38,202 nt of DNA from a virus: the IMG/VR virus record IMGVR_UViG_3300030099_003974, positions 1-38,202 of that record. One strand, given 5' to 3'. The notes below the pieces were generated by a model. It worked only from the letters and a program-made list of their open reading frames with translations, did no database searches and was not told where the DNA came from. The first letter of the stretch is position 1; each line of letters begins with the position of its first letter. The translations under genes were made by a program, and so were the position numbers. This document shows, piece after piece, positions 1 through 38,202 of this stretch.

Positions 1-99
1 TTCTGGCCCTATACTCTCTATAAGCTTATCCGCTTCTCGTACATTCCAATGTTCTTTAGGATATAACTTCATATGAACATTCATCACAATCTCTCGTAA
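1..99. repeat. Terminal direct repeat, left copy (99 bp)
   Basis: Bases 1-99 are identical to bases 38104-38202. This means the sequence closes into a circle of 38,103 bp or carries a terminal redundancy. The repeat lies inside a leftward gene (63 aa) that is complete only when the ends are joined, which favours circular closure. An exact 99-base overlap is also what a de Bruijn assembler leaves on a circular contig, so it should not be read as the biological terminal repeat without read evidence. Confidence 0.95.
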
Positions 100-141
100 T
101 CTTCTTAAATCTGTTTGGCTTAATGTTTGTAAAAATGACAT
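1..141 (-). CDS. 63-aa conserved small protein upstream of terminase, N-terminal part (split by the contig junction)
   Basis: The gene starts at an ATG at 141, preceded by a TAGGAG ribosome site, and runs leftward off the window start. It continues at the right end to a TGA at 38053. Joined, it encodes 63 residues beginning MSFLQTLSQTDLRRLREIV and containing a YPKEHWN stretch. It is charged, helical-looking and has no membrane segment. Its stop overlaps the terminase start as ATGA, so it is probably translationally coupled to the large terminase and belongs to the packaging block. Small proteins of this kind next to terminase are familiar from marine podoviruses, but I know no function for them. 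Confidence 0.8.
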   Translation of the reverse strand, partial: MSFLQTLSQTDLRRLREIVMNVHMKLYPKEHWNVREADKLIESIGPE

Positions 142-150
142 TTTTAACTC

Positions 151-237
151 CTAACGTTTGTGTTGTAGGTTTAAGGGAATTTCATCCCAATTTTTTAACC
201 CCCTGCTCTCTGTGGCTAACATCGCAAGGGGCCCCAC
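151..237 (-). CDS. 28-aa microprotein between small and large terminase
   Basis: This short leftward frame fills the gap between the terminase-like gene at 244 and the 63-aa gene starting at 141. From a GTG at 237 it encodes 28 residues containing the segment SRGLKNWDEIPLNLQ; an ATG at 222 would give 23 residues. A GGGG run about nine bases upstream of the ATG could serve as a ribosome site and favours the shorter form. The stop lies just before the ribosome site of the next gene. The close packing and protein-like composition support a real gene. Function is unknown. Confidence 0.5.
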   Translation of the reverse strand: MGPLAMLATESRGLKNWDEIPLNLQHKR

Positions 238-243
238 ATTAAA

Positions 244-681
244 TTAATCAACACCAAAGTTAATCTGCACTGCTGTAGTCGGTCTTGCTGGTTCGCTTCT
301 GATTCCAGCTCTGTCCATTAAGTCACGACTAGCTTCTAGTCTTACGTTACCAGACTTGTGTTGTAATAAATCTACCATAGTTGCCATTGCTTGACTACCG
401 TGCCACCCCAACACACTCAATGCCAATTCTTTTCTATAGTCCATAACATGTTGCTTTTGTGCGGTTCGCCACGCCCAAGCTTTGTTCGCACCTATGCGTC
501 TTGATGCTTCGGTTACGGTGCAACCGTCATGCAACACTGCATGAACTAAATCGGCTTGTTGTTGTGTGATTTTTGGATGGTTCTTAATTAGTATTTTTGA
601 AGTTTCTTGTATTTCGTCTAAAGGAACAACACCACGTTTATATTTATATTGTTGTTGTTTATCTGCATTACCTTTAGTCAT
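244..681 (-). CDS. Probable terminase small subunit (HTH DNA-binding)
   Basis: This 145-aa protein probably recognises the packaging site and hands DNA to the large terminase. Residues about 35-70 form a helix-turn-helix region of the phage terminase small-subunit type: a QQQADLVHAVL helix, a TVTEASRRIG helix, then the KAWAWRT recognition-helix region. The C-terminal half is helical and suits oligomerisation. The ATG at 681 was chosen over an in-frame TTG at 747 because that TTG lies inside a repeated regulatory motif (742-755). It is the first gene of the leftward packaging block and is followed by two small proteins and the large terminase across the junction. The assignment rests on position and the HTH pattern, not on a diagnostic motif. 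Confidence 0.65.
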   Translation of the reverse strand: MTKGNADKQQQYKYKRGVVPLDEIQETSKILIKNHPKITQQQADLVHAVLHDGCTVTEASRRIGANKAWAWRTAQKQHVMDYRKELALSVLGWHGSQAMATMVDLLQHKSGNVRLEASRDLMDRAGIRSEPARPTTAVQINFGVD

Positions 682-741
682 CTGTACCCCATTCTCAATT
701 AGCGTTATTGTGTACTTATAAGGTAATTGTTCCCAAATTGC

Positions 742-755
742 TGTCAATTCACATT
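742..755 (-). promoter_or_regulatory. Late-type regulatory motif, copy 1 (TGTGAATTG core)
   Basis: On the minus strand this reads AATGTGAATTGACA, identical over 14 bases to the copy at 6572-6585. It lies 64 bases upstream of the terminase small-subunit start at 681 and points the same way. The nine-base core TGTGAATTG occurs five times in the genome, always leftward and ahead of leftward genes, so a promoter or activator site is likely. No plausible -10 box sits consistently downstream of it in all copies. Confidence 0.65.
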
Positions 756-762
756 TTGTAAG

Positions 763-945
763 TCATTGATATAACAAACGAATTTCATCGAGAAATTGTT
801 TGTTATTAGACCAGTCAGTAGTTATTGTGGTACCAGAAATTAGCCATTTTCCCATCGAGGAAAAATGTCTAATGATACTTTTTTCTTTTTCATTAATATT
901 GTAAAAAGTATAGCTCCAGCGAAAACCATGATGTGTAAGTACACA
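763..945 (-). pseudogene. Possible decayed leftward gene (60-codon open frame without start)
   Basis: Sixty codons are open on the minus strand, ending at a TGA at 763-765 only nine bases before regulatory motif copy 1. The translation looks protein-like (for example HHGFRWSYTFYN and GKWLISGTTITTDWS). The only ATG in the frame is at 855, giving 30 aa, and it has no ribosome site. Upstream of the TGA at 946-948 the same frame stays open for about 45 more codons. A remnant of a real gene is therefore possible, but so is chance openness in structured DNA. The GFRWSY segment recalls the C-terminal tails of some phage HNH-type endonucleases; this resemblance is weak. Confidence 0.3.
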
Positions 946-948
946 TCA
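929..948. repeat. Perfect 8-bp inverted repeat, hairpin A (TGATGTGT stem)
   Basis: The sequence TGATGTGT-AAGT-ACACATCA is a perfect hairpin. The same 8-base arms recur at 1093-1111 around a three-base loop. Repeated palindromic arms about 160 bases apart in a divergent control region could be operators for a dimeric regulator or paired RNA hairpins. Confidence 0.75.
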
Positions 949-1092
949 GGAATTTGTCTCAACGGCTATACGCCGCACTCGCCAAATACACGCTGTCGTT
1001 CTTAGTGTAGAATCATCATCAGAAGTTTCTGCGAACGAATCGTACTCAAAGCAAGAAAAATTAAGTAAAGAAAACGAACATTACCCTCCTAC

Positions 1093-1111
1093 TGATGTGT
1101 TTCACACATCA
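1093..1111. repeat. Perfect 8-bp inverted repeat, hairpin B (TGATGTGT stem)
   Basis: The sequence TGATGTGT-TTC-ACACATCA has the same arms as hairpin A. An outer stem of about six pairs (the ACCCTC and GGGGGT sides, near 1083-1088 and 1114-1119) can extend it. The identical arms with a different loop argue for selection on the arms themselves. Confidence 0.75.
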
Positions 1112-1401
1112 AAGGGGGTCCCAATAATCGTAAATCTAGTTTTTTTCTAAGAAGAAACTTTTTAGCGGTACATCTTTCTATTAAGTGAACGCCTTCCGAA
1201 GTCGGAAGTCGTACTTATTATTGATAGAAAGACGTTCTTATTAAGTTTGTATTACTTCGTAATACAGGAAAAAGTTTGAAAATAACAAGATTTATTCTTG
1301 ACTAAAGTTTTCTTGTTGGAGTCCGTAAAAATTCGTTATCAGAAACGTTCTGATGAAGATTTAGCCAATATCGGCATAACCTAGACAGAAAGGAGTACAT
1401 C

Positions 1402-1614
1402 ATGTCTAAAAAAATCTTATTAAAAACTAACGTAAAGTCAAAATTAACCTGGAGACCAGATCCAGAGCCAATAGATTTACCTGAGGCAATGGAGTTGTTT
1501 ATGTATCCAAACGATACAGCAAGAATAGCGTCAGATGAAATACGACAAGCTCAAGAATCTGGCGATGAACAACGAGTATCCGAATTGGTCGAACTATATA
1601 AAGCCAATATATAA
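1402..1614 (+). CDS. Hypothetical early protein (70 aa)
   Basis: This is the first rightward gene after the structured spacer, with a strong AGAAAGGAG ribosome site seven bases before ATG. The product is small and mildly acidic, with a lysine-rich N-terminus, a WRPDPEPIDLPEAMELF segment and a charged helical C-terminus. There is no membrane segment, signal peptide or known motif. As the first early gene it could act on the host or on transcription, but the sequence gives no direct sign of that. Confidence 0.8.
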   Translation: MSKKILLKTNVKSKLTWRPDPEPIDLPEAMELFMYPNDTARIASDEIRQAQESGDEQRVSELVELYKANI

Positions 1615-1672
1615 TTTATAACTAAAGGGTAGGTAATCCAACTTGCCCTTTACAACTCTAGAGGAGGTCAAT

Positions 1673-2380
1673 ATGACACAACCAATCTTAAATTCAAACG
1701 CTACAATATCAATAGACCATAAAGCTGGTAGTAGCCCAGTATTAGACCAAATACCAGAGCACACTCAAGACGAATTAGCTCAATTATCAGCAGAAAGATG
1801 GTCTGGGATGTGTTTACCAACAGAAAAATCCTTAAACAACTTTGGTTATCACATGACATTAGCCCTATCTTCGTTAAACGAGTTAACAAGTGAAGATAGA
1901 ATAGCATGTATGAAATTAGCTGATGGATTTTTAACTGTAGCTGAAAATAAGCGTGACGCAACAGCAGACGAAGGACAATCTGTCAAAAAGCAACTTCAAA
2001 ATCATATGAGAAATTCAGATGGTGGAGATATAGATGTAAATAAACAGATGAAACTTGAAGAAAAGATTGCCAGATTGCGTCAGCAATGGTGCGTCTTAAA
2101 AGAGTCAGTAACAGTATTAGAAACTGTAAGAGAAAGAATGATTACAGAGCTAGGAATTCAAAGCTGGCCCAAGAGATATAATCGTAAAGAAACGCAAAGA
2201 AGTCGTAAATCTATTACAAGAATATCTGCGGACAGTCCAGAGTTTCAAGCAATAGTAAGAGAATGTAGAACATCACGAAAAACAAAGAAGTCTATTGTTT
2301 ATAAGCCAAAATATAATGGTATAGATAATAAGGCATCGGAAGTAGAATATATCGTGCCATGTGATACAGAAATAAAATAG
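1673..2380 (+). CDS. Hypothetical early protein with central coiled coil (235 aa)
   Basis: The ATG at 1673 follows a near-perfect GAGGAGG ribosome site, so the in-frame TTG at 1643 was not used. The protein has a polar N-terminal 40 residues, a helical middle, a likely coiled coil near residues 120-155 (MKLEEKIARLRQQWCVLKES) and a basic C-terminal third rich in Arg and Lys (KRYNRKETQRSRKS), which could bind nucleic acid. No catalytic motif was recognised. A hairpin at 2398-2440 follows the stop. Confidence 0.8.
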   Translation: MTQPILNSNATISIDHKAGSSPVLDQIPEHTQDELAQLSAERWSGMCLPTEKSLNNFGYHMTLALSSLNELTSEDRIACMKLADGFLTVAENKRDATADEGQSVKKQLQNHMRNSDGGDIDVNKQMKLEEKIARLRQQWCVLKESVTVLETVRERMITELGIQSWPKRYNRKETQRSRKSITRISADSPEFQAIVRECRTSRKTKKSIVYKPKYNGIDNKASEVEYIVPCDTEIK

Positions 2381-2397
2381 CAATTAAGCTATCAATC

Positions 2398-2440
2398 ACT
2401 TACTCTCTAGATTCCAATTCGTGGTCGCTAGGGAGTAAGT
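2398..2440 (+). other. Intercistronic hairpin 1 with GTGGTCG loop
   Basis: A 13-bp stem with one G-T pair is formed by 2398-2410 and 2428-2440 (ACTTACTCTCTAG with CTAGGGAGTAAGT). The 17-base loop ends GTGGTCG next to CTAG. No strong T-run follows, so it is a weak terminator, or an RNA processing or protection element. Its loop sequence recurs in the next spacers. Confidence 0.7.
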
Positions 2441-2467
2441 ATTTATTAATTATAAGGAGTACCTCAA

Positions 2468-2653
2468 ATGAAAAATAAAGAATTAGAACAAAAAATTAAC
2501 GAATTAGAATTTGCAATAGATCAGCAAGGACTGGCAATTAGAATTCTAGAAAATCAAGTTAGAGACTTAACAAGACCAACAAAAATAGATAAAGTTAAAC
2601 AAAAGTTGGCAACAACAAAAAAGTATATTCCAAAACTAGTTTGGACTAATTAA
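2468..2653 (+). CDS. Small SlyX-like coiled-coil protein (61 aa)
   Basis: The ATG follows an AAGGAG ribosome site. Residues 3-36 form heptad-type leucine and isoleucine repeats (LEQKINELEFAIDQQGLAIR), a pattern like the short coiled-coil SlyX family, and the C-terminus is basic (DKVKQKLATTKKYIPKL). It probably dimerises. No function is known. It is followed directly by a strong intrinsic terminator, so it probably ends the first early transcription unit. Confidence 0.75.
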   Translation: MKNKELEQKINELEFAIDQQGLAIRILENQVRDLTRPTKIDKVKQKLATTKKYIPKLVWTN

Positions 2654-2667
2654 CCCCTCTAGGTTAA

Positions 2668-2714
2668 TAACCTAACTAGCTCCCAAGTGGTCGCTAGTTA
2701 GGTTACTTTTTTTT
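2668..2714 (+). terminator. Strong intrinsic terminator with GTGGTC loop
   Basis: A perfect 13-bp stem (TAACCTAACTAGC, 2668-2680, with its complement at 2693-2705) surrounds the 12-base loop TCCCAAGTGGTC and is followed by C and eight T. An upstream AGGTTA (2661-2666) repeats the 3' arm and could compete for the 5' arm, so attenuation is conceivable. The loop resembles that of the hairpin at 2398-2440. Confidence 0.9.
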
Positions 2715-2753
2715 CGATAATAATAAGCCAAAAATAGAAATGAAATTCCTAGC

Positions 2754-2786
2754 CCTTCTACAATCAGCAAAGCTGATTTCCGAAGG
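2754..2786. other. Hairpin upstream of the membrane-protein gene
   Basis: AATCAGC-AAA-GCTGATT (2762-2778) is flanked by CCTTC (2754-2758) and GAAGG (2782-2786), giving a two-part stem. No T-run follows. It ends 35 bases before the next gene start. Confidence 0.6.
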
Positions 2787-2821
2787 CCCGGGTTTAAGCC
2801 TCATACCCTTTGGAGAAAATT

Positions 2822-3115
2822 ATGGAATATTTAATATTCGGTCTTATAGCTGGTACAGCATTTATATTATTATTTGCTAAAATAGGATTAAAAAAAATAG
2901 CTAATTATGAAATTATTGTAGATATTTTATCTACAGTAGGATTAGTTATCATGTTTGCAGGAACTTTTGCAGGAATGGTAGCAGGACTACTGGGGGGTAT
3001 TTTTATTTCTGTATTTTTATTTATATACAAAAGAACACTTGGTTATCAAAAGCCAATAATTAAAAAAATGAAATTAAAATGGGTTGACCAAGATGCTAAG
3101 TGGCAATCCAAATAA
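2822..3115 (+). CDS. Small membrane protein, two to three TM segments (97 aa)
   Basis: The ATG at 2822 sits nine bases after TGGAG; an in-frame TTG at 2810 overlaps that ribosome site and was rejected. Hydrophobic stretches lie at residues about 3-20 (YLIFGLIAGTAFILLFA), 34-53 and 55-75, glycine-rich in the last two. The C-terminus is basic and soluble. It should sit in the inner membrane. Lying in the early arm and not in the lysis block, it may alter the host envelope or exclude other phages, but that is a guess from location. Confidence 0.8.
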   Translation: MEYLIFGLIAGTAFILLFAKIGLKKIANYEIIVDILSTVGLVIMFAGTFAGMVAGLLGGIFISVFLFIYKRTLGYQKPIIKKMKLKWVDQDAKWQSK

Positions 3116-3117
3116 AG

Positions 3118-3152
3118 TCTCTCTGGTAGACTGCAGTAAGTCCAGTAAGAGA
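3118..3152 (+). other. Hairpin just after the membrane-protein stop
   Basis: The paired segments are TCTCT with AGAGA, CTG with CAG, and GACT with AGTC, separated by short bulges. It starts three bases after the stop codon at 3115. No T-run follows. Confidence 0.5.
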
Positions 3153-3155
3153 TCA

Positions 3156-3189
3156 GATAGGTACTATGTATACAGGTCGCTATCCTATC
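3156..3189 (+). other. Intercistronic hairpin 3 with AGGTCGCTA loop
   Basis: GATAGG (3156-3161) pairs with CCTATC (3184-3189). The unpaired part contains AGGTCGCTA (3175-3183), matching the loop side of the hairpins at 2398 and 2668. It lies in the 193-base spacer before ssb. Confidence 0.55.
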
Positions 3190-3216
3190 AGATGAGGTTA
3201 TACGTGATGCCTCAAG

Positions 3217-3256
3217 CTCTACGTTGGTTTGATTTCACAGTTAAGCCAATGTAGAG
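3217..3256 (+). other. Hairpin in the ssb leader
   Basis: CTCTAC pairs with GTAGAG and, after one mismatch, TTGG with CCAA. The loop is 18 bases. It ends 52 bases before the ssb start and has no T-run, so a leader element is more likely than a terminator. Confidence 0.55.
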
Positions 3257-3308
3257 TATTATAAATAAGCGTATATTTCAACAATTTAACAATGAAGGGA
3301 AACAAATC

Positions 3309-3731
3309 ATGTCATACGCAAACATAACAATCTTAGGTAACGTAGGTGCAAAACCAGTAGTAAGAACTGTTGGTGATACACAAGGAGCATCATTTAACAT
3401 TGCTGTAACAGAACAATATAAAAGCAAAGGTCAAATGGTAAAAAAAACACATTGGTATACTGTAGACGCTATTGGTGCTTTAGTATCTAATGTAATTGTG
3501 CCTTATATTGATAAAGGTTCAACAGTTTTAGTTTCTGGTATGCCACAAATAGATAACTATGAATCAAAAACTTTAGTTGATGGCAACGGAAACCCAGCCA
3601 AATTAACAAGAATGAAAGTAAATATTTCAGGATTTGGTGGAACGCTTAAATTAGTAGCTTCTAAAAATGCTGGTAAAGGAGCAAGTGTAAAAACTAATAA
3701 TGATATTCCTGAAGATGATATTCCTTTTTAG
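3309..3731 (+). CDS. ssb: Single-stranded DNA-binding protein
   Basis: The 140-aa product coats single-stranded DNA during replication and recombination. Residues 1-115 show the bacterial SSB OB-fold pattern: a start of MSYANITILGNVGAKPVVR, the SFNIAVTEQYKSKGQ segment with THWYTV, and KGSTVLVSGMPQI. A flexible Gly/Ser/Lys linker follows, then the acidic tail DIPEDDIPF, which in SSBs recruits other replication proteins. The tail matches bacterial SSB C-termini closely enough that it could contact host partners, fitting a phage without its own polymerase. The ribosome site GAAGGGA lies about ten bases upstream. Confidence 0.95.
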   Translation: MSYANITILGNVGAKPVVRTVGDTQGASFNIAVTEQYKSKGQMVKKTHWYTVDAIGALVSNVIVPYIDKGSTVLVSGMPQIDNYESKTLVDGNGNPAKLTRMKVNISGFGGTLKLVASKNAGKGASVKTNNDIPEDDIPF

Positions 3732-3763
3732 TGAGTTATATACTGTAATTCTAGAGAGGAAGT

Positions 3764-3789
3764 GGCGGTAGGGGTACTCACTTGCCGCC
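3764..3789 (+). other. GC-rich hairpin after ssb
   Basis: GGCGG (3764-3768) pairs with CCGCC (3785-3789), extendable by two pairs. The left side lies in AGTGGCGGTAG, resembling the AAGTGGTCGCTAG loop of the terminator at 2668. A run of A follows, not T, so rightward termination is unlikely. Confidence 0.6.
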
Positions 3790-3835
3790 GCATCAAAAAA
3801 CATAATAAAAACAATAACTTAGGGAGTTAAGCCTC

Positions 3836-4084
3836 ATGGGTAGAATGTCTGATTTAGATATAGAAAGACAAGAAAATCAAACAGAAGAAGAAAGATTACA
3901 TGAAGAAGATATGGATCACAAACAAATGTTATCGGAGCTTCAAGTAGAGGCTTACAATAAAGGTTTTAAAGATGGATTAAAAACAGCCAGACATGAATAT
4001 AAAGAAATATCTGATTATAATATTAGTAAATATGAAGAAAGTTTAGATAAAATGATAAAATCAAAGGAGAAACCTAAAAAATGA
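3836..4084 (+). CDS. Hypothetical acidic helical protein (82 aa)
   Basis: An AGGGAG ribosome site precedes the ATG at 3836; a second ATG at 3845 is possible. The product is highly charged: an acidic first half (RQENQTEEERLHEEDMDHK), a helical middle (YNKGFKDGLKTARHEYK) and a lysine-rich end. It is probably a single long helix or coiled coil. The ATGA overlap with the next gene suggests coupled translation. No family was recognised. Confidence 0.75.
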   Translation: MGRMSDLDIERQENQTEEERLHEEDMDHKQMLSELQVEAYNKGFKDGLKTARHEYKEISDYNISKYEESLDKMIKSKEKPKK

Positions 4085-4290
4085 CACCATCATTTAGGCG
4101 TAAAGCCTCATTTCTAGGTACATTTATACTTATACACATGATTTCCAGTATAAGTATATTATTTGCTTTATTATTAGTAGGAATAAATCCCACATTACTT
4201 GTATCTGTGCTAGGTGCACCGTTATGGATAACTGTGTGTATATGTTCTTGGAACTTAACCAAAAAATTTCGTAGAAGGAGAATGATATGA
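4081..4290 (+). CDS. Small membrane protein, two TM segments (69 aa)
   Basis: It overlaps the preceding gene as ATGA and the next gene at 4287-4290. A basic N-terminus (FRRKASF) is followed by two hydrophobic segments, about residues 10-33 (LGTFILIHMISSISILFALL) and 38-57, and a strongly basic tail (KKFRRRR). The positive-inside rule predicts both ends in the cytoplasm. It is the second early membrane protein in this phage. Function is unknown. Confidence 0.75.
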   Translation: MTPSFRRKASFLGTFILIHMISSISILFALLLVGINPTLLVSVLGAPLWITVCICSWNLTKKFRRRRMI

Positions 4291-4958
4291 AAAAAGTAAC
4301 AATAAAAACAATAGCCAACAGTAGACCTTTAACAAAAGATCAAAAAAACTATTGGGATCAAAGACTTACAGACATAATTTTTGAAAAACGTAAAGAATTA
4401 GAATCTGAACATGAAGAAAAAATTTCAAAAGAAGTAAATAAAAAAATAAATTATTATCAAAATTCTTATGAAATAAAACCTTTAATAAAAAAATTCTACA
4501 AAATACAAGAAGAAATAAAAGAATTAAAAGAAATATATAATGAAAAAGAAATATATTTAAATGGAAAAATAAAAAATGTATGCGATTTAATTCAAGAAAA
4601 ATTAAATAATAATGATTTTTATGAAAATTTTACTAAAGAAATAAAAGAACATAATGATGAGGTTTCTTATGATTATCAAATTAAATATTGGAATTTAGAT
4701 CAAAAAGGAATAAAAGGTTTAATGACATTTTGGGAAACATTAGCTGATGAAGAAGTTAGATTAGAACTATCTAAACATAATGTAGATCTTAAAAAATTAG
4801 ACAATGCATTAATTCAAATGAAAGACGCTTTGCAAATGCAAAATGTTCCAAGTTCATTTTTTAATTTAATAAAGCATTTATTTCTTGAAAATAAAATATC
4901 TGCTGAAAGTATTCTAAATAGCGATATTAATCCACAAGAAAAAATAACTAAGCAATAG
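4287..4958 (+). CDS. Hypothetical Lys/Glu-rich coiled-coil protein (223 aa)
   Basis: The ATG follows GAAGGAG, and the start overlaps the preceding stop. The protein is almost wholly helical in character, with long Lys/Glu-rich stretches (residues about 30-95), which suggest a coiled coil, and a less charged C-terminal half. Codon use is very A-rich, as in its neighbours. No known domain was recognised, and nothing indicates catalysis. Confidence 0.75.
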   Translation: MKKVTIKTIANSRPLTKDQKNYWDQRLTDIIFEKRKELESEHEEKISKEVNKKINYYQNSYEIKPLIKKFYKIQEEIKELKEIYNEKEIYLNGKIKNVCDLIQEKLNNNDFYENFTKEIKEHNDEVSYDYQIKYWNLDQKGIKGLMTFWETLADEEVRLELSKHNVDLKKLDNALIQMKDALQMQNVPSSFFNLIKHLFLENKISAESILNSDINPQEKITKQ

Positions 4959-4966
4959 GAGGCATT

Positions 4967-5209
4967 ATGGCTTTTGATATAAAAAATCTTGTAATAACAA
5001 AAATTACAACAAAAAAAAGTTATTATAATGAAAAAACAAAAAAACATGTAGATTACAAAAATCCTAAAATAACTAAATCTATTGTATATACACAAGAAGA
5101 TGTTTATGATGGATTTCAGCTTGTAGAAATATGCAATTTTTGGAAAAAACAAGCTAATCCCTGGGGGGATGAAGTAGAAGTAAAATTTAATATTTTAGAG
5201 GATTACTAA
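4967..5209 (+). CDS. Hypothetical protein (80 aa)
   Basis: A strong TAGGAGG ribosome site precedes the ATG. The product mixes beta-type segments (KNLVITKITTKKSYY) with aromatic residues near the C-terminus (FWKKQANPWGDEVEVKF). It is soluble and basic in the first half. No family was recognised. It is packed two bases ahead of the next gene. Confidence 0.7.
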   Translation: MAFDIKNLVITKITTKKSYYNEKTKKHVDYKNPKITKSIVYTQEDVYDGFQLVEICNFWKKQANPWGDEVEVKFNILEDY

Positions 5210-5211
5210 TA

Positions 5212-5394
5212 ATGTTAAAAATAGAAGATAAAGTTCAAGTACAATATTTTGATGAAGAAGGCAAAGCAACAAAAGATTATGCAATTATAATAGGTCGTAG
5301 CTTTTCTGATAAACCAAAATATGATTTAATTGTAACAAAAAATAAATTTAAATTAAGTAATATAGATGAAAAATCAATTACTCTAACATCTTGA
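5212..5394 (+). CDS. Hypothetical small beta-rich protein (60 aa)
   Basis: The start lies two bases after the preceding stop with a weak AGAGGA ribosome site. The sequence alternates hydrophobic and charged residues (KVQVQYFDEEGKATKDYAII), which suggests a small beta-barrel or SH3-like fold. It ends the first rightward block and overlaps the tail of the leftward gene at 5378 by 17 bases, a convergent arrangement with no terminator between. Confidence 0.7.
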   Translation: MLKIEDKVQVQYFDEEGKATKDYAIIIGRSFSDKPKYDLIVTKNKFKLSNIDEKSITLTS

Positions 5395-5860
5395 TTTTAT
5401 TAAGTTTTTTATGATTTAAATTATCAGACAATTTTAAGCGATTGCGATGAAACTCAATTTTACTTAATAAATTTTTACGTTCAACCCATTCGCTTCTAAT
5501 TGGCTCTATAAATTCAGCAGGAGTAGGTATTTTACAGAACGTATGTGTTTCTAATAACTTTAAAACGCCTCGTTCCCATAAATCAGCAGGAATATCTGAT
5601 AAAAGTTTTTCAAATCCTTTATAAGTAAAACTATCAGGTTCACGACATCCAAGCATTTTAGCAGTAAAAGCAATACCTTTACGTATTCTTTCTGGCCCTG
5701 CACCTTTTAATAAACGAAGTATAGATAACTCTGCATCATCTAAAAAATCATCAGCTTGTTCAAATTTTAATTCTTTAATAGGAATAAAAATAGCTTCATT
5801 TAAACGATTTTTAACCATTTCTAAAGATGTAACTTGTTTTTCTGTTAGTTCATTTGCCAT
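5378..5860 (-). CDS. Possible replicative helicase loader (G40P loader/inhibitor-like), 160 aa
   Basis: This is the last gene of the leftward three-gene island. The helical product carries, near residues 85-125, a pattern seen in phage helicase loader/inhibitor proteins: YKGFEKLLSDIPADLWERG, then THTFCKIPTPAEF. If correct, it would load the host DnaB helicase on phage DNA, which would make sense because no phage helicase or polymerase is visible. The resemblance is to a short motif only, so the call is tentative. Its start overlaps the end of the resolvase gene by 11 bases, so the two are likely co-translated. Confidence 0.4.
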   Translation of the reverse strand: MANELTEKQVTSLEMVKNRLNEAIFIPIKELKFEQADDFLDDAELSILRLLKGAGPERIRKGIAFTAKMLGCREPDSFTYKGFEKLLSDIPADLWERGVLKLLETHTFCKIPTPAEFIEPIRSEWVERKNLLSKIEFHRNRLKLSDNLNHKKLNKIKMLE

Positions 5861-6317
5861 ATTGTTGCCCCCAATGTGCGATAAGAACGGATTCTGCTAA
5901 TCCGTCATGTTTTTTAAGTTTCCAGAGATCTTTATATGCAGGATATAACTCTGATGCTAAATTTCTTGCTTCTTCTTTATCGGAAGATAAACCATAATAT
6001 TTCTTCCATTCTTGCGGTCTAACTTCTACTACCTGATTAAAATAAATAGTTGTAGTACCTAATAGTATACCATAACCAAAACCAGTTTTAAAGGTAGAAG
6101 ATAATCCTTGTTGTGGCATAGCTTGTTGTTTTTCAATATAACAAGTTTGCAAATTAACACGTTGTATAAAAATATCTCTTAATTTAATAATATTAATATA
6201 TCGTGTTTTTTTATTGGCTATTTTTAATGTACTTACCGGCATTGATAAAACATTAAAAAAACTGCCATTCATAAATGTTATACCACCATTTAAACCTGGA
6301 TCTATACCACAAATCAT
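5850..6317 (-). CDS. RuvC-like Holliday-junction resolvase
   Basis: The 155-aa protein should cut branched DNA such as Holliday junctions and recombination intermediates before packaging. It shows the RNase H-type RuvC active-site order: Asp6 in GIDPGLNGG, Glu62 in CYIEKQQAMP, and Asp138 with Glu142 in KKHDGLAES. A glycine-rich GFGYGILLG segment in the middle is typical of the family. Length matches bacterial RuvC (about 170 aa). The start overlaps the HTH gene stop as ATGA, so it is in an operon with it. The exact substrate is inferred from the family. Confidence 0.9.
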   Translation of the reverse strand: MICGIDPGLNGGITFMNGSFFNVLSMPVSTLKIANKKTRYINIIKLRDIFIQRVNLQTCYIEKQQAMPQQGLSSTFKTGFGYGILLGTTTIYFNQVVEVRPQEWKKYYGLSSDKEEARNLASELYPAYKDLWKLKKHDGLAESVLIAHWGQQYGK

Positions 6318-6544
6318 TTTTGTTTTTTTCTTGGTTTAAGAATTAAATCACAATCTAAAGTTTCAGCCCAAACAAAAGCATTAAATAAAGTTGGTTTTCT
6401 ATTACCAATTTCCCATTTAGCAGTTAATCCATTAGCTATACCTGCTTTATGATCAATTTGAGGTTGTGATAAACCTAATTTATATCTTCTTTTTCTATAT
6501 TGTGAGATTAGTTTCTCACAAAATTTATTTTCATTATCTGTCAT
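6314..6544 (-). CDS. XRE/Cro-type HTH transcriptional regulator (76 aa)
   Basis: Residues about 12-60 form a Cro/CI-type five-helix HTH: YRKRRYKLGLSQPQIDHKAG, then NGLTAKWEIGNRKPTLFNAF. The ATG at 6544 was chosen over a TTG at 6577 because the TTG lies inside the TGTGAATTG motif and a GGGGG ribosome site precedes the ATG. It heads the leftward island and sits directly below one copy of the motif found ahead of the late blocks. It is thus a natural candidate for the protein that binds the motif and controls itself and the late genes; this is inference from position. Confidence 0.85.
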   Translation of the reverse strand: MTDNENKFCEKLISQYRKRRYKLGLSQPQIDHKAGIANGLTAKWEIGNRKPTLFNAFVWAETLDCDLILKPRKKQK

Positions 6545-6647
6545 TAAGTTAAGCCCCCACTTAAAATTTAATGTCAATTCACATTACATAATGACATGAT
6601 TAAAAATAAAAGCCAATAATATTTTTATAATTGAAAGGATAATTTAA
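6545..6647. promoter_or_regulatory. Divergent control region with regulatory motif copy 2 and inverted repeats
   Basis: This 103-base gap separates the leftward HTH gene from the rightward gene at 6648. It holds motif copy 2 (6572-6585; minus strand AATGTGAATTGACA). An inverted repeat, ATGTCA (6571-6576) with TGACAT (6592-6597), surrounds the motif, and CATTA-N2-TAATG (6582-6593) lies inside it. Such symmetry suits a dimeric repressor or activator, most simply the adjacent HTH protein. The motif is only 31 bases from the start codon, too close for it to be a -35 box with a -10 downstream. Confidence 0.65.
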
Positions 6648-6863
6648 ATGGAAATATTAATAGAAGGAGCTGAGAACACTCTCCATATTAGAAACCTTGC
6701 TTTATTAAAAGCATTAAGGTTAGAAATACTAGGTATGAATAGAAGTAAAGGAAGTTCTGCTTATAGTATTATAAAGAAAGAAAATAATTTAAAAGGTTCT
6801 AAAATAAAAGTTTTTAAACAATTTGAATCAATAATAAGAAAGTCAATAAATGAAAAAAATTAA
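6648..6863 (+). CDS. Hypothetical conserved small phage protein (71 aa)
   Basis: The ATG follows a GAAAGGA ribosome site. It is a helical protein with LALLKALRLEILGMNRSKG followed by SAYSIIKKENNLKGSK, a layout familiar from small phage proteins of unknown function. It is the first gene of the second rightward block, which encodes the recombination proteins, and overlaps an alternative start of the next gene. Confidence 0.75.
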   Translation: MEILIEGAENTLHIRNLALLKALRLEILGMNRSKGSSAYSIIKKENNLKGSKIKVFKQFESIIRKSINEKN

Positions 6864-6897
6864 TATAAAATTAAAATCAATTAATAAGGAGAAATTA

Positions 6898-7143
6898 ATG
6901 TCTGATTATGAAATGGCAAAAATACATGAAGAAAAATTACAATTAAAAAGAAACCCTGATGTTGTTGATTTAGAAACAGCTATTAAAAATACAGAAGTAA
7001 TACAAATATTGACTCAAGCATGTATTAAATTAGATGATAAAAAAGCTATAGAAGGTATACTTAATATTATTAAGAATTTATCTACAGATAATATTTCTAA
7101 TTTAGATCACATTGCTGAAGAACATTGGTATGATAAACAATGA
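6898..7143 (+). CDS. Hypothetical helical protein (81 aa)
   Basis: The ATG at 6898 has an ideal AAGGAG site seven bases upstream, so the earlier ATG at 6850, which overlaps the preceding gene, was not used. The product is acidic and fully helical in appearance, without a known motif (EMAKIHEEKLQLKRN, then NTEVIQILTQACIKLDD). Its stop overlaps the exonuclease start by four bases as ATGA, suggesting coupling with the recombination genes. Confidence 0.75.
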   Translation: MSDYEMAKIHEEKLQLKRNPDVVDLETAIKNTEVIQILTQACIKLDDKKAIEGILNIIKNLSTDNISNLDHIAEEHWYDKQ

Positions 7144-8051
7144 AAAATGAATTAACAAAAGAACAAATAGAACGTAGAAAATTAGGTATAGGAGGCTCTG
7201 ATGCCAGAATTATAGCTAATGGTACACAAGAAGATTGGCACGCACTTTGGATGCAAAAAATAGGAGAATTAGAACCCAAATTTAATAGACAACAAAGATT
7301 TCTTATGTCTTTAGGTGTTGCTACAGAACCTATAACATTAGAAAGATTAAATGAAGAAGTTCCTCTTATGAAACCAGAATTGACATCAGATGGCATTGAA
7401 AAATACAAAAAATCTTTAGAATGTGTTGATAATGAATATAAATTTTTACGTTGTAATTTAGATGCAAGAGTTTTATCTACAGGACAAGCTGTTGAAGTTA
7501 AATATCATACAGGAAATAAATCATTTTCTGAATTAGCAGAATATTATGCACCTCAATTACAACATAATATGATGTGTAGTAATTCTACAAATATAGTTTT
7601 TGCTGTTACATTTGGTCATTATGGCACATTTAAATGGGAATTAATTAAAGCAGATTATAATTGGTTAGCTCAATACGTTGAAAAAGCTATTAAATTTTGG
7701 GATTTAGTAGAAAAACGTATACCACCATTTAAAAATTTTAATGAAAAAGAAATGGCTAATCCAGATCAATCAATGCTTAAAACTATTGATATGACAAAAA
7801 CTAAATCATCAAATGCCTGGACAGAACACGCTATTTCATGGCTAGTTAATAAACCATATGTAGAAAAATTTAAAAATGCAGAAACAGAATTAAAATCGTT
7901 AATACCAAAACAAGCCAATATAGCTATTGGTAATGGTATAAAAATTAAACGTGCCAGAAATAATCGTTTAACTATAACAGAAGATAATTTAGAAGATTTT
8001 ATAAAAGAATCAAAAAATATGTTTACAAATGGAAAAGAAAGTGAGGATTAA
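7140..8051 (+). CDS. YqaJ-like viral recombinase exonuclease (lambda Exo superfamily)
   Basis: This 303-aa nuclease probably resects double-stranded DNA ends to make 3' single strands for annealing. It has the YqaJ layout: KLGIGGSDARIIANG near residues 14-28, Asp108 in CNLDARV, the E-x-K pair Glu119 and Lys121 in VEVKYHTG, and the YAPQLQHNMMCS helix (Gln139, Gln141) of the lambda-exonuclease fold. The C-terminal third is helical. It abuts the annealing-protein gene with no gap, the classic exonuclease-plus-annealase pair. Family assignment is secure; exact polarity is inferred from the family. Confidence 0.9.
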   Translation: MKNELTKEQIERRKLGIGGSDARIIANGTQEDWHALWMQKIGELEPKFNRQQRFLMSLGVATEPITLERLNEEVPLMKPELTSDGIEKYKKSLECVDNEYKFLRCNLDARVLSTGQAVEVKYHTGNKSFSELAEYYAPQLQHNMMCSNSTNIVFAVTFGHYGTFKWELIKADYNWLAQYVEKAIKFWDLVEKRIPPFKNFNEKEMANPDQSMLKTIDMTKTKSSNAWTEHAISWLVNKPYVEKFKNAETELKSLIPKQANIAIGNGIKIKRARNNRLTITEDNLEDFIKESKNMFTNGKESED

Positions 8052-8699
8052 ATGTCTTATTATACAAAAGAAAAGAAAAAAGCTAATTTAGAACTATGGG
8101 AGCAAGTAAGTAGAACAAATCCTGCTCATACAAAACCTGTTTCTTTTGGTCGAGGATTTACAGCTATTGATGCACATTCTCAAATTATGTGTGCAACAGA
8201 GGCATTTGGCCCAATAGGTAAAGGTTGGGGTTATAATGCAGAATATAAAGTATGCATTGAAGAAAAAATTATTATAGCATACGTTACTGTTTGGCATACA
8301 GAGCCTCGTCAAAGTTTTGGCCCTATATGTTCTATTGCTTCTTTATACAATAAAAAAGGACAACTAGATGATGATGCAGGTAAAAAAGCTATGACTGACG
8401 CTTTAACTAAAGGTTTATCTCATTTAGGTTTTAATGCTGATGTATTTTTAGGCAAATTTGATGATAATAAATATGTTCAAAAAATTACAGAAGATATAAA
8501 ACAAGAAACAGTAAAAGAAACAACATTACCAGATAATATAAAAACAATAATAAAAGAATTAAATAAAGCAACAAATAAAGATGCTTATGAAAAAATGATT
8601 AAAAAATACCTAAATGATCTAAATGGAATGACAGATGCAGAAAAAATAAAATATAGAGGTGAAGTATTAGAAAAAAGAAAAGAACTTGGGATAATTTAA
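8052..8699 (+). CDS. Single-strand annealing protein, Rad52/Erf-Sak type
   Basis: The 215-aa protein should anneal the single strands produced by the preceding exonuclease. Residues 30-150 carry the Rad52-like phage pattern: FGRGFTAIDAHSQIMCATE, FGPIGKGWGY, and the strongly conserved LDDDAGKKAMTDALTKGLSH followed by GFNADVFLGKFDD. The C-terminal 60 residues are charged and variable, as usual. It starts immediately after the exonuclease stop. Near its 3' end a run of six A (8671-8676) lies where a zinc-ribbon frame in the -1 register begins, so a frameshifted longer form is possible. Confidence 0.9.
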   Translation: MSYYTKEKKKANLELWEQVSRTNPAHTKPVSFGRGFTAIDAHSQIMCATEAFGPIGKGWGYNAEYKVCIEEKIIIAYVTVWHTEPRQSFGPICSIASLYNKKGQLDDDAGKKAMTDALTKGLSHLGFNADVFLGKFDDNKYVQKITEDIKQETVKETTLPDNIKTIIKELNKATNKDAYEKMIKKYLNDLNGMTDAEKIKYRGEVLEKRKELGII

Positions 8700-8851
8700 G
8701 AAGTCCTTATAAAAAATGTGCTTACTGTAAAATATCAAAACCAGTAGGTGAAGTTATTCCTTTTTTAACTCCTGACGGTAATAACCATTGGTGGGCTTGT
8801 AGAACTGGTAATTGTTCTACAAAATATAGAGAATTATTAAAATTTTTATAG
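8666..8851 (+). CDS. Zinc-ribbon microprotein with apparent ATT start, or -1 frameshift extension of the annealing protein
   Basis: This 61-codon frame overlaps the annealing-protein end in the -1 register. It carries a clear zinc-ribbon pattern: KKCAYCK, about 27 residues, then WWACRTGNCS (C-x2-C and C-x4-C). No ATG, GTG, TTG or CTG occurs in the frame before the first cysteine. Two readings fit. One is an ATT start at 8666 just after an AGAGGTGA ribosome-site-like stretch. The other is a -1 slip on the A-run at 8671-8676, fusing the ribbon to the annealing protein. The conserved-looking cysteines make chance unlikely. Its role is probably nucleic-acid binding. Confidence 0.65.
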   Translation: MRKKKRTWDNLRSPYKKCAYCKISKPVGEVIPFLTPDGNNHWWACRTGNCSTKYRELLKFL

Positions 8852-8864
8852 AAAGACTTCTGAA

Positions 8865-9191
8865 ATGCAAGAAATGTGGATTACAGAACCATTAAGGGAA
8901 TCTCTTGTTGAAATTTCAGAATTACAAAATCCTGATATTTATATAGGTACAGATCTTATTTGGTTACAAGATAGAAAAAAAACTTTTGTTTTTGGAATAC
9001 ATAATAATTATTGTAAATTTCATGTAACATATATAAATGAAAAAAAGAAAACTACATATTTATGTGTAGAAACTGAAGAACCAATAAATCCCCCTAAAGA
9101 TATAGGAAAATATTTAGATGAATTTATATTAGATATTTTCACTAAAATAATAAGCCAATTAAATAAAGGTATAGGAGTAAATATAATATGA
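8865..9191 (+). CDS. Hypothetical protein (108 aa)
   Basis: The ATG lies 14 bases after the zinc-ribbon stop with a weak GAAAGA site. The product has a central beta-rich part (KTFVFGIHNNYCKFHVTYI, then TTYLCVETEE) and a helical end. No family was recognised. It overlaps the ParB-like gene by four bases (ATGA), so the two are likely expressed together. Confidence 0.75.
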   Translation: MQEMWITEPLRESLVEISELQNPDIYIGTDLIWLQDRKKTFVFGIHNNYCKFHVTYINEKKKTTYLCVETEEPINPPKDIGKYLDEFILDIFTKIISQLNKGIGVNII

Positions 9192-9919
9192 AAAATAATA
9201 TATTAATTACAAAAGATTACTCTCAATTTAAATTTGTTAAAGGAAATAGAGCTATTAATTATACTCATGTAAATAATTTAGTTGAAAGTATTAAAGAAAA
9301 AGATTTACAAATGCCTATTATTGTTGATGAAAATATGAATGTTGTTGATGGTCAACATAGATTAGAGGCATATAGATTATTAAAAAAACCTGTTCATTAT
9401 ATTGTTAAAAAGAATTTTAATTTAACAGATATAAGACAAATTAATTCCGTTCAAAAAAGTTGGACACCTATAACATATATGAACTCTTTTAAAGATTTAG
9501 GAGTTGAAGATTATGTTTACCTGGAATGGTTTGTTCGTACTTATAAATTTGGCATTATTGAAAGTTGTCAAATGCTAACAAATGGTTCGCAACAAGGTAA
9601 AAAAGATGCCATAGAATTTAAGTTAGGTAATTTTAAAATTACTAATTTAGAAAAAGGTAAAAAAATGGCTATTAGAATTAATAAAATTGGTGAATATTTT
9701 CAATATTATAAAAAAAGAACTTTTGTAGCGGCTATGATATTTTCATTTAAACATAAAGAATTTGAATGGAGTAGATTTGAACAAAAACTTGAAAATTTTT
9801 CATCAATGTTAAAAAATCAAGGTAGTCGTAATGATTTTCTTATTAATATAGAAAAATTATATAATCATAAAACTTCTATAGATAAAAAAATAAGATTTGA
9901 TTTGAACATGAAGGTCTAG
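9188..9919 (+). CDS. ParB-like nuclease-domain protein (243 aa)
   Basis: Residues about 15-100 match the ParB/Srx N-terminal domain: THVNNLVESIKEKDLQMPII, then NVVDGQHRLEAYRLL, whose GQHR corresponds to the nucleotide-binding GxxR box of ParB. The rest is a helical domain without an obvious parS-reading HTH. In phages this domain occurs in proteins of varied or unknown role, including nucleases and regulators. It is about 830 bp from a perfect parS-type site at 10748-10763, which raises the question of a link, though specific recognition cannot be read from the protein. A hairpin overlaps its stop codon. Confidence 0.8.
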   Translation: MKNNILITKDYSQFKFVKGNRAINYTHVNNLVESIKEKDLQMPIIVDENMNVVDGQHRLEAYRLLKKPVHYIVKKNFNLTDIRQINSVQKSWTPITYMNSFKDLGVEDYVYLEWFVRTYKFGIIESCQMLTNGSQQGKKDAIEFKLGNFKITNLEKGKKMAIRINKIGEYFQYYKKRTFVAAMIFSFKHKEFEWSRFEQKLENFSSMLKNQGSRNDFLINIEKLYNHKTSIDKKIRFDLNMKV

Positions 9920-9949
9920 AAATTGCATCACGCTAACCTCTAGACCTTC
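9910..9949 (+). other. Hairpin overlapping the stop of the ParB-like gene
   Basis: A perfect 11-bp stem (GAAGGTCTAGA with TCTAGACCTTC) includes the TAG stop codon and has an 18-base loop. No T-run follows. Part of the loop (ATTGCA plus CACG) can also pair with CGTGCAAT at 9970-9977, giving an alternative fold. It could protect or process the mRNA or form a roadblock. Confidence 0.65.
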
Positions 9950-10002
9950 GCCCAACACGAAAGCTCATCGTGCAATATTAATCTAACAAAGAGGATATTA
10001 TA

Positions 10003-10320
10003 ATGCAATTATATACTAAAAAAGAAAAAACCATTATGCAAAAAAACTGGGAAATAGAACAAAATACAGGAGAAATGCAAAATCCTGTTATTAAATTATT
10101 TAATCCTAGCGGACTAGGAACCTGGTTTATTTCATCATTATCACCAGATGAAACATTAAGTTACGGAGTAGCTAAATTATTTGAAAATGAAATAGGAAGT
10201 ATAGATATGGAAGGATTAAAAAAAACAGTATGTCCCCCATTTGGTTTGCCTATAGAAAAAGACCTTTATTTTAGTTCACAAAAATATTCAATAGAAGATT
10301 GTTTACATAAAGATTTATAG
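10003..10320 (+). CDS. DUF2958-like protein (105 aa)
   Basis: The ATG follows an AGAGGA ribosome site after an 83-base spacer. The sequence fits the DUF2958 pattern of small plasmid and phage proteins: VIKLFNPSGLGTWFISSLS, an ENEIGSIDMEGLK turn, and PFGLPIEKDLYF at the end. The family is often found near anti-restriction and mobile-element genes, but its function is not known to me. It is in a rightward run with the next two small genes. Confidence 0.7.
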   Translation: MQLYTKKEKTIMQKNWEIEQNTGEMQNPVIKLFNPSGLGTWFISSLSPDETLSYGVAKLFENEIGSIDMEGLKKTVCPPFGLPIEKDLYFSSQKYSIEDCLHKDL

Positions 10321-10329
10321 GAAAAAAAA

Positions 10330-10551
10330 TTGTATAATGAAGATGATACAAAAAGATTAGATGCTTTATATAAATTAGATGCCATTAAAGAAACAGTTAT
10401 AGTTTTAGAAAGTTTAATTAAAAATAATGCTAAACCAGAAGATATTATGAGAGATTTTACTAAAACTAAAACTAGTAGCGATTGGATAATAGTATTTGCA
10501 CATATGGCTACTTGGTATTATATTACACAAAAAAGAAAAGAAGGAAAATAG
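10330..10551 (+). CDS. Hypothetical small helical protein (73 aa)
   Basis: A TTG at 10330 is preceded by TAGGA, and no ATG or GTG start fits better, so a TTG start is likely. The protein is helical and acidic (KRLDALYKLDAIKETVIVLE) with an aromatic C-terminal helix (FAHMATWYYITQKRKEGK). No family was recognised. The next ribosome site starts at its stop codon. Confidence 0.65.
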   Translation: MYNEDDTKRLDALYKLDAIKETVIVLESLIKNNAKPEDIMRDFTKTKTSSDWIIVFAHMATWYYITQKRKEGK

Positions 10552-10561
10552 GAGAGTAAAA

Positions 10562-10747
10562 ATAATAGAAAAACCTAAAAAACAAGTAACATTAAATAAT
10601 CTTATTGCAGATTGTGTATGTGTTGATGGTGAAATAGAGTTAAGAGTAACAGTAGAAGGCGTTCAATATTATAGAAAGATAGATATTCAATCAGCCTCAT
10701 GGACAGTAAAAAGAATTGTAGACGCTATAAATCAAGCTGATAAATAA
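10562..10747 (+). CDS. Hypothetical small protein with unusual start (about 61 aa)
   Basis: The frame encodes a beta-rich domain (CVCVDGEIELRVTVEGVQYY, then KIDIQSASWTVKRIVDAI) and is convincingly coding. Its in-frame TTG at 10496 would overlap the previous gene by 56 bases without a ribosome site. A GGAG at 10551-10554 instead points to the ATA at 10562, seven bases away. A rare ATA start is therefore proposed. This is the last rightward gene, and its TAA is followed at once by the parS palindrome. Confidence 0.6.
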   Translation: MIEKPKKQVTLNNLIADCVCVDGEIELRVTVEGVQYYRKIDIQSASWTVKRIVDAINQADK

Positions 10748-10764
10748 TGTTTCACGTGAAACAT
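10747..10764. promoter_or_regulatory. Perfect parS-type ParB-binding site between convergent arms
   Basis: ATGTTTCACGTGAAACAT is an 18-bp perfect palindrome. Its inner 16 bases (10748-10763) equal the widespread bacterial chromosomal parS consensus TGTTNCACGTGAAACA. It fills the gap between the rightward TAA (10745-10747) and the leftward stop at 10765-10767. Host or phage ParB could load here. As RNA it could also fold into a 7-bp stem with an ACGT loop, so it might double as a weak bidirectional terminator. Confidence 0.85.
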
Positions 10765-11220
10765 TTATAACCATTTACCTGAAATCATCATTTCTGATAA
10801 ACGTTGAGCTCGTCTTTTTGTTTGTCTAGCCCATAAACTGCTTACCATTTCTGAAGAAGCTTTTGTCCAATTTCTTTCTTCTATTGCTTTAAAAAAATTC
10901 GGCCATTTTTTAGGATTAAAACGAGTTATTCCCATATTAAATGCCATATCAATAACAACAGCTTTACGAACATCACTTAAATGTTCTATAGGAAAATCTT
11001 TAATTTCTGCTTCAACTCTTAAAATATCGTTTAATAACAATGATTTAGCTTCATCTTCTGATATTCCTAAACCATCTTTAGCTATATTTCTTCCAACACC
11101 TATTGTTGGATGACCTACAAGTATATCACCAGCTCCAACTTCTTGACCAGTAGAATCATCATAAACTTTTAAAATCATACCTTCGTGATCTATAATTAAA
11201 TCTAATAAATTATTTTGCAT
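10765..11220 (-). CDS. Endolysin: T4-type lysozyme (GH24)
   Basis: The 151-aa enzyme should cleave peptidoglycan glycan chains at lysis. It has the T4-lysozyme catalytic arrangement: Glu13 in IIDHEGMILKVYDD, an Asp at 21 or 22, and Thr39 in GHPTIGVGRN. Further family blocks are FNMGITRFNPKKWPNFFKAI and the C-terminal SSLWARQTKRRAQRLSEM. There is no signal peptide, so export through a holin is expected, and a holin-like gene lies nearby. It is the last leftward gene, and its stop abuts the parS palindrome. Confidence 0.9.
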   Translation of the reverse strand: MQNNLLDLIIDHEGMILKVYDDSTGQEVGAGDILVGHPTIGVGRNIAKDGLGISEDEAKSLLLNDILRVEAEIKDFPIEHLSDVRKAVVIDMAFNMGITRFNPKKWPNFFKAIEERNWTKASSEMVSSLWARQTKRRAQRLSEMMISGKWL

Positions 11221-11383
11221 TAATTTTTTCCTTTAATTTTTTTATAAGAGTTTGTTTTTTATATCTTCTATCTAATTCTATATTATATTTTCGACCTAAT
11301 ATTTCTAATTCTGCTTTACTCATTTTAGTTAAATCATTTGATGTTTTTGGTTTACCAAATAACCATTCAAAAAAACCTGCCAT
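11210..11383 (-). CDS. Small SAP/Rho-N-like protein (57 aa)
   Basis: This gene has a GGAG site eight bases before ATG at 11383 and overlaps the lysozyme start by 11 bases. The product begins MAGFFEWLFGKPK. Residues about 20-55 carry the pattern MSKAELEILGRKYNIELDRR followed by LIKKLKEKI, which matches the short two-helix SAP/Rho-N-like motif common in small phage proteins. It may bind nucleic acid or another phage protein. Its presence inside the lysis block is likely positional only. Confidence 0.7.
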   Translation of the reverse strand: MAGFFEWLFGKPKTSNDLTKMSKAELEILGRKYNIELDRRYKKQTLIKKLKEKINAK

Positions 11384-11384
11384 A

Positions 11385-11648
11385 TTATTTCTCCAATTTA
11401 TCGTTAAGAATAAGTTTTAACATATCATTACTAGAAGAATCGAGTTTATTACTTTGCTTAATATCATTTTGCATCATACGTAAAATTTTTCGATTTTCTG
11501 ATAATTCATTATGAACATTATCTTGAATTTGGCGTATTTCTGCCAAAACATTATTAATTAAACCTTTAACTAAAAAAATAAATATATAACCAACAACTGC
11601 CGCCATAAAGACACCAGTTCCGGCTTCTGCTATTTGACTTAAGTCCAA
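11385..11648 (-). CDS. Membrane-anchored coiled-coil protein, possible holin-like (87 aa)
   Basis: One hydrophobic segment near residues 12-29 (GVFMAAVVGYIFIFLVKG) is followed by a long polar coiled coil (IRQIQDNVHNELSENRKILR). The start is probably a TTG at 11648 overlapping the SNase gene end; no ATG fits before the membrane segment. One N-terminal TM plus a soluble tail resembles some accessory holins, but the identity is not certain. Confidence 0.6.
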   Translation of the reverse strand: MDLSQIAEAGTGVFMAAVVGYIFIFLVKGLINNVLAEIRQIQDNVHNELSENRKILRMMQNDIKQSNKLDSSSNDMLKLILNDKLEK

Positions 11649-11998
11649 GGTTCTTTAGGCCCATAACCAAAATAACTCCTGGCATGACCTTCCTCTATTA
11701 ATTGTTCACATATATTATGTCCTTCAACATATGGAACACCTAATATTCTGCCAAATTTACCTTTACCATCTTTTTCTGTTCTTATGGTAAAATTCTTTTG
11801 CAATAACTCCTTAAGACGAGCTTTCGCCAATAAACCCAATTTTTTTTCATCCAAATTTCGTGTTCGACTTTCTGGTGTATTAATGCCATATAAACGCACT
11901 CGTTCCTTTCGCAACCACACCTTAAATCCCAAGTCAATATCCACATCTATGGTATCTCCATCTACAACTCTACGTAACACGCAACGATATTCATACAT
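11639..11998 (-). CDS. SNase-like (thermonuclease-type) nuclease (119 aa)
   Basis: The protein carries the staphylococcal-nuclease core: RRVVDGDTIDVDIDLGF with calcium-binding acidic residues, the RVRLYGINTPES block with the catalytic Arg/Glu region, and KFGRILGVPYVEGHN with the second conserved Arg. No signal peptide is visible. The ATG at 11998 overlaps the preceding stop as TAATG; a GTG at 12007 is an alternative. It would cut DNA or RNA with calcium. Its place within the lysis genes suggests late host-DNA breakdown or clearing of released DNA, which is inference. Confidence 0.85.
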   Translation of the reverse strand: MYEYRCVLRRVVDGDTIDVDIDLGFKVWLRKERVRLYGINTPESRTRNLDEKKLGLLAKARLKELLQKNFTIRTEKDGKGKFGRILGVPYVEGHNICEQLIEEGHARSYFGYGPKEPWT

Positions 11999-12198
11999 TA
12001 ACTGCACAACCTTTCGTATATTTCATTATGAATTAATAAATCATCAACAAGTTCATCAGATATAACATCTATATCTTCATCTGTTGGATTAATAGGACTG
12101 GATATTATGCAATATCCTTTATTTCCGCTTCCTATACTTCCGCAACTTACCACGCTTAGACAAAGCAGAAGTAGCATTAATTTTTTTCTTAACTTCAT
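11998..12198 (-). CDS. Probable o-spanin (Rz1-like outer-membrane lipoprotein)
   Basis: The 66-aa product starts with a lipoprotein signal: basic MKLRKK, a leucine-rich core, then the lipobox VVSC with Cys19. The mature part (about 47 aa) contains INPTDEDIDVISDELVDD and ends LIHNEIYERLCS, a pattern often seen in small phage outer-membrane spanins. Its 5' end is embedded in the preceding gene by 80 bases in another frame, the overlapping layout typical of Rz/Rz1 pairs. It should disrupt the outer membrane together with its inner-membrane partner. Confidence 0.75.
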   Translation of the reverse strand: MKLRKKLMLLLLCLSVVSCGSIGSGNKGYCIISSPINPTDEDIDVISDELVDDLLIHNEIYERLCS

Positions 12199-12325
12199 CG
12201 GCTACCCTTATATCATCGAGTTGCTCTTTCATAACATCGGCTTGGACAGCTTTCCGCATCATCATAAAGCCAAATAGTTTTGAAGCAAGTTTCGCAATGC
12301 CTCCTAATGCAGAAAGCCAACCCAT
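12119..12325 (-). CDS. Possible i-spanin (Rz-like), 68 aa
   Basis: An N-terminal hydrophobic or amphipathic segment ([20 protein letters not shown]) is followed by a charged helix (AVQADVMKEQLDDIRVADEV) and a very basic tail (KRGKLRKYRKRK). Its 3' part overlaps the lipoprotein gene out of frame, which is why it is proposed as the inner-membrane spanin partner. The membrane segment is weaker than in classical Rz proteins, so this could instead be another small membrane-associated lysis protein. Confidence 0.5.
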   Translation of the reverse strand: MGWLSALGGIAKLASKLFGFMMMRKAVQADVMKEQLDDIRVADEVKKKINATSALSKRGKLRKYRKRK

Positions 12326-12519
12326 TATTTATCGTCCTTATTTACATTTTTACCTATATTACCTGCACATAGGTTAAGTATTCTTAATATAAACGATATA
12401 ATTTTATCATCAGTCTTTGTTGGTGTAATTGCTGTAATAGCAGTGCAAGCAGTTACAACGCCTGTTACTGCCGCCACCCACGCTGGAGCTGAATCAAAAA
12501 AACCTAGAACAATATCCAT
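12325..12519 (-). CDS. Probable holin (64 aa)
   Basis: The small protein has a hydrophobic segment at residues about 13-32 ([20 protein letters not shown]), a TPTKTDDK turn, a second hydrophobic helix ([14 protein letters not shown]) and a charged end. Two membrane helices joined by a short polar turn fit a class II holin, which would form the hole that releases the lysozyme. It overlaps the next gene by one base. The family was recognised by layout, not by a catalytic motif. Confidence 0.65.
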
Positions 12520-12545
12520 AATTGTATCTCCCCATTTATTATTGT

Positions 12546-12743
12546 TTAAATCATAGCAGTAAACAAAATTCCTGCAAGGAATAATATTGTACTGCCACTT
12601 GATATATATAAAATCATTTCTAATCTATTAATACGAGAAATTACTTCAGAACGATGTTTTTCGCAATAATATTCATGTTGATTAAATTTTATTTTTAAAT
12701 CATCTATCTCTGCTAATGTTATACTAGCTGTATGTTTTGCCAT
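12546..12743 (-). CDS. XhlA-like small membrane protein (65 aa)
   Basis: A soluble coiled-coil N-terminal part ([20 protein letters not shown], then [12 protein letters not shown]) is followed by one C-terminal membrane segment ([20 protein letters not shown]). This is the layout of haemolysin XhlA-like proteins, which help holins in some phages. It lies just upstream of the proposed holin in the same leftward block. Confidence 0.6.
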
Positions 12744-12751
12744 AATACCCC

Positions 12752-13399
12752 CTATTGTCCAGCTAAAGGATTGTTTAATGCTTTTTGTAGCATATCTCTT
12801 AATCTTTCTTCAAGTTCTTTTAATTTAACATCAATAGCTTCATTACGTCTTTGTGCGTCTGATTCTATAGCTGTTCTTTTGCCATCAAACCTATCTTCTG
12901 CATGTTGTATTAAAGTTCTTACATCATTTTCTGCTGTTCTTTGACTTGCTCTTATTTCTTGTTCGGTAGTTCTTGATCTTTTATCAACTGAACTTATATT
13001 ATCCATAACTTCATTAATATCTTTACGCAGTTCATTCCGTATATCTCTAGCATCACCTTGTGCAGATGTTACTAATTCCATAGCAGTAGATATTTCCGAT
13101 TGTAAAATTTGTTCCATATTGGCAATTTTAGTTTCTAATGTATTATCCATGCCAGATATTTTGTCATTTAATACTGTTTCTAAATTAGTTATCTTTTCTT
13201 CAAATACATTTAAACGACTTTCATAGCCAGATAAATCTGGTGGCTCATAAGATTTTATAACTTCTTTCATATCCATGTAATCTTTATACACTTCAAATGC
13301 ACCATAAGCACCACCTACTAATGTTGATAATGCTATTAATATACCTACTAATTTCCCACCTCTAAATTTAATACCAGCAAATTCTAATTCATTACTCAT
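12752..13399 (-). CDS. Membrane-anchored long coiled-coil protein (215 aa)
   Basis: One N-terminal membrane segment (about residues 17-36, LVGILIALSTLVGGAYGAFE) is followed by about 170 residues of near-continuous coiled coil with regular heptads and many Asn/Asp/Arg (VFEEKITNLETVLNDKISGM and similar). It presumably projects from the inner membrane into the periplasm. The length recalls spanin-type envelope-bridging proteins, but it is much longer than usual. Its start overlaps the methyltransferase stop by four bases. Confidence 0.65.
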   Translation of the reverse strand: MSNELEFAGIKFRGGKLVGILIALSTLVGGAYGAFEVYKDYMDMKEVIKSYEPPDLSGYESRLNVFEEKITNLETVLNDKISGMDNTLETKIANMEQILQSEISTAMELVTSAQGDARDIRNELRKDINEVMDNISSVDKRSRTTEQEIRASQRTAENDVRTLIQHAEDRFDGKRTAIESDAQRRNEAIDVKLKELEERLRDMLQKALNNPLAGQ

Positions 13400-13938
13400 A
13401 TTTCATTCCCCCAACAATCCCAACCGTCTGTTTTTTGTCTAGCAAAAAGTTCTATGCGTGGTAAATCACCGCATAAATCTACAATTCTATTTCTTACACA
13501 ATCTGGTTTTTTTGAATGACTTTCTATAGGGGTGTCTACTACAGAACGAATAGACGCATTAATTCTTTTAGGCTTACCTTTAGTCGCAAGTAAACACAAT
13601 TCTGAATTAGCCCTTGTCCAATTACCCATACCCATAAACCAAGTATCCGTTTTTTTATTTTTTTTTACCCAATTAAAAGCACAAGTTTTATATTCAAAAC
13701 CCCATTCTTCCATTAGCTTAAAACATTCGTTTAGTTTAGGCATAGTAACCCATAAAAATAATATACATTCTTTATTAGCAATATCTTTTACTGGTAAAGA
13801 GTTTAACCATTCATTTGATTGTGTTGGGTATTTACAGATAGCACCCCTATTACCAGCCAATGCTTTATCTCTATATGACCACGGAGGGTCTGCATAGATA
13901 ATGTTATATTTTTTGTTTGGTAAAGGTATCTCACTCAT
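13396..13938 (-). CDS. MT-A70-family DNA adenine methyltransferase
   Basis: The 180-aa enzyme should transfer a methyl group from S-adenosylmethionine to N6 of adenine. It carries the MT-A70 signature NIIYADPPWSYRD (DPPW near residues 16-19), the CILFLWVTMPKL strand, and the closing PRIELFARQKTDGWDCWG block. Length and order match phage and bacterial MT-A70 proteins. The ATG at 13938 follows TGGAG; a TTG at 13950 was rejected. With no restriction partner visible, protection against host restriction or marking of phage DNA is likely. Confidence 0.9.
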   Translation of the reverse strand: MSEIPLPNKKYNIIYADPPWSYRDKALAGNRGAICKYPTQSNEWLNSLPVKDIANKECILFLWVTMPKLNECFKLMEEWGFEYKTCAFNWVKKNKKTDTWFMGMGNWTRANSELCLLATKGKPKRINASIRSVVDTPIESHSKKPDCVRNRIVDLCGDLPRIELFARQKTDGWDCWGNEI

Positions 13939-15673
13939 ATTGTGCTCCAATCATTTGCTCAAACACTAAACTATCTCTGACTCCATAGTATGCACCTAAT
14001 TGGTCTTGTAATATAGTATTTGCATATATTTCTTTTGATTCATACCACGTTGGTTGCACTTGTGTTGGCACTTGTTGGTATGTTGTAATGTCAGCACCTA
14101 AAGCATTAACCAATGCTAATGTTGTTAATTGTGCTACTGCATCATATTGACTATCAAAACTTTGCATAATCTCTTTAGCTTTTTCTTGTTTAGCTTCTTG
14201 TTTTTTAGTGGGTTTATCTTCTGCTTTAGCTTCTTTTACTTCTTCCTCTTGTTTAGGTTCTTCTTTTACTTCCTCTTTTATTTCTTCTGGTTCTTCTTTA
14301 GGCTCATTCTCAGCTACTTCTTTTTCTTGAGGTTCTGGCTCTGGTTGTTCCTCTACTACTTCCTTTGGTTCTTCTTTAGTTTCTTCTACTGGCTCGTCAT
14401 TAGACGCTGTTTCTGTGGTAGGGTTACTATCCTCAACCTCCTCTACTGGCTCTGTAGGAGCTTCTGAGGGCGTTTCTATATCCTCATTTACTGGTTCTTC
14501 AGGTGTATTTGCCACTATTTCTGGTTCTGGCTGTGATTCTACCTCTATTGGCTCTGGTTCTTGTTGAGCTATTTCTGGCATTTCTATTGGGTCATTATTT
14601 GTTTCTGTTGCCATAGGTTCTATGGGTTCAGATATTTCTGGTAAATTCATAACTTCTGCTATTTCTTCTGTAACTGCTTCCATAGTTATAACTGGTTCAA
14701 AAGAAACAGTAGTATCTTCAAATGTTGTCTCTATAGGCATAGTTTCTTCAATAGGTACTATCTCTACCATTGGTTCACCTAAATTCATTGTCATATCTGG
14801 TAAATCTGGCATTTCAATAACTTCTACTAAATCTTGCACTTCTTCTACTGGTGTTGAGGTATCTTCTAAAGTATCTATAGGATTATATGTATTCATAATA
14901 TCTAAAGTTGTTGTTGTATCTTGTTCTTGTTGTGCTATTTGCATCCAAGTTTCTACTGTTGTTGTGATATGATTATAAACAACATTATATTGAAACTCGT
15001 CCCAGAAATATTCTCCATAACCGCCAATTTCTATATAAACTTTATCTAACTCATTAGCAAAATCATGACTACCAGTAACTGTATTTACCCAATTCGTATT
15101 ATTATTATAGTTATAAGGATTTTGTGTAAAAGTTGTTTTATCTATCGTTACCAATCCTGTTTCCCATTGTAATACATTATCATTATATCCTTTAGTTTGA
15201 ACATAAGCAGTTTGTCCAGAATTTTGATACATGCTATTTGGAAAAGCAAAAAGAAATTCATAATTAACTTCTCCGCCTTCTTCAATACCAAAAGAATTAA
15301 GATCAACATATTGTCGCCAAGTTGTTAAACTGTTTGTTCTAGCATGACCACAAGCTGAAGTACGACCATCTGTACCAGTTGCAGGAAAACCACTTAATGC
15401 ATCAGTACATGATGTATGTGAATAAACAGATCCAGCCCCACCCCAATCTATATCAGCATCACCCTCGTATCTACTCTGTACGACACCTGTATCGCCATCT
15501 AATACATCACCAGTATCTTTATGTTCAATCGTTACAGTTGTTTCTGTAATTTCTTCTACATCGCCTTGTTGTTCTATTTCTGTAGTTGTTGTTGAACCTT
15601 CATCTAATAATTGTGCATTAGAGTAGTAACAATAAGAAAAGTACACTAAAAATGCCAAAAGCAGTCGTGTCAT
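13931..15673 (-). CDS. Exported acidic Pro/Glu-rich protein (580 aa)
   Basis: A signal peptide is clear (MTRLLLAFLVYFSYCYYSNA, cut before Q). Residues about 60-240 form a beta-rich domain containing Gly/Asn/Trp-rich stretches. Residues about 255-500 are a long low-complexity region of Pro, Glu and Thr. The last 70 residues form a compact domain ending FEQMIGAQYE. The extended acidic region resembles a periplasm-spanning or surface-projecting linker. It overlaps the next exported gene by 56 bases. A role in host envelope change or as a secreted structural protein is possible; no known family was identified. Confidence 0.75.
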   Translation of the reverse strand: MTRLLLAFLVYFSYCYYSNAQLLDEGSTTTTEIEQQGDVEEITETTVTIEHKDTGDVLDGDTGVVQSRYEGDADIDWGGAGSVYSHTSCTDALSGFPATGTDGRTSACGHARTNSLTTWRQYVDLNSFGIEEGGEVNYEFLFAFPNSMYQNSGQTAYVQTKGYNDNVLQWETGLVTIDKTTFTQNPYNYNNNTNWVNTVTGSHDFANELDKVYIEIGGYGEYFWDEFQYNVVYNHITTTVETWMQIAQQEQDTTTTLDIMNTYNPIDTLEDTSTPVEEVQDLVEVIEMPDLPDMTMNLGEPMVEIVPIEETMPIETTFEDTTVSFEPVITMEAVTEEIAEVMNLPEISEPIEPMATETNNDPIEMPEIAQQEPEPIEVESQPEPEIVANTPEEPVNEDIETPSEAPTEPVEEVEDSNPTTETASNDEPVEETKEEPKEVVEEQPEPEPQEKEVAENEPKEEPEEIKEEVKEEPKQEEEVKEAKAEDKPTKKQEAKQEKAKEIMQSFDSQYDAVAQLTTLALVNALGADITTYQQVPTQVQPTWYESKEIYANTILQDQLGAYYGVRDSLVFEQMIGAQYE

Positions 15674-16157
15674 CGCTTAAAAACTCCTCCTCTTTTACAT
15701 CATTTACTTTTAACCATTCATCATAATCTGGTCTTTTTTCTGGATTATTGGCCCATTCTTGAGCCGCTTCTAATCCTATTTTTCCCATATATGGACAAGG
15801 TGTACCTGCCATTTCCATCGCCTGAAAAATTCTAGCGTCTTGACATAACATGGCAACTGCACCTACTTTCATACCCATACGAAATAATGCTCGACTTAAT
15901 TTTAATCGTTCACAGTTTAAATCTCTTATGGCAGTGCCACCTGCTAAACCCAATATTTGAGTTTGTATGGCGGCACTTGCCGCAAAACTACAGACATCTT
16001 GATTATTAATAACTACTGAAGGGGCACTTGCAGTAGAAGGTGTTCGATCAACTGTTGTAGTTCCGCTAACTGTACTGCTTGTGGAGCTAACAGTATTTGT
16101 TTGAGCCATAGATTGCCAAGTAAAAAACAAACAAAATATGACTAAAATCCATTTCAT
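15618..16157 (-). CDS. Exported protein with C-terminal membrane anchor (179 aa)
   Basis: The protein begins with a signal peptide (MKWILVIFCLFFTWQSMAQ) and ends in a hydrophobic segment (AFGIFSVLFLLLLL). A Ser/Thr-rich linker leads to a cysteine-containing domain with SFAASAAIQTQILGLAGG, NCERLKLSRALFRMGMKVGA and CQDARIFQAMEMAGTPCPY. From memory, similar cysteine-bearing blocks occur in other marine phage proteins of unknown role, including T4-like ones. It overlaps the acidic exported protein gene by 56 bases, so the two probably act together. Confidence 0.75.
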   Translation of the reverse strand: MKWILVIFCLFFTWQSMAQTNTVSSTSSTVSGTTTVDRTPSTASAPSVVINNQDVCSFAASAAIQTQILGLAGGTAIRDLNCERLKLSRALFRMGMKVGAVAMLCQDARIFQAMEMAGTPCPYMGKIGLEAAQEWANNPEKRPDYDEWLKVNDVKEEEFLSDDTTAFGIFSVLFLLLLL

Positions 16158-16159
16158 AA

Positions 16160-16807
16160 TTACCTACGATATTGCTTTACGTCTTTATCGTCTGTCCAAC
16201 GATTTACTCTCGCCACAACATCTACTGTGCCATCTTCTTTATATGTATCAGTATGCAAAGCAATAAAAGCATCTAAATCACTAGCACCATCAATAGCATC
16301 ACATATTGCTTTATGATCAGTACGAATTGCCGCCATATAGGTAACCACATCTGAAGGGATTGCCGTATCAGCAGTAACTTTACGTTGTATTAACCAGTCA
16401 AAATCTTTAAGAAATCCATTAGCTTGTGTAGTTGCTTTTTCTTTTGCTACAGTTTTTAATCCATAATTTATTACTTGATTGCCGTTTGCATCTTTTATTT
16501 TGTTACCATCTTCATCTACTGCATCTTCATCAGCTAATTTTCTATCGGCTGCTTTTTCTCCAATAGTTCTTACAACACTATTTTTATCACCTGCTATAGC
16601 AAATGCTTCATCTTTTTCTATGTAATAAGCACTATTAAGAGATGTACCACTTGTTGTTACTGGTACTATACCTACAGCTTTTAACTCGGCTGTTGTCCAT
16701 GCTTGAAAAATTTGGCGAGGATGTTTTACTCCGTTAATCGTCAAAGACTTGGGAGATGACAAAATTTCCTCTATGGTATCTCTTGCATCATTTAGTTTAG
16801 CCCACAT
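16160..16807 (-). CDS. Possible tail-fibre assembly or fibre-associated protein (215 aa)
   Basis: It lies directly below the large fibre gene with an AAAGGAG ribosome site. The C-terminal half (FLKDFDWLIQRKVTADTAIP, then VVTYMAAIRTDHKAICDAID) follows the DW-x-RK-x(n)-IP pattern common in tail-fibre assembly chaperones. The N-terminal part includes TINGVKHPRQIFQAW and is of unclear fold. The call rests on this pattern and on position. Confidence 0.55.
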   Translation of the reverse strand: MWAKLNDARDTIEEILSSPKSLTINGVKHPRQIFQAWTTAELKAVGIVPVTTSGTSLNSAYYIEKDEAFAIAGDKNSVVRTIGEKAADRKLADEDAVDEDGNKIKDANGNQVINYGLKTVAKEKATTQANGFLKDFDWLIQRKVTADTAIPSDVVTYMAAIRTDHKAICDAIDGASDLDAFIALHTDTYKEDGTVDVVARVNRWTDDKDVKQYRR

Positions 16808-16819
16808 TGTTTTTCTCCT

Positions 16820-19432
16820 TTACTTTGCTGTAGAGTATTTTGCTGGGTTATGTGCTATGGCTAAATACACATAACCATCTGAATCAGAACCATTGACGTT
16901 ACTGTTTGTAGTTCTGAATTTAAAACCATTACTTAAAAAATCCACACTTCTATTAGAATTATCTGTTTCAGCAGCTGAACTGTGTGTAGCTAAAGTTCTT
17001 GTAGCTGGATTATATGTACTTCTAGCATTATCATAGATTTGTGGATCATCTCCAGAATTTACAGCACGCAAAAATAACCAAGCAACATCAAATCCAGTAT
17101 GAACGTAAGAACCGTTTTCATCAGCATTTCCCACATATGATCCTGCTTTAATCCAATCACAATTTGCAAAACAATAAGCTACATAATTTTCACTTTTTCC
17201 TGATTCACTTGCATCACCTATAGAAAAAACTGTGTTTGTAGGGTGTGAACCTCCCCAAACACCAGATGCACCTGTATCTTCTGCGGAATTACTATTTAAT
17301 TTGAACATATTTAAACCCCTATCTTTATGATAAACTCCCCAATCACGACTACTTCTTGATCGTACTATTATCATATATGGAGCAGTATTTAATCCATGTC
17401 CTACAGTTCTTGTTGCTGATTCACCTGTATATGTTACAATAGAAAAACAACCAGAAGGATCAACTTGTACTGTAGAAGTTATAGAGCCATTACTATTACT
17501 AGAGGTTGTTCCACCATTTGCTCTCCAAGCAAAATTTACATGTAAACCACCATCATTAGTATCATTAGTATATAAATTACTACTTGCACCTAAAGTAAAA
17601 CCATCAGTACCTACAGCAGATATATCTTGTCCACTTGTTTGATCTGTTTCTGCTCCATTTGTATTAGCAAATAATCTTTTACCGCCAGTAGATGATATGC
17701 CTCTTGATGTATCATATAGTCTATGAGAAAAAGCACTACCTCTACTTTTAAACCATAACCAATCTGGTTGAAATCCTAATCCTGTAATAGCACGACTAGT
17801 AGTACCATCACCTGTCCATATAGTAGCACCAAACAATTTTTGTGGATAATTGTCATCAGTTTCAGATGGATTTATTGCATTAGCTAATGGTAAATTGCCA
17901 GCACATAATGCTAAAAATCCTGCTGGTACGTCATATTTGAAATTGCCATAACCTGTGTCATCTGCATTTCCACCTGCGGTCAAATTTCCACAAAAAGTAC
18001 CCTCACTACCTGTGTTCATTACTATTTCTGTATCAGGATTAGCCCAAGCAAGAGTAAAAGGAAATTTATGATCTGGATAATCTGAAGCAGTCCATGTTAC
18101 ACCAGCATTTGCACCAGTAGCAGGATTTCCTGTTCCAGAACCTACATCTCCCCACACACCATTGATACCCCACCAACCTTTACCTGCATCCATATCTATA
18201 GCACACATTATAACATCACCAGTAGCAGGCGCACCTTGATTAGTAAATGAAGAATGATTTGGATTTGTAGGATTTGTATCTGTGCTTCCAAATGGAGTAA
18301 GATAAACAGTAGAGCCAGTAAAATATCCCATGTGGCAGAAATTAGCTACATTAGTACCATTACTACCATCAAAAGCTCCTAACTGACTTCCATAATGCCA
18401 ACCTACAGCAAATGAAGGATAACCATCATCTACAATATACCATTCTATATACCATTTACCAGTTTTAACACCCATAGTTCCTATAGTTTGATGATACTTA
18501 TCATTAGTTTCTGATTCTGCAAGAAGATTACCTTCTCTTAAAGTCATTAATTTTTGTGCGCCACCTTGTGGAACTAAAGGATTATAAGTACAATAATTAC
18601 CACCATTAGAATCATCGTTAAAGGTAGGAGTATCAGTTAATTGGTCATGTGATGCAAAATTTGCTACAGTAAAATCATTATCGTTACCTGAAAAATCTTC
18701 GCCAAGATTACTACTATTTGTAAACTTTAACCAATATCCATTATTTCCAAATGTTAAAGATGAAGGATCTTTAGGAATCCACACACCATTTTTATATTCA
18801 CCTAGCTCAGAATAATAAGATTGTCCATCAAAAAACATACAATCAGCTAGTGATAAATCAGCACCTTCAGTACCATGACCTTTTCCAGATAATCCACCCC
18901 ATGCTTGTACTAATCCATCTGCATTTAAATAAGAAAATGATTCATCTTGTGCAGTATTAGTAATCATAGCTTGATTTCGCCAATCTGGTGAAGGTGAAGT
19001 TCCAAGTTGTCTACCATTTACATAAACACGAATTCTGTCAAATTGTGTTGATTGGCTAGTGTCTATACGAAGAATTACATGATACCAACTTGCAGGATCA
19101 CGATATTTTTCTTCACTTAAAAGATAACCAACACCTTGATTTCCTCCAGTATTTTCCATAGTTAATGTAGCATTATAAGCAATGTAAAAATAATTACCCC
19201 CACCAGTACCAGTTGTAAAAACATTATTTGCTCCTGCATCTGTAGAATCTGGCGTATGTCTTTTAACCCAAAAACTCATAGTCATCTTTGTTGTGCTTGT
19301 AGGTGTTCCTGCTGTAAATTTTAAAGTTGAATTTCCAGAAGCACTACCTCGTATAGAGTTTGCTATTTGGTAATCATAGAAACCAGTATCAGCTGGAGCA
19401 GATATAGCATTGCTATTTTGTAATAAACTCAT
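16820..19432 (-). CDS. Large tail fibre / receptor-binding candidate with LamG-like domain (870 aa)
   Basis: Residues about 45-225 form a concanavalin/LamG-like lectin domain (MSFWVKRHTP, SWYHVILRIDTSQS, RIRVYVNGRQLG). A SPRY-like part follows (about 290-480: GKWYIEWYIVDDGYPSFAVG), then three repeats near residues 540-860 with the pattern GFQPDWLWFKSR and DGFTLGAS, also seen as APYMIIVRSRSSRDW and FDVAWLFLRAV. This modular glycan-binding build is typical of marine phage fibres. The start overlaps the upstream fibre gene as TAATG, so it probably attaches to that T7-like fibre and sets host range. Confidence 0.8.
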   Translation of the reverse strand: MSLLQNSNAISAPADTGFYDYQIANSIRGSASGNSTLKFTAGTPTSTTKMTMSFWVKRHTPDSTDAGANNVFTTGTGGGNYFYIAYNATLTMENTGGNQGVGYLLSEEKYRDPASWYHVILRIDTSQSTQFDRIRVYVNGRQLGTSPSPDWRNQAMITNTAQDESFSYLNADGLVQAWGGLSGKGHGTEGADLSLADCMFFDGQSYYSELGEYKNGVWIPKDPSSLTFGNNGYWLKFTNSSNLGEDFSGNDNDFTVANFASHDQLTDTPTFNDDSNGGNYCTYNPLVPQGGAQKLMTLREGNLLAESETNDKYHQTIGTMGVKTGKWYIEWYIVDDGYPSFAVGWHYGSQLGAFDGSNGTNVANFCHMGYFTGSTVYLTPFGSTDTNPTNPNHSSFTNQGAPATGDVIMCAIDMDAGKGWWGINGVWGDVGSGTGNPATGANAGVTWTASDYPDHKFPFTLAWANPDTEIVMNTGSEGTFCGNLTAGGNADDTGYGNFKYDVPAGFLALCAGNLPLANAINPSETDDNYPQKLFGATIWTGDGTTSRAITGLGFQPDWLWFKSRGSAFSHRLYDTSRGISSTGGKRLFANTNGAETDQTSGQDISAVGTDGFTLGASSNLYTNDTNDGGLHVNFAWRANGGTTSSNSNGSITSTVQVDPSGCFSIVTYTGESATRTVGHGLNTAPYMIIVRSRSSRDWGVYHKDRGLNMFKLNSNSAEDTGASGVWGGSHPTNTVFSIGDASESGKSENYVAYCFANCDWIKAGSYVGNADENGSYVHTGFDVAWLFLRAVNSGDDPQIYDNARSTYNPATRTLATHSSAAETDNSNRSVDFLSNGFKFRTTNSNVNGSDSDGYVYLAIAHNPAKYSTAK

Positions 19433-21243
19433 TATGCATATACCACACTATTTGTTAAATAAGCATTTGTTCCATCTGAAAGATAGCTAACAAGATACGT
19501 TCCAGCTGTACTTAAAGTTGCAGCAGTTGTTGCAGAACCTTTAGTGTTTGCATGTAAACTTACAGTATGACCACCACTATTAATTAATAATATGTACCCA
19601 GATTGACCATCTGCATGATTAGTAAATGTTAATGTAAAATTACCAGACGGAGTACATTTAAAATTATTAGTTGCGTTCATGTCAAACGAGCCGTCATTAT
19701 CTACTGTTAAAGCGTTACGTTGTGGCGCAGTATAGGCGTTTGTTTCATCTTTAGCTACAATGTCAGCATTATAAGCTTGAACATTTGTGCCTATTGCTAA
19801 ACCAAGAGTTGTTCTTTGTGCTGAAGCATCTGCATCATCTAACAATGCTCTACCTGCCGCAGTACAAGTTATTTCTTCTATAGTACCAGCACCACTTGAA
19901 CTACGACCTAGTATTTTGTCGGTAGCACTTACATTTACTATTTCTGCTAAAGCCACACCTTGGTCTTTAATTGTTACAGCGCCACTTGATACAGAGAAAT
20001 TATCAGAATGGAAACTTGCAATACCTTTATTACTTGTAGAAGCATCTTCACCAGATATAGTAACTTTATCAGTAGCACCTACAACAGTATCTATTCCTTC
20101 TCCACCTTCAATATCTAATGTGTTACCGTTTCCTATAGTTTGATTAGTTCCGCTATCAGCAGTAAGCGTAAAATCAGACATAGTTCCATCACCATCAGCT
20201 CCTGCTGGCCCTTGAATTCCTTGAATTCCTTGAATTCCTTGACTTCCAGTTGCACCTATAATATTTACTTGTTTTACCCAACGAGTGTTTGATGTTTGAT
20301 ATTTAGCAATATCACCTTTTGCCGCACTTGATAAAGAAGAACTTCCATCTGTATCATACCAAGTTAATCCTGAACCTACAGCCGCAGTAAATAAAAAGAA
20401 ATCGCCATCAGATGGAGAACCTGGAAAAGAATTTCCTGTAGACCATATAGCAGTACCAGGTATTCCAAAATTTAAACTTGCCGCCGCAGAACTGCCAGCA
20501 TTTGCAACAGTTGGAGTTGCACCAGGTGATAATTCAGTTACAGAATTAACAGCTATTGTTGCCGCATTACCAGTAGCACCTGTTGCTCCAGTAGCACCTG
20601 TAGGCACTCCAAATGCAAATGTCATTGCACCAGTTGTTGTATTATAAGATGCACTAGCAGTTGCACTACCACCAGCACTTACAGTTGAAACTGTTGCAGA
20701 AGCACTTGCTGGATATACAATAGCAGACAATGTATTACCAGAACTATCAAAAACTAAACCTTTATTTGCTCTAGTAGATGCATTAGGTAATAACATAGTA
20801 ACGTCTGTATCAGATTCAGCCAATCTAATTGATCTGTCGTATTTAGTATTATTTTCTTGTGCAATAGCAAATGCTTTATCTAAATCTGTATTTAAACTAC
20901 CTATATTAAATGAACCTGATGTTGGAAAATCAGTTGCTCTTTCTATTACAATATCTCTATATATTGTAACTGTTGATGATACTACTGACGCACCTAAAGT
21001 AACGCTACCACCAGTAAAACCTTCATCATCTGCGGCTGTTCCTGAAACTGTAAATTGTGTAGAATTAGGAGAACTTGCTACTCTAGAATATGTTGTATCT
21101 ACTCCACTACTGTTTGTTACAACTACTTTAATGTCATCTAAAGAGAAGAATGGAAAATCAATAGTAAAAGCACCTGCGGAGCCTCCACTATTAGTTGTAT
21201 ATCTTACTCTTGCATCATTATCTGCTATTGTTAAATTTGCCAT
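19432..21243 (-). CDS. Tail fibre with T7 gp17-like N-terminal anchor and collagen-like segments (603 aa)
   Basis: Residues 1-150 match the T7 tail-fibre N-terminal domain that docks on the tail: VRYTTNSGGSAGAFTIDFPF, SVTLGASVVSSTVTIYRDIV, and LNTDLDKAFAIAQEN. Collagen-like Gly-x-y runs follow near residues 215-225 (GATGATGATG) and 330-350 (GSQGIQGIQGIQGPAG). The C-terminal part is beta-rich with a compact ending domain. A regulatory motif copy lies 45 bases upstream, so this gene starts its own fibre transcription unit. Fibre trimerisation is inferred from the family. Confidence 0.9.
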   Translation of the reverse strand: MANLTIADNDARVRYTTNSGGSAGAFTIDFPFFSLDDIKVVVTNSSGVDTTYSRVASSPNSTQFTVSGTAADDEGFTGGSVTLGASVVSSTVTIYRDIVIERATDFPTSGSFNIGSLNTDLDKAFAIAQENNTKYDRSIRLAESDTDVTMLLPNASTRANKGLVFDSSGNTLSAIVYPASASATVSTVSAGGSATASASYNTTTGAMTFAFGVPTGATGATGATGNAATIAVNSVTELSPGATPTVANAGSSAAASLNFGIPGTAIWSTGNSFPGSPSDGDFFLFTAAVGSGLTWYDTDGSSSLSSAAKGDIAKYQTSNTRWVKQVNIIGATGSQGIQGIQGIQGPAGADGDGTMSDFTLTADSGTNQTIGNGNTLDIEGGEGIDTVVGATDKVTISGEDASTSNKGIASFHSDNFSVSSGAVTIKDQGVALAEIVNVSATDKILGRSSSGAGTIEEITCTAAGRALLDDADASAQRTTLGLAIGTNVQAYNADIVAKDETNAYTAPQRNALTVDNDGSFDMNATNNFKCTPSGNFTLTFTNHADGQSGYILLINSGGHTVSLHANTKGSATTAATLSTAGTYLVSYLSDGTNAYLTNSVVYA

Positions 21244-21285
21244 ATCATTTCCTTCATTAATATTTAAACTATGAGCTTAAGCGTA

Positions 21286-21299
21286 GGCAATTCACATCA
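21286..21299 (-). promoter_or_regulatory. Late-type regulatory motif, copy 3
   Basis: The minus strand reads TGATGTGAATTGCC, and the core starts directly after the TGA of the upstream gene (21297-21299). It is in the 53-base gap before the fibre gene at 21243 and points leftward. It shares the nine-base core TGTGAATTG with four other copies; the two bases after the core are CC here and AC in copies 1 and 2. Confidence 0.7.
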
Positions 21300-24200
21300 T
21301 GGTCTATATGTGTTTCTTACAAAATCTTGATTATACATAGCATCCATTAATGGATCAGCATAAGGCAATGTATTACCAGGTGTTAATGTTCTTAATGCCC
21401 TACGAGTATTGTAATTATAATCACCTGTTAAAGCTGATTTTCCTACTGTTAAAGCATTTATAATTTGTGTAGCACTTGGCCCTCCAATAGCACCTATTTT
21501 TGATGCTAATGTTGAATAATTAGGAGTAGCTACTCCCAATGCAGGACGTAATCCTATATTATAATCAGTAACTTTTTCTGCTATATTATTTATATCCATA
21601 AACCAACCCATAACTCCTGATCGTTCAATTCCTGCATATAATAAAGAATCAAAATCTGTTAATGCTTTTTGTCCATATTGTTTTCTTTTAATTTGTTCTA
21701 CTAACATACCTAAAGAAATCATAGCTCCTACACCAATAACAAAAGCTGAATCTTTTTCTTGTAATCCTCTTGTTAAAACTCTTTGTGTAAAAGATTGTGA
21801 AAAAGATTTATATTGAGCAATCATGCTTCCCCATTCCGTAGATGTTAATAAAGCTCTATCTCCTGATCCTGGTGTAACGATTGTACGAGAAACATCTTCT
21901 GTTAAAGCTACTCTAAAATGTGTAACAGCTCTTGGATCGTTCCATTTATCTGTATTAGGTAATAAAAATCCATTTTTATTTTCACCATGTTTATTAACAT
22001 TATTACCAATTCTTTTAAGCATGTCAGGATCTATTCCTACATTAGCTAATCTTTGTTTATCAAGTTGGGATAATTTTCCAGTTTTTACATATTTTTTTGC
22101 TATACTAGATATTTTATTAGATACCATTAATCCAGTTGTTTCTTTCATAATAGTATTCCACATATTTAAACCATTCATAAACATAAAAACATTAGTAGAA
22201 TTATGTAATGATTTTTCAAATGCAAAACGGTTTCCAAATATATCTCCTACATCTGCTAAAGCTAAAGAACGAGAATTTAATGCCATTTCTAATGCTTCTC
22301 CAGCATTATGTAATTCACTTCTATTCATTTTTCTTATTATTTCAGAATTCATTCCCCATAAACCACGCATAGCTTGAAAACTATCTTTAAACCCATGATG
22401 CATTATCATTATTCCTATATCTGGAATACTAGAAATTGCCGCACCACCCATTAAAGTAATTACACTAAAACTTTTTAAACCACGAATAGCTCTTGATGTT
22501 AATCTATGCGGATCTTTAGGAGCTCCATAAGTACCTCTTGTTCTATCTCTTATTCCTCTAATATCTCTTAAATCGTTTTTTAATTGTTGATTTAATTTTT
22601 TAATATTTTTGTCATATGTTAATTTAGTTATTTCCCCATTTTTATAATTTTTATTTAATTTATCTAATGCTGTTTTATGAAAAGCTTTAACTTCATTAAG
22701 TTGTTCTTTCATAGTTATATCACCAAATTTTCTAGTAAATAAAATATCCATTCCCATTTGTTTATTATAATGCCTAGTTAAAAGCTCTATATCATTTTCT
22801 AACCAACGAGCAATAACTTCGTCTGGAATATCTAATGTTCTTTGATGTGCAGAACCAGCTTCTTTTAAAGCATCAAGAGTATCATCTATTTCTTGATAAG
22901 GACGTATTCTTAATGCGGCATCAAAATCATCAGTAGCTTGTTTTAAAGCTTGAGCTGGTTTAATACCTTGTCCAATATAATAATCTGTAACAGCTCTAAT
23001 CCATTGAGATCGTTCTTTTAACATTAATTCTTGATTATGTATTCTTGGTACATAAAATTTGCTTTTATTAGTAAAAGGCCCATGTTTTTCAATTCTTTGA
23101 ATTTCTTTTTGTAATCTTGCTATTTCTGCTAAATCTTTTTTTGTTTGTTTTTTAGAATCTTTTCCTTTTAATTTATTTAAATTAATTTTTAAATTTCTTG
23201 TAAATAATTCTACTTCTTGAGCTTCTTTAGCCATTTGATTATAAAATTTTCTATATTCTTTTGCGGCGTTTTGAATATAAGGATTAGGATGAACATCTCC
23301 ATTACGCATAGCTTTAGTAATTTCTTGTCTAAAATTACTATGTGACATAATATCTTGTGCACCTTTATGTCTTTTAATCCAAACTTGAGCTAATGGAACC
23401 ATATTATTAACCATATCTCCTTTAGCTATGCCACCAGCATATGTAATATATTCATCATGGACTTTATTCATTAATTTTACTAAATTTGATAAATACGTTG
23501 TTCTAAATTCTACTTCTACACTATGAGAACTTGCCGCACCTCTTAAGTTCTTTTTTTGAATAATTCCACCTATAGATGTAATTTGATTAACTAATCTTCT
23601 TGAAGCAACATTTGTACTATTTAATAATCGTATTACTGGATTCCATCCTAATTTTTCTAATCCTAATGCTTCTACTGCTCCTTCTTCTTCTAATTCTCTA
23701 GCAAAATTTTGTCTGCCATCTTTACCATTTTTATAAACATTTCCATGATTATAATGAGGATTATATGCAGATCCAGCACTAGGATTTACATTTTCTTCTC
23801 CTAAATATTTTGTTTCTCTATTAAAATTACCTTTAGCATTTTTTCTTAATCCACTAAATATTCCTGAAGCTCCACCAATAACAGCTAAAGATGTTAAAAA
23901 ATGTTGACCAGTAAATACTTCTGATTGTTCTGCTCTAATATATTCTGTTGGTATTGTTGCCGCAATTCCATAACTAGATGCTTTTCCAAATCTTGTTAAA
24001 AAGTTAGCTCCTCTAACAGCATTAACAACACCAGTAGTTAACCAAAAACCTGGATCTCCTACTGTAAAACCCATAACACTTCCTAAAGTTCCCATAAATC
24101 CAGAAGATGCTATTAATCTTGCTCTATCTAATTCTTCTTCATATTTATTAATAATATAATCAGTTTCTCTTTGAGATCCACTACGATAAATGATTTTTAA

Positions 24201-24464
24201 ATAATCAGGTCTGTTTTTTAATCGAGGATCACTAAAAGGATCATATGTAGGATTATGTATAAACTCTGGTTCATCACTTGCTATATAATTATAAATATCA
24301 TCAACAGTACTTCCTTCCATAAAACCAGAAGAAAAAGCATCATAAGCTGTAAAATCTTTTGTAAATGGTTTAATTTCAGTATCTTTAGAATGATAAAAAT
24401 TATTATCAAATCCTTCAAATTGATTAACTGGTTTTCCAAGTATAAATGCACTATAATCTGCCAT
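21297..24464 (-). CDS. Internal virion protein, T7 gp16-like position (1055 aa)
   Basis: This very large, mainly helical protein is in the place of the T7 ejected core protein gp16, between gp15-like and fibre genes. It has alternating helical and basic stretches (KLNKLKGKDSKKQTKKDLAE), an internal coiled coil, and a hydrophobic region near residues 665-690 (LKSFSVITLMGGAAISSIPD) that could insert into the host membrane during DNA ejection. No transglycosylase motif was recognised at the N-terminus. Function is inferred from order, length and helical character. It overlaps the preceding gene by one base. Confidence 0.7.
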   Translation of the reverse strand: MADYSAFILGKPVNQFEGFDNNFYHSKDTEIKPFTKDFTAYDAFSSGFMEGSTVDDIYNYIASDEPEFIHNPTYDPFSDPRLKNRPDYLKIIYRSGSQRETDYIINKYEEELDRARLIASSGFMGTLGSVMGFTVGDPGFWLTTGVVNAVRGANFLTRFGKASSYGIAATIPTEYIRAEQSEVFTGQHFLTSLAVIGGASGIFSGLRKNAKGNFNRETKYLGEENVNPSAGSAYNPHYNHGNVYKNGKDGRQNFARELEEEGAVEALGLEKLGWNPVIRLLNSTNVASRRLVNQITSIGGIIQKKNLRGAASSHSVEVEFRTTYLSNLVKLMNKVHDEYITYAGGIAKGDMVNNMVPLAQVWIKRHKGAQDIMSHSNFRQEITKAMRNGDVHPNPYIQNAAKEYRKFYNQMAKEAQEVELFTRNLKINLNKLKGKDSKKQTKKDLAEIARLQKEIQRIEKHGPFTNKSKFYVPRIHNQELMLKERSQWIRAVTDYYIGQGIKPAQALKQATDDFDAALRIRPYQEIDDTLDALKEAGSAHQRTLDIPDEVIARWLENDIELLTRHYNKQMGMDILFTRKFGDITMKEQLNEVKAFHKTALDKLNKNYKNGEITKLTYDKNIKKLNQQLKNDLRDIRGIRDRTRGTYGAPKDPHRLTSRAIRGLKSFSVITLMGGAAISSIPDIGIMIMHHGFKDSFQAMRGLWGMNSEIIRKMNRSELHNAGEALEMALNSRSLALADVGDIFGNRFAFEKSLHNSTNVFMFMNGLNMWNTIMKETTGLMVSNKISSIAKKYVKTGKLSQLDKQRLANVGIDPDMLKRIGNNVNKHGENKNGFLLPNTDKWNDPRAVTHFRVALTEDVSRTIVTPGSGDRALLTSTEWGSMIAQYKSFSQSFTQRVLTRGLQEKDSAFVIGVGAMISLGMLVEQIKRKQYGQKALTDFDSLLYAGIERSGVMGWFMDINNIAEKVTDYNIGLRPALGVATPNYSTLASKIGAIGGPSATQIINALTVGKSALTGDYNYNTRRALRTLTPGNTLPYADPLMDAMYNQDFVRNTYRP

Positions 24465-27400
24465 TATTGAGCTCTTAAAAGATTAGGTTGTGATAAACCT
24501 AAATTATTTATACGATCAGCACTTAATCCATTAGCCCCAGCTTCTAAAAAACTACCAACTGTATTATTTAACCATTCTCTTTGTTTTAATTTATTATCTT
24601 TATTTCTTTGTTGTTTTAACATATTTTTAAAATTTAATTCAGTTTGTCCACCATCAAAAAATTTACCAAAAGCATCAGGAATTAAAAGTCTAAAACGTTG
24701 AACATCTCTATGAGTTTTTAATTTTCTTTTTCCTCCTAAACTATCTAATCCTTCATTTTTAATTTTATTCCAAATTTCTTGAACTCCACTTATTGATTCA
24801 TCTCCTTTGCTTTCTTTATAAGCTAATTCTTCTGCGGCATAAATACTGCTATTTGTATAAGTATAATCATAATAAACAGGAGATTTAGTTCCATCTTCAT
24901 TATCAGACATTAATTGAATTTTTCTATTATATTCATCATAATAATAAATTGCATATAAATTTTCACCTGTATTTGGATCTTTTCTTGCATATTGAACAGT
25001 AAAATCTACGTCTAACCATGATGTAGCGTGTCTTTCATCATCTATTTGCCTTCCTATTATATTTTCTCTTTCTGCTGGTATTCTTTCAGGTAAAGGAATT
25101 TTAGCTAAAGATAATTTCATTCCAATATCAGCAGAAGCTACTTCATTTGTTAAACTAAAAGAAGTATGATTCCATCCTCCTAAACTTTCTGCATCTGCTA
25201 ATAAACTATGTTTTGACCAAGTTAAATAAGGTTTATCATCAAAATCTCCTCCAGCCGCAATTTCTACATTAGGATGCCAAAAATCTAATTCTAAAGCTAT
25301 TTGATTTTCTATAACATCATCCATTATATTAGGATCATTTTGATAAAGTGAAGGATTTAAAGAATAAACTATTTTTGCTCGTGATATAACATTATCATAA
25401 AATTGTGGTGGTAAAGCATGTAAAACTTCATCCCAATCATATCCTGTAGCATCTTTAAATTTATTCATCATTACTGAGTTTGGTCTATATCTATGATCGT
25501 TCCATGGAGCCATTATTCTTGCATCTAAAAATCCTGAATTTGCATAAGATCTTTCTTCAAAAATATTTTGAATATGTTGTCTTAAAGACACATCATCTTT
25601 AACATCTGTATCATTACCTATTCCCCAAACTCTACCTGCTATACTTTTGTAAAAATTAGTATTTAATCTTTGTGTATTTTCAACAGTTGAATTTGCTGTT
25701 GCAAATTTTCTTGCTTCATCAATTCCTAATTGTGCTTTTCTAGCTTGATGATAAGCTTGTAAATAATCTACAGGAACACCCGCTTTTTTTAATCTTCTAA
25801 TAACATCTATAGAAATATTATCTGGATTAGCAAAAATTCTATTTAAATAAGGCATAGTATTTTCTAATGCTTCTGGATCAAAACTTAAAGCTCCTTTTAA
25901 ATAACTTGTATATACTCCACTAGTTGATCTATGTGTTCTAATTTGATTTGCTTGCATTAAAACTTGATCTGGGCTTAAATATGCTGGATTTACACTTGAA
26001 TCATTAAAAATATGTTCTAAAGCCCATTCTCTAGCTTTTGAATTATCCATATCATCTAATGAAATATTATTATTTAAATTATATAAAACTTCATCTCCAT
26101 AATTTATTTGTTTTAAAATATTTGTTTTTGCCGCACTCCAAGCGTTCATTATAGTATTAATTTTATTATTATCTATTCTTTCATCTTTATCTGTTATACT
26201 TTTTTGAGATTCTTTTACAAAATTAATTAAATTTTTTCTTACTTCTGTAGCATCTAATGAATAATGATAATGACTACTATCAACATGAATCCAACTATCA
26301 GTTATCATAAATTGAATATCTGCTAATTGATTATTTTTAGAATCATCTAATTCTTTTAGATATTCATCTAAAAAATATTTTTTTACTAAATCAGTATTTT
26401 TTGGTCCAGTAAAAGGATTGTCAAAAGCGTCTGGATACATAAGATAAACATCATCCCAATTTCTATATCCTTCTTTTCCTAATTTTATATCTCTCCAAAT
26501 AGGTCTAAAAAAATTATCTGCTTGTTGAGTATCTCTTAAAACATTATGTCCTTGATGAAAACTTCGCCAAATTTCATTAGCTCTCAATTTTCCTACTTGA
26601 TTTGCTAAATTATCTATATAAGCTTTTCTATTTTCTGGAGCAATATACAAAAAGTTTTTATCTATTGCTGATTTTGTTACAATATCATGTGTTATTTTTT
26701 TATAATTTTCAAGTTCAATAAAAGCATTTGCATCTTCTTTCTTTTTTTCAAGTATATTTAATTCTGTTATATGATTATTATATCTTTCTTCAGTAAGATT
26801 ATCCCATTGTTCTTTTAAAACATTATTTTTTAAACTATCTCTAATAAATGTTTTATATTTATTAAGACTTTCTTCAATTTTATAATTATTGGCTTTATCT
26901 TCTGGATCATACATATGTAAAATTTTATTATAACCATATAAATGATTACTTATTTCATGCTGATCTTTAAAATCATTTATTATGTCATTAATATATTTAT
27001 CAGTTATTCCTTTTTCTCCAGCATTTTGTTTACTTTTTAATAATTCTCTTATTAAATTTAAAGTTATATCTTCTAAAGGTGCATTAGTCATTTCAGCATT
27101 AGTTAAAGCTGACTTTTCAATATTGTCTAATTCAATATTAGCATTTGCTATGGTATCTTCTTTCTGTTTTATAATTTTATTGCTATAAGCTTTATTAATA
27201 ATAGTTTTTGATCCAGAATTTATTATTAATTGAGCATCACCTATTAAATCTTCATCCATTTCACTCAAATAATTATCTGAAAGAATATTCATTTTTTCTT
27301 TTATAATTTCTGGCTCATAAGGATTTTCAGCTAAATATTTATTACCAAAATTTTCAACATCTGTTCTTAAAGCCGCTAAATATGTAACTCTTGCACTATC

Positions 27401-27664
27401 TCTTAAAGCTTGTTCATAATATGTATCACCTTTTGGTAAAGGTTTTAAATTTTCTAAATTACCATCTTTATCATAAGTAATAAAATTACTACCAGCAGTA
27501 TTTCCTTCTTCTTCAGCTATTCGTTTTCTTTCTTGAAATCTTTTATCTAAAATAGCATTAGCACCATTAGCTATTGATCCTCCTAATCCTAATAAATTAG
27601 GAGTTACAGTTCTAACGCTTCCTGCTCCTACAAATGGTGTCGGTGTTTTTTGTTTAACTCCCAT
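24464..27664 (-). CDS. Internal virion protein, T7 gp15-like position (1066 aa)
   Basis: This long protein is rich in Asn, Lys and Glu and mostly helical. It begins MGVKQKTPTPFVGAGSV, followed by a glycine-rich segment and an IANGANAILDKRFQERKRIA helix typical of virion core proteins. Position and size fit T7 gp15, which forms part of the ejection channel. The C-terminus contains FLEAGANGLSADRINNLGLS. No enzyme motif was recognised. Its stop overlaps the next start as TAATG. Confidence 0.7.
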   Translation of the reverse strand: MGVKQKTPTPFVGAGSVRTVTPNLLGLGGSIANGANAILDKRFQERKRIAEEEGNTAGSNFITYDKDGNLENLKPLPKGDTYYEQALRDSARVTYLAALRTDVENFGNKYLAENPYEPEIIKEKMNILSDNYLSEMDEDLIGDAQLIINSGSKTIINKAYSNKIIKQKEDTIANANIELDNIEKSALTNAEMTNAPLEDITLNLIRELLKSKQNAGEKGITDKYINDIINDFKDQHEISNHLYGYNKILHMYDPEDKANNYKIEESLNKYKTFIRDSLKNNVLKEQWDNLTEERYNNHITELNILEKKKEDANAFIELENYKKITHDIVTKSAIDKNFLYIAPENRKAYIDNLANQVGKLRANEIWRSFHQGHNVLRDTQQADNFFRPIWRDIKLGKEGYRNWDDVYLMYPDAFDNPFTGPKNTDLVKKYFLDEYLKELDDSKNNQLADIQFMITDSWIHVDSSHYHYSLDATEVRKNLINFVKESQKSITDKDERIDNNKINTIMNAWSAAKTNILKQINYGDEVLYNLNNNISLDDMDNSKAREWALEHIFNDSSVNPAYLSPDQVLMQANQIRTHRSTSGVYTSYLKGALSFDPEALENTMPYLNRIFANPDNISIDVIRRLKKAGVPVDYLQAYHQARKAQLGIDEARKFATANSTVENTQRLNTNFYKSIAGRVWGIGNDTDVKDDVSLRQHIQNIFEERSYANSGFLDARIMAPWNDHRYRPNSVMMNKFKDATGYDWDEVLHALPPQFYDNVISRAKIVYSLNPSLYQNDPNIMDDVIENQIALELDFWHPNVEIAAGGDFDDKPYLTWSKHSLLADAESLGGWNHTSFSLTNEVASADIGMKLSLAKIPLPERIPAERENIIGRQIDDERHATSWLDVDFTVQYARKDPNTGENLYAIYYYDEYNRKIQLMSDNEDGTKSPVYYDYTYTNSSIYAAEELAYKESKGDESISGVQEIWNKIKNEGLDSLGGKRKLKTHRDVQRFRLLIPDAFGKFFDGGQTELNFKNMLKQQRNKDNKLKQREWLNNTVGSFLEAGANGLSADRINNLGLSQPNLLRAQ

Positions 27665-27667
27665 ACT

Positions 27668-28204
27668 TTATTTCCATCCTTTATTTCCGCCATACATTAG
27701 GCCTTTTGGTAATTTATAGGTATTTTTACCTGTAGGTGATTTTAGAGTAGTTTTAACGCCTGTTTTTTGACCTTTTTTGTATTCATCCCAATCACCTAAA
27801 GCTCCAAATGCTGTACTAATATATCCACTAGTCATAGCCATATTACCACTTGTTCTTGTATTAGATGCTGATTGATTTAAAGAGGCGGCTTGATTCATTC
27901 CTGCTTGTTGTATTCTATTTACATCACGACCATATGCCGATAATTGATTAGATGCTAAAGCACGTGAAGTTCCTCCTGCTCCACTACGTCCATATGCCGC
28001 TTGTGCCGCCGCTTCCGTAGACATTGCTTCTCTATAAGCTCTTGCTCTATCAGCACTTGCTTGTTCTGTTTCAATTTGTGTAGCTAAAGCTTGTCTTTCG
28101 TAAGATTGTGCTTCAAGATTTGCCATTTTTTTAGCATTTCTCGCTTCCATTACACCGCCAACTACTTTAGCTCCCATCATTGCTATTGTTACTGGATCAC
28201 CCAT
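27668..28204 (-). CDS. Internal virion protein, T7 gp14-like (178 aa)
   Basis: This small Ala/Gln/Ser-rich helical protein begins MGDPVTIAMMGAKVVGGVME and carries the typical core-protein helix (QALATQIETEQASADRARAY) and a SGAGGTSRALASNQLSAYG segment. These features and its place after the tail-tube B gene match T7 gp14-type proteins, which are ejected first and form an outer-membrane pore. The C-terminus is basic. Confidence 0.75.
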   Translation of the reverse strand: MGDPVTIAMMGAKVVGGVMEARNAKKMANLEAQSYERQALATQIETEQASADRARAYREAMSTEAAAQAAYGRSGAGGTSRALASNQLSAYGRDVNRIQQAGMNQAASLNQSASNTRTSGNMAMTSGYISTAFGALGDWDEYKKGQKTGVKTTLKSPTGKNTYKLPKGLMYGGNKGWK

Positions 28205-30121
28205 TTAAAACTCCAATTCTACCATTATACCGTTAATTGTAACTGGTAAAGGTTCTGTTTGTGTAATTGTTACTTCTCCTAATCTATCCCAACCTAACAT
28301 CCAGAATTCTTTTCTTCCTGTAACTTTAGAAGGTTCAATAGATAAATCGTCATTAACATTACGAATTAATAATTTTGTGCCATCAGCACTAACATCTAAA
28401 CTTTCATTTAAATCTAATACTGTGCGAACAACACGCCTATGTGTACCAGCAGAAGTTCCTCCTTCTACTTGTAATTCAGGAGCTAATGTTGTTAATTCAG
28501 GTGTAAAATCTAATCCTACAGTAATAGTTGAAAAAGTATCAGGAGATATATCTAATGTACCTGTTCCACTTACTGTTTTTGTTCCTAAACTATAATTACC
28601 TGTAACAACTTTAACAGAAGTATTATCTAAATGATCTAATCCAGACCAAGAAGCTGTTGCTGATCCTGAAGTTAAAATTTCTGCCGCATCTAATGTTATA
28701 TTGCTATCAAATACTTCTAAATAATATACATCAGAAGAATTAATAGTTCTTTTAACAATACAATATACAACACCATTTATAGATACTATATTTTTAAATT
28801 GACCATTAGTTGTCCATTTTGACCAGGAAGATATTTTTTCATTACGCATAGCCATATATACAGCTAATGAACCATCACTATTTATAATATAAGCATAACT
28901 TTCTTGACCTTCATCATTTTCTGTTTGTATTTCTAATCCTACAGGAGTAGAAATTAAATGTCCTGACAATAATGATACAGAAGGTGATAAATAAGCTTGT
29001 TTAATATCATCATATTCAAATTCTCTTAAAGATTTTTTACCTTTAGATAAAAAGATAATAGCTTCATCAAATTCTTTTGCTTGTAATCGAGATGTACCAT
29101 ATCGAGTTTGTCTACGAAAAGATACATTGCTTGGTGTTAAAGGATTGTTTGCACTTGTTGGTGAATATAATTCACTATTATCTGTAAATACTAATAAATG
29201 CCTAAATGATAAAACTCCAGTAATTTCAGACACTTGGCTTTCTAAAACTTGTACTTGTATACTATCATCATCAGAAGCATCGCCAACATCAAAATTAAAA
29301 TAATCAGATGTTTTTGATGTAAAAACATAATTAGGTAATTCTTTTGTTCCTCCAAACACTAAACGTCCAGAATGAAAACAACAAGTACGAGGATATTTAC
29401 GAGTAGCACTAATAGCTGGTTCTTCCCAATCTTCTGTTACATCGCTGTTTGGTAAATTTTCTCTTACAGTAGCACTAGCTGATGTTCCACTAGCAACAGC
29501 AGTTATTGTTACTTGTTTTTCTTTAATACGAAAATTTTGATTAACATGATCGGATGTAAAAAAACTAGAAGAAGCTGTAATAGTAATATTTCCACTAGTT
29601 GAACTAGGGTTAAATGTTAAACTATCAGATTCAAATTTATGATAAGGTTGATAAACTAAATTATCTTTTGTTTTAAAAGCAAAATTACTTACTGTAAAAC
29701 TTGATGCTCCTGTTCTTAATATACGTTGTGTTGCTAAATCTGGATGTGTAACAATCATAGTATTTGCTGTTTGTGCTACAATTAAATCACCAATCATATC
29801 TGATGTCCAAGGACAACTTCCTACAGTTGTAACAGAAGCTCCTGTTGCTCCATTATATACATCAAGATTAGAAGCACGAAAAATAAAAAAATATGTTTGC
29901 TCATCAGAAAAAATAAAAGGTTCCATTTGAAAAGATGTTCCTGATAAAGTTGCTAAATATTTTGTTCCTGGTCTACGTTTTACTCCTCCTTGTGCTAATA
30001 TTCTCATATTACGAATTGTTTTAGCACCATTAGCATAAGCATGAGTATCAACTCTTGATGATAATAATGGATCCATTTCGCCACCAGTAAAATTTGTCCA
30101 AAATTGACGAAGTAAAGCCAT
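28205..30121 (-). CDS. Tail tubular protein B (T7 gp12-like nozzle)
   Basis: The 638-aa beta-rich protein forms the tail nozzle in T7-like virions. It starts with the characteristic FWTNFTGGEMDPLLSSRVD and AKTIRNMRILAQGGVKRRPG segments. The middle contains YPRTCCFHSGRLVFGGTKEL and QVQVLESQVSEITGVLSFRH, which are typical of the family. Length is close to relatives (about 600-800 aa). It lies one base after the tail-tube A gene. Confidence 0.9.
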   Translation of the reverse strand: MALLRQFWTNFTGGEMDPLLSSRVDTHAYANGAKTIRNMRILAQGGVKRRPGTKYLATLSGTSFQMEPFIFSDEQTYFFIFRASNLDVYNGATGASVTTVGSCPWTSDMIGDLIVAQTANTMIVTHPDLATQRILRTGASSFTVSNFAFKTKDNLVYQPYHKFESDSLTFNPSSTSGNITITASSSFFTSDHVNQNFRIKEKQVTITAVASGTSASATVRENLPNSDVTEDWEEPAISATRKYPRTCCFHSGRLVFGGTKELPNYVFTSKTSDYFNFDVGDASDDDSIQVQVLESQVSEITGVLSFRHLLVFTDNSELYSPTSANNPLTPSNVSFRRQTRYGTSRLQAKEFDEAIIFLSKGKKSLREFEYDDIKQAYLSPSVSLLSGHLISTPVGLEIQTENDEGQESYAYIINSDGSLAVYMAMRNEKISSWSKWTTNGQFKNIVSINGVVYCIVKRTINSSDVYYLEVFDSNITLDAAEILTSGSATASWSGLDHLDNTSVKVVTGNYSLGTKTVSGTGTLDISPDTFSTITVGLDFTPELTTLAPELQVEGGTSAGTHRRVVRTVLDLNESLDVSADGTKLLIRNVNDDLSIEPSKVTGRKEFWMLGWDRLGEVTITQTEPLPVTINGIMVELEF

Positions 30122-30122
30122 T

Positions 30123-30713
30123 TTATTTCCTTATGTTTGCAAAACGATTTAACTTTATTTTATTTGTTGTAACAGCTTGACTATCTCTTGTTTTAGCTCT
30201 TGTAAATTGTTGTTCTGCTAATTGAGATAAAGATTGTGCAATATCACCTTTACGAATAATAGATAAAGCAAAAGTTGAAGCTAATCTGTAAACAACATAC
30301 ATTTGAAAATATGGGGGCCAATCATCTTCATCTGCTCTAAATTGATAAGTTGCTACTAAAGTATCATTTTCTGATACTTCTGCATCTAAAGTATAAATTT
30401 TATCTTCATAACGATCATATTGAATAGTAATATCATCATTAGTAATTGTTTGTATTATTAAAGGTTCAACGTCAGTTGGTAATTGATAAGCCGCATCCCA
30501 AATATCTACTGGTGTATCGGCTAATCTATTTAAAACCTTTTGTCCTGTAGCAAAATTCCAAGTATGTTGACTTAAACAATCTCTTACTACTGTTTCATAC
30601 AATAAATTAGCTGAAAGAGCTTCATCAGTTTGATCGTCAAAACTTGTTAAAGGTTGTAAACCTACTAACACCATAGCTTGTTGAGCAATATCGATTTTTG
30701 AAGTTGTTGCCAT
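30123..30713 (-). CDS. Tail tubular protein A (T7 gp11-like gatekeeper)
   Basis: The 196-aa product begins with the family pattern IDIAQQAMVLVGLQPLTSFD followed by LYETVVRDCLSQHTWNFATG, and continues with WDAAYQLPTDVEPLIIQ. It should form the ring that joins portal and nozzle. Length and position just before the gp12-like gene match T7-like phages. An intrinsic terminator precedes it at 30731-30760, which may set its level below that of the capsid. Confidence 0.9.
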   Translation of the reverse strand: MATTSKIDIAQQAMVLVGLQPLTSFDDQTDEALSANLLYETVVRDCLSQHTWNFATGQKVLNRLADTPVDIWDAAYQLPTDVEPLIIQTITNDDITIQYDRYEDKIYTLDAEVSENDTLVATYQFRADEDDWPPYFQMYVVYRLASTFALSIIRKGDIAQSLSQLAEQQFTRAKTRDSQAVTTNKIKLNRFANIRK

Positions 30714-30730
30714 AATAACCCTGTTCTAAA

Positions 30731-30760
30731 AAAGGGAGAGGAATAACTCTCTCTCCCTTT
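30731..30760 (-). terminator. Intrinsic terminator below the capsid genes
   Basis: On the minus strand AAAGGGAGAG pairs with CTCTCCCTTT over ten bases around a ten-base loop, and the 3' arm runs into six T. It lies between the small structural gene (stop at 30770) and the tail-tube A start at 30713. It should end most capsid transcripts and let a fraction through to the tail genes. Confidence 0.85.
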
Positions 30761-30769
30761 AATATTATT

Positions 30770-31042
30770 TTAGTCTGAATCAGCCGCAGAAAATGTAGTA
30801 ATATCTTTCGTATCTACATTAGTTCCGTCATTTGAAGCAACTGCGAATATACCATAAACAGGTGTACCACTTGCCGCAGTAGTTGCAAAGATTACATCAC
30901 CAGCGTTAATTTCATTAACAAAAGTGTTAAAGTAACCAGCAGAATCTACTGTTGCCGCCGAATCGTCAGTTTTGTAATGCCAAATATGGAAACCATTTCC
31001 ACTATATGAGACTAAAGAAAAAGTTGATGCTGTAAAAGCCAT
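30770..31042 (-). CDS. Small probable structural protein next to capsid (90 aa)
   Basis: The product is neutral, beta-rich and rich in Ala, Ser, Thr and Asp (ASTFSLVSYSGNGFHIWHYK, then NAGDVIFATTAASGTPVYG), which suits a head-decoration or minor capsid protein. It lies 12 bases below the major capsid gene with a good GGAGG site and shares its transcript up to the terminator at 30731. No family was recognised; the role is inferred from position and composition. Confidence 0.65.
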   Translation of the reverse strand: MAFTASTFSLVSYSGNGFHIWHYKTDDSAATVDSAGYFNTFVNEINAGDVIFATTAASGTPVYGIFAVASNDGTNVDTKDITTFSAADSD

Positions 31043-31054
31043 ATTTTATCCCTC

Positions 31055-31885
31055 CTATTTCTTTAGACCTGCTTCGATACATCCATTAGCATCGATAAGA
31101 ACAGATTCCATTTGCATTTTATTTAAAATGAAATAACTATCTTTATCATTGTGATAATCAATATTAGATTGAACATCAGCACCAATAGCATGACCTACAG
31201 CAGTTCTGTGGTATAGAAAACATTTACGACAATCGACTGAACTAATAGTTACTGAATCTAAGCCAGAATGTGGAAACCACATAAAGCCTAGCCAGTTTTT
31301 AGCAGTCATTCCAGATGGGAATGGAAGTTGATCCATTCCTACATATTCAGCTCTGCTGAATTGATCTATACTCATTAATTGAGACCAATTTTCCCAGCCA
31401 ATTACAGCATAACGCTGTCCATCATCAGGAACATCGTTATTACCCATAGTTTCCATTTGGGTTAAAGCCCAAGCTAATGTAATTCCGTTAGAAGTTTCAT
31501 TAGATGCTGTGCTTGTACCGTCCATAGCTGTTAAAATTAAGTCATCGGTTTTTCTTCCCAAAGCGTAAGCTCCAGATTCTTGTGCTACAACCATTTCATC
31601 ATGGTTAACACGTAAAGTATCTAGATCGTCTACCCATTCACCGGCGAACCAATCTGCTAATGTTACATTAACATTTGTATGTTCGAGATTCATAGGTGGA
31701 ACAGAACCAGCACGTGCTTTTTGTGTAGCAGTACCTTTGCCTACTTTTTGGAACGTAGTCTTATTTTTTACGCCATCACGTGTTCGAGTTGTATTACGAA
31801 GTTTAGAACCCATACGCTGATAAGCCATGTGAACTCCAGCTTCAAACTCCTCAACAAATGATGTGCTAATAGTATTAAAAGCCAT
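31055..31885 (-). CDS. Major capsid protein (276 aa)
   Basis: The protein follows the scaffold gene and lies above the tail-tube genes, the usual place for the coat protein. It starts MAFNTISTSFVEEFEAGVHM and includes FAGEWVDDLDTLRVNHDEMV, GRKTDDLILTAMDGTSTASN and YAVIGWENWSQLMSIDQFSR, a layout seen in coat proteins of marine podoviruses. A strong GGAGG site precedes it, after a 157-base leader with regulatory motif copy 4. HK97-type folding is likely for the class but not visible directly. Confidence 0.8.
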   Translation of the reverse strand: MAFNTISTSFVEEFEAGVHMAYQRMGSKLRNTTRTRDGVKNKTTFQKVGKGTATQKARAGSVPPMNLEHTNVNVTLADWFAGEWVDDLDTLRVNHDEMVVAQESGAYALGRKTDDLILTAMDGTSTASNETSNGITLAWALTQMETMGNNDVPDDGQRYAVIGWENWSQLMSIDQFSRAEYVGMDQLPFPSGMTAKNWLGFMWFPHSGLDSVTISSVDCRKCFLYHRTAVGHAIGADVQSNIDYHNDKDSYFILNKMQMESVLIDANGCIEAGLKK

Positions 31886-32042
31886 ATTAGCCTCCAGTTA
31901 AAGTTAAAAAAAAGTTTGTTTTTCGGTTAGTCCTCACGCCTATCAAAGAATTAGTCCATATAGGGTTCTTGAATGTTGGCAATTTGGGCCGTTTAACATT
32001 TTAAGTTTTGTCTTTTAACAATACTTTTGGCAATTCACATTA
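31886..32042 (-). promoter_or_regulatory. Capsid leader with regulatory motif copy 4 and possible pseudoknot
   Basis: Motif copy 4 (32029-32042; minus strand TAATGTGAATTGCC) begins directly after the scaffold stop. The leader then runs 143 bases to the capsid start. Within it, AAGAA (31966-31970) can pair with TTCTT (31946-31950), and CCTAT (31960-31964) with ATAGG (31939-31943). These cross, as in an H-type pseudoknot, though both stems are only 5 bp. A T-run (minus strand, eight T) and the GGAGG site follow. Confidence 0.6.
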
Positions 32043-32810
32043 CTAATTATTTTGTTGTCGTGCCAATGCTTCAAATCCAGCTTTTACTTTTTGACGAAAT
32101 ACAGGATCATTTTGTGTATGATAACGAGGATCTTTCATCATATTTTTTAAATCATCTTTTGTTAAAGAATCTTTTAATTCACCGCTATCTTGCATAGTAA
32201 CGCCTGGTTGTCCTGCTAGTTCCATAATATTTTCTAAAGCTTGGATTAATGGAGCAGTAATTGGCATTTGTGCTAACACTTCATAATTTTCTTTTTCCAT
32301 ATTAGATTTAAACCAATTATTTACTCTTTCTACTCTTTTTTCTCCATACTCTCCTAATATTTTTATTTCAGAATCAGTATCAGGACCACTTTGACTTACC
32401 AAATCAAAATATTCTTTAACCATTCCATTAAATTCTTTTTCATTTAATCCTAATTGGTGAGAACGTTCTTTCCACCAATTTAGCATTAAATCATCTTCAG
32501 GAATTTCAACAGGTAAATCTTCTGCTAATTTATAATCTTGTGGAACTTCTGGAACATCAGCAAATGCTTCTTTTTGCATTTCTTCTGCTACAGTCTTTTT
32601 TAAATCATCAGTACGCTGATAATGTCTTTTTTGTAATTCTTGATAAGCAACAGATAATTGTTCTGGACTATCAAATTTTTCAGGTAACCAATCTGGTCTA
32701 TCAGCTTTAGTTTCTTTTACGCTTTCTTCAGCAGAAGTAATAGGAGCTTCTGTTTCTGTAACAGGTGCTTCTTTTTCTACTTCTGTTTCTACTTGAGCTT
32801 CTTCATTCAT
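32043..32810 (-). CDS. Capsid scaffolding protein (255 aa)
   Basis: The product is highly acidic and helical with a disordered Glu/Ala/Thr-rich N-terminus (MNEEAQVETEVEKEAPVTET), a WLPEKFDSPEQLSVAYQELQ segment typical of podovirus scaffolds, and a charged helical C-terminus (PVFRQKVKAGFEALARQQNN). It lies directly above the capsid gene, as expected for T7 gp9-like scaffolds. It should guide prohead assembly and then leave. Confidence 0.85.
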   Translation of the reverse strand: MNEEAQVETEVEKEAPVTETEAPITSAEESVKETKADRPDWLPEKFDSPEQLSVAYQELQKRHYQRTDDLKKTVAEEMQKEAFADVPEVPQDYKLAEDLPVEIPEDDLMLNWWKERSHQLGLNEKEFNGMVKEYFDLVSQSGPDTDSEIKILGEYGEKRVERVNNWFKSNMEKENYEVLAQMPITAPLIQALENIMELAGQPGVTMQDSGELKDSLTKDDLKNMMKDPRYHTQNDPVFRQKVKAGFEALARQQNN

Positions 32811-32822
32811 GGGCTTTCCTTT

Positions 32823-33083
32823 CTATGGTAATAATCTTTCTCTTTTTATTTTAATTTCAGGTTTTTTAGGAGATGGTTGAACTGGTCTATTTGACATAGA
32901 ATTTTCAATATCCGCTAATGTTTGAATTTTTCTAACTTTTCCTACTCTTTTAAAATGTTGTGATATTGTATCACTAGGATAAGATTTACTTATTCTATTA
33001 CTTAAAGATCTATATTTTTTAAATTGTTCTATTGCTCCTCTTGCATAACCTTTTACTTTAGATTTGTTCATTCCTATTGTCAT
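32823..33083 (-). CDS. Small basic hypothetical protein (86 aa)
   Basis: The ATG at 33083 follows a TAGGAG site; another ATG four codons later is possible. The protein is basic, with a helical first part (VKGYARGAIEQFKKYRSLSN) and a Pro/Lys-rich tail (PSPKKPEIKIKRER). No family was recognised. It lies between the micro-ORF cluster and the scaffold gene, so it may be a minor head protein. Confidence 0.65.
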   Translation of the reverse strand: MTIGMNKSKVKGYARGAIEQFKKYRSLSNRISKSYPSDTISQHFKRVGKVRKIQTLADIENSMSNRPVQPSPKKPEIKIKRERLLP

Positions 33084-33094
33084 TATGATTTCTC

Positions 33095-33133
33095 CTAATA
33101 AGATGGTTTGGGTTTGGGTTTTGGTTTAGCCAT
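33095..33133 (-). CDS. 12-aa Lys-Pro-repeat micropeptide (copy 1)
   Basis: The frame reads MAKPKPKPKPSY and stops with TAG. The ATG overlaps the preceding stop as TAATG, and a GGTAGG stretch upstream may serve as ribosome site. It is nearly identical to the 14-aa peptide at 33337-33381, differing by one Lys-Pro unit. Two such neighbours suggest a duplication, and translation is plausible but unproven at this size. Confidence 0.5.
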   Translation of the reverse strand: MAKPKPKPKPSY

Positions 33134-33282
33134 TATGTACCTACCTTTTTTAATGCACTTTTATGTGCTGTTGAAAAACTTTCTCCTTTGTTCATAGCTA
33201 GTTTCATTGCTTTTATATGTTTTGCAGAATGATGCGAAGAATGTTTTCTTAAAGCTGCTTTTTGTTTTAATGTCAATGCCAT
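33133..33282 (-). CDS. 49-aa basic His/Lys-rich small phage protein
   Basis: The ATG at 33282 follows AAGGAG. The product begins MALTLKQKAALRKHSSHHSA and ends HKSALKKVGT, with an AKHIKAMKLAMNKGESFSTA middle. It is a short, basic, helical pattern I recognise from small proteins of many tailed phages, usually near head genes, with no known role. Nucleic-acid or virion binding is plausible from charge. Confidence 0.75.
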   Translation of the reverse strand: MALTLKQKAALRKHSSHHSAKHIKAMKLAMNKGESFSTAHKSALKKVGT

Positions 33283-33284
33283 TA

Positions 33285-33326
33285 TTATTCTCCTTTTAAA
33301 TGTTTTAATTTACTTTTATAACTCAT
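33285..33326 (-). CDS. 13-aa micropeptide
   Basis: MSYKSKLKHLKGE is read from an ATG at 33326 with a GGAG site eight bases upstream, and stops two bases before the next gene start. Its end carries the AAGGAG ribosome site of the 49-aa gene, so it may act as a leader peptide. Real translation is uncertain. Confidence 0.35.
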   Translation of the reverse strand: MSYKSKLKHLKGE

Positions 33327-33336
33327 TAATAATCTC

Positions 33337-33381
33337 CTAATAAGATGGTTTAGGTTTTGGTTTAGGTTTTGGTTTAGCCAT
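33337..33381 (-). CDS. 14-aa Lys-Pro-repeat micropeptide (copy 2)
   Basis: MAKPKPKPKPKPSY is read from an ATG that overlaps the upstream stop as TAATG, with a strong AGGAGA site ten bases before. Codons for Lys-Pro vary (AAA CCA, AAA CCT), so it is not a pure DNA repeat. Copy 1 lies 200 bases away. Confidence 0.5.
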   Translation of the reverse strand: MAKPKPKPKPKPSY

Positions 33382-33644
33382 TATGATTTCTCCTGTTTTC
33401 CTAAAAATATTCTTCGTTTAATAACGCCAACAATCCAACGCTGTCCTTCTAAATGCTTTAAAGCACTTTCATCAATATTAGGACCATTAATATTGTTAAT
33501 AGTTATATTTTCTAAATAACGAAGCAATTCAGCTCCGCTTTCTGTTTCAAATACACGAACTGCTGTACCATTAAGTCGGCTTTCTGCTTCTTTTGTGTAT
33601 TGAAATCCATCACATGATGACATCATGTCTTTTTTTGTTACCAT
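33381..33644 (-). CDS. Small head-region protein, Bbp19-like (87 aa)
   Basis: The sequence has the layout of a small phage protein family near portal genes: VRVFETESGAELLRYLENIT, then ESALKHLEGQRWIVGVIKRR and a short basic end. The EGQR-x-IV-x-I block is the most family-like part. It might be a minor virion or assembly protein. It overlaps the preceding gene by seven bases and the next micro-ORF by one base. Confidence 0.6.
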   Translation of the reverse strand: MVTKKDMMSSCDGFQYTKEAESRLNGTAVRVFETESGAELLRYLENITINNINGPNIDESALKHLEGQRWIVGVIKRRIFLGKQEKS

Positions 33645-33880
33645 TTAACTTTTCCTTGTACTCCAACACTAAAATCATTTTTTCCTTGTATTCTTACTCC
33701 AGCATCAATATCTAAATTTTTTGTGCGATAATTTGTTTTTGCTTTAATAATAGGTTTACCTCGTCTTTTTTGAATTACATTTAAATTAATTTTTTTAACA
33801 GAAGTTTCAGCTTTTATAGAATTATATTTAAATCTAAGTTTAGTATTTCCTTTTTTAAATTCACCTAATGTTAAACTCAT
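33638..33880 (-). CDS. Basic hypothetical protein, beta-repeat-like (80 aa)
   Basis: The ATG at 33880 lies nine bases after a strong AAGGAGG site, so the earlier ATG at 33913, which overlaps the upstream gene, was not used. The product is lysine-rich, alternating polar and hydrophobic residues (IKAETSVKKINLNVIQKRRG, then AGVRIQGKNDFSVGVQGKVK), as in a small beta-sheet protein. Function is unknown. Confidence 0.65.
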   Translation of the reverse strand: MSLTLGEFKKGNTKLRFKYNSIKAETSVKKINLNVIQKRRGKPIIKAKTNYRTKNLDIDAGVRIQGKNDFSVGVQGKVKW

Positions 33881-33899
33881 TGCATTAGCCCTCCTTAAC

Positions 33900-34244
33900 C
33901 TATTTAAATACATCCATAAACATTTTTTTTTCTAATCCTGTTTCTCCAGTTTTTCTAAACCATGCATTTGGTTTAAATTTTCCTAAAATGATAGTACGAT
34001 TTTTTTGAACTTTTCTACCTGTTGCATCAACAGTATTTTCAATATTAATTAATTGTTCGGCAGATTTTACATTTTCAAGTGTTCTTCCACCTTTTTTTAT
34101 AAAATTTTTATAATCTTGTTGTTTTTTTACTTGATTAGGAACTATACCTTTATACATATCCTTATATTGAGGGCTTTTAGGACCAGGACCTGCACTCCTT
34201 CTTCTTTGCCTTGCTATCCAATTTGCAACTTTTTGTTTTAACAT
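33900..34244 (-). CDS. Basic hypothetical protein below portal (114 aa)
   Basis: A GGAGG site precedes ATG at 34244. The N-terminus is strongly basic (LKQKVANWIARQRRRSAGPG), and later parts contain KNRTIILGKFKPNAWFRKTG. It could bind DNA or the acidic scaffold. It lies in the head gene block between portal and the small proteins. No family was recognised. Confidence 0.65.
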   Translation of the reverse strand: MLKQKVANWIARQRRRSAGPGPKSPQYKDMYKGIVPNQVKKQQDYKNFIKKGGRTLENVKSAEQLINIENTVDATGRKVQKNRTIILGKFKPNAWFRKTGETGLEKKMFMDVFK

Positions 34245-34255
34245 TATATACCTCC

Positions 34256-35878
34256 TTATTGTGGTAAGCCAACCTGACCTTCTTGTTGAGCTCCTTGCAT
34301 TTGTTGCATAACTTCTGCGGCTTGTTCTACTTCTGCTTGTAATTCTTCTTGGCTGTTTAATAAATCTTCATCTATACCAAATTTAGATGCTAACCATTTA
34401 ACAGTTCTTTCTCTATTCATTAACATCATTGCCATTTGTGGACCAAATGTTGCCATAATAGATTCGCTAAATCGCATAAAATCAGATACATCTTGTTGAT
34501 CTTGTGCTCGTAATAAAGGACTTACTGGAACTATTCGTATTTCTCTACCATCTATACGTGGCAATTCTAATAATCCCATTTCTTTATATATGTATACAAT
34601 ACGATTAACTAATGGTTGTAAAAATTCTCTTTGCATACGACCAGCTACAGCACCCATATCTCTTGCTACTTCTGCTAATCTTTGAGAAACTTCTGTTGCA
34701 GATAATGGTGTTTTTGCACCTTCACGTTCTAACTCATCAATAAATAATGCTTTTCTTACATTACGTCTTTGTTCTTCTAATACTAATTGTGCTACATCAA
34801 ATCGTGATGGTGATTGTAATGGTTCTATTTTACTACCTGCGGCTCTTGGAACAAAAGCTCCAGGTTGTAAAATAATATTTTCAGGATTAAATACTCCATC
34901 ATCATCATACATATATGCACCAGCTATTGCCATTTCCGCATTTTCTAAAATTAACTTAACTGTTAAATTTAAAGTTTTTATTGCTGGCATTGCTTGTAAT
35001 ATTGGACCCCTTCCCCAAACTTCAAATCCAGATTTTGACCATCGTGTAGAAATCCAAGGATTACTTCCTGATCCTACATATTCTTGCACATATAAAACTT
35101 CTTTATGTGTTTCTGATAAACACACTTTTATCCATGCATCTTCTAGAGGTTTATTTTTATCAACCATAGTTGCTTCAATAATTTTTATTTTCTTATCAGG
35201 ATTACGTTTTATATCATCTAAAATTTTTGGTGTTAATTGAAAGTAAGGATAAGTTTGTTGCAAATCACGAAGGCGTAAATCATTACGCCAATGAAACCAA
35301 CATCCCACTTCATCGCCTTTTGCTGGTAATAACGCAACATGAGTTGGAGGAACAGAAGTAAATTTTAAATCTCCAACAAATCGACCTGGCTCACATATCA
35401 TATTCATTGTGCCTACACCAAGATCTTGCAATCCTTCATGTAATTCAGAATTAAAATTACTATTACGTAATCCTTCATGTATTAAATCAGTTGCATTATC
35501 TAATTCTGCCATAACTCTTTGGCTACGCATATTTCCAGGATATTCTGGACCAGGCATTAAACGAAATGCTCGACCATTTGGTGGAAAAAATCCTAATTGT
35601 AAACGTGATGCAAATCGTGGTACTCCAACAACAGCAGTTTCATCATAAATTATATCTGTACGTTTTTGACCAAAAACCTCGCTACCAGTATTACTATCAA
35701 AAAATCCTTCTCGACCAGGTAATACATAATCAAATATTTCATCCCAAGTGCTAACCCAATTATCTCTACGTTTTTTAGCTTCTTTAAACATTTTCATTGT
35801 ACTTTCGTACAAACTTGATTGTTGAGTTCCTTGTGGGCCAGTAGGATTTGGATCAGTACGAGGTTCTATTTGTGCCAT
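34256..35878 (-). CDS. Portal (head-tail connector, T7 gp8-like)
   Basis: The 540-aa protein should form the dodecameric portal. It carries the podovirus connector pattern: RRDNWVSTWDEIFDYVLPGR, the ASRLQLGFFPPNGRAFRLMP block, ENAEMAIAGAYMYDDDGVFN, and KTPLSATEVSQRLAEVARDM near residue 390. The C-terminus is Gln/Glu-rich with coiled coil. Length matches T7-like connectors. It starts right after the upstream small gene's stop. Confidence 0.95.
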   Translation of the reverse strand: MAQIEPRTDPNPTGPQGTQQSSLYESTMKMFKEAKKRRDNWVSTWDEIFDYVLPGREGFFDSNTGSEVFGQKRTDIIYDETAVVGVPRFASRLQLGFFPPNGRAFRLMPGPEYPGNMRSQRVMAELDNATDLIHEGLRNSNFNSELHEGLQDLGVGTMNMICEPGRFVGDLKFTSVPPTHVALLPAKGDEVGCWFHWRNDLRLRDLQQTYPYFQLTPKILDDIKRNPDKKIKIIEATMVDKNKPLEDAWIKVCLSETHKEVLYVQEYVGSGSNPWISTRWSKSGFEVWGRGPILQAMPAIKTLNLTVKLILENAEMAIAGAYMYDDDGVFNPENIILQPGAFVPRAAGSKIEPLQSPSRFDVAQLVLEEQRRNVRKALFIDELEREGAKTPLSATEVSQRLAEVARDMGAVAGRMQREFLQPLVNRIVYIYKEMGLLELPRIDGREIRIVPVSPLLRAQDQQDVSDFMRFSESIMATFGPQMAMMLMNRERTVKWLASKFGIDEDLLNSQEELQAEVEQAAEVMQQMQGAQQEGQVGLPQ

Positions 35879-36136
35879 TTAAACTGCTCCGCCTCCACCA
35901 AGATTACGAGTTTTTTGTTTTTTACCTTGTTTATCTTGACTACTTGTAAAACCAGCATAACTTGATCCTTCTCCCATTAATTGAGAAAAACCATAACGCT
36001 GTGTTCTTCTTTCTGCGGCTTCTGCTGTATTTTGAGCTTCTAATTCCAAACGAGCTTGACGTTCTTTTTCTAATTGTTGTGCCATACGTTCAGCATTAGG
36101 ATCTCTTTTTGGTTTGGGGTTAAAAAAATTGCCCAT
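35879..36136 (-). CDS. Small hypothetical protein above portal (85 aa)
   Basis: A GGAGAC site precedes ATG at 36136. The first half is a charged helix (AERMAQQLEKERQARLELEA), and the second is Gly/Ser-rich (YGFSQLMGEGSSYAGFTSSQ) ending in a GGGG stretch. Such proteins often lie beside portal genes in podoviruses. It follows motif copy 5 by 64 bases and starts the head block. Confidence 0.65.
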   Translation of the reverse strand: MGNFFNPKPKRDPNAERMAQQLEKERQARLELEAQNTAEAAERRTQRYGFSQLMGEGSSYAGFTSSQDKQGKKQKTRNLGGGGAV

Positions 36137-36153
36137 AATTTGTCTCCTATTTA

Positions 36154-36558
36154 TTAAATATTATTTTCTGTACCAAATTTGAATACTCCTCCATTTTTTT
36201 GCAATTCACAATACAAAGAATATGGAGTTAAACATAATTTTTTTATTCCACATAAATGTCTTATAGGACTAACGCAATATAATGGCAAGAGAGGAAATGT
36301 TATAGGATGTGGTTTTTTTTCTATTTCTAACACAACACCATTCTCTTTTAATTCACTTATCATACACGCTACATAATCTCTAGGTACTGTGTCAATAATT
36401 AAACCTTTAGATGACCATTCAAATAATATCCAACTTTGTGTTAAACTATTATATCGTAAAGCAAACGTATGAGAAAATTTTTTACGGAATATTGTAAATA
36501 CATTCCACCATCCCCATCTTTTAGTTTCTACGAAACATATTAACCATTTTTCTACCAC
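36154..36558 (-). CDS. Conserved hypothetical protein between terminase and portal (134 aa)
   Basis: The GTG at 36558 was chosen as start over a TTG at 36570; both overlap the terminase end in another frame. The product is rich in aromatic residues and cysteines (EKWLICFVETKRWGWWNVFT). The C-terminal block (LYCVSPIRHLCGIKKLCLTP, then YSLYCELQKNGG) resembles small phage proteins found beside terminase genes. Motif copy 5 lies inside its last 60 bases. Function is unknown. Confidence 0.65.
   Translation of the reverse strand: MVEKWLICFVETKRWGWWNVFTIFRKKFSHTFALRYNSLTQSWILFEWSSKGLIIDTVPRDYVACMISELKENGVVLEIEKKPHPITFPLLPLYCVSPIRHLCGIKKLCLTPYSLYCELQKNGGVFKFGTENNI
36200..36213 (-). promoter_or_regulatory. 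Late-type regulatory motif, copy 5
   Basis: The minus strand reads TATTGTGAATTGCA. The nine-base core is intact, but flanks differ most from the other copies. It lies inside the 3' end of the gene at 36154-36558 and 64 bases above the small gene that leads into portal, pointing leftward. Confidence 0.55.
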
Positions 36559-38056
36559 GATGCCTTCCAAAAGGATTAAAACTTCTATTTACAACTACTG
36601 CTTTTGCTGTAAAATTTGGTTGCGATGTTACTTTACGACCTTCTCCTCCACCAATAACAGCATATTGTAATGCATCATGTATGTGAGAAAATCTATTTTT
36701 ATTTGGTCTTTCATCATATTTTTCCTGTCCAACAACTTGCATACGTCTATATTGGTAGCCGCCTTCAAATCCTGCAATTAACGTAGAACAGGTGGGGGAT
36801 ATTTGAAAGGCGGCATTACCTTCTACCATACGATTTAAAACAGTTTCTACTGCTTCAATACGTAACATTGGATCGTTGGTAGTAGCTGGAACAGCATTAA
36901 TGCCATTGGCTCGTAAGATCATAAAGGGAGTATGTTCATCTGTTTGTGCCATTTGATTTCCAGCAGGATCCCCAATAAATCGAATATCATTATCTCTCCA
37001 TCCTTGTCGAGCAATTTCATGTTTTAATACTTCGCTAAATCGTGTGGCTCCCATATCATTAGCTATAAGTTCATGGAGAACTTTCCATCGACCTCCCATA
37101 CTTTGTTGGCAAAATATTGCCGCAGGAGTACGACCAAAATCTATACCTACAAGAATTTCTCCAGATGTCGCTTTTATAGGAGCATTACTTACATGGGTTT
37201 CATTTTTAAACATAGGATAAACAGGTTTACCATCCATTAATGTTTGATATTTATTTAAAACATAAACTTTTACCCATGGGCGTGTTTTTCCTAAAATAAT
37301 TTTACTATAATAATCTCCTTTTAAATTTTCTGCATTTTCTCGCATTTCATTTAATTCATATTTCTCTAATTGACCGTCTTTATTTAAAACTTCTTTCATG
37401 GCTCCTGGTTGAGTAAAAAATTTCCAATCATCAGGTTTAATTAATGTTAATTTTTCTTCATCGGAAATATATTCTGGTGTTGGTACTTCGCCAGACATAA
37501 TTCCCCACCAATGGGTTTCATCTGGTGAATTGGTGTCCATTAATACTCCAGACCAAGAAGGACCACCATCTTTCATTGACGGAAAACGCCCTACTCTCAT
37601 CGTACAAGCATCAACAATAGACTTCGGAATTTCTCTCGCTTCGTTAATCCATAAACCTGTTAACTCTAAAGATAATAATTTTTTAACATCGGATTGATTA
37701 TCTAACGCTAAAAAAATAATTTCCGCTTCAACAACAGATTTATCTGGTAAAGCAAAACGTACATGATGGGTATATGGCGGCGACCAATTAAATTTACCCA
37801 TATCATCGCCAAACCAATCACGCCACGTCTTTATAGTCGTTGTTTTTAATTGTGGATTGGTATTTCTAATTACAGCCCATCGGCTTCTACGTAATCCTTT
37901 ATTATCTATCTTCTGAGAACACGCTTTACGCATTATCTCAAAACAACATGCAACACTCTTACCGCTTCCTACAGGACCACGCAATCCTCGAACAAAAGCT
38001 TCGGACTTCATAAAATTTTTGGCAACACTTCCAGGAGGGGTATAATCTATTTTCAT
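36521..38056 (-). CDS. terL: Terminase large subunit
   Basis: The 511-aa motor packages DNA into proheads and cuts it. The ATPase part has Walker A GPVGSGKS (residues 27-34) and a Walker B-like LTGLWINEAREI with Glu139. The nuclease part has Asp306 in VGIDFGRTPA, Asp363 in IGDPAGNQ and Asp461 in SHIHDALQYA, the expected RNase H-type acidic set. The C-terminus is basic (GRHRGRKMVNMFRRN). The start overlaps the 63-aa gene as ATGA. No defect was seen. Confidence 0.95.
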   Translation of the reverse strand: MKIDYTPPGSVAKNFMKSEAFVRGLRGPVGSGKSVACCFEIMRKACSQKIDNKGLRRSRWAVIRNTNPQLKTTTIKTWRDWFGDDMGKFNWSPPYTHHVRFALPDKSVVEAEIIFLALDNQSDVKKLLSLELTGLWINEAREIPKSIVDACTMRVGRFPSMKDGGPSWSGVLMDTNSPDETHWWGIMSGEVPTPEYISDEEKLTLIKPDDWKFFTQPGAMKEVLNKDGQLEKYELNEMRENAENLKGDYYSKIILGKTRPWVKVYVLNKYQTLMDGKPVYPMFKNETHVSNAPIKATSGEILVGIDFGRTPAAIFCQQSMGGRWKVLHELIANDMGATRFSEVLKHEIARQGWRDNDIRFIGDPAGNQMAQTDEHTPFMILRANGINAVPATTNDPMLRIEAVETVLNRMVEGNAAFQISPTCSTLIAGFEGGYQYRRMQVVGQEKYDERPNKNRFSHIHDALQYAVIGGGEGRKVTSQPNFTAKAVVVNRSFNPFGRHRGRKMVNMFRRN

Positions 38057-38202
38057 TCAACACTATGTGTATCAACACCCCTCTTTATTAACCTCTCAGC
38101 AACTTCTGGCCCTATACTCTCTATAAGCTTATCCGCTTCTCGTACATTCCAATGTTCTTTAGGATATAACTTCATATGAACATTCATCACAATCTCTCGT
38201 AA
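38053..38202 (-). CDS. 63-aa conserved small protein upstream of terminase, C-terminal part
   Basis: This is the right-hand part of the gene whose start is at 141 on the left end. It includes the 99-base terminal repeat and ends with TGA at 38053-38055, overlapping the terminase ATG. The C-terminal residues include ADKLIESIGPEVAERLIKRG. It proves that the two ends are contiguous in the coding sense. Confidence 0.8.
   Translation of the reverse strand, partial: LREIVMNVHMKLYPKEHWNVREADKLIESIGPEVAERLIKRGVDTHSVE
38104..38202. repeat. Terminal direct repeat, right copy (99 bp)
   Basis: This is identical to 1-99; see the left copy. Removing one copy leaves a gapless 38,103-bp circle with an intact reading frame across the joint. 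Confidence 0.95.

Follow-up and report, generated by a model that had tools for sequence, protein, structure and literature searches.

A structured spacer at the early/late boundary of an aquatic phage lineage, most likely an uncatalogued RNA with a conserved fold and a fast-changing sequence

The spacer between the terminase small-subunit gene (TerS) and the early genes of this phage genome, at the early/late boundary, most likely encodes a structured phage RNA that is not yet catalogued. Comparison with related loci shows that selection keeps its fold, its synteny and the strand that folds while the sequence turns over quickly. We are nearly certain that the fold is under selection, and the spacer probably works as an RNA of the minus strand. 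All coordinates refer to the window, the whole 38,202-nt stretch of the virus record that was analyzed.

The window carries a 99-base terminal repeat and is therefore probably a complete, circularly assembled genome. Its TerL is 57% identical to that of the Pelagibacter phage EXVC031P Hodr, which makes a host of SAR11 type plausible. The late genes start with TerS and run leftward across the join; they include TerL and the structural genes, reach about 10765, and form a unit of about 28 kb. Early genes run rightward from 1402, and the spacer separates them from TerS. The ATG at 679-681, with GGGG upstream, is the likelier TerS start. The elements at this boundary are as follows:

244-681, minus strand: TerS (terminase small subunit); the open reading frame extends to 747 with a TTG start.
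716-755, minus strand: putative TerS (late) promoter between spacer and TerS, with a AATGTGAATTGAC box at 743-755 that includes TTGAC(A), and TTATAA at 716-721.
757-1401, minus strand as the folded strand, in the same sense as TerS and the late genes: structured spacer, identified by folding energy, genome rank and strand test.
1402-1614, plus strand: first early gene, 70 amino acids; homologues follow the spacer in relatives, most of them starting with KQLDLF.
1673-2380, plus strand: second early gene, 235 amino acids, helical; conserved beside the spacer in relatives.

An AlphaFold2 model of the second early protein is helical and of low confidence (pTM 0.51) and gives no functional clue. 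No polymerase, primase or helicase was recognized among the early proteins tested, and ARAGORN found no tRNA or tmRNA in the window. The small first early protein has KQLDLF or DQLDLF at or near its start in most clade B and C relatives and several of clade D (e.g., L036:4165-4404, L041:3006-3242, and L104:1293-1505); the window's own protein lacks it. We take the KQLDLF start to resemble the bacterial beta-clamp-binding motif.

The spacer folds far better than expected from its composition. Against shuffles of equal dinucleotide content (20 per strand) its energy z-score is -9.0 on the plus and -8.1 on the minus strand, and the core at 1005-1365 reaches -10.0 (100 shuffles). When the 38-kb genome is covered by 127 tiles of 400 nt, both strands have their strongest fold in the tile at 901. 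The next-strongest folds by z-score in this tiling, at 15601-16000 on the minus strand and at 34801-35200, lie in or at coding regions. The strong signal, missed by the initial annotation, is long-range pairing of 1011-1072 with 1295-1361, which forms a rod with nested hairpins; individual hairpins are a small part of the whole fold. The main structural features, all assigned to the minus strand, are as follows:

771-806: hairpin at the TerS end with inner loop TCGAT, from the inverted-repeat and hairpin search.
845-867: hairpin CATTTTTCC-TCGAT-GGGAAAATG; the loop TCGAT recurs in other clades on other stems.
929-948: hairpin TGATGTGT-ACTT-ACACATCA, absent in this form from L005 and L056.
1011-1361: core rod, an imperfect inverted repeat with arms 1011-1072 and 1295-1361 (z-score -10.0; inverted repeats I2, I4, and I6); helices 1 to 8 of alignment A2 in this rod carry compensating changes.
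1092-1112: hairpin TTGATGTGT-GAA-ACACATCAA, helix 8 of alignment A2, its stem kept in L005 with a different loop.
1173-1228: long interrupted hairpin, innermost stem CTTCCG and loop ACTT, from the inverted-repeat and hairpin search and the fold; longer in the window than in L005 and L056 (a gap in alignment A2).
1248-1266: hairpin TGTATTAC-GAA-GTAATACA, helix 5 of alignment A2, with compensated changes in L005 and L056 (pairs 149/158 and 150/157).

The initial annotation, made from the sequence of the window by itself, had described a spacer free of normal genes and dense in hairpins, and much of that description holds. There is no open reading frame of at least 60 amino acids in 757-1401. At least seven hairpins had been claimed, and we located eight with at least six pairs (781-797, 845-867, 929-948, 1092-1112, 1193-1208, 1248-1266, 1279-1298, and 1338-1354); the two TGATGTGT hairpins are present, and the loops AAGT and TTC each occur twice, as reported. 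The 60-base four-stem structure exists, but as one long interrupted hairpin (arms 1173-1199 and 1202-1228), and the spacer is not more GC-rich than its surroundings: it has 34.7% GC, against 39.0% in the left flank, 34.2% in the right flank and 31.6% genome-wide. The enrichment in short hairpins is modest (8 in 690 nt versus about 5 expected, given 267 in the remaining 36.7 kb), and their count alone is weak evidence.

Relatives were collected by TerS searches in IMG/VR, which gave 55 and then 80 loci and, from these, 51 nonredundant upstream regions. By similarity the spacers form clade A (the window, L005, L056, L001, L002, and others), clades B, C, and D, and singletons. A folded spacer occupies the same place in relatives of at least four sequence clades, and the gene order TerS, spacer, g70, g245 is constant among relatives. 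Spacers of most relatives, distant ones included, have z-scores of about -3 to -13; folds are weak in a few (e.g., L004, L018, L022, and L047). Annotated phages show no DNA similarity to the window, and a TerS profile search of prokaryote genomes returned no relative with the patterns used, so no prophage or host link emerges.

Compensating changes argue that this fold is maintained. In clade A the consensus fold has 171 pairs, and 95.4% of its cells pair across the window, L005, and L056; 23 pairs are changed on both sides, compared with 7.9 ± 2.2 in shuffled alignments and 1 to 4 when one side is slid. Clade C (seq­uences, n = 7) has 21 of 110 pairs changed on both sides, against 10.7 ± 1.9 shuffled and 4 to 8 slid. 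These counts come from related, hence nonindependent, sequences (only three in the window's own clade alignment), and the structures, being derived from the same alignments, are favored over the slid control. The initial annotation had named covariation in aligned relatives as its own check, and compensating changes are indeed there, above both controls. Evidence that depends less on alignment comes from a clade C hairpin that follows (GUA)n, where 11 distinct sequences carry six different stems of 4 to 7 pairs whose arms are complementary in every case, with loops GAUUA, CAUUA, GAUA, GUAA, or UUA; a second clade C hairpin shows similar stem replacement. A single alignment of all clade D spacers has almost no consensus energy because their modules differ, and the case for that clade consists of single-sequence folds and the strand test described below.

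Whole hairpins turn over as well. TerS of L010 and L011 is identical over the aligned part, yet only about 219 of 720 positions agree between their spacers, and among clade B spacers that are otherwise near-identical, entire hairpins differ; together these differences point to exchange of modules between phages and recombination at the spacer. Loops are steadier than stems: loops of 4 to 5 nt recur on up to seven different stems, whereas no loop exceeds three stems among five of the ten shuffles. UCUU occurs on seven stems in clade A, UCUUC on five and ACUUC on three in clades B/C and one other, and UCGAU on five stems across clades A, B/C, and D. Such constant loops on variable stems suggest loop recognition or tertiary contacts. 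Clade C also has conserved unpaired stretches.

To identify the folded strand, we counted isolated 1x1 mismatches in helices predicted on both strands. Viewed on the plus strand, A·C outnumbers G·T by 45 to 1 in 25 spacers (clade A, 13:0; clade B, 13:0; clade C, 19:1), compared with 24:37 in dinucleotide shuffles, and the clade D mismatches lean the same way (47:14). Since a plus-strand A·C is a minus-strand G·U, these counts indicate that the folded strand is the minus strand, in the sense of TerS. What the test reveals is a folded single strand and not RNA per se, because G-T is also the stabler mismatch in single-stranded DNA; the minus-strand loops, which are GNRA-like and T-loop-like, weakly favor RNA. 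An earlier idea, that GAAGA loops on the plus strand resemble lambda boxB, was dropped since the wobble pairs indicate the minus strand. The spacer therefore has what is looked for in a structured RNA, namely, a fold that beats dinucleotide shuffles, compensating changes, and strand-specific G-U pairs, a combination that single-stranded DNA could also produce. Of the candidates listed in the initial annotation, it is the structured RNA that the covariation, the replaced stems, and the strand-specific wobble pairs bear out.

In 36 of 51 relatives, a TTGACA-like/TATA-like pair, mostly with 19-nt spacing, is found downstream of the fold on the strand of TerS, some 66 nt ahead of TerS residue 28; the spacing is 19 to 21 nt in the window and clade A. 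This conserved site looks like an activator-dependent late promoter, and given its location the TerS mRNA need not contain the fold. We found no convincing terminator before TerS and no consistent leftward sigma-70-type promoter at the early end of the spacer; the absence of such a promoter is the chief weakness of reading the spacer as an RNA.

Our tentative interpretation, held with somewhat less than even confidence, is that leftward transcription of the spacer yields a structured RNA, which acts in cis where the late unit begins. An RNA of about 600 nt, encoded on the minus strand and read toward TerS and the late genes, would be made leftward from the early-gene side and would adopt a rod shape with hairpins at its sides; the loops that recur on these (UCUU, UCGAU, and GNNA-like) could serve as contact points. 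It would sit in cis at the entrance of the ~28-kb leftward late unit, and our best guess is that it serves the early-to-late switch as a leader or control RNA, which might, for example, modify host RNA polymerase or set the level of transcription from or through the late promoter. Taken by itself, the role in late control in cis is doubtful. Lambdoid late-leader RNAs and cis antitermination RNAs such as HK022 put are structured segments located upstream in a long transcription unit. The spacer is likewise structured and at the upstream end of such a unit; those RNAs, however, are shorter, the spacer comes without an identified antiterminator or a promoter of its own, and the only promoter-like site found is downstream of the fold, whereas a late leader would follow the promoter that drives the late genes.

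An unlikely, though serious, alternative is a stand-alone large RNA that acts in trans to assemble, scaffold, or sequester factors of the host or the phage, its place beside TerS reflecting expression timing only. GOLLD and ROOL are large ornate phage and prophage RNAs of this sort, with elaborate folds and unknown functions, often near tRNA islands (PMC12286853). The spacer resembles them in being phage encoded and hundreds of nucleotides long with an elaborate, covariation-supported fold. Its multidomain architecture, the conserved unpaired stretches of clade C, and the recurring loop motifs all suit such an RNA, and the fold ends short of the promoter-like site of TerS, which is what one would expect of a separate transcript. 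It differs in its location, between TerS and the early operon with no tRNA gene in the window, and in the fast turnover of its stems and sequence, and cis elements more typically show a synteny this constant, here with TerS and the early genes. Neither the window nor 19 relatives matched any Rfam family at the gathering score, and relaxed thresholds gave only chance-level matches; the covariance models of GOLLD, ROOL, OLE, and other catalogued RNAs were not matched. The open-access papers searched contain no report on this element. In kind, the spacer would be a large structured phage RNA, outside any named family.

Initiation of replication, the other serious alternative, is also rather improbable as the role of the spacer; it would act either as a folded preprimer RNA or as a single-stranded-DNA site that loads the host primosome on the lagging strand. 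ColE1 RNA II and other structured origin RNAs are folded RNAs of about 550 to 600 nt with many hairpins, which the spacer matches in size, in hairpin number, and in belonging to a genome without recognized replisome genes; it differs in that no primer junction, antisense RNA, or replication start is identified in it. If none of the early proteins belongs to a replisome, host machinery must be recruited, for which the way the first early protein begins in most relatives, with a clamp-motif-like sequence, would be fitting, and a single-stranded-DNA fold needs no promoter and yields the same strand asymmetry. However, neither iterons nor recognized origin motifs were noticed, and several early proteins lack an assignment, so that a replication protein may be among them. 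A reversal of GC skew was rejected as evidence for an origin since the skew follows gene direction, its sign change coinciding with the change in gene orientation.

Packaging is a very unlikely role. It is common for a pac site to be inside a TerS gene or next to it, and the spacer adjoins TerS, but a packaging RNA or pac site for the neighboring terminase finds no counterpart in Rfam, and L010 and L011 share TerS and not the spacer, so changes in the fold are not tied to changes in TerS. We found no positive evidence for this candidate of the initial annotation, nor for its operator array; no two copies of the hairpins need have the same stem, and the stems are not repeats of a single operator. 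Operators or cruciforms at the DNA level between divergent promoters, or a functionless relic of an inverted duplication, are highly improbable: the divergent arrangement would suit them, as would the imperfect inverted duplications present both in the window (1011-1072 with 1295-1361) and in Hodr, but double-stranded sites would not give strand-asymmetric G-U mismatches, a relic would lose pairing although 95% of pair cells are kept, and stems differ wholly between copies.

Returning to the structured RNA at the early/late boundary, it comes close to an even call whether it represents a new class: a large phage RNA of a widespread aquatic lineage built of interchangeable hairpin modules, in which shape, loops, and strand are kept and stems are swapped. 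If so, the loops and overall shape would be what is recognized, and stem sequence would be free to vary or even pressed to differ. The large structured phage RNAs known so far are few, and for most of them the function is open; this element occupies the same genomic position in dozens of contigs from aquatic phages, and its replaced stems and swapped modules are an unusual natural record of which parts must stay. A counterpart in the cultured phage Hodr (OQ414635) makes its role testable in infection. The Hodr spacer has the same place upstream of TerS, a z-score of -5.0, and a large imperfect inverted repeat; it differs in that its intergenic stretch is about half as long, with arms that extend into the first early gene, in having a canonical TerS promoter with 17-nt spacing, and in showing no DNA match. 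The Hodr repeat (about 7591-7990 of L060, arms of about 145 nt) covers both the spacer and the beginning of the first early gene, and it extends as far as the TerS promoter.

Two further motifs were seen. The box AATGTGAATTGAC occurs exactly at 743-755, before TerS, and at 6573-6585 on the minus strand, before a leftward HTH gene (6314-6577), the latter copy being present also in the relative L003; with one or two mismatches it occurs at 32029-32041 and, on the minus strand, at 21286-21298, before the genes at 31055-31885 and 19432-21243, respectively. The five matches compare with 2.4 expected, a number not significant alone, and the box may be a regulator site with autoregulation. In the early operon, two intergenic hairpins on the plus strand (2398-2440 and 2663-2708) have different stems and a common GTGGTCGCTAG, a motif with no exact match in the relatives fetched; the second is followed by T8 and resembles a terminator.
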